A DNA stretch of 51,654 nucleotides, taken from Spirochaetaceae bacterium (GTDB lineage: Bacteria; Spirochaetota; Spirochaetia; Treponematales; Rectinemataceae). A program made the position numbers and the translations under genes. The notes beneath the pieces were generated by a model that was not told where the DNA came from, did no database searches, and was given only the letters and a program-made list of their open reading frames with translations. The stretch lies in assembly GCA_025355995.1 (NCBI GenBank), contig JANXYQ010000015.1, positions 1 through 51,654 of the forward strand. Reading direction: 5' to 3'. Positions 1-51,654 of the stretch are shown here, one piece after another. How positions within the stretch are numbered: the stretch's first letter is position 1; every line of letters begins with the position of its first letter.

Positions 1-909
1 TCCATCACGATCATTCGGGACGGCAAAGTGATTGAGACCCTCGACAACGGGACGAGGAAGGTCGACCAGGACCGCATAGTCAAGAGCATGGTCGGCCGCG
101 AGATCGTGGACCGCTTCCCGAAGCGCGAGTCCAGGATCGGCGAGGAAGTGTTCAGGGTCGAGGACTGGAGCGTCTTCCATCCCCAGTACGAGGACCGCCG
201 GGTTATCAACAACGTGTCGCTCAACCTGCGCCGTGGCGAGGTCATCGGCCTCGCGGGGCTCATGGGCGCGGGCCGCACGGAGCTCGCGATGAGCCTGTTC
301 GGCCGTTCCTACGGGAAGGGGCACACGGGCAAGATCTTCAAGGACGGGGTCGAGCTGCACCTGCATTCCGTGAGCGAGTCGATCGCCCACGGCCTGGCGT
401 ACCTCACCGAGGACCGCAAGAACTACGGCCTCGTCCTCATCGAGGACATCAAGTCCAACACCTCCCTCGCGAGCCTGCGGAAGGTGAGCAACGGGCAGGT
501 GATCAACCGCGGCCTGGAGAACCAGGCGGCCACCGACATGCAGCAGCAGATGAGGATCCGCTGCACCGGGATCGACCAGGTGGTGGAGAGCCTCTCGGGA
601 GGGAACCAGCAGAAGGTCGTCCTCTCCAAGTGGATCCTGGCAGAGCCGGACATATTGATACTGGACGAGCCGACGCGGGGCATAGACGTCGGCGCCAAGT
701 ACGAGATCTACACGATTATCAATCGCCTCGCATCCGAGGGAAAATCGATTATAATGATCTCCTCCGAAATGCCGGAGCTCCTCGGCATGTGCGACAGGAT
801 CTACGTCGTGACCGAGGGCGAGATATCCGGGGAGCTCGATCGCGAGCACGCTACCCAGGAGAGCATCATGGGCTGCATAATGAACCACAAGCGAGGAGCT
901 AAGGTATGA
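1..909 (+). CDS. Monosaccharide ABC transporter ATP-binding protein, C-terminal part (GguA/MglA-like)
   Basis: This is the 3' part of a double-domain sugar ABC ATPase of the GguA/XylG/MglA type; its start lies before the window. The frame is open from base 1 and reads SITIIRDGKVIETLD, the usual end of the first ATPase domain. The second domain follows, with a family-typical degenerate Walker A (GLAGLMGAGRTE, about 250-285), the signature LSGGNQQKV (about 592-618) and Walker B ILILDEPTRGIDVG (about 650-690). It would energise uptake of xylose, galactose or a similar monosaccharide from the cytoplasmic face. The stop overlaps the permease start (ATGA, 906-909), so the two are translationally coupled. 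The substrate cannot be read from the sequence. Confidence 0.93.
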   Translation, partial: SITIIRDGKVIETLDNGTRKVDQDRIVKSMVGREIVDRFPKRESRIGEEVFRVEDWSVFHPQYEDRRVINNVSLNLRRGEVIGLAGLMGAGRTELAMSLFGRSYGKGHTGKIFKDGVELHLHSVSESIAHGLAYLTEDRKNYGLVLIEDIKSNTSLASLRKVSNGQVINRGLENQAATDMQQQMRIRCTGIDQVVESLSGGNQQKVVLSKWILAEPDILILDEPTRGIDVGAKYEIYTIINRLASEGKSIIMISSEMPELLGMCDRIYVVTEGEISGELDREHATQESIMGCIMNHKRGAKV

Positions 910-2078
910 GCACGATCGGCCGACTCTTCAAGAACAATATTCGCCAATACGGCATGGTGATCGCCCTCGCCTTCATTATGGGGTTGTTCCAGATCACGAC
1001 CCAGGGAATCATGTTCAAGCCGATGAACATCACCAACCTGGTTCTGCAGAACAGCTACGTCATGGTGCTGGCGATCGGCATGCTCCTGGTCATCGTCACC
1101 GGCGGCATCGACCTCTCGGTCGGCTCCGTCGCGGCCTTCGTCGGCGCGGTCTCCGCGGTGTTCATGGTCGACTACGGCCTCCCCGTCCTCCCCACGATGA
1201 TCATCGCCCTCCTCATCGGCGCGGCGGTCGGCGCCTTCCACGGCTACTTCATCGCCTTCCTGCGCATCCCCGCCTTCATCGTCACCCTGGCCGGCATGCT
1301 CATCTTCCGCGGCTTCACGATGGCCATGCTCCAGGGCCAGACCAAGGCGCCCTTCGAGAAGTCCTTCCAGGCCCTGGCGGCCGGCTACCTGCCCCTGATG
1401 GACCTCCGCTGGGGCAAGCTGAACGTCATCGCCCTCGCCGCGGGCGTGCTGGCCTCCATCGTCCTCGCTATCGTGATCCTGCTCTCGCGCCGGACCAAGA
1501 TGAAGTACCACTTCGAGGTGATGCCCCTCTGGCTCGACATCGCGAAGATCGTCGTCATCATGGCGGGCATCAACTTCCTCACCTACGAATTCGCCGGCTA
1601 CAACGGTCTCCCCATCATCCTCATCATTCTGGTGGCCCTAATCCTCATCTACACCTTCATCACCCAGCGCACGATCGCGGGCCGCCACATCTACGCCCTG
1701 GGCGGCAACGAGAAGGCGGCGAGGCTCTCGGGCGTCAAGACCAACCGGGTCATGTTCTGGGTCTACGTGAACATGGGCGTGCTCGCGGCCGTCGCGGGCC
1801 TCATCGTCGCGGGCCGGCTCAACGCCGCCACTCCCAAGGCCGGGACGGGCTTCGAGCTCGACGCGATCGGCGCCTGCTTCATCGGCGGCGCCTCGACATC
1901 GGGCGGGATCGGCACCGTGATCGGGACCATCGTCGGAGGCTTCGTGATGGCCGTCCTCAACAACGGCATGTCTATCATGGGCGTCAGCGTCGATTGGCAG
2001 CAGTCGATAAAGGGCTTCGTCCTCCTCGCCGCCGTCTGGTTCGACATCTACACGAAGTCCAGGTCGCAGTCGCGGTAG
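906..2078 (+). CDS. gguB: Monosaccharide ABC transporter permease (GguB/XylH-like)
   Basis: A 390-residue membrane permease of the BPD_transp_2 family that moves monosaccharides through the inner membrane together with the ATPase encoded just upstream. It has about ten hydrophobic segments and the family motifs VTGGIDLSVGSVAAF (residues about 62-77) and IGACFIGGASTSGGIGTV (about 318-336). The longer central region around residues 155-235, with an extra hydrophobic stretch, fits the GguB/MmsB 'multiple monosaccharide' subgroup better than RbsC. The start overlaps the ATPase stop by 4 bp. The cognate binding protein would be expected before the window. An intrinsic terminator follows the gene. 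Confidence 0.9.
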   Translation: MSTIGRLFKNNIRQYGMVIALAFIMGLFQITTQGIMFKPMNITNLVLQNSYVMVLAIGMLLVIVTGGIDLSVGSVAAFVGAVSAVFMVDYGLPVLPTMIIALLIGAAVGAFHGYFIAFLRIPAFIVTLAGMLIFRGFTMAMLQGQTKAPFEKSFQALAAGYLPLMDLRWGKLNVIALAAGVLASIVLAIVILLSRRTKMKYHFEVMPLWLDIAKIVVIMAGINFLTYEFAGYNGLPIILIILVALILIYTFITQRTIAGRHIYALGGNEKAARLSGVKTNRVMFWVYVNMGVLAAVAGLIVAGRLNAATPKAGTGFELDAIGACFIGGASTSGGIGTVIGTIVGGFVMAVLNNGMSIMGVSVDWQQSIKGFVLLAAVWFDIYTKSRSQSR

Positions 2079-2104
2079 GCTTCCGCGCCAGCGAACGGCA
2101 TCGA

Positions 2105-2147
2105 AGCGTCCGGAGCGTCCGCGTGACCCACCGGGCGCTTTTTTTTT
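2105..2147 (+). terminator. Intrinsic terminator after the sugar transporter operon
   Basis: An inverted repeat, AGCGTCCGG at 2105-2113 and CCGGGCGCT at 2131-2139, forms a 9-bp stem with one G-U pair and a 17-nt loop. It leads straight into a run of nine T (2139-2147). It stands 27 bp after the permease stop and before the separate chemoreceptor gene, so it closes the transporter operon. Confidence 0.85.
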
Positions 2148-2214
2148 GCGGGCGCCGCGCATGGCGGGCCCGGGAAACTTCGATTAGCATTAATACCGCT
2201 CGAGGGAGGCGTCG

Positions 2215-4035
2215 ATGGCTGGACTGAGGATGTCGCTTCGCGTGAGGCTACTGTCCGGATTCCTCGGAGTCGCCGCCATCGGCTTGGCCGGCAACGGGAT
2301 CGGCCTCGCGGGGCTGCTGAGCACCGGCGCCATCGCGTCCGGGCAATATCAACGCGTCACGCTGCCCGCGGCTAGCCTCATGAAGGTGTCTAGCGCTTTC
2401 CAGCGGATGGCCACGGGCATTCGCGACGTCATCATCGCGGACAACGATTCGGATCTAGGCAGGGCGGCGTCCTACCTCGACGCCCAGAAGGGCGACATGG
2501 AAAGCGCCATGGCCGAATACCTCGGCGGGGCCATCACGGCCAACGACAAAACGCATTTCACGGATTTCCAGGCCAAGCTCGGCATCTATACCCGGAGCAT
2601 CGATTCGCTCGCGGCTAAGGTCCAGGAGGGCGACAAAACCGGCGCCGGCACCACGCTCAAGGTCCTTCGGGGCCAGGCCGTGGGCCTGCAGACGATCATC
2701 GACGGGCTCAACGACGGCATAGGAACCATGGCGGCCTCAGGGGCCAAGATCGCCGCCTCGCGGGTGGGGGGAGCCACCGCGAGCTTCCTCGCCTTCGCTG
2801 TCGCGAGCCTGGCCCTGTCTATAGCGTTCGGCCTCTTCATGTCGCGCTCCATCAGCGCCCCGATCCGCGCGATGGTCGCGCTCGCCGGCGCCATCGCGGA
2901 AGGCGACCTGACGGGAGAGCTCGACCGGAAGGTCCTGGAGAGGGGCGACGAGGTCGGGGGCCTGGCCTCTGCGATCGCCTCGATGAAGGAAGGCATCCTC
3001 GGCAATATCGGGCAGATCAAGACGGTGACGGCCAGCCTCGGCGCGATGGGCGAGGCGCTCGGGCGCAACGCGGTCGCCGCCTCGGGCGCGGCCGCCGAGA
3101 TCGCGTCGAGCGTCTCCTCGGTCAAGGAGAAGGTGCAAGACCAGGGTTCCGGCGTGACGGAGACCTCGGCGACGATCGAGCAGATACTGAAGAGCATCGG
3201 GGGGCTCGACGCCCAAATCGAGGACCAGGTCGAGAGCGTCGGCCGGTCGTCGGCGGCGGTCGAGCAGATGGTCGCGAACATACGCGCGGTCACGGGGAAC
3301 GTGGAGCTGCTGGGGGCCTCGTTCACCGAGCTCTCGAGCGCCTCCGAGGCGGGCAAGGGCATGATCGAGGACATGAGCTCGCGTATCTCCTCCATCGCCA
3401 GCCAGTCGGAGAAGCTGGACGAGGCCAACGGGGTGGTGAGCAACATCGCGACCCAGACCAACCTGCTCGCGATGAACGCGGCGATCGAGGCGGCCCACGC
3501 GGGCCAGTTCGGCAAGGGCTTCGCCGTCGTGGCCGACGAGATCCGCAAGCTCGCCGAGATAGCGGCCGAGCAGTCGAAGGAGATCTCCGCGGACATAGGC
3601 GGCATCAAGCAGACCATCCAATCGATGGTCCCCTCCTCCGAGGAGACCTCGAGGTCCTTCGCCGAGATCTTGCGCCTCATCGGCGCCCTAGGCTCCATGG
3701 AGGCCGAGATAAAGCGGGCCATGAGGGAGCAGAGCGAGGGCTCGCGAGAGGTCCTCGAGGCCATAGAGAGGATCAACTCCGTCACCGCGAGCGTGCGTCG
3801 AGGCTCGGCGGAGATCCGGGAAGGGAGCTCCGCCATAGCCGTCGAGATGCGGGACCTGCTCGAAGGCTCGGTGGCGCTCGGTTCGGCGATGGAGCGCATC
3901 GAGCGCGTCGCGGCGGGCGTGGAGGGCGTCTCCGAGGACATGCGCTCCATCTCCGGGGAGGCGAGCGGCCAGGTCCGCGCCCTCGTCGAACGCTTGGATT
4001 GCTATACGATCCCCGAGGCCTGCGTCGAGCGCTAG
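2215..4035 (+). CDS. Methyl-accepting chemotaxis protein
   Basis: A 606-residue transmembrane chemoreceptor. TM1 is at about residues 12-36, followed by a periplasmic sensor region of about 150 residues, probably a four-helix bundle. TM2 is at about 184-208, a HAMP domain at about 209-262, and a long coiled-coil signalling domain completes the protein. The signalling tip is well conserved: [20 protein letters not shown] (residues 411-430) followed by [14 protein letters not shown]. It would control CheA and flagellar rotation. I see no C-terminal CheR-binding pentapeptide. The ATG is preceded by GAGGGAGG. It is transcribed alone, between a terminator and a convergent operon. The ligand is unknown. 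Confidence 0.95.
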
Positions 4036-4049
4036 GCGCCTCATTTTAT

Positions 4050-4110
4050 GCGGTTTCGCCACAAATAATTATACGAAACCGCTGGTAAGGCTCGCTTCGC
4101 GAGCCTTACC
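4050..4110. terminator. Two adjacent hairpins between convergent genes
   Basis: The first inverted repeat is GCGGTTTCG (4050-4058) with CGAAACCGC (4074-4082) around an AT-rich loop. The second is GGTAAGGCTCGC (4084-4095) with GCGAGCCTTACC (4099-4110), a 12-bp stem with a 3-nt loop. The TAA stop of the minus-strand response regulator (4106-4108) lies inside the second stem. There is no clear T-run on either side, so this is probably a bidirectional, non-canonical end for both converging genes. Confidence 0.6.
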
Positions 4111-5449
4111 GAAGGCCCAGCTCCTTGATCTTCCGCGAGAGGTTGTTCGGCAGCAGCCCGAGGAGCTCGGCCGCGCGCGCCACTGAGCCGTCGGCCTCGG
4201 CCAGCGCCGTCGCCACGTAGGCACGCTCGAAGTCGTCCTTGGCTTCGGCGAGGCTCTTCGCCACCGCGGCCGGGGGGCGGGGGACGGCGGCCCTCGGGCC
4301 CAAATCCAAGCCCGATAAGTAGGACGCGTCGATCCGGGAGCCCTGCGGAGCGAGCCATAGGGCGCGCTCGAGGAAGGCCCGCAGCTCCCGGACGTTGCCC
4401 GGCCAGGGCCTGACCTCGAGGTAATCGAGGGCGCCCTCGCCGAGCTCCGGGGCGAGCGCGCCCATCTGCGCGCGCATGGGGGCCGAGAGGAAGGCCGCGA
4501 GGCCGCGTATTTCCCCGCGCCGGTCGGCGAGGGGGGGGAGGGCGACCTGGGCCTGCGCGAGGCGCCAAAACAGGTCTTCCCGGAAGCGCCCGCCCGAGAT
4601 CTCCTCCCGGAGGTCCCGGTTCGTCGCGGTGACGATGCGAGCGTCGGCGCGGTGGGACGACTCGGCCCCGACGCTCTGTATCTCCCCCGTCTCGACGGCA
4701 CGGAGCAGCGAAGCTTGCAGGGCGAGGCTGGTCTCCCCGACCTCGTCGAGGAAGAGGGTGCCGCCCGACGCCGCCTCGAAATAGCCCTTCCTGTCGGAGC
4801 TCGCCCCCGTGAAGGCCCCCTTGCGCGAGCCGAAGAAGGCGCTCTCCGCGAGCTCATCGGGGACGGCCGCGCAATTGACCGCGACGAAGGGACCCTGGGC
4901 CCTCGGGGAGCAAAGGTGGATCCACCGCGCGACGAGCTCCTTGCCCGAACCGGTCGGCCCGGACACGAGAATCGACAGCGGCGACGCGGCCGCCCTCCGC
5001 GCGGATTCGAAGGCCTCGGCCAGGGCGGAGCCCTCCTCGACGTAGACGTGCTCGGATAGCCAGGCCTCGCGCAGCGCGTCGAGCCTGCGCAGGGTCTCGG
5101 ACTCGCGCTCGAGGTTGCGGAGGATGGCTACCAGGCGATCGGTGTCCAGCGGCTTCTCCAGGAAGTCGTAGGCTCCCCTGCGCACGGCGGCGACCGCGTC
5201 CTTCACGCTGCCCTTCCCGGACATCATGATGAGCGGCGCCGAGTCGCGGCGCTCGGTCCCGAGGAGGTCGGCGCCGTTCTCGGTCCCGAGGTAGACGTCC
5301 ACGAGGAGGGCCCCGAAGTTCCCGCTTTCCATGGCCGCCCGGGCAGCCGCGAGGTCCCCAACGCCCAGGGCCTCGTGGCCCGAGAGCCCGAGGAAGGTCA
5401 CGATGCCCTTGCGGACGTTCTCCTCGTCGTCGACTACGAGCACTCTCAT
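4106..5449 (-). CDS. Sigma54-dependent response regulator (NtrX/NtrC-like)
   Basis: A 447-residue transcription activator. The receiver domain (residues 1-120) has the acidic pair DDE at 7-9 and phospho-acceptor D51. An AAA+ domain follows, with Walker A GPTGSGKE (164-171), an intact sigma54-contacting GAFTGA loop (211-216) and Walker B GGTLFLDEV. A Fis-type helix-turn-helix at the C-terminus (GSVARAAELLGLLPNNLSRK) would bind enhancer DNA. It should be phosphorylated by the kinase encoded just upstream, whose stop overlaps this start (ATGA, 5446-5449). I chose the ATG at 5449 because the receiver begins right there; the same frame stays open much further upstream, but only as a shadow of the kinase gene. 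The operon has its own sigma54-type promoter near 8012-8027, suggesting autoregulation. Confidence 0.93.
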   Translation of the reverse strand: MRVLVVDDEENVRKGIVTFLGLSGHEALGVGDLAAARAAMESGNFGALLVDVYLGTENGADLLGTERRDSAPLIMMSGKGSVKDAVAAVRRGAYDFLEKPLDTDRLVAILRNLERESETLRRLDALREAWLSEHVYVEEGSALAEAFESARRAAASPLSILVSGPTGSGKELVARWIHLCSPRAQGPFVAVNCAAVPDELAESAFFGSRKGAFTGASSDRKGYFEAASGGTLFLDEVGETSLALQASLLRAVETGEIQSVGAESSHRADARIVTATNRDLREEISGGRFREDLFWRLAQAQVALPPLADRRGEIRGLAAFLSAPMRAQMGALAPELGEGALDYLEVRPWPGNVRELRAFLERALWLAPQGSRIDASYLSGLDLGPRAAVPRPPAAVAKSLAEAKDDFERAYVATALAEADGSVARAAELLGLLPNNLSRKIKELGLR

Positions 5450-6711
5450 GAGGCCTCCCCCTTCCCCGCCAGCGCCATCGGTATTCGAACGCGGGCGCCG
5501 AGCCCGCGGGAGTCGCCCTCGCCCGCCGCGAACAGCTCGAGGCTCCCGCCCTGCGAGGCGAGGATCCTGCGCACTAGGACCAGGCCGAGGCCCGTGCCCG
5601 CCTTCTTGGTGCTGACGCGCTCGCGGCCCAGCCTCGGGACGAGGTCGGGATCGATGCCTCGATTCGAGTCGAGGACCAGGACGGTCGCGGTCCCTCCCTC
5701 GGCCTCGACCCTGACTTCGATCGAGACGGGCGAGCCTTCGGTCGACCTGGGGCCTTCGCTCGAGGCCTCGATGGAATTGGCGAAGATGTTCCAGAAGGCC
5801 TGCTCGAGCAGGCCCCTGTCGGCGGCGACCCTTAATCCCGAAGGGTCGCCTGTGACCGAGACGGACTCGGGCGCGATTATCCTGACCGAGGCTCCGGATC
5901 GCTCGGCGCGGCTCGCGAGGGAGGCGAGGAGGGCGAGGAGGTCCGACTCTCCCGAAGCGCCGTAGGCGCCGAGGCCGGCAGGCGCGAGGTCGCGGAAGCG
6001 GTCGATCAGGGCGCGGAGCCTCTCGGCCTCGGCCCTGGCGATCTCCAGACTCTCGCGCGCGAGCTCGATCCGTGGCGAGCGTGGCTCGCCGAGGGCCAGC
6101 GAGCCGTTTTCCGCGGCGAGGAGGACGGCGGCGAGTGGGTTCTTGAGCTGGTGGGCGAGGAAGGAGGCGACCTCCCTCCAGCCCTCGAGCCGCGCGGCCT
6201 CCGCGAGCCTCGACTCCTGCTCGTCGGCCAGGTCGAGGAGCTCGTTCAGCGCGCTCGCCACGGCGTCGAGCTCGGGATCCGAGGAGCGCTCGAAGCGCCT
6301 CGACCTGTCGCCCTGGGCGACCACCGCCCCGGCCGCGAGCTCGCCGAGGCCCCTGGTGATGACGCGGGAGAGGAGGAAGAAGGCTAGGGCGGCCGCGACG
6401 AGCACGGCCGCGAGTATGGCGGCGACTTCCAGGGCGAGGCGGACCACCGCGTCCTTCCCCATGACGCGCGCCTGGGCGAGCAGGGCGCGAGCCGCGATGA
6501 GGGATTCCGCGGCCTCGTCGAGGCGGAGGGCCGGGTCGGCGCCCGCGTCTATCGCGCGCCTGGCCGCCGCGCCGAGCAGGGCCTCGGCCTCGGCCGGAAC
6601 GCGCCGCGCCGAGTCGAGCCCCACCGCCTCGTAGATCGCGGCGACGCCGACGGCCATCACGGCCAGCCCGATGCAGGCGAAGAGCAGGGCGAAGCGGGCC
6701 CTCGTGCGCAT
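5446..6711 (-). CDS. Membrane sensor histidine kinase (NtrY-like)
   Basis: A 421-residue sensor kinase. TM1 is at about residues 7-27, followed by a short external segment of about 65 residues, TM2 at about 92-115, a HAMP-like linker, and the H-box EVASFLAHQLKNPLAA with phospho-acceptor H187, similar to NtrY kinases. The ATPase domain has an N-box (WNIFANSIEAS, about 307-317) and a GTGLGL box (372-377). The G1 box reads DSNRGID (348-354) where DxGxG is usual, so its first glycine is replaced. It lies between a DUF4390-like gene, which abuts its start, and the sigma54 regulator it probably phosphorylates. Gene order DUF4390-kinase-regulator is also known for ntrYX in proteobacteria. The signal sensed is unknown. 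Confidence 0.9.
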   Translation of the reverse strand: MRTRARFALLFACIGLAVMAVGVAAIYEAVGLDSARRVPAEAEALLGAAARRAIDAGADPALRLDEAAESLIAARALLAQARVMGKDAVVRLALEVAAILAAVLVAAALAFFLLSRVITRGLGELAAGAVVAQGDRSRRFERSSDPELDAVASALNELLDLADEQESRLAEAARLEGWREVASFLAHQLKNPLAAVLLAAENGSLALGEPRSPRIELARESLEIARAEAERLRALIDRFRDLAPAGLGAYGASGESDLLALLASLASRAERSGASVRIIAPESVSVTGDPSGLRVAADRGLLEQAFWNIFANSIEASSEGPRSTEGSPVSIEVRVEAEGGTATVLVLDSNRGIDPDLVPRLGRERVSTKKAGTGLGLVLVRRILASQGGSLELFAAGEGDSRGLGARVRIPMALAGKGEAS

Positions 6712-7248
6712 CTATCGCCCGCCGCCTGGGCCGCGGCCATAGGCGAGCACGGCGCGGGGCTGGTAGTAGTTCCAGAGGACGGGCGCGTCGTGCCACAGCC
6801 CCCGCGCGTCGACGATCCCTATCTCCGCGCGAACGACGATCCGCGCGCCCTCCTGCGCCTCCTCGGCGCGGCAGAGCGCGAGGCCGGACAGCTCCGACGC
6901 GAGGGTCCTCGCGGCCTGCGGGTCGACGAGGGCGGCCGTCTTGCCGCCGTCGAAGGCCACTCCGTACTTGCCCGTGCGCAGGTCGTACCAGAGCGCGCGG
7001 GTCTCGTCGGCGCCCAGCTCGCGCCCGCCCGAGGCCTCTATCCGGGCGGCGTAGCGGATCGCGACCCGGGTGCCCGCCTCGACGAGCTCGCGGGCGCCCG
7101 GGGCGAAGGCGTTGTCCACGCGCGCGCTCACTACCAGCTGCCCTCCCTCGAGGGAGGCCGCGGCGACGAGGCTCGGGTCCGCCTGGCCCGAGGCGAGGCC
7201 CAAGCCTATGCCGATCGCGAGGAAGAGCCTGCGCAAGGCGTCGCCCAC
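6712..7248 (-). CDS. DUF4390-like exported protein
   Basis: A 178-residue protein with a hydrophobic N-terminus (LRRLFLAIGIGLGLASGQA), probably a signal peptide, so likely exported. The rest is consistent with the DUF4390 family: a beta-rich core with RALWYDLRTGKYGVAFDGGK and a later RAEIGIVDARGLW. Members of that family sit immediately upstream of ntrY-type kinases and have no established function; a periplasmic input to the kinase is an inference. It starts with GTG at 7246-7248, since no in-frame ATG precedes the signal peptide. Its stop directly abuts the kinase start. The family call rests on pattern and context, not on a profile search. Confidence 0.7.
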   Translation of the reverse strand: MGDALRRLFLAIGIGLGLASGQADPSLVAAASLEGGQLVVSARVDNAFAPGARELVEAGTRVAIRYAARIEASGGRELGADETRALWYDLRTGKYGVAFDGGKTAALVDPQAARTLASELSGLALCRAEEAQEGARIVVRAEIGIVDARGLWHDAPVLWNYYQPRAVLAYGRGPGGGR

Positions 7249-7260
7249 GGCCGATGGTCC

Positions 7261-7977
7261 TTATTGGTTGCCCGAGGCGTAGAGGGCGTCGCGCGTGGAG
7301 AGGTAGCGCTGGTAGAGCCGCTCCTCGGGCGTCCTCGTGAAGAGCGACGTGATGCTCCCCGCCATGCCCCAGCTCGAGCCTTGCAGGGAGTTGAGGAGGC
7401 CGTCGCTCCAGGTCCTGCCCTGCGCGGAATTGATCCCCGCCGTGATGCCGCAGGCGATGATCGGGACGAGGAGGCCGGAGACGAAGGACGTTATGCGACG
7501 CTCCTTGCCTCGGTCCGCCTGGTAGCGGAGCACGGAGGCGGCCATGGCCTCCTGGACCTCCGAATCCCTCTCCTCGAAGACGTCCGCGTATATCGCGCGA
7601 TAGTCCTTGATCGGGACCGAGGAGACGATCGATCCCGAGAGGATCAGGGCGGCGCCCGTGATCCCGAAGCCCAGGGCGAGGTTCTGCTTGAGCTCCGGAT
7701 CCAGGGGATCGCCGGTGACGTTGCGCGATATCGCGTCGCCTCCGAACCAGGAGAGGGCGGAGCCCGCGAGCGAGACGGCCCCGCCGCTGTAGAGGACGGT
7801 CTCGGCTATCGTCTTGCCTCGCCGGGCCTCGGTCATGTAGTTGTCCGCCCACGTCGAGAAGAGGCGATAGGCGATCTGCGGCTTGCCGTCGGAAAACTTG
7901 ATGGCGGGCAGGCTCTGGCTGAAAGCCATCGCCGAAGATAGGCAGGCGATGACGAGGACAGGTACTATTCTGCGCAT
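7261..7977 (-). CDS. Hypothetical exported membrane protein, first gene of the sigma54 operon
   Basis: A 238-residue protein of unknown function. It has a signal peptide (MRRIVPVLVIACLSSAMAFS) and then at least three hydrophobic, glycine/serine-rich segments (about residues 65-80, 105-125 and 165-185) separated by charged stretches, so it is probably membrane-bound with an exported part. I placed the start at 7977 because GGAGG (7984-7988) lies 6 bases before that ATG and the signal peptide begins there; the frame runs further up to 8028 without a better site. It is followed after 12 bp by the DUF4390-like gene, so it probably belongs to the same signalling unit. Confidence 0.75.
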   Translation of the reverse strand: MRRIVPVLVIACLSSAMAFSQSLPAIKFSDGKPQIAYRLFSTWADNYMTEARRGKTIAETVLYSGGAVSLAGSALSWFGGDAISRNVTGDPLDPELKQNLALGFGITGAALILSGSIVSSVPIKDYRAIYADVFEERDSEVQEAMAASVLRYQADRGKERRITSFVSGLLVPIIACGITAGINSAQGRTWSDGLLNSLQGSSWGMAGSITSLFTRTPEERLYQRYLSTRDALYASGNQ

Positions 7978-8011
7978 AGGAAACCTCCAAAGGATTGTCT
8001 GCCCTCTATTA

Positions 8012-8027
8012 AGCAAGTCCCATGCCA
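8012..8027 (-). promoter_or_regulatory. Sigma54 (RpoN) promoter of the NtrYX-like operon
   Basis: On the minus strand the site reads TGGCATGGGACTTGCT. The consensus is TGGCACG-N4-TTGCW. The -24 GG and -12 GC are exactly 10 bases apart, and 10 of the 11 conserved positions match. A start near 8001 would leave a leader of about 24 nt that contains the GGAGG of the gene at 7977. The operon encodes a GAFTGA-type sigma54 activator, which supports the call. Confidence 0.75.
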
Positions 8028-8092
8028 CTCCAGGAAAAATTAAGCTGAAAAAATAAAGTCCGGTACAGTATAGGAATAGCTGACCATGCAGA

Positions 8093-8120
8093 TTTCACGG
8101 ACGGAATCGGCGGCTATCAT
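8093..8120 (+). promoter_or_regulatory. Possible luxS promoter
   Basis: TTTCAC (8093-8098) and TATCAT (8115-8120) are spaced by 16 bp. This is a modest sigma70-like match whose -10 overlaps the first CTATC element of the dyad cluster, so a protein bound there could block it. No stronger promoter is visible before luxS. Confidence 0.35.
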
Positions 8121-8171
8121 TTTAGATAGTTCTATCGTCTATGATAGTAGCACGACTACCAGGTACTATCA
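8114..8171. promoter_or_regulatory. Cluster of GATAG/CTATC dyads between the sigma54 operon and luxS
   Basis: Five CTATC or GATAG elements lie at 8114, 8125, 8132, 8143 and 8166. They form overlapping inverted repeats: CTATCAT/ATGATAG (8114-8120, 8141-8147), GATAG-TT-CTATC (8125-8136) and TGATAGTA/TACTATCA (8142-8149, 8164-8171). They lie 30-87 bp before the luxS start and about 90-160 bp upstream of the sigma54 promoter. They could be operator sites for luxS, enhancer sites for the sigma54 activator, or an RNA switch in the luxS leader. Confidence 0.5.
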
Positions 8172-8200
8172 ATTTTGATATGGTCAAAGGCGGAGGGCAT

Positions 8201-8665
8201 ATGGAACTGAGGAAAATCGCGAGCTTCCAGGTCGACCACCGGAAAATGGGCAGGGGGATGTTTATCTCGAGGACGGACGGGGACATCGTTACCTACGACA
8301 TCAGGATGAAGAAACCCAACGCCGACCCTGTCCTGCGGAACGGGGCCCTCCATACGATCGAGCATCTCTTCGCCACCTACGCGCGGAGCTCGGAGCTCTC
8401 CGACAAGGTCGTCTACGTCGGCCCGATGGGCTGCCGCACGGGCTTCTATCTGCTCGTCCGCGATCTCCCCCGCGTCCGGGCGATCGGTCTCGCGCGCGCG
8501 AGCTTCGCCTTCATCGCCGCCTTCGAGGGGCCGATACCCGGAGCCTCCGAGGCGGAGTGCGGCAACTGGAAGGACCACGACCTCGCCGGCGCCAGGGCCG
8601 AGGCGGTTGAATACCTGGGCGTCCTCGAGTCCTGGACCGAGGCGAGGCTGGAGTATCCCTCGTGA
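8201..8665 (+). CDS. luxS: S-ribosylhomocysteine lyase (autoinducer-2 synthase)
   Basis: LuxS cleaves S-ribosylhomocysteine to homocysteine and DPD, the precursor of AI-2, in the activated methyl cycle. The 154-residue length is normal. The metal-site motif HTIEHL gives H51, E54 and H55; GCRTG contains the catalytic C78; ECGNW gives the metal ligand C120. The start at 8201 is preceded by GGAGGG (8192-8197) and yields MELRKIASF, the usual N-terminus; an upstream in-frame ATG at 8141 would add 20 unlikely residues and lies within the dyad cluster. The stop overlaps the GTG start of the GH29 gene (GTGA), so a fucosidase is translationally coupled to luxS. No mtn/pfs gene is in this window. Confidence 0.96.
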   Translation: MELRKIASFQVDHRKMGRGMFISRTDGDIVTYDIRMKKPNADPVLRNGALHTIEHLFATYARSSELSDKVVYVGPMGCRTGFYLLVRDLPRVRAIGLARASFAFIAAFEGPIPGASEAECGNWKDHDLAGARAEAVEYLGVLESWTEARLEYPS

Positions 8666-10146
8666 GCGCCTCCGATATCCTGAGGGAGGTCGACGCCCTG
8701 AACGCGGAGGGCCCCTTCCTTCCCGAGTGGGACTCCCTGGCCGCCTACGAGGTTCCCGACTGGTATAGGGACGCCAAGTTCGGGATATTCGTCCATTGGG
8801 GCGTCTATTCGGTCCCCGCCTTCTCGAACGAGTGGTATTCGCGCAACATGTATCAAAAGGGGACGCCCGAGTTCAAGCATCACGTCGCGACCTACGGGAA
8901 CCAGGACCGTTTCGGCTACAAGGATTTCATCCCGCTATTCAAGGCCGAGAAGTTCGACGCCGACGGGTGGCTCGGCCTCTTCAAGGAGGCGGGGGCGCGC
9001 TACGTCGTGCCGGTGGCGGAGCACCACGACGGCTTCGCGATGTACGATTCCTCGCTGACGCGCTGGAACGCCAAGCTGATGGGCCCGAGGCGCGACGTGG
9101 TCGGCGAGCTCGCGGCGGCCGCGCGCCGCTCGGGGCTGGAGTTCGGCCTGTCCAGCCACCGGGCCGAGCACTGGTGGTTCATGAACGGCGGCCGCTCCTT
9201 TCCCTCCGACGTGCGGGATCCCGCCCTCGCCGACTTCTACGGCCCCGCGACGCCCTGCTCGCCCTCGTCGGAGCCGGGAAGCGCCGAGTGGAAGGGCCTG
9301 GACTGGCAGCCCCGACCCTCCGCCGAATACCTGGGCGACTGGCTCGCGCGCTGCGCCGAGCTCGTCGACAGGTACGAGCCCAGCCTCTTCTACTTCGATT
9401 GGTGGATCGAGCAGCGCGCCTTCGAGCCCTACCTGCGGAAATTCGCGGCCTATCACTACAACCGCGCCGCCCGGCGCTCGCGGGGGGCCGTCGTCAACTA
9501 CAAGAACGAGGCCTTCCCCCTCGGGGCGGCGGTCTTCGACGTGGAGCGCGGCAAGCTGCCGGGCATCAATCCCCGTTTCTGGCAGACCGATACCTCCGTC
9601 AGCTACAAGTCCTGGTGCCACGTCGCGGACGACGATTTCAGGAGCGCGTCCTCGATCGTGCACGACCTGGTCGACATCGCGAGCAAGAACGGCTGCCTCC
9701 TGCTGAACGTTGGCCCCAAGGCGGACGGCTCGATACCCGAGGAGGCGGCGTCCGCCCTCCGCGAGGTAGGCGCCTGGCTCGCCCTGAACGGCGAGGCCAT
9801 CTACGGAACCCGTCCCTGGTCGGTCTTCGGCGAGGGCGACACCCCCGTCCCCAAGGGCTTCGACGAGAAGGCGCAGCTGCCTTACGGCTGCGAGGACATA
9901 CGCTTTACGACCAAGGGCGACGCGTTGTACGCCATAGCCCTCGGCTGGCCCCGCGAGGATTGGCTCGTCAAGACGCTCGGCTCCTCCTCCCCCCTCGGAG
10001 GGAGGAGGGCGCGCTCGGTATCCCTCCTCGGGAACCGCGAGGCCCTCGCCTGGTCGCAGGGGCCCGAGGGCCTGCGCGTCAAGGCGCCGCCCGCCAAGCC
10101 CTGCGGGCACGCCTACGCCTTGAAGATCGAGCTGGAGCGGCCATGA
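8662..10146 (+). CDS. Alpha-L-fucosidase, GH29 family
   Basis: A 494-residue GH29 exo-fucosidase that would release L-fucose from oligosaccharides. Family motifs include [17 protein letters not shown] (38-54), [11 protein letters not shown] (120-130), a nucleophile-type Asp D246 in LFYFDWWIE, and [17 protein letters not shown] near residue 350, followed by a C-terminal beta domain. There is no signal peptide, so it is probably cytoplasmic and works on imported glycans. It starts with GTG overlapping the luxS stop, and its own stop overlaps the GH95 start (ATGA). The tight packing of two different fucosidases suggests they act together on one fucosylated substrate. Confidence 0.92.
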
Positions 10147-12542
10147 GGCTCGACTACCTCCAGCCCGCCCGCTCCTGGAACGAGGCCCTTCCGCTGGGCG
10201 ACGGCCGCCTGGGCTGCATGGTCTTCGGCGGGATCGAGGAGGAGCGCCTGGCCTTCAACGAGGAGACCCTCTGGTCGGGCCGCCCCGGCGGCGCCCCCCT
10301 GCCCAGGGCCGCGAGGACCCTGCCCCTCCTGCGCGGCCTCCTGGCCCAGGGGCGGCTAGCCGAGGCCGAGGAGGCGGCCTGCGACCTGATGGGCCCCTAC
10401 ACCGAATCCTACCTGCCCATGGGGGTCCTCCGCCTGCGCCTCTGGCACGGCTGCGCCGCCCAGGACTACTCCAGGAGCCTCGACCTCGCCCGCGCGCGCG
10501 CCGAGGTCGGCTATCGCGTCGGCTCGGTCCGCTACTCCCGCGCGTCCTTCGTCTCCGCTCCGCGCGGAGCGATGGCGCTGCGGCTCGAGGCCGACAGGCC
10601 GGGCATGGTGGATTTCGACGCCTCGATCGAAGGGGCGCTCATGTGCGGGGAATTCCGCGCGGGCGACCGCGTCGGCATCAGGGGCTTCTGCCCCGAGCGC
10701 GACGAGCCCAACTACGTGGACTCCGATCGGCCGATCGTCTACGGGAATCCCGCCTCGCCCGGCACGGTCGGCTACGCGGCCCTCCTGTGCGCGCGGATCG
10801 AGGGCGGCAGCCTCGAGGTCGGCCCCCGCGGCTTGGTAGTCCGCGGCGCCGACGCGGCGACGCTTTACCTCGCCGCGGCGACCGGCTACGGGGGGCCCCT
10901 CGATCCGCCCGGAACAGACCTGGCCGCCCTCTCCTCCCTCCTCGACGAGCGCCTCGATCGGGTGGCCTCGATCCCCTTCGGGGAACTCGCCGACGAGCAG
11001 GAGCGCGATCACGCCGGCTTTTTCTCGCGCGTCGGCCTGGAGCTCGGCTGCGCCTCGAGCGGCGCTGCGCGGGAGGCGCCGACCGACGCGCGCATCGCGG
11101 GGCACGACCTGAGCCTGGTCCCGCTGCTCTTCCAGTACGGCCGTTATCTGCTGATATCCGGCTGCAGGCCCGGCACCCTGCCCCTAACCCTCCAGGGGAT
11201 CTGGAACGACAGGGACAGGCCGCCCTGGAGCAGCAACTACACGCTCAACATCAATCTCGAGATGAACTACTGGCCCGCCGAGACCTGCAACCTGGGCGAG
11301 CTGCACGAATCCCTCCTGGGCTTCATCGAGAGCCTCGCCGTGCGGGGCGCGGAGACGGCGGCGAGCCTCGGCTGCGGCGGCTGGGCGGCGGGGCACAACA
11401 GCGACGGCTGGGCGCACTCGACTCCCGTCGGCGACTCGGGCCACGGGGACCCCAGCTGGGCGACCTGGCCGATGGGCGGAGCCTGGCTCTGCGCCCACCT
11501 GTGGGAGCATTGGCTCTTTTCCCGCGACGAGGAATACCTGCGGAGCCGAGCCTGGCCGATCATGAGGGGCGCCGCCCGCTTCGCCCTGGACTGGCTCGTA
11601 GAAGGAGACGGCGGCTTGACCACCTCGCCTTCTACCTCGCCGGAGCACAAGTACCTCGGCCCGGACGGGCGCGCCTACGGCCTCGCCGTCGGCAGCGCCA
11701 TGGACCTGAGCCTGATAGCCGAGCTCTTCGACGATTGCTCCGCCGCCGCGAGGGCGCTCGGCGCCGAGGACGCCCTGGTCTCGGAGATCGCGGCCGCCCG
11801 CGCCCGCCTGGCGGGGCCGAAAATAGGCGCCGACGGCCGACTGCAGGAGTGGTCCGCGGACGTCGTCGGGGCGGAGGAGGAGCATCGCCACCTCTCGCAT
11901 CTCTACGGCGTCTATCCGGGCAGCTCCATCGACCCCGAGGCGGCGCCGGAGCTGTGGCGCGCCGCGCGCGCCTCCCTCGAGGGCAGGGGCGAGGCGGGAA
12001 CCGGGTGGAGCATCGCGTGGAAGGCCTGCCTCTGGGCGCGCTTCGGCGACGGCGACCGCGCGCTGCGCTTCATCGAGCGATTCTTGAGCCTCGTCTCCGA
12101 CGGCCCCCGAGATTTCGAGCGGGGCTTTCACCAGGGAGGCGGGGTCTACCCGAACCTCTTCTGCGCCCACCCGCCCTTCCAGATCGACGGCAACATGGGG
12201 ATAGCCGCCGCTATAGCGGAGCTGCTGCTGCAGTCCCATCGCGGCCGCATCGATCTCCTCCCCGCCCTGCCCGCCGCCTGGGCCGCGGGCAGGGTCTCCG
12301 GCCTCCGGGCGCGAGGGGGCTTCGAGCTGGACATCGAGTGGGCGGAGGGCGCCCTTTTGAGCTGCGCCCTGCGGTCCCTCGCCGGGGAGGACTGCCGCTT
12401 GGGAGGCGCCGGCTGCCTGCGCGTTTTCAGCGACTGTCCCGGGCCGGGGCGCGGGACCGAGCTCGCCCTCCGCGCCGACGGCAGCTTCCCGACCGAAAGG
12501 GGCGGGGAGTACCGGATAGCGGCCCTTAGCCGGCCAGCCTAG
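10143..12542 (+). CDS. Alpha-L-fucosidase-type glycoside hydrolase, GH95 family
   Basis: A 799-residue GH95 enzyme; characterised members are inverting alpha-1,2-L-fucosidases or alpha-L-galactosidases. The N-terminal beta domain opens with [20 protein letters not shown] and NEETLWSG. The (alpha/alpha)6 domain has [30 protein letters not shown] and [20 protein letters not shown], all family signatures. No signal peptide is present. The ATG overlaps the GH29 stop by 4 bp. Together with GH29 this gives complementary linkage specificity (known for the families; the substrate is inferred). The gene ends convergent with, and overlapping by 4 bp, the minus-strand carboxyltransferase gene. Confidence 0.93.
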
Positions 12543-14215
12543 GCCCCCGCCTCCAGCGGCAGGGCCTCCCAGAACTCGGGCAGGTATCGCGCCGGCTTCT
12601 CGGGCTCGGGCGGCAGGGGCGGGTGCGCCTCCTCCCACTCGGCCCTGCGCTTGCCCTTGAGGAATTTCTCCGCGACGCTGGGGAAGAGCTCGATGAGGAG
12701 CTCTTCCTTTTCGTCGATCGCCAGGCTGGCGCCGCCGAACTCTACCAGCGAGGGGTTGGGCTGCTTGCGGTACGCGGAGGTGTCGTAGGGAGTCTCCTCG
12801 CGGACGCCGCAGATCTTGAGCCGGAAATCGGGGTCGATGGGCCAGGGAGTCTTGCCGTAGGAACCCCGCACGAGCTCGGCGAAGTTCTTGGAGACGTTCG
12901 TGTAATAGGGCTTGCCCAGGGCCAGGTCGACGACGCAATTGACGGCCTGGACGCCCACTATCTGGCTGGTCGGCGTGACGAGGGGGGGCAGGCCGCAGTC
13001 CAGCCGCACCTGGGGCACCAGGGCGAGGACCTCCGGGACCTTGTCGTCGAGCTTGGCCTCGTGGAGCTGGGAGAGCATGTTCGTGTACATCCCCCCCGGT
13101 ATCTGCGCCTTCTGCACGATCGCGTCCGGGTCGGGGTAATGGAAGCGCTTTTCGATCTTCCTGCAGAGCTCTAGCACGCGCTCGGCCTTGGCCGCGCTCG
13201 GCTTGCCCGTCGCCGCCTCCAGCGCATGATCGAAGAGGGCCGCGTCCTCCCTCGGGAGCTTGTGCTTCGAGAGGTCGAGGATGGGCGGGTGATTTTCCTT
13301 GTATTGGTCGAAGGCCGAGAGCTCGGCCCTGAAGGAGCGCAGCTGGGTGTCGATCGCCGCCACCGTGGCCCTGTCCACTCCCGTGTCGCGGCCCATGCGG
13401 TCGGCGAAGAGCTGGATGATCTCGTAGGCGGGCGCGGCCGGCCCGCCCGACCAGGACAGGATTACCGTGTCGACGATGTCGACGCCGGCGACCATCGCCA
13501 TCAGGATGGAGGCCACGCCGAAGCCGGGCGTGCAGTGCGTGTGCAGGTCGACGGGGAGGCCCGTCTCGGATTTGAGGAGGCGCACGAGCTGGTAGGCGCG
13601 CAGCGGCTCTATGAGCCCGGCCATGTCCTTGATGCTGATCATGTCGGCGCCGAGGCCCGCGACGGCCCTGGCCTTCTCGAGGAAGTAGCGGTCGGTGAAT
13701 ATCGCCCCGGGCAGCCTCTTGCCGCGGAGGGCGGAGGCGAGGCGCCTGCCCCTCGAGAAGGGCGGGTCCGTCGTGTAGCAGATGGCGCAATCGGCCGTGC
13801 CGCCCGCCTCCTTCACGAAGCGGACGGAGCTCTCCATATTCGCGGGATCGTTGAGGGCGTCGAATATGCGCATGATGTCGACGCCCGAGCGCACGGCGTT
13901 CCCGCAGAAGCCCCTGATCACGGAATCCGGGTAGGGGCTGTAGCCGAAGAGGTTGCGGCCGCGGGAGAGGGCGGTAAGCCGGGAGGCTTCGCCTATCTCC
14001 GCCTTGATGGACTCGAGGCGCTTCCAGGGATCCTCGTTCAGGTAGCGCATCACGGAGTCGGGGACCGCTCCTCCCCAGACTTCCATCGCGTAGAAGCCCG
14101 CCTTCTTATAAAGAGGAAGGACCCTTTCCACCTGGGCCTGGGTCATCCGGGTAGCGAACTGGGACTGCTGCCCGTCGCGAAGGGTCAGGTCGCGGATCCT
14201 GAGGGCTGAAGCCAT
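12539..14215 (-). CDS. Pyruvate/oxaloacetate carboxyltransferase, transcarboxylase 5S-like
   Basis: A 558-residue protein of the HMGL-like plus PYC_OADA type. It transfers CO2 between carboxybiotin and pyruvate/oxaloacetate. The metal site is intact: D14 in TLRDGQQ, the carbamylated-lysine position K196 in ISIKDMAG, and H225/H227 in DLHTHCTPG. There is no C-terminal biotinyl domain, as in the 5S subunit of methylmalonyl-CoA carboxyltransferase, whereas OadA usually carries one. The separate biotin carrier at 23606-23998 and the 12S-type subunit at 21752-23296 are the likely partners. The ATG at 14215 is preceded by AAGGAGG. An OadA or PycB role is the alternative. Confidence 0.88.
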
Positions 14216-14249
14216 GCCGTCCTCCTTAGTGCATCGAGATCATTCTAGC

Positions 14250-14276
14250 ATTTTACAATCTTCGCGTATATGTCAA
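14250..14276 (-). promoter_or_regulatory. Putative promoter of the 5S carboxyltransferase gene
   Basis: TTGACA (14276-14271) and TAAAAT (14255-14250) on the minus strand, with a 15-bp spacer. The -35 is perfect and the -10 matches 5 of 6, but the spacing is short. It lies in the 68-bp gap after iclR, so the carboxyltransferase gene may be expressed independently of iclR. I see no copy of the IclR-type palindrome here. Confidence 0.5.
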
Positions 14277-14283
14277 TCTCCGC

Positions 14284-15012
14284 CTAGGCGCCCAGGGCGG
14301 CCGAGATCGCCTCCGCGTGCTTCTTGACCTTGGCGATCTTGTCGGCGAAGAGCGGTCCCTCGAAGCGGACGGAGGGGCCGGAGATGGCCAGGGCGGCGAC
14401 GACCTCCCGCCTCGCGTCGAGCACCGGGGCCGCGATGGAGGAGACCCCCTCCTCCCGCTCGCCGAGGCTGACGGTGTAGCCGCCGTGGCGCAGCTCCGCG
14501 AGCGCCTCCTCGGTGGTGAAGGGGTCCTGCCGCAACAGTTCCTCGCGCTTCTCGCCCGGCAGGTAGGCGAGGAGGACACGGCCCGCCGCCCCCCTGGTCA
14601 GTGGGTGCCGATCGCCTATGTTGATGACGCGCCGCAGGGGCCGCGTGCTCTCGATCCGCTCGACGCAGATCCTCTCGTCGCCCTGGACCACGTACAGGCT
14701 CACGCCCTCGTCGTAGATCCGATTCAGGTCGTTCATGAAAGGCAGGGCCACCCTGCGGAGGTCGAGGTTGGAGAAGCCGAGGACGCCCACCTGGGCTATC
14801 TTCGGGCCGAGCGAGTAGCGCTGCGACTCCTTGCTCCGAAAAAGATAGCTCCGCCTCTCGAGGGTGGACACCAGGCGCGACGTCGTGCTCATGGACAGGG
14901 CGATCCGCTGCGAGATCTCGGTCAGGGACAGCTCGAGCCGTCCGGGCACGAAGCAGTCCAGGATATCCAGGGCCCTGTCGACGGCCCGAACAGAAGTATC
15001 TTTATCGGTCAC
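14284..15012 (-). CDS. IclR-family transcriptional regulator
   Basis: A 242-residue regulator with the IclR layout. The N-terminal winged helix-turn-helix (residues about 7-65, SVRAVDRALDILDCF then SLTEISQRIALSMSTTSRLV) is followed by the effector-binding domain (about 80-240, containing RGAAGRVLLAYLPGEKREEL). It probably binds an organic acid or acyl-CoA-related effector and controls the divergent korD operon and itself. The evidence for that is four copies of a TTCCAT-N3-ATGGAA palindrome in the divergent region, one of them starting 5 bp before this start codon. The start is ATG at 15012. Whether it represses or activates is not shown. Confidence 0.93.
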   Translation of the reverse strand: MTDKDTSVRAVDRALDILDCFVPGRLELSLTEISQRIALSMSTTSRLVSTLERRSYLFRSKESQRYSLGPKIAQVGVLGFSNLDLRRVALPFMNDLNRIYDEGVSLYVVQGDERICVERIESTRPLRRVINIGDRHPLTRGAAGRVLLAYLPGEKREELLRQDPFTTEEALAELRHGGYTVSLGEREEGVSSIAAPVLDARREVVAALAISGPSVRFEGPLFADKIAKVKKHAEAISAALGA

Positions 15013-15017
15013 GGCGA

Positions 15018-15052
15018 TTCCGTAGAATGGAATAGAATACCATCAAATGGTA
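15018..15052. promoter_or_regulatory. Operator pair A over the iclR promoter
   Basis: Two palindromes, TTCCGTAGAATGGAA (15018-15032) and TACCATCAAATGGTA (15038-15052), have centres 20 bp apart, which is two helical turns. The second overlaps the putative iclR -10 and the first covers the translation-initiation region. This arrangement fits autorepression. Confidence 0.75.
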
Positions 15053-15078
15053 CTAATCGAATATTTTATCATTGTCAA
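15050..15078 (-). promoter_or_regulatory. Putative iclR promoter
   Basis: A consensus -35 TTGACA (15078-15073) with a 17-bp spacer and a weak -10 TAGTAC (15055-15050) on the minus strand. The -10 runs into the operator at 15038-15052. Confidence 0.55.
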
Positions 15079-15200
15079 TAGGAGATTCATTTGGCGATGC
15101 CAGGCCCTGCCTCTATTTATTTTTCTAAGCCTATTCTCATGATACCATGATCATGCTAGATTACTAGCCGTCAAGCGTTGTTAGGAAAATAACCAATGTC

Positions 15201-15235
15201 TTCCATTTTATGGAACTCTATTCCGTCTGATGGAA
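15201..15235. promoter_or_regulatory. Operator pair B upstream of the korD operon
   Basis: TTCCATTTTATGGAA (15201-15215) and TTCCGTCTGATGGAA (15221-15235) share the sequence and the exact 20-bp centre spacing of pair A. They lie 100-134 bp before the korD start. I could not place a convincing -35/-10 for the korD transcript, so whether they cover or precede its promoter is open. The gene-free interval 15013-15296 holds only these sites, the iclR promoter and a 10-bp palindrome CATGATCATG at 15146-15155. Confidence 0.75.
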
Positions 15236-15296
15236 TATCCTAATGAAACATTCTCCGCGTCAACCCGGGTTATCTAGCGGTGAAGGAGAGTCAGTG

Positions 15297-15338
15297 ATGT
15301 ATACTGAGCACTCGCCATGGAGCGAGCTGAAGGCATGA
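15297..15338 (+). CDS. Short leader ORF coupled to korD
   Basis: A 13-codon reading frame, MYTEHSPWSELKA, starts at ATG 15297, eight bases after the strong ribosome-binding site GAAGGAGAG (a GTG one codon earlier is also possible). Its TGA (15336-15338) overlaps the korD ATG at 15335 as ATGA. The Shine-Dalgarno sequence belongs to this frame and not to korD, so ribosomes probably load here and re-initiate at korD. It could be a translational-coupling device or a leader peptide. No homology is claimed. Confidence 0.5.
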   Translation: MYTEHSPWSELKA

Positions 15339-15607
15339 GCGACCAACCGAAGAAGACGTACATCCTTATCGTGAGGGAGCGGTATTGCAAGGGCTGCACT
15401 ATCTGCGTGACCTTCTGCCCCAAGCACGTCCTGTCGCTCAGGGGGGGGAAGGTCTGGGCCGAGCACCCCGAGCTCTGCATAGGCTGCAAGATGTGCGAGC
15501 TCCGCTGCCCCGACTTCGCCATCGAGGTCCACGAGAAGGGCGAGGAGCTCGGCTCGGGCGTCGACGATATGGACCTGGACCTGCCGCCGGAGGCTCTTCA
15601 TGACTAG
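15335..15607 (+). CDS. korD: 2-oxoacid:ferredoxin oxidoreductase, ferredoxin (delta) subunit
   Basis: A 90-residue two-[4Fe-4S] ferredoxin-like subunit. Two cluster motifs are present, CKGCTICVTFCP and CIGCKMCELRCP, spaced as in KorD/VorD/PorD. It passes electrons from the thiamin-bound 2-oxoacid to soluble ferredoxin. I prefer the ATG at 15335 because it overlaps the stop of the leader ORF (ATGA); an in-frame ATG at 15317 has no ribosome-binding site. The stop lies 8 nt inside korA. It opens an operon that continues to 23998. Confidence 0.9.
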   Translation: MSDQPKKTYILIVRERYCKGCTICVTFCPKHVLSLRGGKVWAEHPELCIGCKMCELRCPDFAIEVHEKGEELGSGVDDMDLDLPPEALHD

Positions 15608-16736
15608 GAACGCCAAGCTCATGCAGGGCAACGAGGCCTGTACGATCGGCGCCCTCGCCGCCGGCCTCGAATTCTACGCGGGCTACCCGATAACGCCCTC
15701 GACGGAGATAGCCGAGCTCTGCGCCGAGGAGCTGCCCAAGGTGGGCGGCAAATTCATACAGATGGAGGACGAGATCGGCTCCATCGCCGCCTGCATCGGC
15801 GCCTCCCTCGCCGGCAAGAAGGCGATGACCGCGACGAGCGGCCCCGGCTTCTCCCTCATGCAGGAGTGCCTGGGCTACGCCTCCCTCACCGAGGTGCCCC
15901 TCGTCATCATCGACGTGCAGCGCATGGGACCGAGCACCGGCATGCCCACCTCCCCCGCCCAGGCCGACCTCATGCAGGCGCGCTGGGGCACCCACGGCGA
16001 CCATCCCGTCATCGTGCTGGCCCCGGGCAACGTCAAGGAATGCTTCGAGCTCACGTTCAAGGCCTTCGACATAGCCGAGACCTACCGCGTGCCAGTCATC
16101 GTCCTCACCGACGAGATCATCGGCCACATGCGCGAGAAGGTGATCCTCCCCGACCCGGCCGGACTCAAGCCGCTTCGCCGCGCCGCGCCCGCCTCTCCCG
16201 CCGGCTATAAGCCCTACGCCGCCGACCCGGACGGGGGCGTGCCCCTGATGGCCCCCTTCGGCGAGGGCTACCGCTGGCACGTCACGGGGCTCTTCCACGA
16301 CGAGTCGGGCAGGCCCTCCGGCAAGAGCGAGGTCGCGGACAAGTTGATGCGTCGCCTCGCCCGCAAGGTCGAGAAGGCGGCCCCCCTCATCGAGGAGCAC
16401 TTCGAGGAGTCCCTGGAGGACGCCGAGATCGTCGTGGTCTCCTTCGGCTCCTCGGCCATGTCCAGCTTGAGCGCCGTGCGCCGCGCCAGGCGCGAGGGCG
16501 TGAAGGCGGGGATGCTCAGGCTGAAGACCATGTGGCCCTTCCCGGACGAGCTCGTGGCCCGCGCTGCCTCCAGGGCCAGGCGGGTGATCGTGCCCGAGAT
16601 GAACCTGGGCCAGCTCGCCCTCGAGGTCGAGCGCGCGGGCTGCGGGGGGGCGCCCGTGACTCGGCTCGGCAAGGTGAACGGCGAGCTCTTCCGCCCCGAG
16701 GAAGTCTACGCCTCCATCATGGAGGCGGTAAAATGA
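15600..16736 (+). CDS. korA: 2-oxoacid:ferredoxin oxidoreductase, alpha subunit
   Basis: A 378-residue alpha subunit of the KorA/VorB type. It starts with LMQGNEACTIGALAAGLEFYAGYPITPSTE, the pyrimidine-binding half of the thiamin diphosphate site, contains TSGPGFSLMQE and ends with the transketolase-C-like domain. With KorBCD it would oxidise a 2-oxoacid with CoA to acyl-CoA, CO2 and reduced ferredoxin. 2-Oxoglutarate is the likeliest substrate because the next enzyme encoded uses succinyl-CoA, but branched-chain 2-oxoacids cannot be excluded from sequence alone. It overlaps korD by 8 nt and korB by 4 nt (ATGA). Confidence 0.92.
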   Translation: MTRNAKLMQGNEACTIGALAAGLEFYAGYPITPSTEIAELCAEELPKVGGKFIQMEDEIGSIAACIGASLAGKKAMTATSGPGFSLMQECLGYASLTEVPLVIIDVQRMGPSTGMPTSPAQADLMQARWGTHGDHPVIVLAPGNVKECFELTFKAFDIAETYRVPVIVLTDEIIGHMREKVILPDPAGLKPLRRAAPASPAGYKPYAADPDGGVPLMAPFGEGYRWHVTGLFHDESGRPSGKSEVADKLMRRLARKVEKAAPLIEEHFEESLEDAEIVVVSFGSSAMSSLSAVRRARREGVKAGMLRLKTMWPFPDELVARAASRARRVIVPEMNLGQLALEVERAGCGGAPVTRLGKVNGELFRPEEVYASIMEAVK

Positions 16737-17593
16737 GCTCGACCCTAAGCTACTTCCGGCAGGAGAACCTGCCCCACATCTGGTGCCCCGGCTGCGGCCA
16801 CGGCACCGTGACGGGCTCCCTGATCCGGGCGATCCAGCGCCTCGACCTGGACAAGAACAAGGTCTGCATCGTGTCGGGCATCGGCTGCTCCTCCCGGGCG
16901 GTGGGTTACCTCGACTTCGACACCTTGCACACCGCCCATGGGCGCGCCCTCGCTTTCGCCACGGGCATCAAGCTCGCGCGCCCCGAGCTCAAGGTCATCG
17001 TGATGACCGGCGACGGGGACTGCACCGCGATCGGCGGCAACCACTTCATTCACGCCGCGCGCCGTAATATAGATATAACAACGATCGTGATGAACAATAA
17101 CATCTACGGCATGACGAGCGGGCAGTACTCGCCGATGACGCCCAAGGGCATGTACGGGACCACGGCGCCCTATGGCAACCTCGAGCGGAGCTTCGACCTC
17201 TGCGAGCTCGCGAAGGCGGCCGGGGCCACCTACGTCGCCCGCGCGACCTCGTACCACGTGCCCCTCCTCATCGATCTCATCGAGGCCGCCCTCCAGAACA
17301 AGGGCTTCTCCATGGTCGAGGCCATCGTGCAGTGCCCCACCTATTTCGGGCGCAAGAACAAGGTCGGGGGCCCCGTCGAGATGCTCAATTGGATCAAGGA
17401 CGGCGTTGTAAACGTCAAGGCCGCCGCCTCCCTCCCGCCCGAGAAGGTCGCGGGCAAGAAGCTCATCGGCGAGCTCCACAACGCCCCCGCGAGCGAGTAC
17501 ACCGCCGACTACGACGAGCTCATAGCCAAGGTGCAGCGCACCTACGAAGGTTTCCAGGGAGGGCTCTACGGATGCGCGTCGAATTCAGATTGA
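16733..17593 (+). CDS. korB: 2-oxoacid:ferredoxin oxidoreductase, beta subunit
   Basis: A 286-residue beta subunit carrying the thiamin diphosphate and a [4Fe-4S] cluster. WCPGCGHG (C18, C21), GIGCSSR (C52) and a later VQCPTYFGRKN supply the cluster cysteines. GDGD (93-96) through NNN (121-123) is the thiamin-diphosphate/Mg motif. IYGMTSGQYSPMTP is typical of KorB/VorA. The ATG overlaps the korA stop, and its own end overlaps korC by 22 nt. It acts in the cytoplasm as part of the KorDABC complex. Confidence 0.93.
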   Translation: MSSTLSYFRQENLPHIWCPGCGHGTVTGSLIRAIQRLDLDKNKVCIVSGIGCSSRAVGYLDFDTLHTAHGRALAFATGIKLARPELKVIVMTGDGDCTAIGGNHFIHAARRNIDITTIVMNNNIYGMTSGQYSPMTPKGMYGTTAPYGNLERSFDLCELAKAAGATYVARATSYHVPLLIDLIEAALQNKGFSMVEAIVQCPTYFGRKNKVGGPVEMLNWIKDGVVNVKAAASLPPEKVAGKKLIGELHNAPASEYTADYDELIAKVQRTYEGFQGGLYGCASNSD

Positions 17594-18132
17594 GCGGATC
17601 GGGAGGCCAGGGCCTCCTCCTCGCGGGCATCGTGCTCGCCGAGGCCGCGATCCTCGACGACAAGAACGCGGTCCAGACCCAGAGCTACGGCCCCGAGGCG
17701 CGCGGCGGGTCGAGCAAGGCCGAGGTGGTGATCTCCGACGAGGACATCGACTACCCCAAGGCCACCGACCCCGACTACCTCCTGGCCCTCACGGCCGAGT
17801 CGTACAAGAGCTACGGCCCACTCATGGGCAAGGGCCTCATCATCGTCGACAGCTCGGTGCCCGTCTCCGCCGATATCGCGGCGCGCACCGTGTCCGTGCC
17901 CATACTCGAGACCGCGCGCGACAAGGTCGGCAAGAAGGTGGTCGCAAACATAGTCGCCCTCGGGGTGCTCGGCGGGCTGTCCAAGGCCGCGACCCGGACA
18001 AGCCTCGAGGCCGCGGTCAAAAGCCGCGTGCCCAAGGGCACCGAGGAGCTCAACGTCAGCGCCTTGCGCGCGGGCTTCGAGCTGGCCGAACTGGCCGCCT
18101 CGCAGCGCGGCGCCCGGAAGACCCAGGCTTAA
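17572..18132 (+). CDS. korC: 2-oxoacid:ferredoxin oxidoreductase, gamma subunit
   Basis: A 186-residue gamma subunit. It has the signature opening FRLSGSGGQGLLLAGIVLAEAA, then QTQSYGPEARGGSSKAEVVIS, both diagnostic for the POR/KorC gamma family. It completes a four-subunit oxidoreductase in the order D-A-B-C. The ATG at 17572 overlaps the korB end by 22 nt, so translation is coupled. The next gene (methylmalonyl-CoA mutase) starts 15 bp further on behind AAGGAAGGA, which puts the oxidoreductase and the mutase in one transcript. Confidence 0.93.
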   Translation: MRVEFRLSGSGGQGLLLAGIVLAEAAILDDKNAVQTQSYGPEARGGSSKAEVVISDEDIDYPKATDPDYLLALTAESYKSYGPLMGKGLIIVDSSVPVSADIAARTVSVPILETARDKVGKKVVANIVALGVLGGLSKAATRTSLEAAVKSRVPKGTEELNVSALRAGFELAELAASQRGARKTQA

Positions 18133-18147
18133 CAAAGGAAGGACGCG

Positions 18148-19815
<1,668 letters not shown>

Positions 19816-19824
19816 GGAGATTGT

Positions 19825-20223
19825 ATGGAGCGCAAGATACGCGTGCTGGTAGCGAAGCCGGGGCTCGACGGGCACGATCGGGGCGCCAAGGTGGTGGCCC
19901 GGGCCCTGCGCGACGCGGGGATGGAAGTGATCTACACCGGGCTGCGCCAGACTCCGGAGCAGATCGTCCAGGCGGCGATACAGGAAGACGTCGACGTCGT
20001 CGCGATGAGCATCCTCTCGGGCGCGCACAACCACCTCTTCCCGAGGGTCACGGCCCTCCTCGCCGAGAAGGGAGCCTCAGACGTGCTCGTCGTGGGTGGG
20101 GGCGTCATCCCCGAGGACGACATCCCCTTCCTCAAGGAGAAGGGCGTCGCGGCGGTTTTCGGCCCCGGCACGCCCACCGGGACGACCATCGACTTCATCA
20201 AAGCCAACGTCAAAAGGCTGTAG
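19825..20223 (+). CDS. mcmB: Methylmalonyl-CoA mutase, B12-binding subunit
   Basis: A 132-residue cobalamin-binding subunit. It has the base-off/His-on motif DGHDRG with axial ligand H17, MSILSGAH and VVGGGVIP, which together hold adenosylcobalamin. It pairs with the catalytic subunit encoded 9 bp upstream. GGAG immediately precedes its ATG. The complete length matches stand-alone McmB subunits, so this is not a fragment of a fused mutase. Confidence 0.95.
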
Positions 20224-20234
20224 GCCCCGCATCC

Positions 20235-21311
20235 ATGCTGGCGAGAGCGGCTCCCTCTCCCGAGGATATCGCGGTCAGGATCCTCCGCGGCGAGGAGCGG
20301 GCCCTCGCCCGCCTCATCACGGGGCTCGAGGACGGCGAGCCCTGGGCCTCCTCATCCCTGCGGGCCCTGCGCTCGGATTCGGCGTCGCATGGCTTCTCCC
20401 AGGTCGTGGGCGTGACGGGGCCGCCCGGCTGCGGCAAGAGCACGCTCGTCGACAAGCTGATCGGCATATACAGGGGGCGCGGAGAGCGGGTCGCCGTCCT
20501 CGCCGTGGATCCCTCGAGCCCCTTCACCGGCGGGGCGATACTCGGGGACCGCATACGCATGCAATCCAGGGCCGCCGGCGCTGCGATCGATGAGGGGGTC
20601 TTTATCCGGAGCCTCGCCTCGCGGGGCCGGCTCGGCGGCCTCTCGCGGGCGACCGCCCAGGCCTCGCGGGCCCTCGAGGCCGCGGGCTACGGGGTCATCC
20701 TCGTCGAAACCGTGGGCATAGGGCAGTCCGAGGTGGACGTAGCCCGGCTCGCGGACGCGGTCGTCCTCGTCGCGATGCCCGGCTCGGGCGACGACATCCA
20801 GACGATCAAGGCCGGGGTGATGGAGATAGGCGACGTCTTCGTCGTCAACAAGGCCGACCGCGAGGGCGCCGACAGGACCGTCCGCGAGATCCGCTCGATG
20901 CTCGAGGTGGCGGCCGACCTTGCGGCGGGCAGGGAGCCCATGGCCGCTCCCGATACCCTCGTCGGGCACCACGCCTTCGCGCCTGCGAGGGGCGGCGCGC
21001 ACGGATCCCCGAGCCTGCCTCCCGTTTTGAAGACCGTAGCCGAGACTGGCGAGGGCGTGGCCGAGCTCGCCTCGGCCCTCGACGGGCTGTGGGCTACATC
21101 GAAGGCCGGAGGGGAGCTCGAGGCGAGGCGCAAGCGCGGGGCCATCGCCGAGGCGAGGGCGCTGCTATCGGAACGGGTCCTCGACGAGCTCGAGGCCCTC
21201 GAGGGCGACCTCGAGGATAGACTGGCGGACGAGATAGTCAGGGGCGAGCGCGAGGCGGCCGAGGCGGCCGACCTCCTCTTCGACTCCATACGGAAGGGAG
21301 GGCGGACATGA
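20235..21311 (+). CDS. meaB: MeaB-type GTPase, chaperone of methylmalonyl-CoA mutase
   Basis: A 358-residue G3E P-loop GTPase of the MeaB/ArgK family. It has Walker A GPPGCGKS (62-69), VDPSSPFTGGAILGDRIRM, the Walker B-like ETVGIGQSEVDV, and the base-recognition NKAD. MeaB loads and protects the adenosylcobalamin of methylmalonyl-CoA mutase, which matches its position directly after the two mutase subunits. The ATG at 20235 lies 11 bp after mcmB without a strong Shine-Dalgarno sequence, suggesting coupled translation. Its stop overlaps the epimerase ATG. Confidence 0.94.
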   Translation: MLARAAPSPEDIAVRILRGEERALARLITGLEDGEPWASSSLRALRSDSASHGFSQVVGVTGPPGCGKSTLVDKLIGIYRGRGERVAVLAVDPSSPFTGGAILGDRIRMQSRAAGAAIDEGVFIRSLASRGRLGGLSRATAQASRALEAAGYGVILVETVGIGQSEVDVARLADAVVLVAMPGSGDDIQTIKAGVMEIGDVFVVNKADREGADRTVREIRSMLEVAADLAAGREPMAAPDTLVGHHAFAPARGGAHGSPSLPPVLKTVAETGEGVAELASALDGLWATSKAGGELEARRKRGAIAEARALLSERVLDELEALEGDLEDRLADEIVRGEREAAEAADLLFDSIRKGGRT

Positions 21312-21715
21312 AAGCGCTCAAGCTGGATCACGTCGGGATCGCGGTCGAGAGCCTGGACGAGGCGCTCAAGCTCTACTCAGGCCTCCTCGGCCTGGAATTG
21401 AAGGGCACCGAGGTCGTCGAGGAGCAGAAGGTCAGGACCGCCTTCCTCCCCTTGGGGGACACGGAGATGGAGCTTCTCGAGTCCACCGACCCGGAGGGCC
21501 CGATAGGGAAATTCATCGCGAGCAGGGGGCAGGGGGTGCAGCACCTCGCCTTCCGCGTGGACGACATAGACGCTGCCCTCGCGGAGCTCAAGGCGGCGGG
21601 GGCGAGGCTCATCGACGAGAAGGCCCGCTACGGGGCGGGCGGCGCGCGCATCGCCTTCCTCCACCCCAAGGCCACGGGCGGGGTCCTTGTCGAGCTCTGC
21701 GAGCGTAAGGCATAA
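21308..21715 (+). CDS. mce: Methylmalonyl-CoA epimerase
   Basis: A 135-residue vicinal-oxygen-chelate protein that interconverts (R)- and (S)-methylmalonyl-CoA. Metal-ligand positions are visible: LDHVGIAV with H8, QHLAFRVDD with the second His, and VLVELCE with the Glu near the C-terminus. Two beta-alpha-beta-beta-beta modules fit the family, and the length is normal. It overlaps meaB by 4 bp (ATGA). Its role fits the pathway order, because the downstream carboxyltransferase uses the S isomer. Confidence 0.94.
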   Translation: MKALKLDHVGIAVESLDEALKLYSGLLGLELKGTEVVEEQKVRTAFLPLGDTEMELLESTDPEGPIGKFIASRGQGVQHLAFRVDDIDAALAELKAAGARLIDEKARYGAGGARIAFLHPKATGGVLVELCERKA

Positions 21716-21751
21716 TGACAAAAGTATGAATTTTGTAAATTGGAGATAAGC

Positions 21752-23296
21752 ATGGAAGAGAAGATACGGAAGCTCGGCGAGCGGCGGGGCAAGGTACTCG
21801 AGGGAGGCGGGCTCAAGCGAGTGGTCGCCCAGCACGAGAAGGGCAAGATGACGGCGCGCGAGCGGATAGCGGCGCTGCTCGACCCGGGGAGCTTCGTCGA
21901 GCTCGACGCCTTCGTCGAGCATCGCTGCGCCGAGCTCGGGATGGACGAGGTCGTGGCGCCGGGCGAGGGCGTGGTCATCGGCTACGGCCTGGTCGACGGC
22001 CGGCAGGTCTTCGTGTTCGCACAGGACTTCACGGTCATAGGCGGCTCCCTGGGCGAGGCCCACGCGAAGAAGATCTGCAAGGCCATGGACATGGCTATGA
22101 AGGTCGGCGTGCCCTGCATCGGGATCGAGGACTCGGGCGGGGCCCGCATCCAGGAGGGCGTCGACGCCCTCGCGGGATACGGCGACATCTTCTACCGGAA
22201 CACCCTCGCCTCGGGCGTGATCCCGCAGATCTCCGCGATCATGGGGCCCTGCGCGGGAGGGGCCGTCTACTCGCCCGCCCTGACCGACTTCGTCTTCATG
22301 ACCGACAAGACTTCCAACATGTTCATCACCGGCCCCCAGGTGATCAAGGCGGTCACCGGCGAGGACGTCACCGCCGAGGCCCTCGGCGGCGCGACGGTCC
22401 ACGCGGCGACGAGCGGCGTCGCCCACTTCGCTTTCCCGGACGAGGCAGCGACCGTAGCCGGAATCAAGAAGCTCCTCTCCTATCTGCCCCAGAATAACGT
22501 CGAGGACCCGCCCCTCGTCGACTCGGGCGACCCGGCGTCGCGCTCCGACCCCGGCCTCGCCGACCTCATGCCCGACCTGCCCAACAAGCCCTACGATATC
22601 CGCGACGTCATCGCGCGCGTCTTCGACTCGGGCGACTACTTCGAGGTGCAGCCCCTCTACGCGATGAACATGGTCACCTGCTTCGCCCGCCTCTGCGGCA
22701 GGACCGTGGGCATCGTCGCGAACCAGCCCAAGATAATGGCCGGCGTCCTCGATATAAACGCGTCGGACAAGGCCGCGCGCTTCATCCGCTTCTGCGACGC
22801 CTTCAACATCCCCCTCGTGACGCTGGTCGACACCTCCGGCTATCTCCCGGGCGTCGGCCAGGAGCACGGCGGCGTCATCCGCCACGGCGCCAAGATCCTC
22901 TACGCCTACTCCGAGGCGACGGTGCCCAAGCTCACGGTGATACTGCGCAAGGCCTACGGCGGCGCCTACATCGCGATGTGCAGCCGCCACCTCGGCGCCG
23001 ACCAGGTCTTCGCCTGGCCCTCCGCCGAGATAGCGGTCATGGGGCCCGACGGCGCCGCCAACATCATCTTCAAGCGCGAGATCGACGAGGCGGCCGACCC
23101 CGCCGCCCTGCGCAAGGCAAAGATCGCCGAGTACAAGGCCGAGTTCGCCAACCCCTACAAGGCGGCCCGGCGAGGCTACGTCGACGACGTGATCGATCCC
23201 TCCGAGACGAGGTCGCGCCTCGCCGCGGCCCTGGCCATGCTGGGGGGCAAGCGCGAGCGCGGGCCCAGCCGCAAGCACGGCAACATGCCGATGTGA
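21752..23296 (+). CDS. mmdA: Methylmalonyl-CoA carboxyltransferase 12S / decarboxylase alpha subunit
   Basis: A 514-residue carboxyltransferase of the MmdA/PccB/12S family. It moves the carboxyl group of (S)-methylmalonyl-CoA onto biotin, giving propionyl-CoA. Two crotonase-like halves are seen, with the oxyanion-type glycine motifs SGGARIQEGV and MGPCAGGAVYSPAL, and later VDTSGYLPGVGQEHGG and RKAYGGAYIAM. I chose ATG 21752, 6 bases after GGAG (21742-21745); an ATG at 21740 has no such site. The next genes are an OadG-like anchor and a biotin carrier. Propionyl-CoA carboxylase beta is a less likely alternative, as no biotin carboxylase is nearby. Confidence 0.93.
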   Translation: MEEKIRKLGERRGKVLEGGGLKRVVAQHEKGKMTARERIAALLDPGSFVELDAFVEHRCAELGMDEVVAPGEGVVIGYGLVDGRQVFVFAQDFTVIGGSLGEAHAKKICKAMDMAMKVGVPCIGIEDSGGARIQEGVDALAGYGDIFYRNTLASGVIPQISAIMGPCAGGAVYSPALTDFVFMTDKTSNMFITGPQVIKAVTGEDVTAEALGGATVHAATSGVAHFAFPDEAATVAGIKKLLSYLPQNNVEDPPLVDSGDPASRSDPGLADLMPDLPNKPYDIRDVIARVFDSGDYFEVQPLYAMNMVTCFARLCGRTVGIVANQPKIMAGVLDINASDKAARFIRFCDAFNIPLVTLVDTSGYLPGVGQEHGGVIRHGAKILYAYSEATVPKLTVILRKAYGGAYIAMCSRHLGADQVFAWPSAEIAVMGPDGAANIIFKREIDEAADPAALRKAKIAEYKAEFANPYKAARRGYVDDVIDPSETRSRLAAALAMLGGKRERGPSRKHGNMPM

Positions 23297-23604
23297 TGGC
23301 GGGCATGCAGAACTACCTTCCGCTAGCCATCGTGGCCGCGGCCCTCGTCCTCGCCTCCCTGCTCGGGAGGGCCGCCGGCAAGCGCGCGCGCGCCCGGGCC
23401 GGCTCGCGGCCCGCCGCCAAGTCCGGCTCCCCCGCCGAGGGAGAGTTGATCGCCGTGATCGCGGCGGCGGTGGCCGCGGCGAGCGGCATGGAGAGCGGCT
23501 CCTTCAGGATCGTCGGCGTCCAGGGCTCGTCCCCTTCCTTCGCGCAACGCGGCTTCAACACCCCGGCATGGGGACACGTAGACAGGTTCCTTCAAGGAGA
23601 ATGA
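23296..23604 (+). CDS. OadG/MmdC-like small membrane subunit
   Basis: A 102-residue protein with one N-terminal membrane helix (residues about 7-24), a basic and flexible linker, then LIAVIAAAVAAASGMESGSF and a C-terminal NTPAWGHVDR. The order is helix, IAAAVAA motif and a W-x-x-x-x-R ending, as in the gamma/delta subunits of biotin-dependent decarboxylases. Those subunits anchor the biotin carrier and carboxyltransferase at the membrane. The ATG overlaps the mmdA stop (TGATG). No beta subunit (OadB/MmdB, the sodium pump) is in the window, so this subunit is the main clue that the complex may be membrane-linked. Confidence 0.75.
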   Translation: MAGMQNYLPLAIVAAALVLASLLGRAAGKRARARAGSRPAAKSGSPAEGELIAVIAAAVAAASGMESGSFRIVGVQGSSPSFAQRGFNTPAWGHVDRFLQGE

Positions 23605-23605
23605 T

Positions 23606-23998
23606 ATGAAGAGCTACAAGATAACCGTCGACGGCCAGAGCTACGACGTCACCGTCGAGGAGCTGGGCGCCGCGGCCGCCGGCCCTGCCCAGGCCAAGCC
23701 GGCAGCCGTCGCGGGCGCCAGGCCCGCGCCCGTCTCGCCGCCCGGCTCGGCGGCCTCGGCTGGCGCCGCCCCTGTAGTGGCGGGCGCCGCTCAAGTGAAG
23801 GCGCCGATGCCCGGCACCCTCCTGAGCTACAAGGTAGCCGTAGGCCAGGCGGTCAAGCGGGGCGAGGTCCTCTTGATCCTCGAGGCGATGAAGATGGAGA
23901 ACGAGATAGTCGCCCCGGGGGATGGCGTCGTGAAGGCGCTGTGCGTGGCCGAAGGTGCGTCCGTGAACACCGGGGACCCGCTGATAGAACTGGGCTGA
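23606..23998 (+). CDS. Biotin carboxyl carrier protein of the carboxyltransferase complex
   Basis: A 130-residue biotinyl protein. A short N-terminal domain (MKSYKITVDGQSYDVTVEEL) is followed by an Ala/Pro-rich swinging linker (about 21-63) and a biotinyl domain with KAPMPGTLLS and EAMKMEN, where K96 would carry biotin. It shuttles CO2 between the 12S-type subunit (mmdA) and an acceptor, either the 5S protein (pyruvate) or a decarboxylase. It matches the 1.3S subunit of transcarboxylase and MmdC/GcdC carriers. It is the last gene of the operon that begins at korD, and it faces the convergent cyclase gene 6 bp away. Confidence 0.93.
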   Translation: MKSYKITVDGQSYDVTVEELGAAAAGPAQAKPAAVAGARPAPVSPPGSAASAGAAPVVAGAAQVKAPMPGTLLSYKVAVGQAVKRGEVLLILEAMKMENEIVAPGDGVVKALCVAEGASVNTGDPLIELG

Positions 23999-24004
23999 TA
24001 AGCG

Positions 24005-26083
24005 TCAGGAGAGGTTCAGCTTGCGGATGATCCGCGAGTAGTACTGGGTGGCCTCGTCCTCGGGCATCTTCGCGCCCACTTGCTTGAACAACGCCAGGGC
24101 CTCTACGTACTCCAGCCGGTAGAAGGCCTCGAGGGCGGCCTCGAAGGCGCTCTTGATCTCGTCCTTCCGCGAGCGGAGCTCCTCCGGGTCGCCGTCGTAG
24201 AGCTCGAAGACGGGGACCACCTCGCGCTTGCCCTTCACGCCGATCTTGCCCAGGTAGCGGGTACGGTACTCCGAGGGGTCCGCGAGGCCGCGGAGTATGC
24301 TCTCGCTCGCGACCACGCCGACGCCGAAATCCTTGGAGATGCTTTCCATGCGGCTGGCGACGTTCACCGCGTCGGAGATGACCGTCCCGTCCATGCGCTC
24401 GTTCTCCCCGATCGTGCCGAGCATGATGCCGCCGAAATGTATGCCGACGCCGATCCTGATCGGGGCGTCGCCGGCCGCGGCCCGCTGGAGGTTGTACTCG
24501 TCCAGCCTCTGGTGCATGTCGATCGCGCAACGCGCCGCGTCCTCGCTCGAGCCGGGGAAGAGGGCCATGATCCCGTCCCCCATGTACTTGTCGACGAAGC
24601 CGCCGTTGCCCCTGATCGTGGGGCCCATCCTGGCGAGGTACTGGTTGATGAAGCGGAAGGTATCCTCGGGCGACAGCCGCTCCGAGAGGGTCGAGAAGGA
24701 GCGGATGTCCGCGAACATCACCGCCATGTCCTGTCTCGCGTTGTCGCCCAAGGCCACCTGCTCGACCGAGGACTTGCCGAGCATGTCCATGAATTCCTTC
24801 GGCACGAAGCGCTTCATGGCCTTGTTCGTCCGCGCGAGCTCGGCCGAGAGGGCCTCCGTCGTCGAATATGCCCCCGCCAGCTTGCGCGTGATGACGAGGG
24901 ACATGGAGAAGACGAAGATCAGGAGGCCGTACTGGATGATGAAGGTGCCCCGTATCCTGCCGTTCGCGACGAGCATGTCGAAGATGGCCGATGCGAAGAA
25001 CAGGGCGAAGCCGCCGAGGAAGAGCAGGGAGCCGCGCTGGCGGGAAAAAATCGCGACGACGAGAACCGCGATGAGGTAGATGCCCGCGACGCCGGTGAAG
25101 GCCTGGAAATAGGGCAGGAACAGGGCCGCGGCCCTGGTGTCCCCGAAGGCGATGGCGAGGCTGTAGGCTCCGCAGACCGCGAGGGCGATCCAGGTGGCGA
25201 TCCGCTTGGAGGGCAGCGGGAAGAGCGTGGATATGAAGCGGATCGTGATCAGGACCGGCAGGGAGAAGGTCAGGTAGCCCAGGCGGAAGAGCCATATCCA
25301 GGGCAGGCCGGGGAGCAGGTCCAGTATGAAGTACTCGTCGTAGCAGGTGATGCGAAGGGCCAGGAGGAGGCAGAGCAGGCCGAAATACAGGGGAGGGCGC
25401 TCCGAGGGCCTGAACGCGAAGAGGGCCAGGTAGTAGAGGCCCATCGCCAGGATCGCGCCTATGGCGAAGAGCTCGAAGAGCCGCAGCCTGTCCCTGATGC
25501 CGGCGACGGCGCCGTAGTCGCCCAGGACCATGCCCGTCCTGAGGCCGCCCGAGCGGTCGGCGAAGTTGGAGATATGCACGACGATGTCGGCCGCGCCTTC
25601 CCGCGTCGGGCGGACGATCGCGAGTCTCGAGCCCCATCCCGGCCTTTCCGAGGCGGAGTCCGGGCCGGGAGAGCCGAAGGCCATGGCCTCGGTGCCGTTC
25701 ACGTAGACTCGTGCGGCTGAGAGGAAGGATCCCATCCGCAGGCCCCAGTCCCGCGCGGGGTCCAGTCCCGTCACCAGGAGGCGGTAGGTCGCGAAGCCGG
25801 TGGGCGGATAGGAGCGGGCGTAGTTCTTCCATTCGCCGGGAAGGCGGCCGTAGGCTTGGTTGGGCCCCTCTCCAGAGGCGAAATCCTCCGGAGGCGCGAA
25901 GGAGCCCCAGCGGAATTCCCACTCGCCGTCGAGGGACGCGACGTCTCCGCGCGCAAGTCCGGAGAGGTCCAGGCGCCCGAGCCTCGGGCCGTCCGACCGT
26001 AGGGCCTGGGCTGACGGGGCGGGCTGGAGCGCGAGGGCGATAATGATCGCGGTCAGTGGAAGGAGGCGGGAAAGCTTATGCAT
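24005..26083 (-). CDS. Membrane adenylate cyclase with 7TM-DISM sensor
   Basis: A 692-residue sensor cyclase. It has a signal peptide (MHKLSRLLPLTAIIIALAL), an extracellular beta-sandwich domain of the 7TMR-DISM type (about 35-190, with SLDGEWEFRWG and ATYRLLV), seven membrane helices (about 200-400), a short coiled coil, and a class III cyclase domain. Metal aspartates are in MFADIRSFS and YMGDGI. The purine-reading positions look like Lys (VDKYMGDG) and Thr (DGTVISDAVN), which suggests ATP and class IIIb. It would make cAMP in response to an extracellular carbohydrate-like ligand (inference). The start could also be GTG at 26101; I prefer the ATG at the signal peptide. Confidence 0.9.
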   Translation of the reverse strand: MHKLSRLLPLTAIIIALALQPAPSAQALRSDGPRLGRLDLSGLARGDVASLDGEWEFRWGSFAPPEDFASGEGPNQAYGRLPGEWKNYARSYPPTGFATYRLLVTGLDPARDWGLRMGSFLSAARVYVNGTEAMAFGSPGPDSASERPGWGSRLAIVRPTREGAADIVVHISNFADRSGGLRTGMVLGDYGAVAGIRDRLRLFELFAIGAILAMGLYYLALFAFRPSERPPLYFGLLCLLLALRITCYDEYFILDLLPGLPWIWLFRLGYLTFSLPVLITIRFISTLFPLPSKRIATWIALAVCGAYSLAIAFGDTRAAALFLPYFQAFTGVAGIYLIAVLVVAIFSRQRGSLLFLGGFALFFASAIFDMLVANGRIRGTFIIQYGLLIFVFSMSLVITRKLAGAYSTTEALSAELARTNKAMKRFVPKEFMDMLGKSSVEQVALGDNARQDMAVMFADIRSFSTLSERLSPEDTFRFINQYLARMGPTIRGNGGFVDKYMGDGIMALFPGSSEDAARCAIDMHQRLDEYNLQRAAAGDAPIRIGVGIHFGGIMLGTIGENERMDGTVISDAVNVASRMESISKDFGVGVVASESILRGLADPSEYRTRYLGKIGVKGKREVVPVFELYDGDPEELRSRKDEIKSAFEAALEAFYRLEYVEALALFKQVGAKMPEDEATQYYSRIIRKLNLS

Positions 26084-26144
26084 GCCCGGGGATGCTAGCA
26101 CGGGCGGGAACCATGATCAAGTTCGCCGGCTACTCCGATCGAAT

Positions 26145-27353
26145 CTATTCGCTGAACATGTTCTGGTGGATGTCGGTCCTCTCCAGTCTCCAGTCCAGGG
26201 ACCAGTAGTCCGAATGGCGCTCCAGGGTGGCGCTGAGCTTCACGATGCCCGCCTCGACCTCGGCCTCCTTCTCGCCCTCCGCCCCCGAGGGGATGGCGAT
26301 GCTCATCGAGGCGGGCGCGGCATCCGCCGAGCCGGCGCTCAGGGTGAAGTCGAGAACGAGGAAGCCTTCGCCGAGCCGGGGCTTCGCGTCGAATTTTACC
26401 GTAACGTCCCTGCCCGTCCGGTCCTGGAATGAGAGCTCCTTCGCGAAGGCGAGCTTGGGCGCGGGCGCCCCGGGCTTGGACTCGGCGTCGGGCGCCTTTA
26501 TCGAGGCCGTGCCCAGCTCGATGAGGCGGTAGAGGATATCGTTGAAGTGCCGCGTCGGGTCGCGCAGCGTCACGCGCTTGTTCGGCTCGACGTCGAAGGC
26601 GGCTTCCCAGTCGTGGAAGCTGACCTCGGGCAGCTTCACGACGCCGAAGCTCCGGTCCAGGTGGACGCGCACGCGGTGCTGCCCCGGGCTCAAGCGGTCG
26701 AATATGAGGGGGACGGTCCCGTCCCCGGTCGTGTAGCCGACGAACTGCTCGTCGAGGAAGACCTCGGCCCTGATTATCGGGGAGAAGAGCGCCAGGCTGC
26801 CCGGGGTCTCGTCGCGCAGCGAGACGAGGGAGCGCGACCGGCTCGGGTCGGCGAAGGCGGCCTGCCTACCGGTGAGCCTCAGCACGACCTGCTCGGCGAG
26901 CTTGTGCACGAGGTTCTCGCTGCTCCCGCGATCGCGGAAGACGGCCCTCTTGGCCGTGGCCGTGTCGGTGAGCGAAAGGGTGAGGAGGACGTCGGAGCCG
27001 AGGAAGACGAACTCGCCGGAGAGGAGCCAATCGGCTCCGGCTAGGCGCCCGGCCGCGGCGGCTGAGTCGGCATCCTGCCCCAGGGCGCTCAGGGTCAGCT
27101 CCTTCTCCTTCAGCACCGCATCGAGGTTCCGCCGATCCGCCAAGGCGATGTCCCCCCTGCTGCCCAGGTCGAAGGCGAGTATGCCCTGGACGATGCCCGA
27201 GAGGTAGTCGACCCTGGGATCCATGCCGGCGTTCGCGATCTCGAGGACTGCGACGGTCGGTACGGCGGGGGCGGCCGCGGCGGGCGGCGATGCGGCGAGG
27301 GCGAACAGCAGGCAGAGCACGCACGCCGCGGAGCTCGGGGCTTTCCTTATCAT
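26145..27353 (-). CDS. Exported CsgG/FlgO-like protein with PEGA-like region
   Basis: A 402-residue exported protein. It has a signal peptide (about 1-28, ACVLCLLFALAAS), then a CsgG/FlgO-type domain (PTVAVLEIANAG, DIALADRRNLDAVLKEKELT, AGRLAGADWLLSGEFV), and a PEGA-like beta segment (AEVFLDEQFVGYTTGDGTVP). The N-terminal domain resembles that of the divergent protein at 27483, so the two are probably homologous partners. Such proteins act in the periplasm or at the outer membrane; no precise function is known for this one. The frame is open up to 27407, but the signal peptide begins at 27353. Confidence 0.65.
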   Translation of the reverse strand: MIRKAPSSAACVLCLLFALAASPPAAAAPAVPTVAVLEIANAGMDPRVDYLSGIVQGILAFDLGSRGDIALADRRNLDAVLKEKELTLSALGQDADSAAAAGRLAGADWLLSGEFVFLGSDVLLTLSLTDTATAKRAVFRDRGSSENLVHKLAEQVVLRLTGRQAAFADPSRSRSLVSLRDETPGSLALFSPIIRAEVFLDEQFVGYTTGDGTVPLIFDRLSPGQHRVRVHLDRSFGVVKLPEVSFHDWEAAFDVEPNKRVTLRDPTRHFNDILYRLIELGTASIKAPDAESKPGAPAPKLAFAKELSFQDRTGRDVTVKFDAKPRLGEGFLVLDFTLSAGSADAAPASMSIAIPSGAEGEKEAEVEAGIVKLSATLERHSDYWSLDWRLERTDIHQNMFSE

Positions 27354-27400
27354 GGAGAGACTATGACCTACCGCGCCTCCGTGATCAACTGCGTGAAACC

Positions 27401-27429
27401 TTGACATGTGGAAGAATCGATGGGATATT
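27401..27429 (+). promoter_or_regulatory. Putative promoter of the 27483 operon
   Basis: TTGACA (27401-27406), a 17-bp spacer and GATATT (27424-27429). The -35 is perfect and the -10 matches 4 of 6. It lies in the gap between the two divergent CsgG-like genes, 54 bp before the GTG start. Confidence 0.5.
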
Positions 27430-27482
27430 TCTTAGGCTTCGCCAGAGACCGCATATTTATATTTTTATAAAAGAGGTACCCC

Positions 27483-28778
27483 GTGCGAACCGCCCTATCA
27501 TCCCTGCTTGCCATCGCGCTGGTCCTCGGCGTTTGCGCCGGCGCGGGCGCCGAGGCGCCGCCTCGGCTCGCCGTCCGCGAGTTCTCGGTCAAGGGCAACG
27601 TCACCCTGCCCGAAGCCGGCACTGCCCTCGCGGAGTGGCTCAGCTCGGCCTTGGCCAAGACCGAGCGCTACCAGGTCCTCGAGCGCGTCCTCCTCGACAA
27701 GATCCTCGAGGAGCAGAGCATCTCCACCTCGGGCATGGTCGACGAGTCTACCACCGCCAAGATCGGCAGCTTCGCCGGGGCTCAGCTCCTGGCGACGGGC
27801 AGCCTCGTCGAGTGGAACGGCGCCTACACGCTGTCCGCCCGCATTCTCGACCTGGCGAGCGCCAAGGTCCTAAAGACCGCCGTATTCTCGACCCATGACA
27901 GCCAGGAGCTCGCGTCCCGCATGCCCGACGTCGCCTCGGTTCTCGTGGGCACCCTCCCGCCGGAGTCGCTGGCCCGCTCTTCGGGCGTCGCGGCCAAGGT
28001 CGGGCTCTTCAGCGGGGCCGTCAAGGGCGGCGACGGAGCCTCGGTCGTGCGCGCCACCGAGAAGGACGGAGCCCTTCGCCTCGTCATCGACCGCGGCCTC
28101 GACGACAAGGTCGCGATGGGCGCCGCCTTCGCCATCCTCGTGCCGATCTACGGCGAGTCCGAGGTCTCGGGGACCCGCGTCCGCTTGGGCATGAAGAAGG
28201 TGGGCGACCTCGTCCTCTCCTATGTCGAGCCTTCCTACGGCGCCGGCGACCTCTACACCGAGCCCTTCGCCCGCGTCGACTCGAAGTCCCTCGTGGCCGA
28301 GGGCGTCGCCATTCCCGAATCGCCCGTCAAAATCTGGATCGGCGGCGGCGTTTACGACATGGGCCTGGGCTACACGATCGAAACCCTCAAGGCCAAGAGC
28401 ATCATCGGCTTCGACGAGTCCTTCGTCGTGGGCATGCCGGAATCCTTCGGCTCCGCCATCACGGGCTTCGGCCTGGGCATGGCCTTTTACGGCGAGAGCG
28501 CCCTGCTCGGCAGCCCCCTCTCCTCGACCAGGTTGGGCACGGGCCTCGCCGCGATGGGCAATTATATGTTCGAGTGGGGCGGCGTCAGCTCGATCGAGGC
28601 GGGGCTTTCGCCCTTCCTCGAGCTCCTCATCGCCCAGAGCTATCGGCTCCGGGGCGGGGCCTTCTGCGGCTACCGCTTCCCGCTCAATCAACAGGGCATG
28701 GCCGTTCCCAACTCGATCGTCGTCGAGCCCTATTTCGCCTTGGAGATCGGCCTGATGAGCGGAGGAGTCTCGAAATGA
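27483..28778 (+). CDS. Exported CsgG/FlgO-like protein with C-terminal barrel-like region
   Basis: A 431-residue protein with a signal peptide (ALSSLLAIALVLGVCAGAGA) and an N-terminal CsgG/FlgO-like domain (about 25-150: RLAVREFSVKGN, YQVLERVLLDKILEEQ, AGAQLLATGSLVEW). The second half (about 160-431) is glycine-rich with alternating hydrophobic residues and ends in FALEIGLMSGG, which may form an outer-membrane beta structure. It starts with GTG at 27483. The stop overlaps the next gene's ATG, so a lipoprotein is translated with it. It probably acts in the envelope; the function is unknown. Confidence 0.7.
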   Translation: MRTALSSLLAIALVLGVCAGAGAEAPPRLAVREFSVKGNVTLPEAGTALAEWLSSALAKTERYQVLERVLLDKILEEQSISTSGMVDESTTAKIGSFAGAQLLATGSLVEWNGAYTLSARILDLASAKVLKTAVFSTHDSQELASRMPDVASVLVGTLPPESLARSSGVAAKVGLFSGAVKGGDGASVVRATEKDGALRLVIDRGLDDKVAMGAAFAILVPIYGESEVSGTRVRLGMKKVGDLVLSYVEPSYGAGDLYTEPFARVDSKSLVAEGVAIPESPVKIWIGGGVYDMGLGYTIETLKAKSIIGFDESFVVGMPESFGSAITGFGLGMAFYGESALLGSPLSSTRLGTGLAAMGNYMFEWGGVSSIEAGLSPFLELLIAQSYRLRGGAFCGYRFPLNQQGMAVPNSIVVEPYFALEIGLMSGGVSK

Positions 28779-29437
28779 AAAAGGCCTTGGTAGTACTCGT
28801 AGCCGGCTTCGCGGTCTTGAGCCTCGCCTCCTGCAAGCTGGGCTGGTACGTCAACTCCGACGGGAGCCTGACACATTCGCCCAAGCTGGATTTTCCCATT
28901 ACCATCTCCTATACCAGCCCGGGCATCATGGGTACCAGCGATGCTACCCTCTCCGGCGTCTCCTTGTTTTACACCCTCGACGGAAGCTCGCCAGGAGCGG
29001 CGTCGGCGAGCGTCATGCTCACCGACGCCCCGTCCTCGGATAGCTCCGTCCGATTTTCCCTTCCGATGCCAGCCTATCCCGCCTCGGTAAATTTCAAGGG
29101 CTACTTCGCCAAGGAGGGCTGGCAGTCCTCCGACTTCGTCTCCGAAACCCTCAGCCTGGTAAAGACGAAGTGCGCCGCTCCCCTGGCGGATGGATACTAC
29201 ACGAGTTACGCGGGATTGAACGTCTCGGTATATCTCGTCAATGCGGATGGCGCTGCGACACTGCGCTACACGACGGACGGTACCGATCCGAAGGATACCT
29301 CGCCGCTCTGGCCAGGGACCGCCGACCATAGATACGTAATCCCCGGCGGCTATTCCACGATGGTAGTGAAGGCGCGAGGCTTCAAGGACAACTACCTGCC
29401 CTCCGACGTCGTAACGGCCACAATCGCCCAATATTAG
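28775..29437 (+). CDS. Lipoprotein with chitobiase/beta-hexosaminidase C-terminal-like repeats
   Basis: A 220-residue lipoprotein with lipobox LASC (lipidated Cys at residue 20). Two copies of a CHB_HEX_C-like module follow. The first contains LFYTLDGSSPGAAS; the second contains LRYTTDGTDPKDTSPLWPG and ends in STMVVKARGFKDNYLPSD. In known proteins these small beta domains accompany surface or carbohydrate-active domains, but no catalytic domain is present here. It overlaps the upstream CsgG-like gene by 4 bp, which suggests that both act at the same envelope site. Confidence 0.75.
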   Translation: MKKALVVLVAGFAVLSLASCKLGWYVNSDGSLTHSPKLDFPITISYTSPGIMGTSDATLSGVSLFYTLDGSSPGAASASVMLTDAPSSDSSVRFSLPMPAYPASVNFKGYFAKEGWQSSDFVSETLSLVKTKCAAPLADGYYTSYAGLNVSVYLVNADGAATLRYTTDGTDPKDTSPLWPGTADHRYVIPGGYSTMVVKARGFKDNYLPSDVVTATIAQY

Positions 29438-29503
29438 GCTAGTCCATCGGCGCCGATTCGGAGCTTGCGCATTCGAGCGCTTTTCGGCTACATAGAACGA
29501 CCC

Positions 29504-30391
29504 ATGCCACGAGCCCGTGCCTTCGCCCTCGCGATCATCCTGATCTTCGCCCTCTCCGGCCGTTCGGCCGGCGGGGCCGCCTCGGCCCTGCCCTCGGCCG
29601 AGGTGCCCAAGCCTTTCGACCTCGCGGACCGGGCTTTCATCCTGTGCTGGCACTCCTTCCTGGGCAAGAAGGAGCTCAATACCGATTTCTCGCTCGACGA
29701 GCTCGCCGCCCAGCTCGACGCGCTCAAGTCCCTCGGCTATCGCTTCATAGACCTCGAGGACGCCCTCTTCGGCCGCATCGAGGGGAGCCGCAACCTGGTC
29801 GCGACCATCGACGACGGCCACAGGACCATCGCGCCCGCCTACGAGAGGGTCTTCGCCTCCCGCGGCATCCGTCCCGCCCTCCTCGTCTATCCCGCGGTGA
29901 TAGGCGAGAGTCCCTACTTCTTGAAGACGGAGCAGTTGCAGGGCCTCGTCGACTCGGGCCTGGCGGTCGGTTCCCACGGCTTCTACCACCTCTTCGTGAC
30001 GGAGAAGCTGTACAAGAGCGACAGGCCCGCCTTCGAGAAGGAAATCTTCAAGGCCAAGACCAGCGTCGAGGCCCTGACGGGCCTTCCTTCCTATTTCTAC
30101 GCCTATCCTTTCGGGGCCTTCGACCAGATCACCAAGACCGAGGTCGAGCGTGCGGGCTACGAATTCGCCCTCGCGGTCAAGCCCGGTTTCGTCTACGCCG
30201 ACGAGCGCCTCAACGACCGCTACGAGATCCCCCGCACCGTCGTGCTCCGGGACGGCTGGGGGGCGCTCACGGCCTTCCTCGCGCGAAACCTCGGCACGCT
30301 CAGCGTCGTCGGCCCCGAGCCCCAGACCTGGACCGAGAGCGACGAGTTCCCGGCGCCGGAGCTGTGGACGGGGGAGACCAAGGTTCGCTGA
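29504..30391 (+). CDS. Exported polysaccharide deacetylase (CE4 family)
   Basis: A 295-residue protein with a signal peptide (about 1-25) and a NodB-homology domain. Motif 1 is TIDDG with D103 and D104, where TFDDG is usual. Motif 2 is SHGFYH with H158 and H162, fitting H-x-x-x-H. A later YAYPFGAFD fits motif 3. CE4 enzymes remove N- or O-acetyl groups from chitin-like or peptidoglycan glycans. I chose ATG 29504 because the signal peptide begins there. It follows the CHB_HEX_C lipoprotein by 66 bp, so the two may form a glycan-processing group. Confidence 0.87.
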   Translation: MPRARAFALAIILIFALSGRSAGGAASALPSAEVPKPFDLADRAFILCWHSFLGKKELNTDFSLDELAAQLDALKSLGYRFIDLEDALFGRIEGSRNLVATIDDGHRTIAPAYERVFASRGIRPALLVYPAVIGESPYFLKTEQLQGLVDSGLAVGSHGFYHLFVTEKLYKSDRPAFEKEIFKAKTSVEALTGLPSYFYAYPFGAFDQITKTEVERAGYEFALAVKPGFVYADERLNDRYEIPRTVVLRDGWGALTAFLARNLGTLSVVGPEPQTWTESDEFPAPELWTGETKVR

Positions 30392-30405
30392 TTCCGTCAG
30401 GGCAT

Positions 30406-30442
30406 AAAAAAAGGCCCCTGGGCAAGGAGGCGGAGCCCAGGG
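30406..30442 (-). terminator. Intrinsic terminator of the small RNA
   Basis: On the minus strand there is an 8-bp perfect stem with an 11-nt loop, then GCC and seven T. On the plus strand no T-run follows the hairpin, so it specifically ends minus-strand transcription and not the deacetylase transcript. Confidence 0.85.
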
Positions 30443-30525
30443 ACCAGTGCCGCTCGCTCTAACTCGGGGAGGGAAACTCATCGAGCTCGAGTGATTGAAA
30501 GTGTCCGAGTCGTCCTCTCGAACAC
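30406..30525 (-). ncRNA. Candidate small RNA with anti-Shine-Dalgarno terminator loop
   Basis: A minus-strand transcript of about 120 nt, running from about 30525 to about 30406, is bounded by a strong promoter (30532-30560) and an intrinsic terminator. A 5' hairpin pairs 30525-30517 with 30509-30501 (9 bp, one G-U) around the loop AGGACGA. A pyrimidine run, UUUCCCUCCCC (30476-30466), lies in the middle. The 3' terminator stem is CCCUGGGC/GCCCAGGG (30442-30435 with 30423-30416), followed by seven U. Its loop, UCCGCCUCCUU, contains CCUCCUU, the complement of AAGGAGG. C-rich loops of this kind pair with ribosome-binding sites in known regulatory RNAs (established); action here is inferred. I do not recognise a known RNA family, including 6S and SRP RNA. 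Confidence 0.7.
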
Positions 30526-30531
30526 ACAGAT

Positions 30532-30560
30532 ATAATATCCAAATACTCTATAATCGTCAA
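30532..30560 (-). promoter_or_regulatory. Sigma70 promoter of the small RNA
   Basis: TTGACG (30560-30555), a 17-bp spacer and TATTAT (30537-30532) on the minus strand match the consensus at 5 of 6 positions in each box with ideal spacing. It is one of the strongest promoters in the window, and no protein gene lies downstream of it on that strand. Confidence 0.8.
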
Positions 30561-30597
30561 GATACATAATTCCCTGGGATACGATTTTTCCATCAGC

Positions 30598-30624
30598 TTG
30601 CTCAAATCTCAAAACTACTATACT
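30598..30624 (+). promoter_or_regulatory. Possible dnaE promoter close to the start codon
   Basis: TTGCTC (30598-30603) and TATACT (30619-30624) have a 15-bp spacer. The -10 ends one base before the first ATG (30626), so the transcript would begin at or very near the start codon and be leaderless or nearly so. No ribosome-binding site is visible, which agrees. The match is modest. Confidence 0.35.
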
Positions 30625-30625
30625 A

Positions 30626-33600
30626 ATGTGTAGTATGAATGCCGATGCTCTTCCGCTTCTCGGCGCCCGGTCCTGGCACTCCCTCATGGACGGAGCGAGG
30701 TCTCCCGCGGATCTCGCGGAGGAGGCGGCGCGGAGGAACTGGAGCGCCCTCGCCCTCGCGGATCAGAACAATCTGTACGCGCTGCCGGAGCTGGTCGACG
30801 CCGCGGCCGAGGCGGGAATCAAGCCCCTCGCGGCGGCCTCCCTGGAGACAGGCGGCCTCTCCCTGCGCGCCTACTGCCTGGATCGCCGCGGCTATTCCCG
30901 GCTCTGCGCCCTCCTCACGCGGATCCTCGCCGTCGAAGTGCCGCGCCGGCGGCTGCGGCTGCCGCCCGACGTGCTGGAGGAGGAGGAGAGGGCGGGAGGC
31001 GAGTGGGAGGCGAACGCGGCCGACGAGTTGCCGCTGGGCTTTCCCTACGCGATCAGGCGGGCGTCGCGGCCGTCTTCTCACGGGGCGTTGGCGCGTTCCG
31101 CCTCGCGTCCCGCCTCGCGTTCCGCCTCGCGCCCCGCGCGGGCCGACTACGACCTCCTCGCCGACCTCCGGGAGGGCGGCTGGGAAGGCCTCGCCCTCTC
31201 GACCTCGGACCCGCGGCTCCTCGCCGCCCTCGCAGGCGAGGGCCTCGCCCCGCGGGACCTCCCCCCGCGAGGAAGGCTCTACGCCGCGCTCCCCCTGGGC
31301 TCTCCCCAGGAGGGGCCGGCCCGCGCGGGGCGGGAGCTGGGTCTTCCCCTCCTCGCGGAGCATCCCGCGCGCTTCGTCTCGGGCGAGGACGGGGAGCTCT
31401 GGCGCCTCGCGCGGGCGATCGAGGAGCGCCGAAGCCTCGCCTACCTGGAGCGCGAGGCGCGGCCCGATCCGCCGGGGGCGTCGATCGTCTCGGCCGAGCG
31501 CGCGGCCGCCCTCCTTTCGGCCTTTCCGGAGGCCCTCGAGGCCGCCCGCTCCCTCGCCGAGGAGGCCGCCTCGGCCGCCTCCTTCTTCGCGGAAGTGCCC
31601 GTCTTCCCCGCCTACCGCGGCCTGGCCGAGGAGGAGTCCTTCTATCTCCTGCGGTCCCTCTGCGCGGAAGGCGCGAGGCGCCGCTACGGCCCTCGCGCGC
31701 TGGAGGGGCCGCGCCCGCGCGCCACGCTTCGCGAGCGTCTCGAGCGCGAGCTCCGCATCATCCGCGACAAGGGTTTCTCGGCCTATTTCCTCGTCGTGCG
31801 CGACATCGTCGCCCGCTGCCCCCGCACCTGCGGCCGGGGCAGCGCCGCCTCGAGCCTGGTCTCCTACCTCCTGGGGCTCACCCACGTCGATCCCCTCGAG
31901 CACGACCTCTTCTTCGAGCGCTTCCTCAACGAGGGGCGCAGGGATCCGCCCGACATCGACATCGACTTCCCCTGGGACGAGAGGCGGGCGGTCCTCGCCT
32001 CGGTCTTCGCCGACTACGCGGGCAGGGCGGCGATGGTCGCCGACCACTGCGGCTTCTCCGAGCGCTCTTCCCTGCGCGAGTCGGCGATAGCCCTCGGGAT
32101 GGGCGAGGAGGACATCCGGGGCGCGGGTCGGGCGCTGCGCCTAGGCGCCCTCGATGCCCTCCCGCCCGAGCTTCTGCGCCTCGCGCGGATGGTCAGGGGC
32201 ATGCCCCGCTACATCGGCACCCACCCCGGAGGCATCGTCATCACGCCCGGGCCGATCACCGACTACTGCCACGTCCAGCTCTCGCCCGCCGGCCTGCCCG
32301 TCCTCGGCTGGGAAAAGGACGGGACCGAGCGCGCGGGGCTCGTCAAGATCGACATCCTGGGCAACCGCTCCCTGGCGGTGCTCCGCGACTGCCTCGAGTC
32401 CGTGAACGAGGAACGCGACGCCGAGGCGCCCCTGCCCTGGGATTTTAAGGGGGCCGACGAGGATTCCGAGACCCGGAGCCTCGTCGAGTCGGGGCGGAGC
32501 GTGGGCATCTTCTATATAGAGTCGCCCGCGACGAGGCAGCTCCTCCTCAAGATGGGCACGGTCGACTACCGGCGCCTCGTCGCGGCGAGCTCCATAATCA
32601 GGCCGGCCGCGAACAAGTGGATCAACGAGTACGTGCGCCGGCTGCGGGGCGGGAGTTGGCGCCGCCTGCCGGAGAGCGTCGAGGAGACGCTGAAGGAGAC
32701 CTACGGCATCATGGTCTACCAGGAGGACGTCTCCCGCGTGGCCATGGCGGCCGCGGGCTTCGACGCCGTCCTCGCCGACGGCCTGCGCAAGGTCCTCACC
32801 AAGAAACGCAAGGGAGGCGCCCTCGAGGACTTCAAGGGCCGCTTCCTCGCGGGCTGCGCGGACTCCGGGATATGCGAGCGCGATTCGCTCGAGCTCTGGG
32901 ACATGATGCTCTCCTTCGACGGCTATTCCTTCTGCAAGGCCCATTCGGCCTCCTACGCCCTCGTGTCCTACCGCCTCGCCTGGATGAAGGCCCACCACCC
33001 CGCGATCTTCATGGCCTCGGTCATCAACAACGGCGGGGGCTTCTACGGCGTCCAGGCCTACGTCGGCGAGGCCCGCCGCCTGGGCCTGTCCATCCTGCCG
33101 CCGCACGTCAACGCGAGCGACGCCGGCTACAAGGTGGAGGGCGAGGCGCTTCGGGTGGGATTATCCCAGCTGCAGGGCCTCTCGCGGTCCACCCTCGAGC
33201 GCATCATCGCCGAGCGGGAAAGGCTCGCCGAGGCGGGGGGCGGGGGCTTCCCCGGCCTGGAGGAATTCGAGGCCCTGGTCTCGCCCAAGCTCCCGGAGCT
33301 GCGCGCCCTCGTGCGCTCGGGCTGCCTCGACGGTCTTCCCTCCCGGGCCGGAGGGCCTTCCCTTGGGAGGCCCCAGGCCCTCTGGGCCCTGCACCGCGCC
33401 CGCGAGCGCGCCGCCGCGGGCCTCCCCCGGGGGCCAGAGCTCATCGAGGACGACTGGGAGCCGCCCGCGTGGATAAAGGACTACCCGCCCCCCGCGCGGC
33501 TCGCGGACGAGGCGAGGCTCCTGGGCCTCGTCCTGGCCGGCGTGCCCGCGGCCCTCTTCGCCGGAAGGGCCGTCCTCGTGGCGGGCCGCAGGGGCCTGCC

Positions 33601-33895
33601 TCCGCCGGTGAGGTCGTCCAGCCTCGCCGCCGCCGCATCCGAACGCCTCTGCCTCGCGGGCACGATAGTCGCCGGCAAGGAAGTGGGGACCAAGCACGGC
33701 GAGAGCATGGCCTTCTACACCTTCGAGGACGAGGACGGGCTCTTCGAGACGGTCTTTTTCCCTAAAGCCTATGCGAGCGCCCTGCCGACACTAGAGGGGA
33801 ATAGGGCGGTCCTCATGGTGGGTAGGGCGCGGAGCGAATACGGCGCCGTCTCGCTCCACGTCGAGGAGGCGTTCGGCCTGAACCGCGCGGATTAA
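30626..33895 (+). CDS. dnaE: DNA polymerase III alpha subunit paralogue with degenerate PHP domain
   Basis: A 1089-residue C-family polymerase. The N-terminal PHP-like domain reads GARSWHSLMDG and LADQNNLYAL, so the usual metal ligands (HxH and DH) are largely lost. The palm carries the catalytic Asp motif PPDIDIDF (443-447), and a third Asp, D576, lies in VKIDILGN. Helix-hairpin-helix and a C-terminal OB domain follow. It is shorter than E. coli DnaE (about 1160). A low-complexity Ser/Arg/Pro insert lies at about residues 155-172. It may be an accessory or translesion-type polymerase rather than the main replicase. ATG 30635 is an alternative start. The following TIR-like gene has its ribosome-binding site across this stop. 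Confidence 0.88.
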   Translation: MCSMNADALPLLGARSWHSLMDGARSPADLAEEAARRNWSALALADQNNLYALPELVDAAAEAGIKPLAAASLETGGLSLRAYCLDRRGYSRLCALLTRILAVEVPRRRLRLPPDVLEEEERAGGEWEANAADELPLGFPYAIRRASRPSSHGALARSASRPASRSASRPARADYDLLADLREGGWEGLALSTSDPRLLAALAGEGLAPRDLPPRGRLYAALPLGSPQEGPARAGRELGLPLLAEHPARFVSGEDGELWRLARAIEERRSLAYLEREARPDPPGASIVSAERAAALLSAFPEALEAARSLAEEAASAASFFAEVPVFPAYRGLAEEESFYLLRSLCAEGARRRYGPRALEGPRPRATLRERLERELRIIRDKGFSAYFLVVRDIVARCPRTCGRGSAASSLVSYLLGLTHVDPLEHDLFFERFLNEGRRDPPDIDIDFPWDERRAVLASVFADYAGRAAMVADHCGFSERSSLRESAIALGMGEEDIRGAGRALRLGALDALPPELLRLARMVRGMPRYIGTHPGGIVITPGPITDYCHVQLSPAGLPVLGWEKDGTERAGLVKIDILGNRSLAVLRDCLESVNEERDAEAPLPWDFKGADEDSETRSLVESGRSVGIFYIESPATRQLLLKMGTVDYRRLVAASSIIRPAANKWINEYVRRLRGGSWRRLPESVEETLKETYGIMVYQEDVSRVAMAAAGFDAVLADGLRKVLTKKRKGGALEDFKGRFLAGCADSGICERDSLELWDMMLSFDGYSFCKAHSASYALVSYRLAWMKAHHPAIFMASVINNGGGFYGVQAYVGEARRLGLSILPPHVNASDAGYKVEGEALRVGLSQLQGLSRSTLERIIAERERLAEAGGGGFPGLEEFEALVSPKLPELRALVRSGCLDGLPSRAGGPSLGRPQALWALHRARERAAAGLPRGPELIEDDWEPPAWIKDYPPPARLADEARLLGLVLAGVPAALFAGRAVLVAGRRGLPPPVRSSSLAAAASERLCLAGTIVAGKEVGTKHGESMAFYTFEDEDGLFETVFFPKAYASALPTLEGNRAVLMVGRARSEYGAVSLHVEEAFGLNRAD
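31093..31140 (+). repeat. 12-bp tandem repeat inside the polymerase gene
   Basis: Four in-frame units resemble GCGTTCCGCCTC (31093-31104, 31105-31116, 31117-31128 and a diverged 31129-31140). They encode a repeated Arg-Ser-Ala-Ser / Arg-Pro-Ala-Ser pattern in the linker after the PHP-like domain. The unit keeps the frame, so copy-number change would only alter linker length. Confidence 0.8.
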
Positions 33896-33904
33896 GGAGG
33901 ATGC

Positions 33905-34807
33905 TTGACGGTAGCGGTGCTCGCGTCCCCCGAGGACGGGCGATCCCTCCACGATATCCTGTCGGCCCTCGCCGGGGCGGGGGTGGACGCCTATGGCCTC
34001 AAGATCCACGCGAACTGGGAATCCATCGCGCCGGAGAAGCTCGTCGCGCGCATCGAGAAGGCGAGCCACTTCCTCGCCCTGGCGTCGGCGACGAGCGTCG
34101 GCGCGTCGTGGTTCACCTTCGCCCTGGGCTACGGCTACAGCCGCGGGACGAATTTCTCCCTCTTCCGCTTCGATCCCTCGAACGCCTTCCCGCGCTACCT
34201 CTCGGGGCTCCTCGTCTTCGACGGTCTCGAGGAGCTGACGACCTATTACCGGGTCGAGAGGCGGGAGTGGCTCGTCCAGGACGAGCGCCGCGCGTCGCGA
34301 AGCGCCCTCCTGGAGATGGGCATATCCGTGCACAACGACTCCCTCGCGCAATGCGCGCGCGATGGGGACACGAAGGCGGTCGAGCTCTTCATGAAGGCCG
34401 GCTTCCCGCCCGACTCCCGGGACAAGTACGGCGTGCCCCTGCTCAGCCTCGCCGCTCGCGGGAAGCATCGGGCGGTGGCCGAGATCCTCCTCGAGCGCGG
34501 CGCCCGCATAGACCTGCAGAGCGAGGACAGGGGTTACTCGCCCCTCATGGACGCGGCCCAGGCCGGGTCGGCCGACCTCGTCGCCCTCTTCCTGGGAAAG
34601 GGAGCGAGTCCCGACCTGACCAGCAAGGACGGCCAGACCGCCCTCATAGTGGCCGTGGGCCGCAACGACGCCGAGATCGCGGGCCTTCTCGTCTCCGGGG
34701 GCGCGGACCCGGAGCTCTCCGACAAGCTCGGCCTCTCGGCCCGCAAGTACGCGGCGCTCTTCAAGAATCCCGACATCCTCTCCCTCTTCGGCCCCTCCGC
34801 CTCCTAA
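33905..34807 (+). CDS. TIR-like domain plus ankyrin repeats
   Basis: A 300-residue protein. Residues 1-120 look like a TIR-type fold: VAVLASPEDGRSLHDILSAL, ARIEKASHFLALASATSVGAS, and SLFRFDPSN. NADase TIR domains have a catalytic Glu four residues after a conserved Trp; here the stretch is SWFTFALGYG, without that Glu. Residues about 140-295 are ankyrin repeats (DGDTKAVELFMKAGFPPDSRDKYG, then three more). It probably acts as a binding or signalling protein and not as an NADase. The start is TTG at 33905, set by AAGGAGG at 33894-33900, which overlaps the dnaE stop; the ATG at 33901 is out of frame. Confidence 0.75.
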   Translation: MTVAVLASPEDGRSLHDILSALAGAGVDAYGLKIHANWESIAPEKLVARIEKASHFLALASATSVGASWFTFALGYGYSRGTNFSLFRFDPSNAFPRYLSGLLVFDGLEELTTYYRVERREWLVQDERRASRSALLEMGISVHNDSLAQCARDGDTKAVELFMKAGFPPDSRDKYGVPLLSLAARGKHRAVAEILLERGARIDLQSEDRGYSPLMDAAQAGSADLVALFLGKGASPDLTSKDGQTALIVAVGRNDAEIAGLLVSGGADPELSDKLGLSARKYAALFKNPDILSLFGPSAS

Positions 34808-34829
34808 GGATCGTTGAGTGGCTTGCGCA

Positions 34830-34844
34830 GGGCGCCTTGCGCCC
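34830..34844. other. Short GC hairpin before the GH31 gene
   Basis: GGGCGC-CTT-GCGCCC (34830-34844) forms a perfect 6-bp hairpin in the 66-bp gap between the ankyrin gene and the GH31 gene. No T-run follows, so it is not a typical terminator; it may be an mRNA processing or attenuation structure. Confidence 0.4.
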
Positions 34845-34873
34845 AAGGGCGATGCAGTGTACTTTTCCTAGCA

Positions 34874-36862
34874 ATGATAAACATCGAGGCCGGTCCCGAG
34901 GGCTTCATCCTGTCGGCGGGCGGCAGGCGAATCCTGGCGCACTCGCGCAAGCGCCCCTGCGTCGAGATCGGCCGCTCCGAGAACGTCGTGCGGCAGAGCC
35001 GCGGGCTTTTCAAGCTCAGGCGCGGGCGCGCGAGCTCGATCCCGATCAAGGTCTTCAAGATCGTCGAGTCCTCGCCGGATTTCGCGGAGATCGACTTCGA
35101 CGGAAAGCTCAAGATGGCCGCGCGCTGGAAGGACGGGCGCCTCCGGCTCTCCTTCTCCCGCTTCGACTCGTCGATCAACCATTTCCGCGCGAGGATCGCC
35201 GCCTCGCCGGACGAGCGCATATTCGGCTGCGGCGAGCGCTTCGACAGGCTCAACCTGAAGCTCTCCCGAGTGCCGCTGTGGGCGCAGGAGAGGGGGATAG
35301 GCAGGGTAGGGCACCTCCTCGGCCTCCTGGCGCGCCTGGGCGGCAAGCCCCGCGCGAGCCGCGGCGCCACCTCCTTTCCGGTCCCCGCATTCGTCTCGAC
35401 CAAGGACTACTGGTGCGCCGTGGACTGCTCGGCCTACGCGACGCTCGAGTTCCGTCGCGCCCTCACCCTCATCGATTGCTGGGCCGTCCCCCGCGAGATA
35501 ATCATCGGCTTCAAGGACGACGCCCCCGCCGCCGTGGCCGACATGACAGCCGCCCTCGGCAGGCCGCCCGCTCCTCCTTACTGGGCCTTCGAGGGCGCGT
35601 GGCTCGGCGTGCTCGGCGGCAAGGAGGCCCTCGAGCGGAAGCTCGGCGCCTGCCTCGGCGCGGGAGCCAAGGTCTCGGCCGTCTTCGCGCGGGACTGGCG
35701 CGGCTCGCGCGACCGGGGCTGGGACCGCGAGCTCTACCCCGACCTGCCCGGCACCGTCGCCGCCCTGCGAGCGCGGGGCATCCGCTTCCTGGGCTACGTC
35801 GATCCCTACCTGGATCCGGCGGGCGCCCTCTACGCGGAGGCCTCGCCCAAGGGCTATTGCGTCAAGGACTCGGTCGGCCGCGACTACCTCGCGGCCCTCG
35901 GCCCCGGTCCCGCGGCGCTGGTCGACCTCACGAAGGACGAGGCCTTCGCGTGGCTGAAGGGCGTGATCAAGCGCGAGCTCCTCGACATCGGCATGTCGGG
36001 CTGGATGGCCGACGCCGCCGAGCACCTCCCGGCCGACGCCGTCCTCGCCTCCGGGGAGGGCGCGGCCGACGCGCACAACCGCTGGCCCCTGCTCTGGGCC
36101 AGGCTCAACCGCGAGGTCGTCGAGGAGTCCGGCCGCCTCGGCGACGTCCTGTTCTTCCTGCGCGCGGGCTGGCTCGGCTCCGCCCGCTACGCTACGGCCT
36201 TCTGGGCCGGCGACCAGCTGGCGGGTTTCTCCAAGGACGGCGGCCTCGCGGGCATCATACCGGCCGCGATCTCCCACGGCCTCTCGGGCGGGGGCTTCTG
36301 GCACGCGGACGCGGGGGGCGCGGTCTCCTTCGCCTGGGCGAAGCGCGGCCCCGAGTCCCTCGCGCGCTGGTTGGAGCTCTCCGCCTTCACGCCCTTCTTC
36401 CGCGGCTGCGAGGGCTCGAGGCCGGAGTCCTCGGCCCAGTTCTGGTCCGACCCCGCCAGCCTCTCGCTCTTCGCGCGCATGTCCGAGGTCTACGCCGCCC
36501 TCAAGCCCTATCACGTCGCCGTCGCCGAGGAGTGCGCCTCCGGGGGACTTCCCCCGATCCGTCACCCCTGGATGCATTACGAGTCCGATCCCCTGGCCCA
36601 GAGGCTCAGCCGCCAGTACCTCTACGGCCGCGACCTCATGGTCGCGCCCGCCCTATCCCCCGGCGCCGGGTCCCGCGCGAGTCCCCTCACCGAGCTGTAC
36701 CTCCCCGATGACGAGTGGGTGCACCTGTGGACCTCCCGCGGCTTCCGGGGCGGGCAGGTCGCCGTCGAGAGTCCACTGGGCTACCCGGCGGTTTTCTATC
36801 GGGCCGACTCGCCCTTCGCCCCGCTCTTCGACGCCCTGCGGCGGACGGCGAGGAGGACCTGA
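34874..36862 (+). CDS. GH31 glycosidase, sulfoquinovosidase (YihQ)-like
   Basis: A 662-residue GH31 hydrolase that resembles YihQ in FGCGERFDRLNLKLS, LWAQERGIGR, GWMADAAEHLPAD and FWAGDQLAGFSKDGGL. Putative nucleophile D380 (in WMAD) and acid/base D447 (in WAGDQ) are 67 residues apart, the same spacing as I recall for E. coli YihQ (D405, D472). In YihQ-type enzymes the motif before the central Arg/Trp reads QDW; here it is RDWRGSRDRGWDRELYP, so the sugar specificity may differ. No signal peptide is seen. ATG 34874 is the first plausible start and has no clear ribosome-binding site. Its stop overlaps the transporter ATG (TGATG). Confidence 0.85.
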   Translation: MINIEAGPEGFILSAGGRRILAHSRKRPCVEIGRSENVVRQSRGLFKLRRGRASSIPIKVFKIVESSPDFAEIDFDGKLKMAARWKDGRLRLSFSRFDSSINHFRARIAASPDERIFGCGERFDRLNLKLSRVPLWAQERGIGRVGHLLGLLARLGGKPRASRGATSFPVPAFVSTKDYWCAVDCSAYATLEFRRALTLIDCWAVPREIIIGFKDDAPAAVADMTAALGRPPAPPYWAFEGAWLGVLGGKEALERKLGACLGAGAKVSAVFARDWRGSRDRGWDRELYPDLPGTVAALRARGIRFLGYVDPYLDPAGALYAEASPKGYCVKDSVGRDYLAALGPGPAALVDLTKDEAFAWLKGVIKRELLDIGMSGWMADAAEHLPADAVLASGEGAADAHNRWPLLWARLNREVVEESGRLGDVLFFLRAGWLGSARYATAFWAGDQLAGFSKDGGLAGIIPAAISHGLSGGGFWHADAGGAVSFAWAKRGPESLARWLELSAFTPFFRGCEGSRPESSAQFWSDPASLSLFARMSEVYAALKPYHVAVAEECASGGLPPIRHPWMHYESDPLAQRLSRQYLYGRDLMVAPALSPGAGSRASPLTELYLPDDEWVHLWTSRGFRGGQVAVESPLGYPAVFYRADSPFAPLFDALRRTARRT

Positions 36863-37794
36863 TGGCGGGCCTCTCTCCCGCCCTCGCCGCCGCTATCGCG
36901 GTCTCGGGCAACTTCCTCCTCTCACTCGGCATGGCCCTGCAGAAGCGGCACGTCGCGTGGATCGGCGGCTCGCCCCGGCGGCCGTCGGGAACGGTGCCCG
37001 CGCTCGCCACGGAGCGCAGGAGGCGGGGCCGATTTTACCGGGACCTCGGCTATTGGTTCATCGGCTTCATGCTGGTCAACGTCGTGCCCGTCTTCAATTA
37101 CCTGGCCCTGACCAGGCTCAAGACCAACGTGGTAGGCGCGGCGGTGGGCACCAGCGTCGCCTTCACCGCCATCCTCTCGAGATTCTTCCTCAAGGAGAGG
37201 CTCGGCGCGCGGAGGACGGCCTGGACCCTGGCCCTCTTCGCTGCCATCGCCGCGGCGGGCTTCCTCGGCGAGAGCGGCAGCTCGGAGGTCGAGGGTCTTT
37301 CGCAGCTGGCCCTCTTCTCCTTCCTCGGCCTGCCCCTCGTAGCCGGCGCCGCCCTCTTCGCGGCTCGCCGCCGCATCAAGGGCCCCGGCCTCGCGGCTTC
37401 GATAGCGGCGGTCTCGGGCTGCCTCGGCGGCTTCATGGTCTTCCCCCTGCGGGCCCTCCAGGTCGACGCCGACCCCGGGATAGCGGGCGCCCTCGCCTCG
37501 CCCTACCTCTACCTCTTCCTCGTCGCCGGCCTCACGAGCTTCGTCCTCATCCAGGCGGCCTACAAGGACGGGGAGATGGCGGCGGTAGCCCCCGCCTTCT
37601 ACGGCATGCAGGTGCTCTGGCCGGCCCTCGCCTCGTATTTCGTCTTCGGCGCCAAGTTCCTGCCCCTGCAGATGGCCGCCTTCGCCCTCGTCGGGCTCTG
37701 CGTCGCCGTCATCGCCGGGGTGCATCCCTCCGATAGGTCGCGGGTCGCCAAGCCTAGGGCCCTGCTCAGGGACGATCGGCGCGATCGTCCCTAG
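36862..37794 (+). CDS. EamA/NIPA-like multi-span transporter
   Basis: A 310-residue membrane protein with about nine or ten hydrophobic helices in two halves, an EamA/DMT-type layout close to NIPA-like proteins. The first half contains SGNFLLSLGMALQKRH, NYLALTRLKTNVVGAAVGTS and AILSRFFLKERLG. The second contains LTSFVLIQAAYKDGEMAAVA. NIPA homologues carry Mg2+ and other DMT members carry metabolites; the substrate here is unknown. Its start is coupled to the GH31 stop and preceded by AGGAGG, so it may move the product of that enzyme, but this is only context. It ends in a hairpin shared with the convergent ispDF gene. Confidence 0.8.
   Translation: MAGLSPALAAAIAVSGNFLLSLGMALQKRHVAWIGGSPRRPSGTVPALATERRRRGRFYRDLGYWFIGFMLVNVVPVFNYLALTRLKTNVVGAAVGTSVAFTAILSRFFLKERLGARRTAWTLALFAAIAAAGFLGESGSSEVEGLSQLALFSFLGLPLVAGAALFAARRRIKGPGLAASIAAVSGCLGGFMVFPLRALQVDADPGIAGALASPYLYLFLVAGLTSFVLIQAAYKDGEMAAVAPAFYGMQVLWPALASYFVFGAKFLPLQMAAFALVGLCVAVIAGVHPSDRSRVAKPRALLRDDRRDRP
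37768..37792. terminator. Hairpin across the convergent stops of the transporter gene and ispDF
   Basis: AGGGACGATC (37768-37777) and GATCGTCCCT (37783-37792) form a perfect 10-bp stem with a 5-nt loop. It covers the last codons of the transporter and reaches both stop codons. No T-run is present on either strand, so bidirectional termination is an inference. Confidence 0.5.
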
Positions 37795-39029
37795 CGGGCC
37801 GGGAACAGGGAGACTATAGCGGAGGCCTCCACGGCCCGCCCCTCGCCGACCGCGTCGACGCCCTCTTTCGTCTTCGCCTTGACCGAAACCCCGCTCGGCG
37901 AAACGCCGAGGCAGTCGGCGACGCTCGCCCGTATCGCTTCCTTGTAGGGGCTCAAGCGGGGCCGCTCGAGGACGATGGTGCAGTCGAGGTTGCCCAGCTC
38001 CCAGCCGGCCTCCCTGACCAGGCGCGCCGCGCGCCGCGCCAGGTCCCGGGAGTCCGCGCCGCGCCATCTTTCGTCCGAGGGCGGGAAATGCTCGCCGATG
38101 TCGCCTAACGCGGCGGCGCCGAGCATCGCGTCGATTATCGCGTGCAGGAGGACGTCGCCGTCGGAGTGCGCTTCCTCCCCCAGCTCGCTCGGGACCGAAA
38201 CGCCGCCGAGCATCAGGGGCCGGCCGGGTACCAGGCGGTGCAGGTCCTCTCCTTGGCCGACGCGGAAGGGGAGGCCCCTCCCGACGTCCGTGGTGTCCGC
38301 GACGTCCGCCACGAAGGTGACCTTGCGGTTCTCCGCCTCGCCGGGGATCGAGGCGACCGGGCCGACATAATGGTCCCAGAGCGCGGCGTCGTCGGTGAAA
38401 TCGAGGGAGGCGGCGCTATCGTCCAGGGCGGCCCTGCGGTGGGCGTCGAGCAGGGGAAGGAGCTTGAAGCCCTGGGGCGTTTGGGCGCCGCCGAGCGCGG
38501 AGCGCGGCGGATGGCGAAGTACCGTCCCGTCGGGACCGAGCTCCTTGGGCGTATCGACCAGGGGAACCACGGGGACCGAAGCCCCATGGAGGGCCGCGGC
38601 CTGGGCCGCGCGGGAGGCTAGTTCGGGGCTGGCCCAGGGCCTCGCGCCGTCGTGGACGAGGACGATGACCCCGTCGAGGCGGGAGGGTTCCTGGTTTCCG
38701 CCCTGCGCCCGCGCGAGCTCTTCCAGGCCGAGCCGCACCGAGTCGCGCCGGCTCTTTCCCCCGGCGACCACCGCGAAGCGGCCCGGGCCCAAGGCCTCCA
38801 GAGCCGCGAGGCTCTCGGGCGACAGGGCCGAGCGGAGCTCCGCCTCCCGCCCCGCGGGGGCAGTTATGACGAGAGCCTCCAAGCCGGGGAGTCCGAGGAA
38901 GGGGGAGAGGGCTCGGTCGAGGATGGAGCGTCCGCCGAGGGAGAGCAGCTCTTTCTTGCCGCCGCCGAAGCGCTCGCTGGAGCCGGCCGCCGTTACCACG
39001 ACGGCTATCCGGAGCGTCCCGGCGGGCAT
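37791..39029 (-). CDS. ispDF: Bifunctional IspD/IspF isoprenoid enzyme
   Basis: A 412-residue fusion for the MEP pathway. The IspD part (about 1-240) makes CDP-methylerythritol: VVTAAGSSERFGGGKKELL is the CTP-binding loop, and VHDGARPW and GGAQTPQGF follow. The IspF part (about 250-412) makes the cyclic diphosphate: GQGEDLHRL carries the metal Asp/His pair, followed by AHSDGDVLLHAIIDAMLGAA, GDIGEHFPPSD and KAKTKEGVD. Fusion of IspD and IspF is known in some proteobacteria and in treponemes. ATG 39029 overlaps the carD stop (TAATG); the frame extends further upstream, but only under carD. Gene order carD-ispDF matches treponemes. Confidence 0.95.
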   Translation of the reverse strand: MPAGTLRIAVVVTAAGSSERFGGGKKELLSLGGRSILDRALSPFLGLPGLEALVITAPAGREAELRSALSPESLAALEALGPGRFAVVAGGKSRRDSVRLGLEELARAQGGNQEPSRLDGVIVLVHDGARPWASPELASRAAQAAALHGASVPVVPLVDTPKELGPDGTVLRHPPRSALGGAQTPQGFKLLPLLDAHRRAALDDSAASLDFTDDAALWDHYVGPVASIPGEAENRKVTFVADVADTTDVGRGLPFRVGQGEDLHRLVPGRPLMLGGVSVPSELGEEAHSDGDVLLHAIIDAMLGAAALGDIGEHFPPSDERWRGADSRDLARRAARLVREAGWELGNLDCTIVLERPRLSPYKEAIRASVADCLGVSPSGVSVKAKTKEGVDAVGEGRAVEASAIVSLFPAR

Positions 39030-39529
39030 TAGCTCTCCAGTCTGGCGCGGATGAGCTCGGCTATCTCGACCTTGTTCTTGTTGAGCGAGAAGGATATCTC
39101 GTCCTGGAGCAGGTTGAGGGCCGAGTCGTAGAGCTTGCGCTCGAGGATGGGGAGCTCCTTGATCTTGGAGCGGTGGTACAGCGAGCGCACGACCGAGGCT
39201 ATGTCCAGGACCGAGCCCTTCTTGAGCAGGTCGAGGTTCATCTGATAGCGGAGCTTCCAATCCGTGGGTATCGGGGCGTACTCCTCCGAGATGAAGGCGA
39301 GGGCCTTCTCGGCCTCGTCCTTGGGGACGATGGCTCGGATGCCCAGCTCTATGGCCTTGTCCGTGGGGACCATCACGGTCATATCCGAGAATTCCAGATA
39401 GATCGTGTAGTAGAGGAGCTTCGTGTCCTTGAAGGATTTTTCTTTGATCTCGAGTATCCTGCCTACGCCCTGGCTGGGATACACGATCCGTTGGTCTACC
39501 TTGAAGTCCGTGGAGGGGCCCTTATCCAT
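39029..39529 (-). CDS. carD: CarD-family RNA polymerase-binding regulator
   Basis: A 166-residue CarD/CdnL/TRCF-type regulator. The N-terminal RNA polymerase-interaction domain (residues about 8-62: DQRIVYPSQGVGRILEIKEK, TIYLEFSDMTVMVPTDKA) is followed by the helical DNA-binding domain (about 65-166: SVLDIASVVRSLYHRSKIKELPILER). Such proteins stabilise open promoter complexes, often at rRNA promoters, and are usually essential. The stop overlaps the ispDF start by one base. A consensus-like promoter lies almost on top of its start codon, giving a very short or absent leader. Confidence 0.95.
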   Translation of the reverse strand: MDKGPSTDFKVDQRIVYPSQGVGRILEIKEKSFKDTKLLYYTIYLEFSDMTVMVPTDKAIELGIRAIVPKDEAEKALAFISEEYAPIPTDWKLRYQMNLDLLKKGSVLDIASVVRSLYHRSKIKELPILERKLYDSALNLLQDEISFSLNKNKVEIAELIRARLES

Positions 39530-39537
39530 AAGAGGCG

Positions 39538-39566
39538 ACGATAACAGAAAATATACAAAAAGTCAA
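39538..39566 (-). promoter_or_regulatory. carD promoter with very short leader
   Basis: TTGACT (39566-39561), a 17-bp spacer and TATCGT (39543-39538) on the minus strand. Initiation about 7 bases after the -10 would fall near 39531, only 2 bases before the carD ATG (39529). The -35 matches 5 of 6 and the -10 matches 4 of 6. Confidence 0.55.
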
Positions 39567-39618
39567 TTTATCGTAGACCTACCTTGCCGATTAACCTAGC
39601 CTGCCCTAAATTGCCTGA

Positions 39619-40350
39619 ATGGATCGAGTAAAACGCAAATCTCCCTTCGCCTACGCGGCCTTTCCCCTATTTATCGCCCTCGTGCTCGCCCTCGTCTTCG
39701 CGTTCAGAAACGAATTGTGGGGTCTGTTCAAGGATCGGGAGGCGATTCGTGCCTGGATCGAGGGTAGGGGAATCCTGGGTCCCCTGGCTTTCGTGGGGCT
39801 CCAGGTACTCCAAGTGGTGATATTCGTCATCCCGGGAGAGCTCGTCCAGGTCGCCGGCGGCTACGTATTCGGCTTCTGGCTGGGCAGTCTGTATACCCTG
39901 ATCGGCATAACCCTGGGATCCCTCGTCAATTTTTACGCCGGCAGGCTCCTCGGCAGGCCCTTCGTCGAGTCCCTGTTCGCTCGGGACAAGATCGAGAAGG
40001 TCGAGGCGGCCACCGGATCGGGCAAGGGCGCGGCGGGCTTCTTCCTCCTCTTCGTCATACCCGGAATCCCCAAGGACGTCCTGTGCTACGTCGCGGGCGT
40101 ATCCAAGCTGGGCTTCCTCGCCTTCCTGGGCGTGTCGATGGCCGGTCGGCTGCCGGGCATGCTCGGCTCGGCCTATATGGGAAGCGCCGCTTACTCGGGC
40201 GCCTACCGCGGCGCGATCGGCGTCCTCGTCGTCGCGGCGACGCTCTTCGTCCTCGGCCTGGCGTTCAAGGAGCGGATCCTGCGGGTGATCGGCCGACTGC
40301 TTCATCGGCCGCCCAAGGACGGGCCACCCTCGACCGGCGGGGAGCTCTAG
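39619..40350 (+). CDS. VTT/DedA-superfamily membrane protein (TVP38/TMEM64-like)
   Basis: A 243-residue protein with about six hydrophobic segments. It shows the VTT-domain core: VVIFVIPGELVQVAGGYVFG, IGITLGSLVNFYAGRLLG and FLLFVIPGIPKDVLCYVAGV with the re-entrant-type proline/glycine motifs. Family members act as lipid scramblases or flippases or have roles in membrane homeostasis; the exact role here is unknown. It stands alone: upstream it is divergent from carD, and a lipoprotein gene follows after 84 bp. The 89-bp upstream gap has no clear promoter for it. Confidence 0.85.
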   Translation: MDRVKRKSPFAYAAFPLFIALVLALVFAFRNELWGLFKDREAIRAWIEGRGILGPLAFVGLQVLQVVIFVIPGELVQVAGGYVFGFWLGSLYTLIGITLGSLVNFYAGRLLGRPFVESLFARDKIEKVEAATGSGKGAAGFFLLFVIPGIPKDVLCYVAGVSKLGFLAFLGVSMAGRLPGMLGSAYMGSAAYSGAYRGAIGVLVVAATLFVLGLAFKERILRVIGRLLHRPPKDGPPSTGGEL

Positions 40351-40434
40351 GCGCTTTCGCTCCGAATCAGCCGTTCTCCCGACAGACAGGGGCTCCCGCG
40401 CGGGCTAGCCTCCTCCGATCGAAAGGAGGGGAAT

Positions 40435-41454
40435 ATGCTCCGCGGAAACCTTATCCCAGCGCTCGCCTGCGCCCTGCTGCTATCCTGCTGCTCCAGCCTC
40501 CCCGATCGGGAGGCGATGGGCGCCGATATCTCCGGCTTCGAGCTGCCCGCCGTCCCCGCCCCCGATGAGTCGATGGTCTACGTCGTGCGGCCGTCGGCCG
40601 TCGGCGCGTTGGTTCCCTTTAGCGTCTACGTCGACGGCCAGGACCCGCGGCGGCTCCGGGGGAGTACGAGGGCCGGGCAATTCATCTACTTCACGCTCTC
40701 CCCGGGCGAGCACGTGATCGTTTCGCAGGCCGAGAACGTCGACAGGCTCCGCGTCGAGACGAGGCCGGGCGACATCCTGTTCGTCGAGCAGGCTCCCCTG
40801 CTCGGCCTTCTCAAGGCCGAGAACCTGCTGCGGGTCATATCGAGCGACGAGGGGCGCTACCGGGTGAAGGGCCTGGCGCCCGGGCGCCTCGCCCCGGGCC
40901 TCGACGCCGGGCCCGCCGCGGCCGAACCCTCGGCCTCGCTATCCAAGGCTACGCTCGCGGGAGCCTTCGACGGCGCCTCGCCGCGGCTCTTCCCTCGCGG
41001 CGCCCTGGGCATCGGCTTCCAGCGCGCCTCGTGGCGAGCCTGGGGGCCCTCGCTCATCAACGACGTGGCGCTGGGCGGCCTTTCCAGGATCTTGAGCCTC
41101 GAGACCGTCGTCGGCATCGTACCCAATTGGGATTTCGCGGGCTCCTCCGCCTACGACGCGATGGCGGAGCGGGTCTACATCAGGCCCCTCGCCCTCGGCC
41201 GCTCCAGCCTCTACGCCGTCGCGATGGCCGGCGCGGCCTCCTATATCGATTTCAGCGGCGACTACGCGGCGAAGGGCTATGGCCCGATCCTCGGCGCCTA
41301 CGCGGGAGGGGAGCTCGACCTGCGGACCCTCGCCCCGGCCCTCCCGCCCCTCACCCTCAATTTCGAGGGAGGCTACGAATACAAGTTCGGGTACTACTAC
41401 TCATACGGCTACCCGACTTTCGGGGCGGGCATCCACTATTGGTTTTGGCTCTGA
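40435..41454 (+). CDS. Lipoprotein with DUF2846-like domain and barrel-like C-terminus
   Basis: A 339-residue lipoprotein. The signal ends in LLSC, giving lipidated Cys18. Residues about 40-145 resemble the DUF2846 beta domain (MVYVVRPSAVGALVPFSVYV, FIYFTLSPGEHVIVSQAEN). The second half contains alternating aromatic and glycine-rich strands ending in YSYGYPTFGAGIHYWFWL, like an outer-membrane beta structure. GGAGGGG stands 4 bases before the ATG. The function is unknown; an envelope location is likely. Confidence 0.65.
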   Translation: MLRGNLIPALACALLLSCCSSLPDREAMGADISGFELPAVPAPDESMVYVVRPSAVGALVPFSVYVDGQDPRRLRGSTRAGQFIYFTLSPGEHVIVSQAENVDRLRVETRPGDILFVEQAPLLGLLKAENLLRVISSDEGRYRVKGLAPGRLAPGLDAGPAAAEPSASLSKATLAGAFDGASPRLFPRGALGIGFQRASWRAWGPSLINDVALGGLSRILSLETVVGIVPNWDFAGSSAYDAMAERVYIRPLALGRSSLYAVAMAGAASYIDFSGDYAAKGYGPILGAYAGGELDLRTLAPALPPLTLNFEGGYEYKFGYYYSYGYPTFGAGIHYWFWL

Positions 41455-41505
41455 ATACGCGATAAAGATATTATGTCGCCTATCCCCACGAGCAAGGAGC
41501 GGATG

Positions 41506-42294
41506 ATGGACATCGTTCACCCGAAAGAGAAGAAGTACTACCGCGTCGCCTTCGTATTCAGCATGATCGTGTACGCTATCCTCGCCCTCATCGTCATCGC
41601 CGGCTTCGCGAGCGGGGGGAGGTCGGGGGGGCTCGTCGGCTTCTCCGTGATCCTCGTCCTCGCGGTCTACGTCGGCCTCATATGGCTGGCCTTCTTCTTC
41701 GCCCAGGGCTTCTTCGTCGCCCGCCTTCGCAAGAACGCGATCCTGCTCGGCGAGCGGCAGTTCGGCGATGTCCACGCCATGGTCAATTCGATGGCCGCGG
41801 AGATGGGCATGAAAGAGCTCCCCGAGGTCTATCTCGTCCAGGAGGGCGGCGCCCTCAACGCCTTCGCCACGAAGTTCCTAAGCCGCGATTTTATCGCCGT
41901 CTACTCCGAGGTCTTCGAGCTCGCCTACGCCCAGGGAGAGGACGCGCTGCGGTTCGTGCTGGCGCACGAGCTCGGCCATATCCACCGCCGGCACCTCCGC
42001 GGCCGCTGGAAGATCATCCCCGGCTTCATCATTCCCTTCCTCGCGATGGCCTACTCGCGCGCCTGCGAGTACACCTGCGATCGCTACGGCAAGGTCTACG
42101 GCAAGCCCTCCGGCAACCAGGGCCTCCTCGTCCTCGCGGCCGGGACCGCCCTCTATGGCAAGGTCAACGAGGCCGACGTGATCAGGCAGGCCGAGTCCGA
42201 GCGCGGCTTCTTCATGTGGCTGGCCGAGGCGAGCGCCTCCCACCCCGGGCTCGCCCGGCGCGTCAAGCAGTTCAAGGAATTCTCCGGCGCTTGA
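41506..42294 (+). CDS. M48-family membrane zinc metalloprotease
   Basis: A 262-residue protease of the HtpX/Ste24 superfamily. Two membrane helices (about 16-36 and 45-70) precede the catalytic domain. The zinc motif HELGH gives H154, E155 and H158, and the third ligand is probably E188 in ACEYTCDRYG. It would degrade or process membrane or periplasmic proteins. I prefer ATG 41506 because AAGGAG (41494-41499) lies 6 bases before it; ATG 41503 is next to it, and an ATG at 41473 has no ribosome-binding site. Confidence 0.88.
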   Translation: MDIVHPKEKKYYRVAFVFSMIVYAILALIVIAGFASGGRSGGLVGFSVILVLAVYVGLIWLAFFFAQGFFVARLRKNAILLGERQFGDVHAMVNSMAAEMGMKELPEVYLVQEGGALNAFATKFLSRDFIAVYSEVFELAYAQGEDALRFVLAHELGHIHRRHLRGRWKIIPGFIIPFLAMAYSRACEYTCDRYGKVYGKPSGNQGLLVLAAGTALYGKVNEADVIRQAESERGFFMWLAEASASHPGLARRVKQFKEFSGA

Positions 42295-42305
42295 ATTTAG
42301 GCATG

Positions 42306-42334
42306 CGCCGCCTGAGACTAGGGCGGCGCCGCCC
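42306..42334 (+). terminator. Possible weak terminator after the M48 gene
   Basis: CGCCGCC (42306-42312) can pair with GGCGGCG (42322-42328), and the palindrome GGGCGGCGCCGCCC (42321-42334) offers an alternative stem followed by TTT. The T-run is short, so termination would be inefficient. Confidence 0.3.
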
Positions 42335-42354
42335 TTTCATGCTATCGTCCCGCC

Positions 42355-43068
42355 ATGGGCCTACGTTACCGTTGCCTCGTCGTGGACCACGACGACACCT
42401 CAGTGATGAGCACTCCCGAGATCCACTATCCCGCCCACGTCGAGGCCCTGAGGCGCCTGCGGCCCGGCCTCGATCCCATCGGCCTCTCGGGCTGGCTCTC
42501 GAAGAATTTCCACCCGGGCCTGATGGAGTACCTCGCCGGCGAGCTCGGCATGAGCGAGTCGGAGCTCCGGGAGAATTACCGGGTATGGCGCGAGTACACG
42601 AGCACGCGGATCCCCGATTTCTTCCCCGGCCTCCTCGGTATCTACGCCGAGTTCAAGGCTCTGGGCGGGATCCTCGTCGTGATCTCCCACTCCGAGGTCG
42701 AGATGATCAAGCGCGACTACCGCGCCGCGAGCGCCGCGCAGGAGGCGCCGATGCCCGACCTCTTCTTCGGCTGGGACGACGACCCGGAAAAACGCAAGCC
42801 GCATCCCTATCCGCTCCTCGAGACCATGAGGCGCTTCGGCCTCGCGGGTCCCGAGATACTCGTGCTCGACGACCTGAAACCGGGCGCGGACATGGCCATC
42901 GCGGCCGGGGCCGATTTCGCCGCCGCCGGCTGGGGGCACTCGATACCCGAGATCCGTTCGGCCATGGAGGGGCTCTGCCGCTACTACCTCGAAGGCGTCG
43001 AGGAGCTTCGCCCGATACTTTTCGGCCAAGCCCCCGGACGCAAGACGAGGGCCGTCGAGTCGGTGTAG
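42355..43068 (+). CDS. HAD-family hydrolase
   Basis: A 237-residue haloacid-dehalogenase-fold phosphatase-like protein. Motif I is VVDHDDT with nucleophile D11 and acid D13. Motif II is the Ser in VVISHSE, motif III the Lys in KRKPHP, and motif IV LVLDDLKPG. The inserted helical cap after motif I fits class I HAD phosphatases. The substrate is unknown. The pseudokinase-like gene begins one base after its stop, so the two may be co-expressed. Confidence 0.85.
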   Translation: MGLRYRCLVVDHDDTSVMSTPEIHYPAHVEALRRLRPGLDPIGLSGWLSKNFHPGLMEYLAGELGMSESELRENYRVWREYTSTRIPDFFPGLLGIYAEFKALGGILVVISHSEVEMIKRDYRAASAAQEAPMPDLFFGWDDDPEKRKPHPYPLLETMRRFGLAGPEILVLDDLKPGADMAIAAGADFAAAGWGHSIPEIRSAMEGLCRYYLEGVEELRPILFGQAPGRKTRAVESV

Positions 43069-43069
43069 T

Positions 43070-44425
43070 ATGCCGGTGATGAACGATACCATCGCGCGCC
43101 ATCCCGTCGACGGCGCCTACAAACTCGCCCTGCGATTTCCCGCCGGCGCCCTCAAGGGCTCGGGCGCCGCCCTCTCCGCCGCCATGTCGGAGGACGGATT
43201 CCTCGTCTCCGGGGGGGCATCCTCGCCCTGGCGCTTCGAGGCGATCGTCCGCGAGGGAGACGAGGCCCTTCTCCTCGGTCCCGACTTCGAAGGCCATAGC
43301 CTGGGCGAGAGCGCCGACCCGGGCGCGGGACTGCCGCGCCTCCTCGCCGTCGCCCGGGCGCTGTCGCTGCTGCGGGCCGGCGGCCTCCTCCCGCGGGATC
43401 TTCGGGCCTCCGGCATCCTCGTCTCCGAGGAGCGGGGCGAAGTCCTCGTGCTGCCGCCGGCCGCGGCCGCCAAGGCCCTGCCCCTTCCCTCGGGCCGCCC
43501 TTCGGGCCGCCCCTCCGGCGACGGCGCGAAGGCCGCCGAGGCGGAGGCCTCTTCCCTGCTCGCCCGAGCCGCCTATCGCATCGCGGTCGGCAAGGAGCCC
43601 CTCGACGGAGGCAAGATACCGATGGGCATCGCGGCGCCCCGGCTCCATCCGGGGCTGGCCTCCCTCGTCGACGCCGCCCTCTCCGACCCCGCGGGCGCGG
43701 GCCTCGAGGCCTGGGCCGCGGCGCTCGAGGCGGCGCGGGAGGCCGGCTGGACCCACGAGCTTCCCCCCGGTGCGGAGGCCGAGATCTCGCGGCGCAGGGC
43801 CTCCCTCGAGGCGGGGGAGCTGGCCGCGCGCAGGCGCGCCGACTTCTTCCGGAGGCGCGGCGGCGTCCTCCTGGCCGTGGCGGTCGCCGTAGCGGTCATC
43901 GCCCTGATCGGAACCGACATGATCCGAGCCCAGTTGGGCAAACCCGATTATTCCTGGCTCACGCCCCGCGAGCTCGTCCAAAGGTACTACCTGGCGGTCG
44001 ACGGCCTCGACCTGGATTCCCTCGAGGCCTGCGGCGACAAGAAGGCCATCAAGGACGATCAGAGCTACATCATCAACCTCGTGGTGATCACGAAGACGAG
44101 GACTGCCTACGAGGGCAAGAGCCCCGTCGTCCGCGCGGTGGATTGGCTGGCGGCGGGCAAGCCGGCCCTCAAGGCCGAGGATTTCCTGTATGGCTTAGCC
44201 GGCCTCTCGATATCGGGCGGCGAATCGGTCCCCGCGGGGGCGACGAGCGTCTCGATCGAGGCCCGCTACTCGTTCTGGTCCCTCGACAGGAAGGAGGACC
44301 CCTCGGGCGAGCCGAGCAAGTCCTACTCCGTGCCTCTGGAGAACAGGCGCGTCGACTCGCTGGCCCTCGAGCGCGGCAAGAAGGGCTGGAGGATCGTGGG
44401 CCTGGCGCGGAAGGTCCTGCCCTAG
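43070..44425 (+). CDS. Membrane-anchored pseudokinase-like protein
   Basis: A 451-residue protein without a recognised family. Residues about 1-245 have the order of a kinase fold: a stretch LLRAGGLLPRDLRASGILVSE that looks like HRDLKPxNIL, then EVLVLPPAAA where DFG would stand. The His of HRD and the metal-binding Asp are not preserved, so it would be inactive. A single membrane helix (about 265-285, GVLLAVAVAVAVIALIG) leads to a C-terminal domain of about 165 residues, which may be exported. The arrangement resembles membrane Ser/Thr kinases, but the likeness is weak. It overlaps the convergent DUF6062-like gene at their stops. Confidence 0.5.
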   Translation: MPVMNDTIARHPVDGAYKLALRFPAGALKGSGAALSAAMSEDGFLVSGGASSPWRFEAIVREGDEALLLGPDFEGHSLGESADPGAGLPRLLAVARALSLLRAGGLLPRDLRASGILVSEERGEVLVLPPAAAAKALPLPSGRPSGRPSGDGAKAAEAEASSLLARAAYRIAVGKEPLDGGKIPMGIAAPRLHPGLASLVDAALSDPAGAGLEAWAAALEAAREAGWTHELPPGAEAEISRRRASLEAGELAARRRADFFRRRGGVLLAVAVAVAVIALIGTDMIRAQLGKPDYSWLTPRELVQRYYLAVDGLDLDSLEACGDKKAIKDDQSYIINLVVITKTRTAYEGKSPVVRAVDWLAAGKPALKAEDFLYGLAGLSISGGESVPAGATSVSIEARYSFWSLDRKEDPSGEPSKSYSVPLENRRVDSLALERGKKGWRIVGLARKVLP

Positions 44426-45114
44426 GGCTTCGGTCCGCGTTCCTCGATTATCTGCCCGGTGAGCAAAGGCGCGAGCCTCTTGTAGGCCATCTCGTCCTCG
44501 AAGGAGAGGGCCGCGTGCCGCGCCTCGGTGGAGAGCTTCTGGCTGTCGATGTAGCGGACGAGGACCTCGAGGAGCCCGGCGCAGGTCCGGCGGTGCAGCT
44601 CCAGGAACCAGGGCGGCGGATCGCGCACGAGGCCCATCACCGCGGCGACGTGGGGCAGGCAGAGCCCGGACGAGGCCTCGAGCCCCGCGCGCAGCTCGGC
44701 CTCGCCCAGGAAGTCGGCGACCAGGCCGACATAGCGCGACTCGGCGTCCGCCTCCTGGTCGCAGGCGACGCACTTCCCTCCGTTGACCGGGGGCGGGGCG
44801 CCCTTGGCGAGGGAGCTCGTCGCTAGCTCGAGTATGTTCCTGTAGACGATCGCCGCCCCGAGGCCGTCGTTCGCGGCGCACAGGGCGTGGGCGTGGCGGG
44901 AGCATAGTCCGCGCTCGGCGTCGAAGCGGTGCCTCAGGGGGCGATCGTTCGCGCTCTCGTACATGAGGTTCTCGAGCCAGTCGTCGAGCGAGGACCGCGT
45001 CTGGTTGCAGACGGGGCAGCCGGCCTCGGCCATGCCCTTCACGAACTTGAAATAGGGCAGGTGCTTCTCGGGCTTGGGGCCACGCTTGGCCCGGCCCCGC
45101 GTTCGCTCGAACAT
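44422..45114 (-). CDS. DUF6062-like cysteine/histidine-rich protein
   Basis: A 230-residue soluble protein with four Cys/His motifs: CPVC (about 33-36), GLCSRHAHAL (about 70-79), CVAC (about 115-118) and GLCLPH (about 150-155). These could bind two zinc ions or a metal cluster. The first module (CPVCNQTRSSLDDWLENLMYES) resembles my memory of DUF6062 proteins, whose function is unknown. A two-fold repeat of the CxxC plus CxxH unit is evident. It is followed upstream (minus strand) by the DinB-family gene 21 bp away. Confidence 0.7.
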   Translation of the reverse strand: MFERTRGRAKRGPKPEKHLPYFKFVKGMAEAGCPVCNQTRSSLDDWLENLMYESANDRPLRHRFDAERGLCSRHAHALCAANDGLGAAIVYRNILELATSSLAKGAPPPVNGGKCVACDQEADAESRYVGLVADFLGEAELRAGLEASSGLCLPHVAAVMGLVRDPPPWFLELHRRTCAGLLEVLVRYIDSQKLSTEARHAALSFEDEMAYKRLAPLLTGQIIEERGPKP

Positions 45115-45135
45115 CGATGCTCCCTTCTATGCGGT

Positions 45136-45657
45136 TCAGATCCTGGGCAGGACGGCCGAGTAGTCGTTCTCGACGCCGAGAGAGTCCATCTGGACGGATA
45201 CCGAGCCGCGGTGGTGGCTGCCGTGGTTGAACCACTGCAGGAAGACCTTCCAGAGCTCGTGCGACTCATCGGCGCCTTTGTAGTTCTTGTACGAGACGGG
45301 CGCGGCGAGGGCCGCGTCGTCGAGCTCGGCGACGAAGTCGAGGACGTCGCGGTCGATCTCCCTCATGTCGGCGAAGAGCCGCGCCCCCGCCTCGGCGAAG
45401 GGCGCCTTGAGGGACTGGAGGTCGAATTCGGCGAAGCGGCATTTCGCTAGCGCCGCGCTCCGCGGGAAGGCCGCCTTGAGGCGCTTGACCCAGTTCACGT
45501 CCGAGCCGAAGAGGTGCTTTAGCTGGTCGTAGACGGTCGGGAAATAGGCGCCCGTGGGAGCGAGCAGCTTGTCCTCGCCGAGATTCTCGACTATCGCGAG
45601 GACGCTCTCGTCGACGTTTTTCTTATACAGAGCCAATGCGGCGATGATCTCTCGCAT
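45136..45657 (-). CDS. DinB-family four-helix protein
   Basis: A 173-residue protein of the DinB/YfiT-like fold. Three metal-binding histidines are visible: one in YDQLKHLFGSD and two in QWFNHGSHHRGSV. Many members are thiol- or bacillithiol/mycothiol-dependent transferases, others are damage-induced proteins of unknown activity. I chose ATG 45657, preceded by GGAGG; the open frame extends to 45711 without one. It is probably transcribed with the DUF6062-like gene. Confidence 0.85.
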   Translation of the reverse strand: MREIIAALALYKKNVDESVLAIVENLGEDKLLAPTGAYFPTVYDQLKHLFGSDVNWVKRLKAAFPRSAALAKCRFAEFDLQSLKAPFAEAGARLFADMREIDRDVLDFVAELDDAALAAPVSYKNYKGADESHELWKVFLQWFNHGSHHRGSVSVQMDSLGVENDYSAVLPRI

Positions 45658-45771
45658 ACGGGGCCTCCTTGGTCGGCTCGTCCAGTCTACTCGGGCGGGG
45701 GCCGCTGTCAATGACTTCGAGGCGGGATTCGCCGCTTGCCTTCGGCGGCCGGCCGCCGTATTTTACACGGG

Positions 45772-46047
45772 ATGAGAAAAGAGAAGCTCCGGCTCGCCGA
45801 CTCGCTGCGCCTCGCCGACTCGCTGCGCCTCGCCGTCGCCTTCGCCGCTGCGCTGCTCCTGCTGGCGGCCGCCTTCCTCGCGCTGGCCTCTCCCTCCGGG
45901 GGCGCCGGCATGGACGCCCTCCTCGCCGCGGCTTTCTTCCTCGTCTCGATCGAGCTTGTCGCCTCTTTCCCCGCGCCTGTCGCTCGCGTGCCCTCGCCCC
46001 CGCGGCTTCGCCCTCCCTCGGCCCGCGCCCCTCCCTCCTTCGCCTGA
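45772..46047 (+). CDS. Hypothetical small membrane protein upstream of secA2
   Basis: A 91-residue frame with a basic start, a repeated LRLADS unit, two hydrophobic helices (about 20-41 and 47-66) and a Pro/Arg/Ser-rich tail. It ends 34 bp before the secA2 start. No ribosome-binding site is visible, and the family is not recognised. In favour is its position and the two clean membrane helices; against is the lack of a start signal and the simple sequence. Confidence 0.4.
   Translation: MRKEKLRLADSLRLADSLRLAVAFAAALLLLAAAFLALASPSGGAGMDALLAAAFFLVSIELVASFPAPVARVPSPPRLRPPSARAPPSFA
45793..45828 (+). repeat. 18-bp tandem repeat in the small membrane gene
   Basis: Two exact copies of an 18-bp unit beginning CTCGCCGACTCG (45793-45810, 45811-45828), followed by a partial third copy. 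They encode repeated Leu-Ala-Asp-Ser-Leu-Arg near the N-terminus. Confidence 0.85.
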
Positions 46048-46081
46048 CCGGCGAACGCGCATCGCGCGAAGGAGGACCATC

Positions 46082-48316
46082 ATGTCATTTCGAAAATCGC
46101 TTCTGGATGCTTTCCGGCGCTCGCTCGGGCGCCTCTCAGGGACTCCGATAGAGTTCGAACTCTCTCCGTACGAGGCGATAGCCCGAGAGGCGAGGCGCCT
46201 GGGCGCGGCGGGCGGCGCGTCCATGGCCGCCTGCCTCGGCCAGGCCGCGGAGGCTTGCGGCAGGACGCTCGCCCTGGAGCCCTTCGACGCCCAGCTCGTC
46301 GCGGCCGCGGCGATATGCTCGGGCAAGGTCGCGCAGATGCAGACGGGCGAGGGCAAGACCCTCGCGGCGGCCATGGCCGCCTGCTACTGCGCGAGGCGGG
46401 ACGGCTGCGTCCATGTCGTCACCGCGAACGACTACCTCGCGCGCAGGGACGCCCGCTGGACGCGGCCTGTCTACGAGGCGCTCGGCCTCTCCGCGGCCTC
46501 CGTCGCGGGAGGCGATTCGGCCGACGAGCGCCGCGCCGCGTATCGCGCGGACGTCGTCTACCTGACCGCCAAGGAGCTCGGCTTCGACTATCTCCGCGAC
46601 GGCCTGGCCTATTCTCCCGACGAGCTGGTCCAGCGCGGCTTCGCGTCCGCTATCGTCGACGAGGCGGACTTCATCCTAATCGACGAGGCGAGGGTCCCCC
46701 TCGTCATCGCGGGTCCCGATGCCTCGCCCGGCGCGGCGGACGGCGCCGCAGGCGAGGCCGCGCGGGACGCGGTCGCCGCGGACCTCCTCGCGCGCGCCCT
46801 GCGCAGGGGCCTCGACTTCGAGGCGGACCCCGAGGGGCGGCGGGTCTCGCTCACGCTGGCCGGCCAAGCTAGGGTCGAGGACTACTTCGGCCGCGGGGGT
46901 ATCCATACAGCCGAGGGCGCGCCTTTCTTCGCGCGGGCCCACGCCGCCCTCCACGCCCATAATCTCCTGTCCCGCGACGTCGATTACCTGGTCAAGGACG
47001 GCCGCGTCCGCCTGGTAGACGCCTTCACGGGGAGGGTCGTGGAGAAGAGGCAGTGGCCCTGGGGCATCCATGCGGCGCTCGAGGCGAAGGAGGGCTTGGA
47101 GATTCGGGCCGAGGGCAGGATCTACGGCTCGATCGCGATCCAGCACCTCATCGGCCTCTACCCGAGGCTCGCCGCGATGACCGCCACCGCGGAGTCCGCG
47201 GCCGGGGAATTCGCGGCCGCCTACGGCATGGGGACGGTGGTCGTGCCCCCGACGCGGCCGTCCAGGCGGCGCGACGAGGCGGATGCGGTCTTCCCGGACC
47301 GCGCGTCGATGCTGCGGGCCATCGTCGCGGAGACGGTCCGCGAGCACGGCAGGGGAAGGTCCGTCCTCGTGGGCTGCTCTTCGGTGCTCGAGTCCGAGGA
47401 GCTCGCGGCCGACCTCGCGGGCGCGGGAGTCGACTGCGTCGTCCTCAACGCGAAGAATGACGAGGAGGAGGCGGCCCTGATCGCGGCGGCTGGGCGCCGG
47501 GGCGCGGTGACCGTGTCTACGAACATGGCGGGCAGGGGCGTCGACATCAGGCTGGGCGAGGGGCCCGAGGTCCTCGAGCTCGGAGGGCTCTGCGTGATCG
47601 GGGTCGGAAGGCGCGAATCCCGCAGGATCGACGACCAGCTCCGGGGGAGGGCGGGGAGGCAGGGCGATCCCGGGAGCTCGCGCTTCTTCCTGAGCCTCGA
47701 GGACCCCCTCTTCGAGAGCTACGGAGTGCGGGCCTTCCTGCCCGCGCGCTTCAGCGAGGCCGCCGCGGGCAGGGAGATCGCCCGGGCCCAGGCCATCCTC
47801 GAAGGCCGGAACTCGGACATCCGCCGCTCGCTGCGCAAGTACTCGCTCCTCGTCGAGTACGACCGGCGCTACGTTCGGCGCCTGCGCGACGAGGCCCTGC
47901 TCTCGCATCGGCTGCCCGAGGCGGTCGAGGCGGCGGCGGCGGCCGTCCCCGGCGGCGAGTCCGGCGCCGCCCGCGGGGCGATGGCCCTCTCCTTCATCTC
48001 GAGGCTCGACGCCGCCTGGGCCGATTACCTCGCCCTCGTCGAGGACGTGAAGGAGGGAATGAGGCTCTTCCGCTACGGTGGCAAGGATCCGGGGATGGAG
48101 TACGTCCGGATCGTCGGAGATGCCTTCGAGGCCGCGATGCGCGAACTCGTGGAGGTCGCCGTCGGGGATTGCCTGGCCATACTGGAGGGGAGGGGTAGCG
48201 GGGGCTTCGCCGGGGATCTTCCTCCGCGGCCCTCCTCCACCTGGACCTACTCCGCCGCGGAGGACGAGGTCTCGGGTTTCCGTGAGGGACTCGAGTCCCT
48301 GTTCCGCGCGCGCTAA
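46082..48316 (+). CDS. secA2: SecA2-type preprotein translocase ATPase
   Basis: A 744-residue SecA paralogue. It keeps Walker A QTGEGKT, VTANDYLARRDARW, FDYLRD, the DEAD-like VDEADFILIDEAR, NMAGRGVDIRLG and LRGRAGRQGDPGSSRFF. It differs from housekeeping SecA at MTATA (usually MTGTA), VDAFTGR (usually VDEFTGR) and IQHLIGLYPRL. It lacks the C-terminal zinc/SecB tail. The stretch AKNDEEEAALIAAAGRRGAV followed by VSTNMAGRG resembles actinobacterial SecA2. It would export a restricted set of proteins, which cannot be named. GAAGGAGG precedes the ATG by 6 bases. It follows a small membrane protein and precedes a two-component pair. Confidence 0.85.
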   Translation: MSFRKSLLDAFRRSLGRLSGTPIEFELSPYEAIAREARRLGAAGGASMAACLGQAAEACGRTLALEPFDAQLVAAAAICSGKVAQMQTGEGKTLAAAMAACYCARRDGCVHVVTANDYLARRDARWTRPVYEALGLSAASVAGGDSADERRAAYRADVVYLTAKELGFDYLRDGLAYSPDELVQRGFASAIVDEADFILIDEARVPLVIAGPDASPGAADGAAGEAARDAVAADLLARALRRGLDFEADPEGRRVSLTLAGQARVEDYFGRGGIHTAEGAPFFARAHAALHAHNLLSRDVDYLVKDGRVRLVDAFTGRVVEKRQWPWGIHAALEAKEGLEIRAEGRIYGSIAIQHLIGLYPRLAAMTATAESAAGEFAAAYGMGTVVVPPTRPSRRRDEADAVFPDRASMLRAIVAETVREHGRGRSVLVGCSSVLESEELAADLAGAGVDCVVLNAKNDEEEAALIAAAGRRGAVTVSTNMAGRGVDIRLGEGPEVLELGGLCVIGVGRRESRRIDDQLRGRAGRQGDPGSSRFFLSLEDPLFESYGVRAFLPARFSEAAAGREIARAQAILEGRNSDIRRSLRKYSLLVEYDRRYVRRLRDEALLSHRLPEAVEAAAAAVPGGESGAARGAMALSFISRLDAAWADYLALVEDVKEGMRLFRYGGKDPGMEYVRIVGDAFEAAMRELVEVAVGDCLAILEGRGSGGFAGDLPPRPSSTWTYSAAEDEVSGFREGLESLFRAR

Positions 48317-48345
48317 GGCGCGATCGATCTTTACGGGAGCGGCAT

Positions 48346-48381
48346 ATGGCGCTATCATGGCGACCGAGGGACCTTAACTGA
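48346..48381 (+). CDS. Possible short ORF coupled to the sensor kinase
   Basis: An 11-codon frame, MALSWRPRDLN, starts at ATG 48346 behind GGGAG and ends with TGA 48379-48381. This stop overlaps the CTG (48378) that is the likeliest start of the kinase. It could provide translational coupling. A six-codon frame from ATG 48357 (MATEGP) in the kinase's own frame ends at TAA 48375. The evidence is positional only. Confidence 0.3.
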   Translation: MALSWRPRDLN

Positions 48382-49634
48382 AAAACCTGTCTTTCGCAGA
48401 AAAGCCCCGCCTTATCAAGATCTTCCACCTATCGGTCCTCGCCCTGACCTTCGCCCTCGCCTTCGTCTTCTACCCCTTCGCTTCCAAAGGCCTAGTCACC
48501 TTGCCCTATTTCGGAGCGACTTATTTCGGTTGCGTCGGCGCCTCGGTCGGCTTGAGCGTCCTCGCCCTGTTCTTCAGGCCGAGCATGAGACTCTACGTCG
48601 TCCTTTTCCTGCGCTGCTACGTCCTCATCGTGATGGGCTACAGCATCGGGGCCTTCCTATCCTCGAAGCTGGTCCTAGGCCTGGGACTGATGGTCGAGAT
48701 CTGCGTCCTCGTGGACTTCCCTCTCAGCCTGGCTTTCTCGGCCCTCGCCCTCGCGACGCTCGGCGCCGCCCAGGCCCTGCCCGTGTTCTTCGGCCCGAGC
48801 GGCCTCGTGGACGCCCAGCCCCTGCCGAGCTTCGACGAGCTCTCGGTCCTCTGCCTCGTGCTCGCCTTCGGCGCCGTCGCCGCGGCCTGGGTCTGCCGCA
48901 TGGCCGCGCGCCAAAAGGAGTTAGGCGACATCGTGCGCATCCAGGAAGCCAACCTGGACTCGCTCGCGGAGCTCAACCTCAACCTGCAGGGCTATGCCCG
49001 CACCGTCGACGAGGAATCCTCCGAGCGCGAGCGCAACCGGATCAGCCGCGAGATCCACGATATCTCGGGCTACATCTTCACGAACCTGATCGCCCTCATG
49101 GACGCCGCGGGCAGCATGCGGCGCGACGACCAGGCCGGCCTGACGGATATCCTCATCACCGCGCGCAAGACCGCGCAGGAGGGCCTCCGCGAGACGCGCA
49201 TCGCCCTGCGCAAGCTCCGGGAGGAAAGGCCGGGCATAACGAACAGCCCCCTGGCCATCTTCAAGATCGTCTCGATCTTCCGCAAGATCACGGGGATCGA
49301 GGTGGAGCTGAACCTGGGGAACCTCCCGCACTTCCTCTCCCAGGAGCTCAACCTCGCCCTCTACAGGACGGTGCAGGAGGCCCTGACCAACGCCGTCCGC
49401 CACGGCAAGGCCACGCGCGTCCGTGTGAATTTCTGGGTCGAGGGCGGCGACCTGCAGCTCACCATCACGGACAACGGGAAGGGAGCCTTCGAGGTGGTCA
49501 AGGGCATCGGCCTCACCGGCATGGAGGAGCGGATCGGTGCCCTGGGCGGCGTCGTCCGTGTCGGCCGGGCCCCCGAGGGAGGCTTCGCCCTATCGGTGCA
49601 GGTACCCTTGAAGACCGCTCCGGACGCCGTGTAA
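48378..49634 (+). CDS. DesK/NarX-type membrane sensor histidine kinase, probable CTG start
   Basis: About 418 residues. Four to six membrane helices are followed by a HisKA_3 domain (ERERNRISREIHDISGYIFT, phospho-acceptor H227) and an HATPase domain (AVRHGKATRV as N-box, TDNGKGA, GIGLTGMEERI). The first ATG/GTG/TTG in frame is TTG 48501, but 41 codons upstream of it are open and encode a good membrane helix (HLSVLALTFALAFVFYPF). The only start-like codon before them is CTG 48378, 7 bases after GAGGGA and overlapping the stop of a short ORF. If TTG 48501 is the true start, the protein has 377 residues. It should phosphorylate the next gene's product. Confidence 0.88.
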   Translation: MKNLSFAEKPRLIKIFHLSVLALTFALAFVFYPFASKGLVTLPYFGATYFGCVGASVGLSVLALFFRPSMRLYVVLFLRCYVLIVMGYSIGAFLSSKLVLGLGLMVEICVLVDFPLSLAFSALALATLGAAQALPVFFGPSGLVDAQPLPSFDELSVLCLVLAFGAVAAAWVCRMAARQKELGDIVRIQEANLDSLAELNLNLQGYARTVDEESSERERNRISREIHDISGYIFTNLIALMDAAGSMRRDDQAGLTDILITARKTAQEGLRETRIALRKLREERPGITNSPLAIFKIVSIFRKITGIEVELNLGNLPHFLSQELNLALYRTVQEALTNAVRHGKATRVRVNFWVEGGDLQLTITDNGKGAFEVVKGIGLTGMEERIGALGGVVRVGRAPEGGFALSVQVPLKTAPDAV

Positions 49635-49639
49635 GCTCG

Positions 49640-50314
49640 ATGCCGATGGAAACCATACGCGTGCTCATCGCCGACGACCAGAGCCTTTTCCTCGAGAGCC
49701 TGTCCACCTTCCTCCAGAACTACGCCGAGGACATCGAGGTGGTGGGTCTCGCGAAGAACGGGCTCGAGGCGCTGGAGAAGGCCGCCGAGCTCCATCCGGA
49801 CATCGTCCTCATGGACGTCCACATGCCGGTCATGGACGGCGTGGAGGCGACCGGCCGGCTCCACGAGTCCCAGCCGGGTGTCAAGATTATCATCCTGTCT
49901 ACCTACGACGAGGACGAGTACGTGCGCAAGGCGCTGCGCCTCGGCGCGTCGGGTTACCTCCTCAAGGACATCTCCCCGACCGAGCTCATCGCCAGCATCA
50001 GGGCGCTCAAGAGCGGCGCCGTGCAGATATCGCCGCAGATCATCGCCAAGCTCATGCAAAGCCTCGCCGCCGAGGAGCCCTCGCCCGTGCGCGCGATCGC
50101 GGAGAAGCTGGAATGGTTCGAGAGCCTCACCCGCAGGGAGCGCGAGGTCTTTACCCTCATCGCCACGGGCTACGACAACGCGCAGATCGCCGGCCAGCTC
50201 CACATCGCCGAGCACACGGTCCGGAACCAGGTCAGCACGATCTATTCCAAGCTCGGCGTCCAGGACCGCTTCCAGATCATCCAGCTCGCCAACAAGATCC
50301 GTTACCACGAATAG
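49640..50314 (+). CDS. NarL/FixJ-family response regulator
   Basis: A 224-residue regulator. The receiver domain (about 5-125) has D12/D13, phospho-acceptor D59 in LMDVHMP, and LLKD with the conserved Lys. The LuxR-type helix-turn-helix (about 160-215) reads LTRREREVFTLIATGYDNAQ and HTVRNQVSTIYSKLGV. It partners the kinase encoded 5 bp upstream. ATG 49646 is a close alternative start. It is followed after 131 bp by a sugar-binding protein gene on the same strand, which it may regulate. Confidence 0.94.
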   Translation: MPMETIRVLIADDQSLFLESLSTFLQNYAEDIEVVGLAKNGLEALEKAAELHPDIVLMDVHMPVMDGVEATGRLHESQPGVKIIILSTYDEDEYVRKALRLGASGYLLKDISPTELIASIRALKSGAVQISPQIIAKLMQSLAAEEPSPVRAIAEKLEWFESLTRREREVFTLIATGYDNAQIAGQLHIAEHTVRNQVSTIYSKLGVQDRFQIIQLANKIRYHE

Positions 50315-50375
50315 CAATCCGGGACAATTGTACCGCCCGAATCCCGGCAAACCGTGATTCTTGTCTCTTGCGGCC

Positions 50376-50403
50376 TTGCCAAATGGGGATAAAACTATAT
50401 CTA
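50376..50403 (+). promoter_or_regulatory. Putative promoter of the sugar-binding protein gene
   Basis: TTGCCA (50376-50381), a 16-bp spacer and TATCTA (50398-50403). A start near 50410 would leave a 36-nt leader with AAGGAGG. An imperfect hairpin CCGGGA/TCCCGG just after the response-regulator stop, without a T-run, is the only other structure in this gap. Confidence 0.5.
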
Positions 50404-50445
50404 GCCCGAATGGCGGCGACCCCAACTCTCTCAAGGAGGCCTCTT

Positions 50446-51654
50446 GTGAAAAAAGGTTTAGTAGCGGCACTCGCGCTGGTTCTCGTCATGGCGTTCGTGC
50501 CCAGCTTGTCGGCTCAAAAGAAGCTGACCGTCTGGTGCTGGGATCCGGCCTTCAACGTGTATTCGATGAAGCAGGCCGCGGATCTCTATAACAAGTCCCA
50601 TGCCGACGTCTCTATCGAGATCGTCGACATGGCCCAGGACATCGAGGCGAAGATCATCGCCGGGCTCCAGTCGGGCGGCGCTGGCCTCCCCGACATCGCT
50701 CTCTTCCAGGATTTCCGCCAGGAGCAGTTCCTCACGGATTATCCGAAGGCCTTCGTCGACCTAAAGGCCGCCGGCATCGACTTCAGCAAGTTCGCCCCCT
50801 ATAAGGTCGGCACCTTGACCGTCGGCAAGGCCGTTTACGGCATCCCCTTCGACACCGGCTCCACGGGCCTCTGGCTCCGCACCGACTACATCAAGGCCGC
50901 CGGCCTCAACCCCGACGATTATCAGAAGAACATGACCTGGTCGGACGTGATCAAGCTCGGCGTCGCGGTCAAGGCCAAGACGGGCAAGCCCCTCATCGCC
51001 TACCAGAGCGACAACTTCGACATGCTCCGCATCGTCGTCCAGTCCACCGGCGGCCAGTTCTTCAATCCCGACGGCTCCCTTAATCTCCGCAGCGACGCCT
51101 TCAAGAAGTCCCTCGCCCTCTTCAAGGAACTGAACGACAAGGGCCTCCTCTATATGTCCGAGGGCTGGAGCAACTGGGTAAACGCGATCAACAGCGACCA
51201 GACCGCCGCCTTCCTGAACGCGATCTGGATGGTCGGCACCGTCAAGTCCAGGCCCGAGAACAAGGGCAAGTACATGGTCGTCCCGACCCCCCTCATCGAG
51301 GGCGTCAAGGGCGCGGCCAACGCCTCCAACAATGGCGGCTCGGGCTGGATGGTCTTCGCGTCGAGCCCCAACAAGGCCCTTGCCATCGACTTCCTCAAGT
51401 CCACCTGGGCGAGCTCCGACCCCGCCGCCCTTGAGTTCTACAACACTATCCTCAAGGGCGTCGGCGCGATGGGCTGCTACCTTCCCTCCCAGAAGGGCTC
51501 CAACTACACTGCGGCCGACGAGTTCTTCTACAAGAGCCAGCCGGTGTACAAGGACTTCGCCACATGGATGGCCAAGGTCCCCGTCCTCAAGTACACGCCC
51601 AACTACACCGCGATGCGCGACTCCGTCGCCCACGCCACGCTCCTGTACTTCCAG
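50446..51654 (+). CDS. Sugar ABC transporter substrate-binding protein, incomplete at window end
   Basis: A family 1 extracellular solute-binding protein; 403 codons are visible and the 3' end lies beyond the window. A signal peptide (MKKGLVAALALVLVMAFVPS) ends near SLSAQ, and the mature part begins KKLTVWCWDPAFN. The typical two-lobe layout follows, with GIPFDTGSTGLWLRTDYIK, a central NDKGLLYMSEG and NNGGSGWMVFASSPNK. It would capture an oligosaccharide or polyol outside the membrane for an ABC importer encoded downstream. It starts with GTG at 50446, 6 bases after AAGGAGG (50433-50439), and has its own putative promoter. Confidence 0.92.
   Translation, partial: MKKGLVAALALVLVMAFVPSLSAQKKLTVWCWDPAFNVYSMKQAADLYNKSHADVSIEIVDMAQDIEAKIIAGLQSGGAGLPDIALFQDFRQEQFLTDYPKAFVDLKAAGIDFSKFAPYKVGTLTVGKAVYGIPFDTGSTGLWLRTDYIKAAGLNPDDYQKNMTWSDVIKLGVAVKAKTGKPLIAYQSDNFDMLRIVVQSTGGQFFNPDGSLNLRSDAFKKSLALFKELNDKGLLYMSEGWSNWVNAINSDQTAAFLNAIWMVGTVKSRPENKGKYMVVPTPLIEGVKGAANASNNGGSGWMVFASSPNKALAIDFLKSTWASSDPAALEFYNTILKGVGAMGCYLPSQKGSNYTAADEFFYKSQPVYKDFATWMAKVPVLKYTPNYTAMRDSVAHATLLYFQ

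Follow-up and report, generated by a model that had tools for sequence, protein, structure and literature searches.

Does the four-gene operon at 7977-4106 of this spirochaete contig, which ends in a gene for an NtrC-family response regulator, form a closed circuit in which the regulator switches on its own operon? The window analysed here, that is, the whole stretch of 51,654 nucleotides, holds the four genes head to tail, co-directional and tightly packed, with candidate regulatory elements upstream (Table 1). We consider it highly probable that the operon constitutes a self-contained sigma-54 signalling cassette under positive autoregulation, switched on by its own regulator. The evidence and the alternatives are described below.

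Table 1. Features of the operon and of its upstream region, in coordinates of the window
Feature	Position	Strand	Remarks
Two inverted repeats, terminator-like, at the operon end	4050..4110	-	4084-4110 and 4050-4082; common to a convergent MCP gene
Gene 4, NtrC-family response regulator	4106..5449	-	Receiver + AAA+ (GAFTGA at 211) + Fis-type HTH, LPNNLSRK
Gene 3, membrane histidine kinase	5446..6711	-	HAMP + HisKA (H187, HQLKNPL) + HATPase
Gene 2, DUF4390-like protein, 178 aa	6712..7248	-	Ig-like beta-sandwich model
Gene 1 (cargo), exported, mostly helical membrane protein, 238 aa	7261..7977	-	No Pfam family over cut-off
Ribosome-binding site GGAGG	7984..7988	-	Read in the sequence
Predicted transcription start	8001	-	From spacing: 12 nt after the C at -12
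Sigma-54 -24/-12 promoter element TGGCATGGGACTTGCT	8012..8027	-	Sequence read, genome pattern search, shuffles, conservation
Enhancer palindrome copy 1 TATCATTTTAGATA	8115..8128	.	Promoter-proximal; 87-nt gap to the -24 element
Enhancer palindrome copy 2 TATCGTCTATGATA	8133..8146	.	
Enhancer palindrome copy 3 TATCAATTTTGATA	8167..8180	.	Adjoins the luxS start

The starting point is the minus-strand element in front of gene 1, which lies exactly where the initial annotation had placed it, retains GG-N10-GC and has a single mismatch to the sigma-54 consensus TGGCACG-N4-TTGCW, in agreement with the near-complete RpoN match that had been claimed. The 24-nt leader with GGAGG, from the predicted start to the ATG at 7977, was likewise read correctly. 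This element is the sole match with at most one mismatch in the window, where 0.23 are expected; 18 of 100 shuffles of the window contain at least one such match, and, judged within the window alone, the match is only suggestive. With two mismatches allowed, the pattern is not above chance in the window (2 found and 3.43 expected), and for this reason the match is not the sole basis of the case.

Support from outside the motif comes at several levels. The host genome encodes RpoN (E 4.5e-55), and the suggested genome-wide scan for further -24/-12 sites recovered 8 strict sites, the one in the window included, compared with 1 in the reversed control. Others of these strict sites precede genes for type III glutamine synthetase, a SHOCT protein, an FAD-binding protein and small exported proteins, a sensible set for sigma-54. 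One of these sites (L026, contig C103) precedes genes for an MCP-domain protein and a small exported protein, and an NtrC-type activator is encoded on the same contig; another (L029, contig C133) is located between an activator gene and the type III glutamine synthetase gene. When the stretch between the enhancer and the ATG of the operon studied here was shuffled, an equally good site appeared in 1 of 2000 cases. Across the 15 promoters of the same operon that were read (14 genomes and the additional locus L154), the core TGGCA + TGC is invariant, and alignment on the site yields TTGGCACG-N4-TTGCT. The corresponding shuffles of each promoter produced an equally good site in 0-5 of 2000 cases for 13 promoters, in 21 of 2000 for G080 and in 99 of 2000 for G045, whose site is weak and counts against the autoregulated cassette. 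Five upstream regions aligned without motif guidance have 24 invariant columns besides the ATG, of which 19 belong to one enhancer copy or the -24/-12 site.

The enhancer itself, overlooked in the initial annotation, consists of three TATC-N6-GATA palindromes at 8115-8180. None of 100 shuffles reached the three copies that are present in the window, and, within the 4.5-Mb genome, the tandem pair is confined to the region before this operon (reversed control, 0). Pooling the 33 copies from the 15 promoters gives the consensus CTATCR-N4-YGATAG, with gaps of 50-158 nt between the enhancer and the -24 element, so that the palindromes, read as activator sites, would be upstream at looping distance. 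Single copies do not delineate a wider regulon: across the 24 genomes searched, the strict palindrome CTATCRNNNNYGATAG is about as frequent as expected by chance, and the own genome has 3 sites, one of them at this operon, compared with 2 in the reversed control. Single-copy targets are thus indistinguishable from chance, and we claim no further target; the regulon of the cassette is predicted to be a single-target one.

The same stretch contains the evidence for two other readings of the upstream region. A sigma-70-like hexamer pair with 9 of 12 matches, where 0.1 are expected in the region, is found on the minus strand at 8172-8144, as would be the case if a sigma-70-type promoter drove the operon and the -24/-12 match were a chance relic. 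However, the pair overlaps the enhancer palindromes, and its hexamers are partly composed of them, whereas the -24/-12 core is kept in all 15 promoters and is rarely produced by shuffles. As an account of the operon, this alternative is therefore extremely improbable; the pair could nevertheless give basal or alternative transcription. The second reading is a mixed-sign operator, in which the regulator would activate the operon and at the same time block the divergent luxS gene, which would couple envelope signalling to AI-2 and methyl-cycle metabolism. Palindrome copy 3 separates the operon from luxS, whose likely ATG at 8202 is about 20 nt away, and, in a relative from the same genus (G001, L078 3631-3674), the array also adjoins a divergent luxS. 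Yet, of the 7 operon genomes compared, only 2 have luxS as a neighbour of the operon. Control of luxS can therefore not be the core function, and no luxS promoter was identified. A mixed-sign operator, which is compatible with the autoregulated cassette, appears somewhat unlikely.

The encoded proteins fit a membrane signalling unit. The description of the gene 1 product as an exported membrane protein is consistent with its signal-like N-terminus and its helical structural model (mean pLDDT 79.5); a fold search returned no PDB match at E <= 0.001. For gene 2, the label "DUF4390-like" holds insofar as DUF4390 (PF14334) is the best Pfam match, but the score of 15.7 bits is under the gathering cut-off of 27. 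The homologues in L154 (21.4 bits) and in a second copy in G010 (25 bits) also remain below it, and no member scanned exceeds the cut-off, with most having no match whatever, a shortfall that counts against the proposed cassette. The gene 2 model is an Ig-like sandwich (pLDDT 86.8) with a short N-terminal helix, and no segment is above the hydropathy threshold used. The fold search for gene 2 likewise gave no PDB match at E <= 0.001; its best rows are mostly Ig-like sandwiches with Z of 7.5 or less, none of them outstanding, and the fold searches for both proteins were left out of the functional assignment. Gene 2 is located directly 5' of the genes for the kinase and the regulator. The kinase has two membrane segments separated by about 55-70 residues, a weak HAMP match, a HisKA domain with HQLKNPL and a HATPase domain, and the Pfam scan detected no PDC family in it. 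In the regulator, the GAFTGA loop is intact, as claimed, and the "NtrX/NtrC-like" assignment stands at the family level (receiver, AAA+ domain with GAFTGA, Fis-type HTH). At the equivalog level, it fails, with NCBIfam scores of 309.1 for NtrX (NF051870, cut-off 600) and 323.8 for NtrC (TIGR01818, cut-off 558.6). The segment LPNNLSR at the C-terminus of the regulator, the predicted recognition segment, is invariant in all 12 aligned sequences and is absent from the 11 other activator stretches of the own genome that were read, two of which are cut or internal (two further activators gave none).

The distribution of the enhancer was followed by several routes. Of 58 genomes, 6 (counting the own genome) have gene 1 homologues, which in 5 of them are preceded by a -24/-12 site and palindromes. 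The sixth, G018 (L084), has a lone gene 1 homologue on a 4.7-kb contig, with neither enhancer nor -24/-12 site nor gene 2, which contradicts the notion that gene 1 always has this promoter. A DNA search for the palindrome pair among 390 genomes of the order matched 39. Among the 20 newly fetched pair loci, 7 have the operon, with a -24/-12 site between the enhancer and gene 1, and 13 lack the operon; near the pairs of the latter, there are few -24/-12-like matches, which reach merely 13-14 of 16 positions, none attaining 15-16 of 16. Together with 7 genomes read previously, this makes 14 genomes with the pair, a GG-N10-GC site and then the operon. A gene 2 profile of 12 rows, to which the second G010 cassette and L154 contributed one each and G001, G065, G071, G095 and G077 none, matched 16 of the same 390 genomes. 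These are precisely those 14 plus G077, where the contig ends inside gene 1, before the promoter, and G143, a marginal match with no kinase or regulator beside it. The credible gene 2 genomes number 15 of 390, the 14 pair genomes and G077.

The other 25 of the 39 genomes with pair hits do not have this system. Fourteen of them (G031 and 13 others) were read and lack the operon; among the remaining 11, judged on the pair pattern, ten resemble short-period coding repeats, mostly with 21-nt steps, and G114 resembles G132, and none of the 11 is among the gene 2 profile matches. Two loci from a looser pair search (G053 and G054:C394) have no operon beside the pair either. Runs of TATC-N6-GATA with 21-nt steps occur in another family (G160, G188, G273, G336, G279, G118, G344 and others) and look like coding repeats rather than enhancers.

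In a third route, the C-terminus of the regulator was compared with named genomes, and 80 of the 94 loci were kept. LPNNLSR is present in 12 of the 80, all spirochaete assemblies by title: nine have a perfect pair, the pair of L154 contains one mismatch, the L143 locus is cut off upstream and L139 lacks a pair. Among the 68 loci that lack LPNNLSR, 2 have the pair. L139, an LPNNLSR regulator with no pair, is a point against the autoregulated cassette. Most of the 12 loci come from organisms already represented in the other sets, and the three routes therefore do not sample independently.

A conserved site combined with a unique enhancer that tracks both the regulator and its recognition segment is the pattern expected of positive autoregulation. 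Accordingly, the proposal of the initial annotation is supported at the sequence level by the presence of rpoN, the conservation of the site in 15 of 15 promoters, the unique tandem enhancer and its association with the regulator and LPNNLSR. An alternative is that the sigma-54 promoter is genuine and the array is bound by another activator, in which case the operon would belong to a different regulon with no autoregulation. The own genome encodes 14 strong PF00158 activators (bEBPs), another of which could bind the array, and co-occurrence in related genomes is no proof of binding. However, the array is found solely before this operon in the own genome and tracks the regulator of the operon and gene 2 over 390 genomes, whereas further targets would be expected if a separate activator were at work. 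We regard binding by another activator as decidedly improbable.

The autoregulated cassette would operate as follows. A signal, probably from the cell envelope, would reach the membrane kinase encoded by gene 3, with the DUF4390-like gene 2 protein as a probable accessory that biases kinase versus phosphatase activity. The kinase would phosphorylate the NtrC-type regulator encoded by gene 4, which, in its phosphorylated form, would bind the tandem TATC-N6-GATA palindromes. Assembly of the AAA+ ring of the regulator and DNA looping would then bring about opening by the sigma-54 polymerase held at the -24/-12 element. The predicted output is positive: the exported membrane protein encoded by gene 1 would be made in larger amounts, and so would the sensor and the regulator.

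Three known systems resemble parts of this arrangement. ZraPSR of Escherichia coli (zraP / zraSR, sigma-54) also combines an exported accessory protein, a membrane kinase and an AAA+ NtrC-family regulator, ZraR. According to the account given in PMC8249747, ZraR in in vitro selection bound mainly the spacer between zraP and its own operon, a conditional single target, and autoregulation was inferred. By analogy, the cassette described here may be nearly self-contained: its enhancer pair is unique to its own operon in the own genome, with single-copy targets not separable from chance. Unlike ZraPSR, which consists of two divergent units, the genes here form a single co-directional four-gene operon, with an extra DUF4390-like gene and a private TATC-N6-GATA enhancer, and the Pfam scan assigned gene 1 to no family.

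In PlrP-PlrSR of Bordetella, a DUF4390-type protein is likewise encoded just 5' of an NtrYX-family kinase and regulator. In PMC13001219, PlrP is proposed to be a third component that restrains the phosphatase activity of the kinase, and such a DUF4390 third component was recently proposed for the beta- and gamma-proteobacterial NtrYX systems. On this analogy, gene 2 may tune the kinase. The same source describes the beta-proteobacterial NtrX as missing the AAA+ domain, and PlrP-PlrSR as having rsmB upstream, internal promoters instead of an operon and a PDC sensor domain. The cassette, in contrast, has an AAA+ domain with GAFTGA, a sigma-54 promoter and an enhancer, with no rsmB and no PDC match, and its gene 2 is under the DUF4390 cut-off.

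The NtrYX and NtrBC systems share the domain order of the regulator and provide the best NCBIfam matches of gene 4, which nevertheless scores far below the equivalog cut-offs, and no sign of a nitrogen role was seen. A survey (PMC12316311) predicts sigma-54 promoters before ntrC-ntrB and ntrY-ntrX, and hence, going by that survey, the principle is already known; what is added here is the gene combination, the enhancer and the distribution of the enhancer. Among the titles found by literature searches on sigma-54 regulation in spirochaetes or Treponema, none concerns this operon, and we claim its absence from the literature only within those searches.

The cassette plan is not tied to one cargo. 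The place of gene 1 is taken in G045 and G054 by a gene for a different exported protein with no Pfam match, so the TATC-N6-GATA version is found with two unrelated-looking cargoes, this protein and the helical membrane protein. A DUF4390 search of 146 genomes gave one match, the additional G010 copy, which is under the cut-off. This copy belongs to a second cassette (L232, 3292-7760), where a -24/-12 site is located 23 nt before genes for two exported proteins, followed by a DUF4390-like gene, a kinase and an AAA+ regulator. The second G010 cassette has no TATC palindromes; TGACAC-N6-GTGTCA at 3151-3168 of the same locus may be its enhancer. The same plan is repeated here with other cargo and, presumably, another enhancer.

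In these uncultured spirochaetes, sequence alone is enough to match promoter, enhancer, activator and cognate operon with one another, and the predicted pairing of the LPNNLSR segment with CTATCR-N4-YGATAG is testable in vitro. The locus also suggests that the DUF4390 third component has distant relatives beside AAA+ regulators in another phylum. Tentatively, as something just short of an even chance, we propose that spirochaetes possess a family of self-amplifying, cargo-swapping sigma-54 cassettes, in which a PlrP/DUF4390-like third component, a kinase and an AAA+ regulator accompany one or two exported envelope proteins and the enhancer code is private to each cassette. If this is true, the third component of the PlrP type would extend beyond the proteobacteria and would not depend on a regulator that lacks the AAA+ domain.

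Follow-up and report, generated by a model that had tools for sequence, protein, structure and literature searches.

The genes iclR and korD stand back to back in the window, the 51,654-nucleotide stretch of spirochaete DNA analysed here, and the region between them carries four 15-bp palindromes (Table 1). The iclR product belongs to the IclR family, whose members have about 250 aa with HTH_IclR at the N-terminus and IclR_C at the C-terminus: it is 242 aa long and matches HTH_IclR with 53.5 bits (cut-off 22) and IclR_C with 117.8 bits (cut-off 24). The pycB-like gene downstream of iclR is probably co-transcribed with it. On the other side, korD opens a run of genes for a 2-oxoacid ferredoxin oxidoreductase, whose substrate is probably 2-oxoglutarate, and for methylmalonyl-CoA mutase and carboxyltransferase components. 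The names kor, epimerase, and transcarboxylase used for this locus come from Pfam domains and gene order; the glyoxalase-fold protein is probably the epimerase. Judging by where the orthologues align, korD most likely starts at the ATG at 15335; the mechanical open reading frame begins at 15317.

Table 1. Genes, promoter element, and predicted operators of the iclR-korD locus (window coordinates).
Feature	Position	Strand	Remarks
pycB-like carboxylase/transcarboxylase subunit, downstream of iclR	12539..14215	-	Pfam PYC_OADA, HMGL-like; beside iclR in 15/17 orthologous loci
IclR-family regulator, GTG start, proposed repressor of all four sites	14284..15012	-	Pfam IclR_C 4.9e-34, HTH_IclR 2.1e-14; orthologues in 17 other genomes
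Predicted operator, iclR side, nearer the iclR start codon	15018..15032	.	TTCCGTAGAATGGAA; partner at 20 bp in 15/18 loci
Predicted operator, iclR side, over the predicted iclR -10 box and start site	15038..15052	.	TACCATCAAATGGTA
Predicted iclR -35 box	15073..15078	-	TTGACA; the -10 box (ATTAGT or TAGTAC, weak) would overlap the operator at 15038-15052
Predicted operator, korD side, first copy	15201..15215	.	TTCCATTTTATGGAA
Predicted operator, korD side, second copy	15221..15235	.	TTCCGTCTGATGGAA; top site score of the window
korD, ferredoxin-like subunit	15335..15607	+	Fer4 domains; start by orthologue alignment
korA, korB, korC, 2-oxoacid ferredoxin oxidoreductase subunits	15600..18132	+	POR_N/PFOR_II, TPP_enzyme_C, POR
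Rest of proposed target operon: methylmalonyl-CoA mutase large and B12-binding parts, MeaB, glyoxalase-fold protein, carboxyltransferase, biotin carrier	18148..23998	+	Pfam

The palindromes lie where the original prediction had placed them, with starts at 15018, 15038, 15201, and 15221; two of them cover the predicted iclR promoter and two stand ahead of korD. Each pair has a spacing of 20 bp from start to start, as had been claimed, which falls within the 18–22 nt between centres that marks tandem sites. The four operators had also been described as identical; all four are indeed present, but they are similar rather than identical. With both strands counted, the palindrome at up to two mismatches matches the window 13 times against 2.08 expected (sd 1.81), a number reached by none of 100 shuffles. 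Taken with their flanks, the two pairs (15017-15067 and 15186-15236) form a 51-nt inverted repeat with 71% complementarity.

The rarity of the sites was assessed over the whole genome (4,497,552 bases in 138 contigs). The exact sequence TTCCRTNNNAYGGAA is found at three places, all of them in the iclR-korD spacer; one mismatch adds 14 further places, giving a total of 17 compared with 11 for the reversed control. The relaxed motif TWCCRYNNNRYGGWA has ten exact matches, four of which are in the spacer (control, five). A search for a pair with 20-bp spacing, in which as many as three of the 24 specified positions could differ, returned two places, namely the two pairs of the window, and its reversed control gave one. 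Thus, the genome-wide pair search proposed with the original prediction locates 20-bp pairs nowhere but in the iclR-korD spacer, and the accompanying claim that the motif is confined to this region is true of the exact motif and of the pairs, but not of relaxed single sites. A shorter paired core with one mismatch was unspecific in the genome (26 places versus 32 in the control). A strict pair pattern with a variable gap of 3–16 bases, through which alone the 29-bp spacing was scanned in the window genome, matched in 4 of 30 genomes of the family, in every case at an iclR-kor locus by coordinates. Operator pairs on both divergent sides and, at 20 bp, nowhere else are the arrangement of an autoregulator with one adjacent operon.

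The single sites that the two motif searches listed outside the spacer amount to 19 places, and among the 17 examined (two one-mismatch places had no locus and were left out) none was shown to front an operon, several falling within long open frames. The best-looking candidate for an additional regulon member (L020) lies, by reading of the locus, inside a coding frame, which we take to be PIN/VapC-like. Another place (L108) was left unjudged, the contig start being close by and the tested position not being the site itself, and a match at C25:29049 was dropped, as the matrix described below found no site scoring at least 11 there. The site-like TTCCATCGCGTAGAA at 14081 is regarded as a coding coincidence in the pycB-like gene because many genomes that lack iclR have similar sequences at the corresponding position.

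Close orthologues of the regulator (66–79% identity) are encoded by 9 of 29 further genomes in its own family and by eight genomes from one genus of another family within the order. Altogether, matches to the regulator were obtained in 18 of the 390 genomes searched in the order, the window genome included, and a sample of 392 genomes from the phylum yielded five, all from these two orthologue groups. The named versions of the protein come mostly from spirochaete MAGs. In a tree of the regulator, a single branch (100/99) separates the two families, a pattern that would be expected from vertical descent. iclR is divergent from korD in all 17 other orthologous loci, and a mutase gene follows korC in 13 of them, the examined stretch of the other four ending before that point. 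A leader peptide overlapping the korD start in the window was considered and rejected, no counterpart being seen in the orthologous leaders. Several korD leaders of the second family (L044, L046, L048, L050, L051, L053, and L054) appear by eye to have a small hairpin-like stretch before the ribosome-binding site, exemplified by GCCGTAACGGC in L053.

Outside the phylum, an actinobacterial MAG (L006) encodes a distant IclR homologue (29% identity), and TTCCATATTATGGAA stands there without mismatch at 1493-1507, 26 bp ahead of the point where the match to the homologue begins. This homologue and the window regulator have in common an STTSR stretch in the DNA-binding domain, presumably the recognition-helix region, and to judge from the two sequences, the motif may be kept across phyla together with it.

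The 18 intergenic regions adjoining iclR (9075 bases) hold 5, 18, and 27 sites at zero, one, and two mismatches, while 200 single-base shuffles of the same regions gave means of 0, 0.08, and 0.84. A symmetric position matrix built from 62 sites of the 18 loci has the consensus TTCCRY-N3-RYGGAA. Conservation beside orthologous iclR-kor loci, which had been named as a check on the original prediction, was borne out by strong sites in 18 of 18 regions. A natural control is offered by 20 genomes (18 of the same family and two of the other) that have the same divergent pycB/kor arrangement with no iclR between; they come from 23 genomes without an iclR match that were searched for korA, three of which (G015, G022, and G033) had no korA match at the threshold and were left out. 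Operators were found in none of these 20 iclR-less spacers. For scoring, a leave-one-out matrix was derived from a single korD-side site of each genome; the top site reaches at least 16.9 in every iclR locus and at most 7.7 in every locus without iclR (8.3 at most with the full matrix), figures to be read with the reservation that the matrix was trained on iclR-bearing loci and that leaving one out lowers this bias and does not abolish it.

On its well-supported branches, the korA tree calls for iclR to have been gained or lost at least three times. G025, a genome of the same genus, is sister to the window genome (G000) in this tree (100/99) and is placed among iclR-bearing genomes, so that it most likely lost the gene. 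Although the G025 assembly is only 79% complete, its pycB-kor locus is whole. In its pycB-korD spacer (L080), iclR and all operators at the locus are gone, apparently recently, and a TTGACA-like box and a TATACT box are retained before korD. Since the loss of iclR takes out a stretch of DNA, a single deletion may account for part of the joint absence of the gene and the sites.

The spacing within the pairs follows different rules on the two sides. Exactly 20 bp separates the two iclR-side sites in 15 of 18 loci, no clear second site being present at that distance in G013, G012, and G056. For the korD side, the best partner is 29 or 30 bp away in 16 of the 18, and a distance of 20 bp is confined to the window genome and G010. 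The earlier statement that both pairs keep a two-turn spacing is correct for the window genome and, as a rule, for the iclR side, but it does not extend to the korD side. In the eight loci of the second family (f4), the korD-side partner is weak, a half-site only, with the right half-site RYGGWA in the 29-bp register in seven of them. At 10.5 bp per turn, 20 and 29 bp correspond to 1.9 and 2.8 turns, which is about the same face of the helix. Because the korD-side spacing of the relatives is 29 bp, the korD pair of the window genome could have arisen from the iclR pair by inverted duplication. The difference between 20 and 29 bp is kept in two families, and a speculative reading, to which we give rather little credence, is that one regulator reads a 20-bp pair at its own promoter and a 29-bp pair at the metabolic operon, the spacings setting different affinities, and that the window genome has lost that difference. 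If so, autoregulation and control of the operon would switch at different effector levels, and the operon pair of the window genome would have moved to the autoregulatory spacing.

TtgV controls a solvent efflux pump. It is homologous to the window regulator (PDB 2xrn/2xro, 1.3e-17) and is cited for the binding of DNA as a tetramer in the survey of IclR-family motifs by Suvorova and Gelfand (2021, PMC8222616). There, group 1 motifs are given as GKTYCRYW3-4RYGRAMC, with a WTT-11-AAW subgroup, WTTYCRYW3RYGRAAW, into which the sites described here, TTCCRYN3RYGGAA, fit. Tandem sites 18–22 nt apart are reported in the same survey for 94 of 181 ortholog groups, with a weaker excess at three and four turns, and the two-turn spacing is ascribed to tetramers whose dimers occupy one side of the DNA. 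The likeness to these tandem group 1 sites lies in the 18–22 nt between centres, the three-turn excess, and the combination of autoregulation with one or two adjacent operons; the difference is that Table 2 of the survey is without spirochaetes, and its regulog section names no kor-methylmalonyl-CoA operon.

Two entries of Table 1 in PMC8222616 come especially close. The site of GenR from Corynebacterium glutamicum, ATTCC-N7(5)-GGAAT, has half-sites and a gap practically as here; the comparison is of the sites alone, and GenR regulates the use of 3-hydroxybenzoate/gentisate. E. coli IclR (TGGAAATNATTTCCA) has the same half-site letters, and its arrangement GGAA-N5-TTCC is that of the inner halves of the korD-side window pair at 20-bp spacing, but within its single palindrome the half-sites point the opposite way, and it controls the glyoxylate bypass. 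In the literature as far as it was covered, no published system was found that joins IclR with 2-oxoglutarate ferredoxin oxidoreductase, korA/korB, a methylmalonyl-CoA mutase regulon, or spirochaetes. Thus, the motif type and the 18–22-nt tandem spacing have already been described for the family in PMC8222616, and the layout is an ordinary one; what is new is the occurrence of such sites in a phylum missing from Table 2 of that survey, with unusually clean evolutionary support.

The position of the promoters bears on the sign of the regulation. In 12 of 18 loci, including the window genome, a TTGAC sequence precedes the promoter-side iclR operator by 26–28 bp, and the iclR -10 box of these loci would then extend as far as the operator's first base. 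Upstream of korD, TTGAC is likewise seen in 12 of 18 loci, with three at -27, one at -47, and eight at -55 to -57, and in the -47 and -55 to -57 loci the weaker korD-side partner site comes after the -10 box. These TTGAC positions put the operators on or after the -10 box, as is usual for a repressor, and point to autorepression together with repression of the kor-methylmalonyl-CoA operon. No good sigma-70 promoter was seen on the korD side of the window genome (15053-15335), which, unlike most relatives, is without a clear TTGACA promoter ahead of korD; for this reason, the repressive sign at korD in this particular genome is taken from its relatives.

The sites might, in principle, belong to another regulator or be chance palindromes in an A+T-rich spacer, and relaxed single copies do exist elsewhere in the genome. 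Such an explanation is hard to reconcile with the way the sites track iclR (18 of 18 loci with the gene, 0 of 20 without it), with the uniqueness of the 20-bp pairs in the genome, and with the match to the known motif type of the IclR family, and we consider it extremely improbable. A closer competitor accepts the sites as operators of the IclR protein and makes the protein an activator of kor, with autorepression confined to the iclR side. The IclR family does include activators and dual regulators (PMC8222616), and no strong korD promoter surrounds the korD pair of the window genome; against this, the position of TTGAC upstream of the korD sites in 12 of 18 loci means that operators or half-sites coincide with the -10 box or immediately follow it, a location typical of a repressor and not of a classical activator, and activation of kor seems unlikely.

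A further version, raised in the original prediction, has the regulator bridging the two pairs into a repression loop of about 180 bp. Two pairs in a single intergenic region would permit such a geometry. Across the 18 loci, however, the two pairs are 112–281 bp apart, measured between the inner iclR-side operator and the first one on the korD side. This separation shows no clear helical phasing (at 10.5 bp per turn, Rayleigh R 0.38 and p about 0.08; p 0.065–0.54 across the six periods tried), and each side already has a pair of its own. The proposal of a loop thus finds little in these loci to sustain it, and we regard it as improbable.

The position, genome-wide rarity, and conservation of the four palindromes, as well as their co-occurrence and joint loss with iclR, make it very probable that they are operators of the adjacent IclR protein, which would act through the two pairs to repress iclR (probably with the pycB-like gene) and the kor-methylmalonyl-CoA operon until a pathway intermediate releases it. 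The original prediction of IclR operators is upheld by this rarity and by the conservation among orthologues, and the pairs would suit a tetramer or two cooperating dimers. Two dimers or one tetramer would sit on each pair, roughly on one face of the DNA, and bind cooperatively. On the iclR side, the operators cover the -10 box, the start site, and the leader, so that binding would block iclR and probably the pycB-like gene too. On the korD side, the pair would block or road-block the kor-methylmalonyl-CoA mutase-carboxyltransferase operon at or just after its promoter. The protein would probably be released by an intermediate from the 2-oxoglutarate/succinyl-CoA/methylmalonyl-CoA/propionyl-CoA route, either a small acid or a CoA-related compound; the choice of effector is not fixed by its nearest relatives of solved structure (2o0y, 1mkm, KdgR, AllR, TtgV, and E. 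coli IclR).

For the biology of these bacteria, the operators represent a predicted control point for the 2-oxoacid ferredoxin oxidoreductase/methylmalonyl-CoA/carboxyltransferase block of uncultured spirochaetes, which do not appear in the survey table of IclR-family motifs (PMC8222616). Apart from this control point and the set of loci, the protein is an ordinary local regulator. The 18 loci with the regulator and the 20 without it constitute a natural experiment on a repressor and its operators lost together, and the same set also suits the comparison of two-turn and three-turn operator spacing under one regulator.

Follow-up and report, generated by a model that had tools for sequence, protein, structure and literature searches.

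Candidate anti-Shine-Dalgarno small RNAs with a seed in the terminator loop form a set in spirochaetes

Small RNAs whose loops mimic the anti-Shine-Dalgarno sequence have been described in two bacterial lineages, the actinobacterial 6C and the alphaproteobacterial NfeR1. In the mycobacterial B11/6C, C-rich loops pair with ribosome-binding sites and bring about repression, and in B11 either loop suffices (PMC10470900). Moreover, according to the title of a paper cited in that work, binding by the M. tuberculosis 6C RNA is independent of RNA chaperones, and a rise of about two-fold on DNA damage is cited for C. glutamicum 6C in PMC6789036. The alpha-r14/NfeR1 RNA (cuckoo) is composed of three hairpins, in which ultraconserved unpaired anti-Shine-Dalgarno motifs are carried on highly variable stems, and it is Hfq-independent (PMC10746234).

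The locus described here was found in a stretch of 51,654 nt (hereafter the window) from Spirochaetaceae bacterium, assembly GCA_025355995.1, contig JANXYQ010000015.1, and all coordinates are window positions. An earlier note on this DNA had proposed that the minus strand encodes, divergently from dnaE, an undescribed small RNA with a near-consensus sigma70 promoter, a 9-bp 5′ hairpin, a C-rich run and an intrinsic terminator with CCUCCUU in its loop, no protein gene lying between promoter and terminator. The features of the locus are as follows.

30532..30560, minus strand: sigma70-like promoter, with -35 TTGACG at 30560-30555, a spacer of 17 bp and -10 TATTAT at 30537-30532
30406..30525, minus strand: predicted small RNA of about 120 nt, its 5′ end inferred from the promoter and its 3′ end from the terminator
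30501..30525, minus strand: H1, 5′ hairpin of 9 bp, with loop AGGACGA at 30516-30510, invariant in five of five copies
30457..30491, minus strand: H2, second hairpin, whose loop holds CCUCCC at 30472-30467, complementary to GGGAGG
30413..30445, minus strand: H3, intrinsic terminator hairpin of 11 bp, with loop UCCGCCUCCUU
30424..30430, minus strand: CCUCCUU, the 16S rRNA anti-Shine-Dalgarno sequence; the plus strand reads AAGGAGG
30406..30412, minus strand: U7 tract of the terminator, facing the minus strand only
30616..30635, plus strand: imperfect palindrome TACTATACTAATGTGTAGTA across the DnaE-family gene start, located outside the small RNA, about 56 bp upstream of its -35 element
30626..33895, plus strand: gene for a DnaE-family DNA polymerase III alpha subunit, the divergent neighbour, assigned by domain and profile matches
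33905..34807, plus strand: gene for a TIR-like/ankyrin-repeat protein following the DnaE-family gene, with a TIR-like N-terminus and ankyrin repeats

The architecture proposed in the earlier note was borne out, with one refinement. The promoter TTGACG-17-TATTAT matches the consensus at 10 of 12 positions, and the 1.3-kb region around it contains three promoter-like sites, against 0.1 expected in shuffles. The predicted RNA would start about 7 bases 3′ of the -10 element, and H1 begins at the 5′ end expected from the promoter. A Pfam search of the interval found no supported protein, in agreement with the claim that no protein gene intervenes, and a 69-aa minus-strand open reading frame across the promoter and the 5′ part of the small RNA has no Pfam match. 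The neighbour at 30626..33895 confirms the divergent arrangement with a dnaE-family gene. When folded, the RNA from 30525 to 30406 reaches -52.7 kcal/mol (z = -3.65), a value equalled by none of 200 shuffles, and the predicted structure consists of the 9-bp 5′ hairpin, a second hairpin with UUUCCCUCCCC and the 11-bp terminator, followed by U7. Specifically, the terminator CCUCCUU at 30430-30424 is predicted to be exposed, with a probability of being unpaired of 0.99 in the window copy and of 0.68-0.99 in relatives. The stretch UUUCCCUCCCC is present as well; as a refinement, the CCUCCC of H2 has a mean unpaired probability of 0.50, and the CUC of the CCCUCCCC stretch is predicted to be paired. 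Pairing between the AGGACGA loop and the C-rich loops was rejected as weak (-4.4 and -2.9 kcal/mol). The description of the RNA as new also stands, since no Rfam family matched in the window at the gathering score or in 18 loci at E<=1, and searches of open-licence papers found no description of such RNAs in spirochaetes.

Like 6C/B11, the window RNA carries C-rich loops on stable stems, and the DNA-damage response of 6C, as cited in the literature above, provides a loose parallel to the DnaE-family neighbour. In contrast to 6C/B11, the spirochaete RNA comes from another phylum, has no match to Rfam 6C, uses CCUCCUU/CCUCCC seeds instead of C-runs, and is characterized by a main seed in the terminator loop and a first hairpin with AGGACGA. 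With NfeR1 it shares conserved loops carried by stems whose sequences differ greatly, whereas the motif of NfeR1, CCUCCUCCC, occurs in all three of its hairpins and the loops of the window RNA are AGGACGA, CCUCCC and CCUCCUU; here too an Rfam match is lacking. The nearest layout to NfeR1 is that of the copies in two other genomes of the set, G399 and G522 (L205 and L208), in which both hairpins show the seed, as ACCUCCUUU. Finally, a GGA in a hairpin loop and the presence of CsrA in the genomes recall CsrB/RsmY, but the window RNA has only one such loop GGA, and most of the set has lost it. By analogy, the best model is that the spirochaete RNA would work like 6C/B11 and NfeR1 while belonging to neither.

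Four further genomes of the family contain homologues of the window RNA, with 84, 78, 71 and 81% DNA identity, the last value referring to a partial match. All five copies keep the promoter (with the elements TTGAC, TTAT.GAG and TT.GATAT in common), the loop AGGACGA, the CCUCCC in the loop of H2 and the terminator loop CCUCCU(U), while their stems differ by compensatory pairs. In the helices registered by hand, a count independent of any model-fitted alignment, two-sided pair changes affect 4 of 9 pairs in H1, 7 of 8 in H2 and 6 of 10 in H3. The model-fitted alignment, which is biased towards structure in a way that the hand-registered count is not, has 93.6% of cells pairing and two-sided changes in 11 of 32 pairs, and the covariation score was reached by none of 500 shuffles. 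Individual copies show deviations: that of G003 (L107) has an additional UCCCCUCCCC within a helix of different sequence, and the a-type copy of G005 reads CCUCCUG instead of CCUCCUU and has no U-tract. Two-sided stem changes combined with constant loops point to selection on an RNA with fixed loops. In other words, conservation of the hairpins and of the C-rich loop in relatives, on which the earlier note had staked its proposal, was found in all five copies, with covarying stems and invariant loops, and the locus is almost certainly a real, selected small RNA gene.

The DnaE-family gene is the divergent neighbour in four of the five copies (the window copy and those of three relatives), and the copy of G005 is directly divergent from the TIR-ankyrin gene. 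The copies of family f4 (L026/L110 and L027/L147) retain promoter, terminator loop and DnaE-family neighbour and lack the AGGACGA hairpin. The DnaE-family protein itself does not reach the curated cut-off of either NCBIfam model, replicative or error-prone; its nearest relatives beyond spirochaetes are found in Nitrospira, Desulfuromonadales and Acidobacteria genomes. The TIR-ankyrin protein resembles the PADLOC candidate defence model PDC-M72A, and its gene is syntenic with the small RNA in families f1 and f4, at times without the polymerase gene; in some relatives it is the immediate divergent neighbour of the small RNA. The palindrome TACTATACTAATGTGTAGTA at the start of the DnaE-family gene has 1 match against 0 expected, and versions of it such as TACTATACATTTGTATAGTA precede the same gene in several relatives (L022-L032); from its sequence it resembles an operator, perhaps one for the DNA-damage regulator LexA.

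The RNA of the earlier note does not stand alone: several paralogues occur per genome, and they belong to a set that extends across the phylum. Covariance and pattern searches of the order and the phylum turned up further copies, frequently two or three to a genome. A covariance model built from four copies (R1, cut-off E<=0.1) found matches in 65 of the 394 genomes of the order, and a terminator with CCUCCU(U) in its loop closes 48 of the 49 extracted matches, the exception being a second, weak match in L146. Four weak R1 matches in the Treponemataceae-like family f3 turned out to be tRNA genes with promoter and terminator and were discarded. In the 4.5-Mb genome of the window there are three copies (the window RNA, C122:43090-43219 and C11:66221-66325), and beyond these three no other CCTCCTT site in a hairpin terminator was present in this genome; together with the conservation in other genomes, this excludes chance. 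A pattern scan detected CCGGGTTT..CACCTCCTTTTCCCGG or close variants in more than 60 genomes of family f5, usually once per genome.

With a terminator-only model, R2, the set could be traced into further families of the phylum, and CCUCCUU was seen in matches from G571, G399, G440, G522, G511, G607, G610, G613, G586, G625, G630 and two f3 genomes. The same model gave matches in 18 of 30 non-spirochaete genomes (the best at 1.6e-7), with no CCUCCUU in the eight best outgroup loci, and some f3 matches were likewise devoid of CCUCCUU. On this outgroup and f3 evidence, matches weaker than about 1e-7 include generic terminators and were not accepted as such; since R2 alone is unspecific, membership was assigned to terminators in which CCUCCUU was checked in the sequence. 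A tandem 24-bp repeat array in a 1.1-Mb genome (G039:C1:498847 onward) also matches the terminator portion of the query many times and is unrelated to the set. Over 28 copies, the terminator stem varies and covaries around a constant CCUCCUU loop, and this motif, kept in essentially all inspected copies, is the most constant feature of the set. The window copy combines it with the other common features, that is, an own promoter just upstream and no intervening protein gene; an own promoter is also found in most other copies and is not obvious in a few.

Subtypes of the set can be distinguished by their genomic context. In families f1 and f4, type a, to which the window RNA belongs, is linked to the DnaE/TIR-ankyrin locus. 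NIF3 and lspA genes are found near type b, an acyltransferase gene adjoins type c, NMT1/DUF1850 genes are near type d, and the f5 copies have AMP-binding, LuxS or acylphosphatase genes in their vicinity. Such different contexts indicate independent small RNA genes and not the leader of one gene. The type c copies often have a further CCUCCUU or CCUCC outside the terminator, and their promoter-like pattern consists of GTAACC followed, after about 13-17 bp, by GTTGTTA, GTTATA or similar. The GTAACC-type promoter occurs at L133, L134, L135, L137, L139, L222, L223, L225 and L226, in several families including the Treponema-like f3, and we take the GTAACC/GTTGTTA pattern to be reminiscent of promoters of extracytoplasmic-function sigma factors. 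Within family f1, the GGACGA element is found in types a, b and c; its variants AGGACGA, TGGACGA and GGGACGA occupy 5′ hairpin loops or 5′ parts (window 30516-30510; L133, L135, L139, L143-L145). Distant subtypes have only promoter and terminator in common, and they may descend from one ancestor or have arisen by convergence.

The constant loop corresponds to the mRNA-recognising part of the ribosome. The 16S tail of the order is GGATCACCTCCTT, and the f5 loop has UCACCUCCUUU, in some copies AUCACCUCCUUU, in common with the 16S tail GGATCACCTCCTTTC. Hairpin loops that copy this part of the ribosome suggest that genes are probably switched off by covering their ribosome-binding sites. In such a mechanism, the RNA would be transcribed from its sigma70-like promoter as a stand-alone trans-acting regulator, and its rigid stems would present CCUCCUU, and in part CCUCCC, as single strands; these would pair with the AAGGAGG or GGGAGG Shine-Dalgarno sequences in part of the mRNAs and, by competing with the 30S subunit, repress translation. 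The CCUCCUU:AAGGAGG pairing is worth -9.5 kcal/mol. A search of nine genomes, including four drafts, did not detect Hfq (PF17209), and the RNA would act without it. In addition, the different promoters of the paralogues would allow different signals to be conveyed through one seed. We consider it probable, from the sequences compared, that the RNA acts by pairing with Shine-Dalgarno sequences, and an Hfq-independent anti-Shine-Dalgarno RNA is the model that we favour with the same degree of confidence.

In the genome, AAGGAGG lies 4-9 bases before an ATG 149 times, against 69 for the reversed control pattern, which argues for a limited target set, with about 80 genes above background, and not all genes, carrying the full complement. 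Still, a seed present before this many genes could entail poor specificity. The three AAGGAGG sites of the earlier note (14221-14227, 33894-33900 and 50433-50439) all exist. The motif is, however, not kept at the loci of seven relatives for the carboxyltransferase 5S gene, nor at those of twelve relatives for the TIR-ankyrin gene, and no target conserved between species emerged from the two candidate sites compared. Accordingly, the general reading of the note gains support from the conserved anti-Shine-Dalgarno loops, and its specific targets do not for the two candidates tested. A further point against the pairing model is that it assigns no function to the GGACGA loop, which is strongly conserved.

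Other explanations were considered for the conserved elements. The terminator loop may imitate the 16S 3′ end and so act as a decoy for a protein that binds or processes the tail (such as Era, S1 or a ribonuclease), so that ribosome maturation or initiation would be regulated by titration and not by mRNA pairing. The f5 loop, copying 11-12 nt of the tail, (A)UCACCUCCUUU, beyond the Shine-Dalgarno complement, would fit such a function, and Era recognises GAUCACCUCC. However, CCUCCUU alone is kept in the window's family and in other Spirochaetia, where the UCA preceding it in the rRNA is not, and the extra anti-Shine-Dalgarno motifs of several copies (CCUCCC, a second CCUCCUU) fit mRNA pairing; a decoy of the tail is on these grounds unlikely. 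The AGGACGA hairpin loop, for its part, could make the RNA chiefly a Csr-type decoy that sequesters CsrA, the C-rich loops being secondary, given that the motif is invariant in a 7-nt loop on a 9-bp stem and that csrA is present in 10 of 10 genomes tested. But CsrB/RsmY-type RNAs carry many GGA motifs and the present RNA a single loop GGA per molecule, two c-type copies have GACG(A) without GGA (ATGACGA and GAAGACG), and the f4 and f5 copies lose the AGGACGA loop yet keep CCUCCUU, all of which makes sequestration of CsrA as the main function rather improbable.

It is also very unlikely that the locus only terminates transcription, or serves as an attenuator-type leader that regulates an adjacent gene, its C-rich loop having arisen by chance. 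A convergent polysaccharide deacetylase gene does have its stop codon 15 nt from the terminator end, and in a few relatives a co-directional gene lies closely downstream; against this, the U-tract faces the minus strand only, downstream genes vary between relatives and subtypes, the loop is invariant while the stem changes, and the RNA has a conserved promoter of its own. As for a small peptide encoded by the transcript in place of an RNA function, three of the five homologues have an ATG within H2, but it is missing in G004 and G005, its frame in the window has no stop before the terminator, and the covariation tracks helices and not codons; coding was rejected on the open frame and the missing ATG, and is scarcely credible.

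To our knowledge, hardly any regulatory RNA has been mapped in the Treponema-Spirochaeta branch, and we know of no anti-Shine-Dalgarno RNA set previously reported in this phylum. What is new, if the pairing model holds, is such a set in spirochaetes, its seed being placed in the terminator loop and copying the 16S tail, the mode of action being already known from 6C/B11 and NfeR1. More tentatively, many spirochaetes of this branch, lacking Hfq, might run a chaperone-free post-transcriptional network, in which several small RNAs share a terminator-loop seed taken from the 16S tail and respond to different promoters (sigma70-like or GTAACC/GTTGTTA); these ribosome-tail mimics would set translation for the whole class of strong Shine-Dalgarno mRNAs and might, in addition, titrate factors binding to the 16S 3′ end. 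Spirochaetes would be a third lineage with loops that mimic the anti-Shine-Dalgarno sequence, with a strikingly close copy of the rRNA tail, and the selectivity of an RNA whose seed is this common becomes a question open to test. Moreover, a common and easily recognised seed in the terminator loop offers a handle on regulation in much of the phylum, including cultured species.
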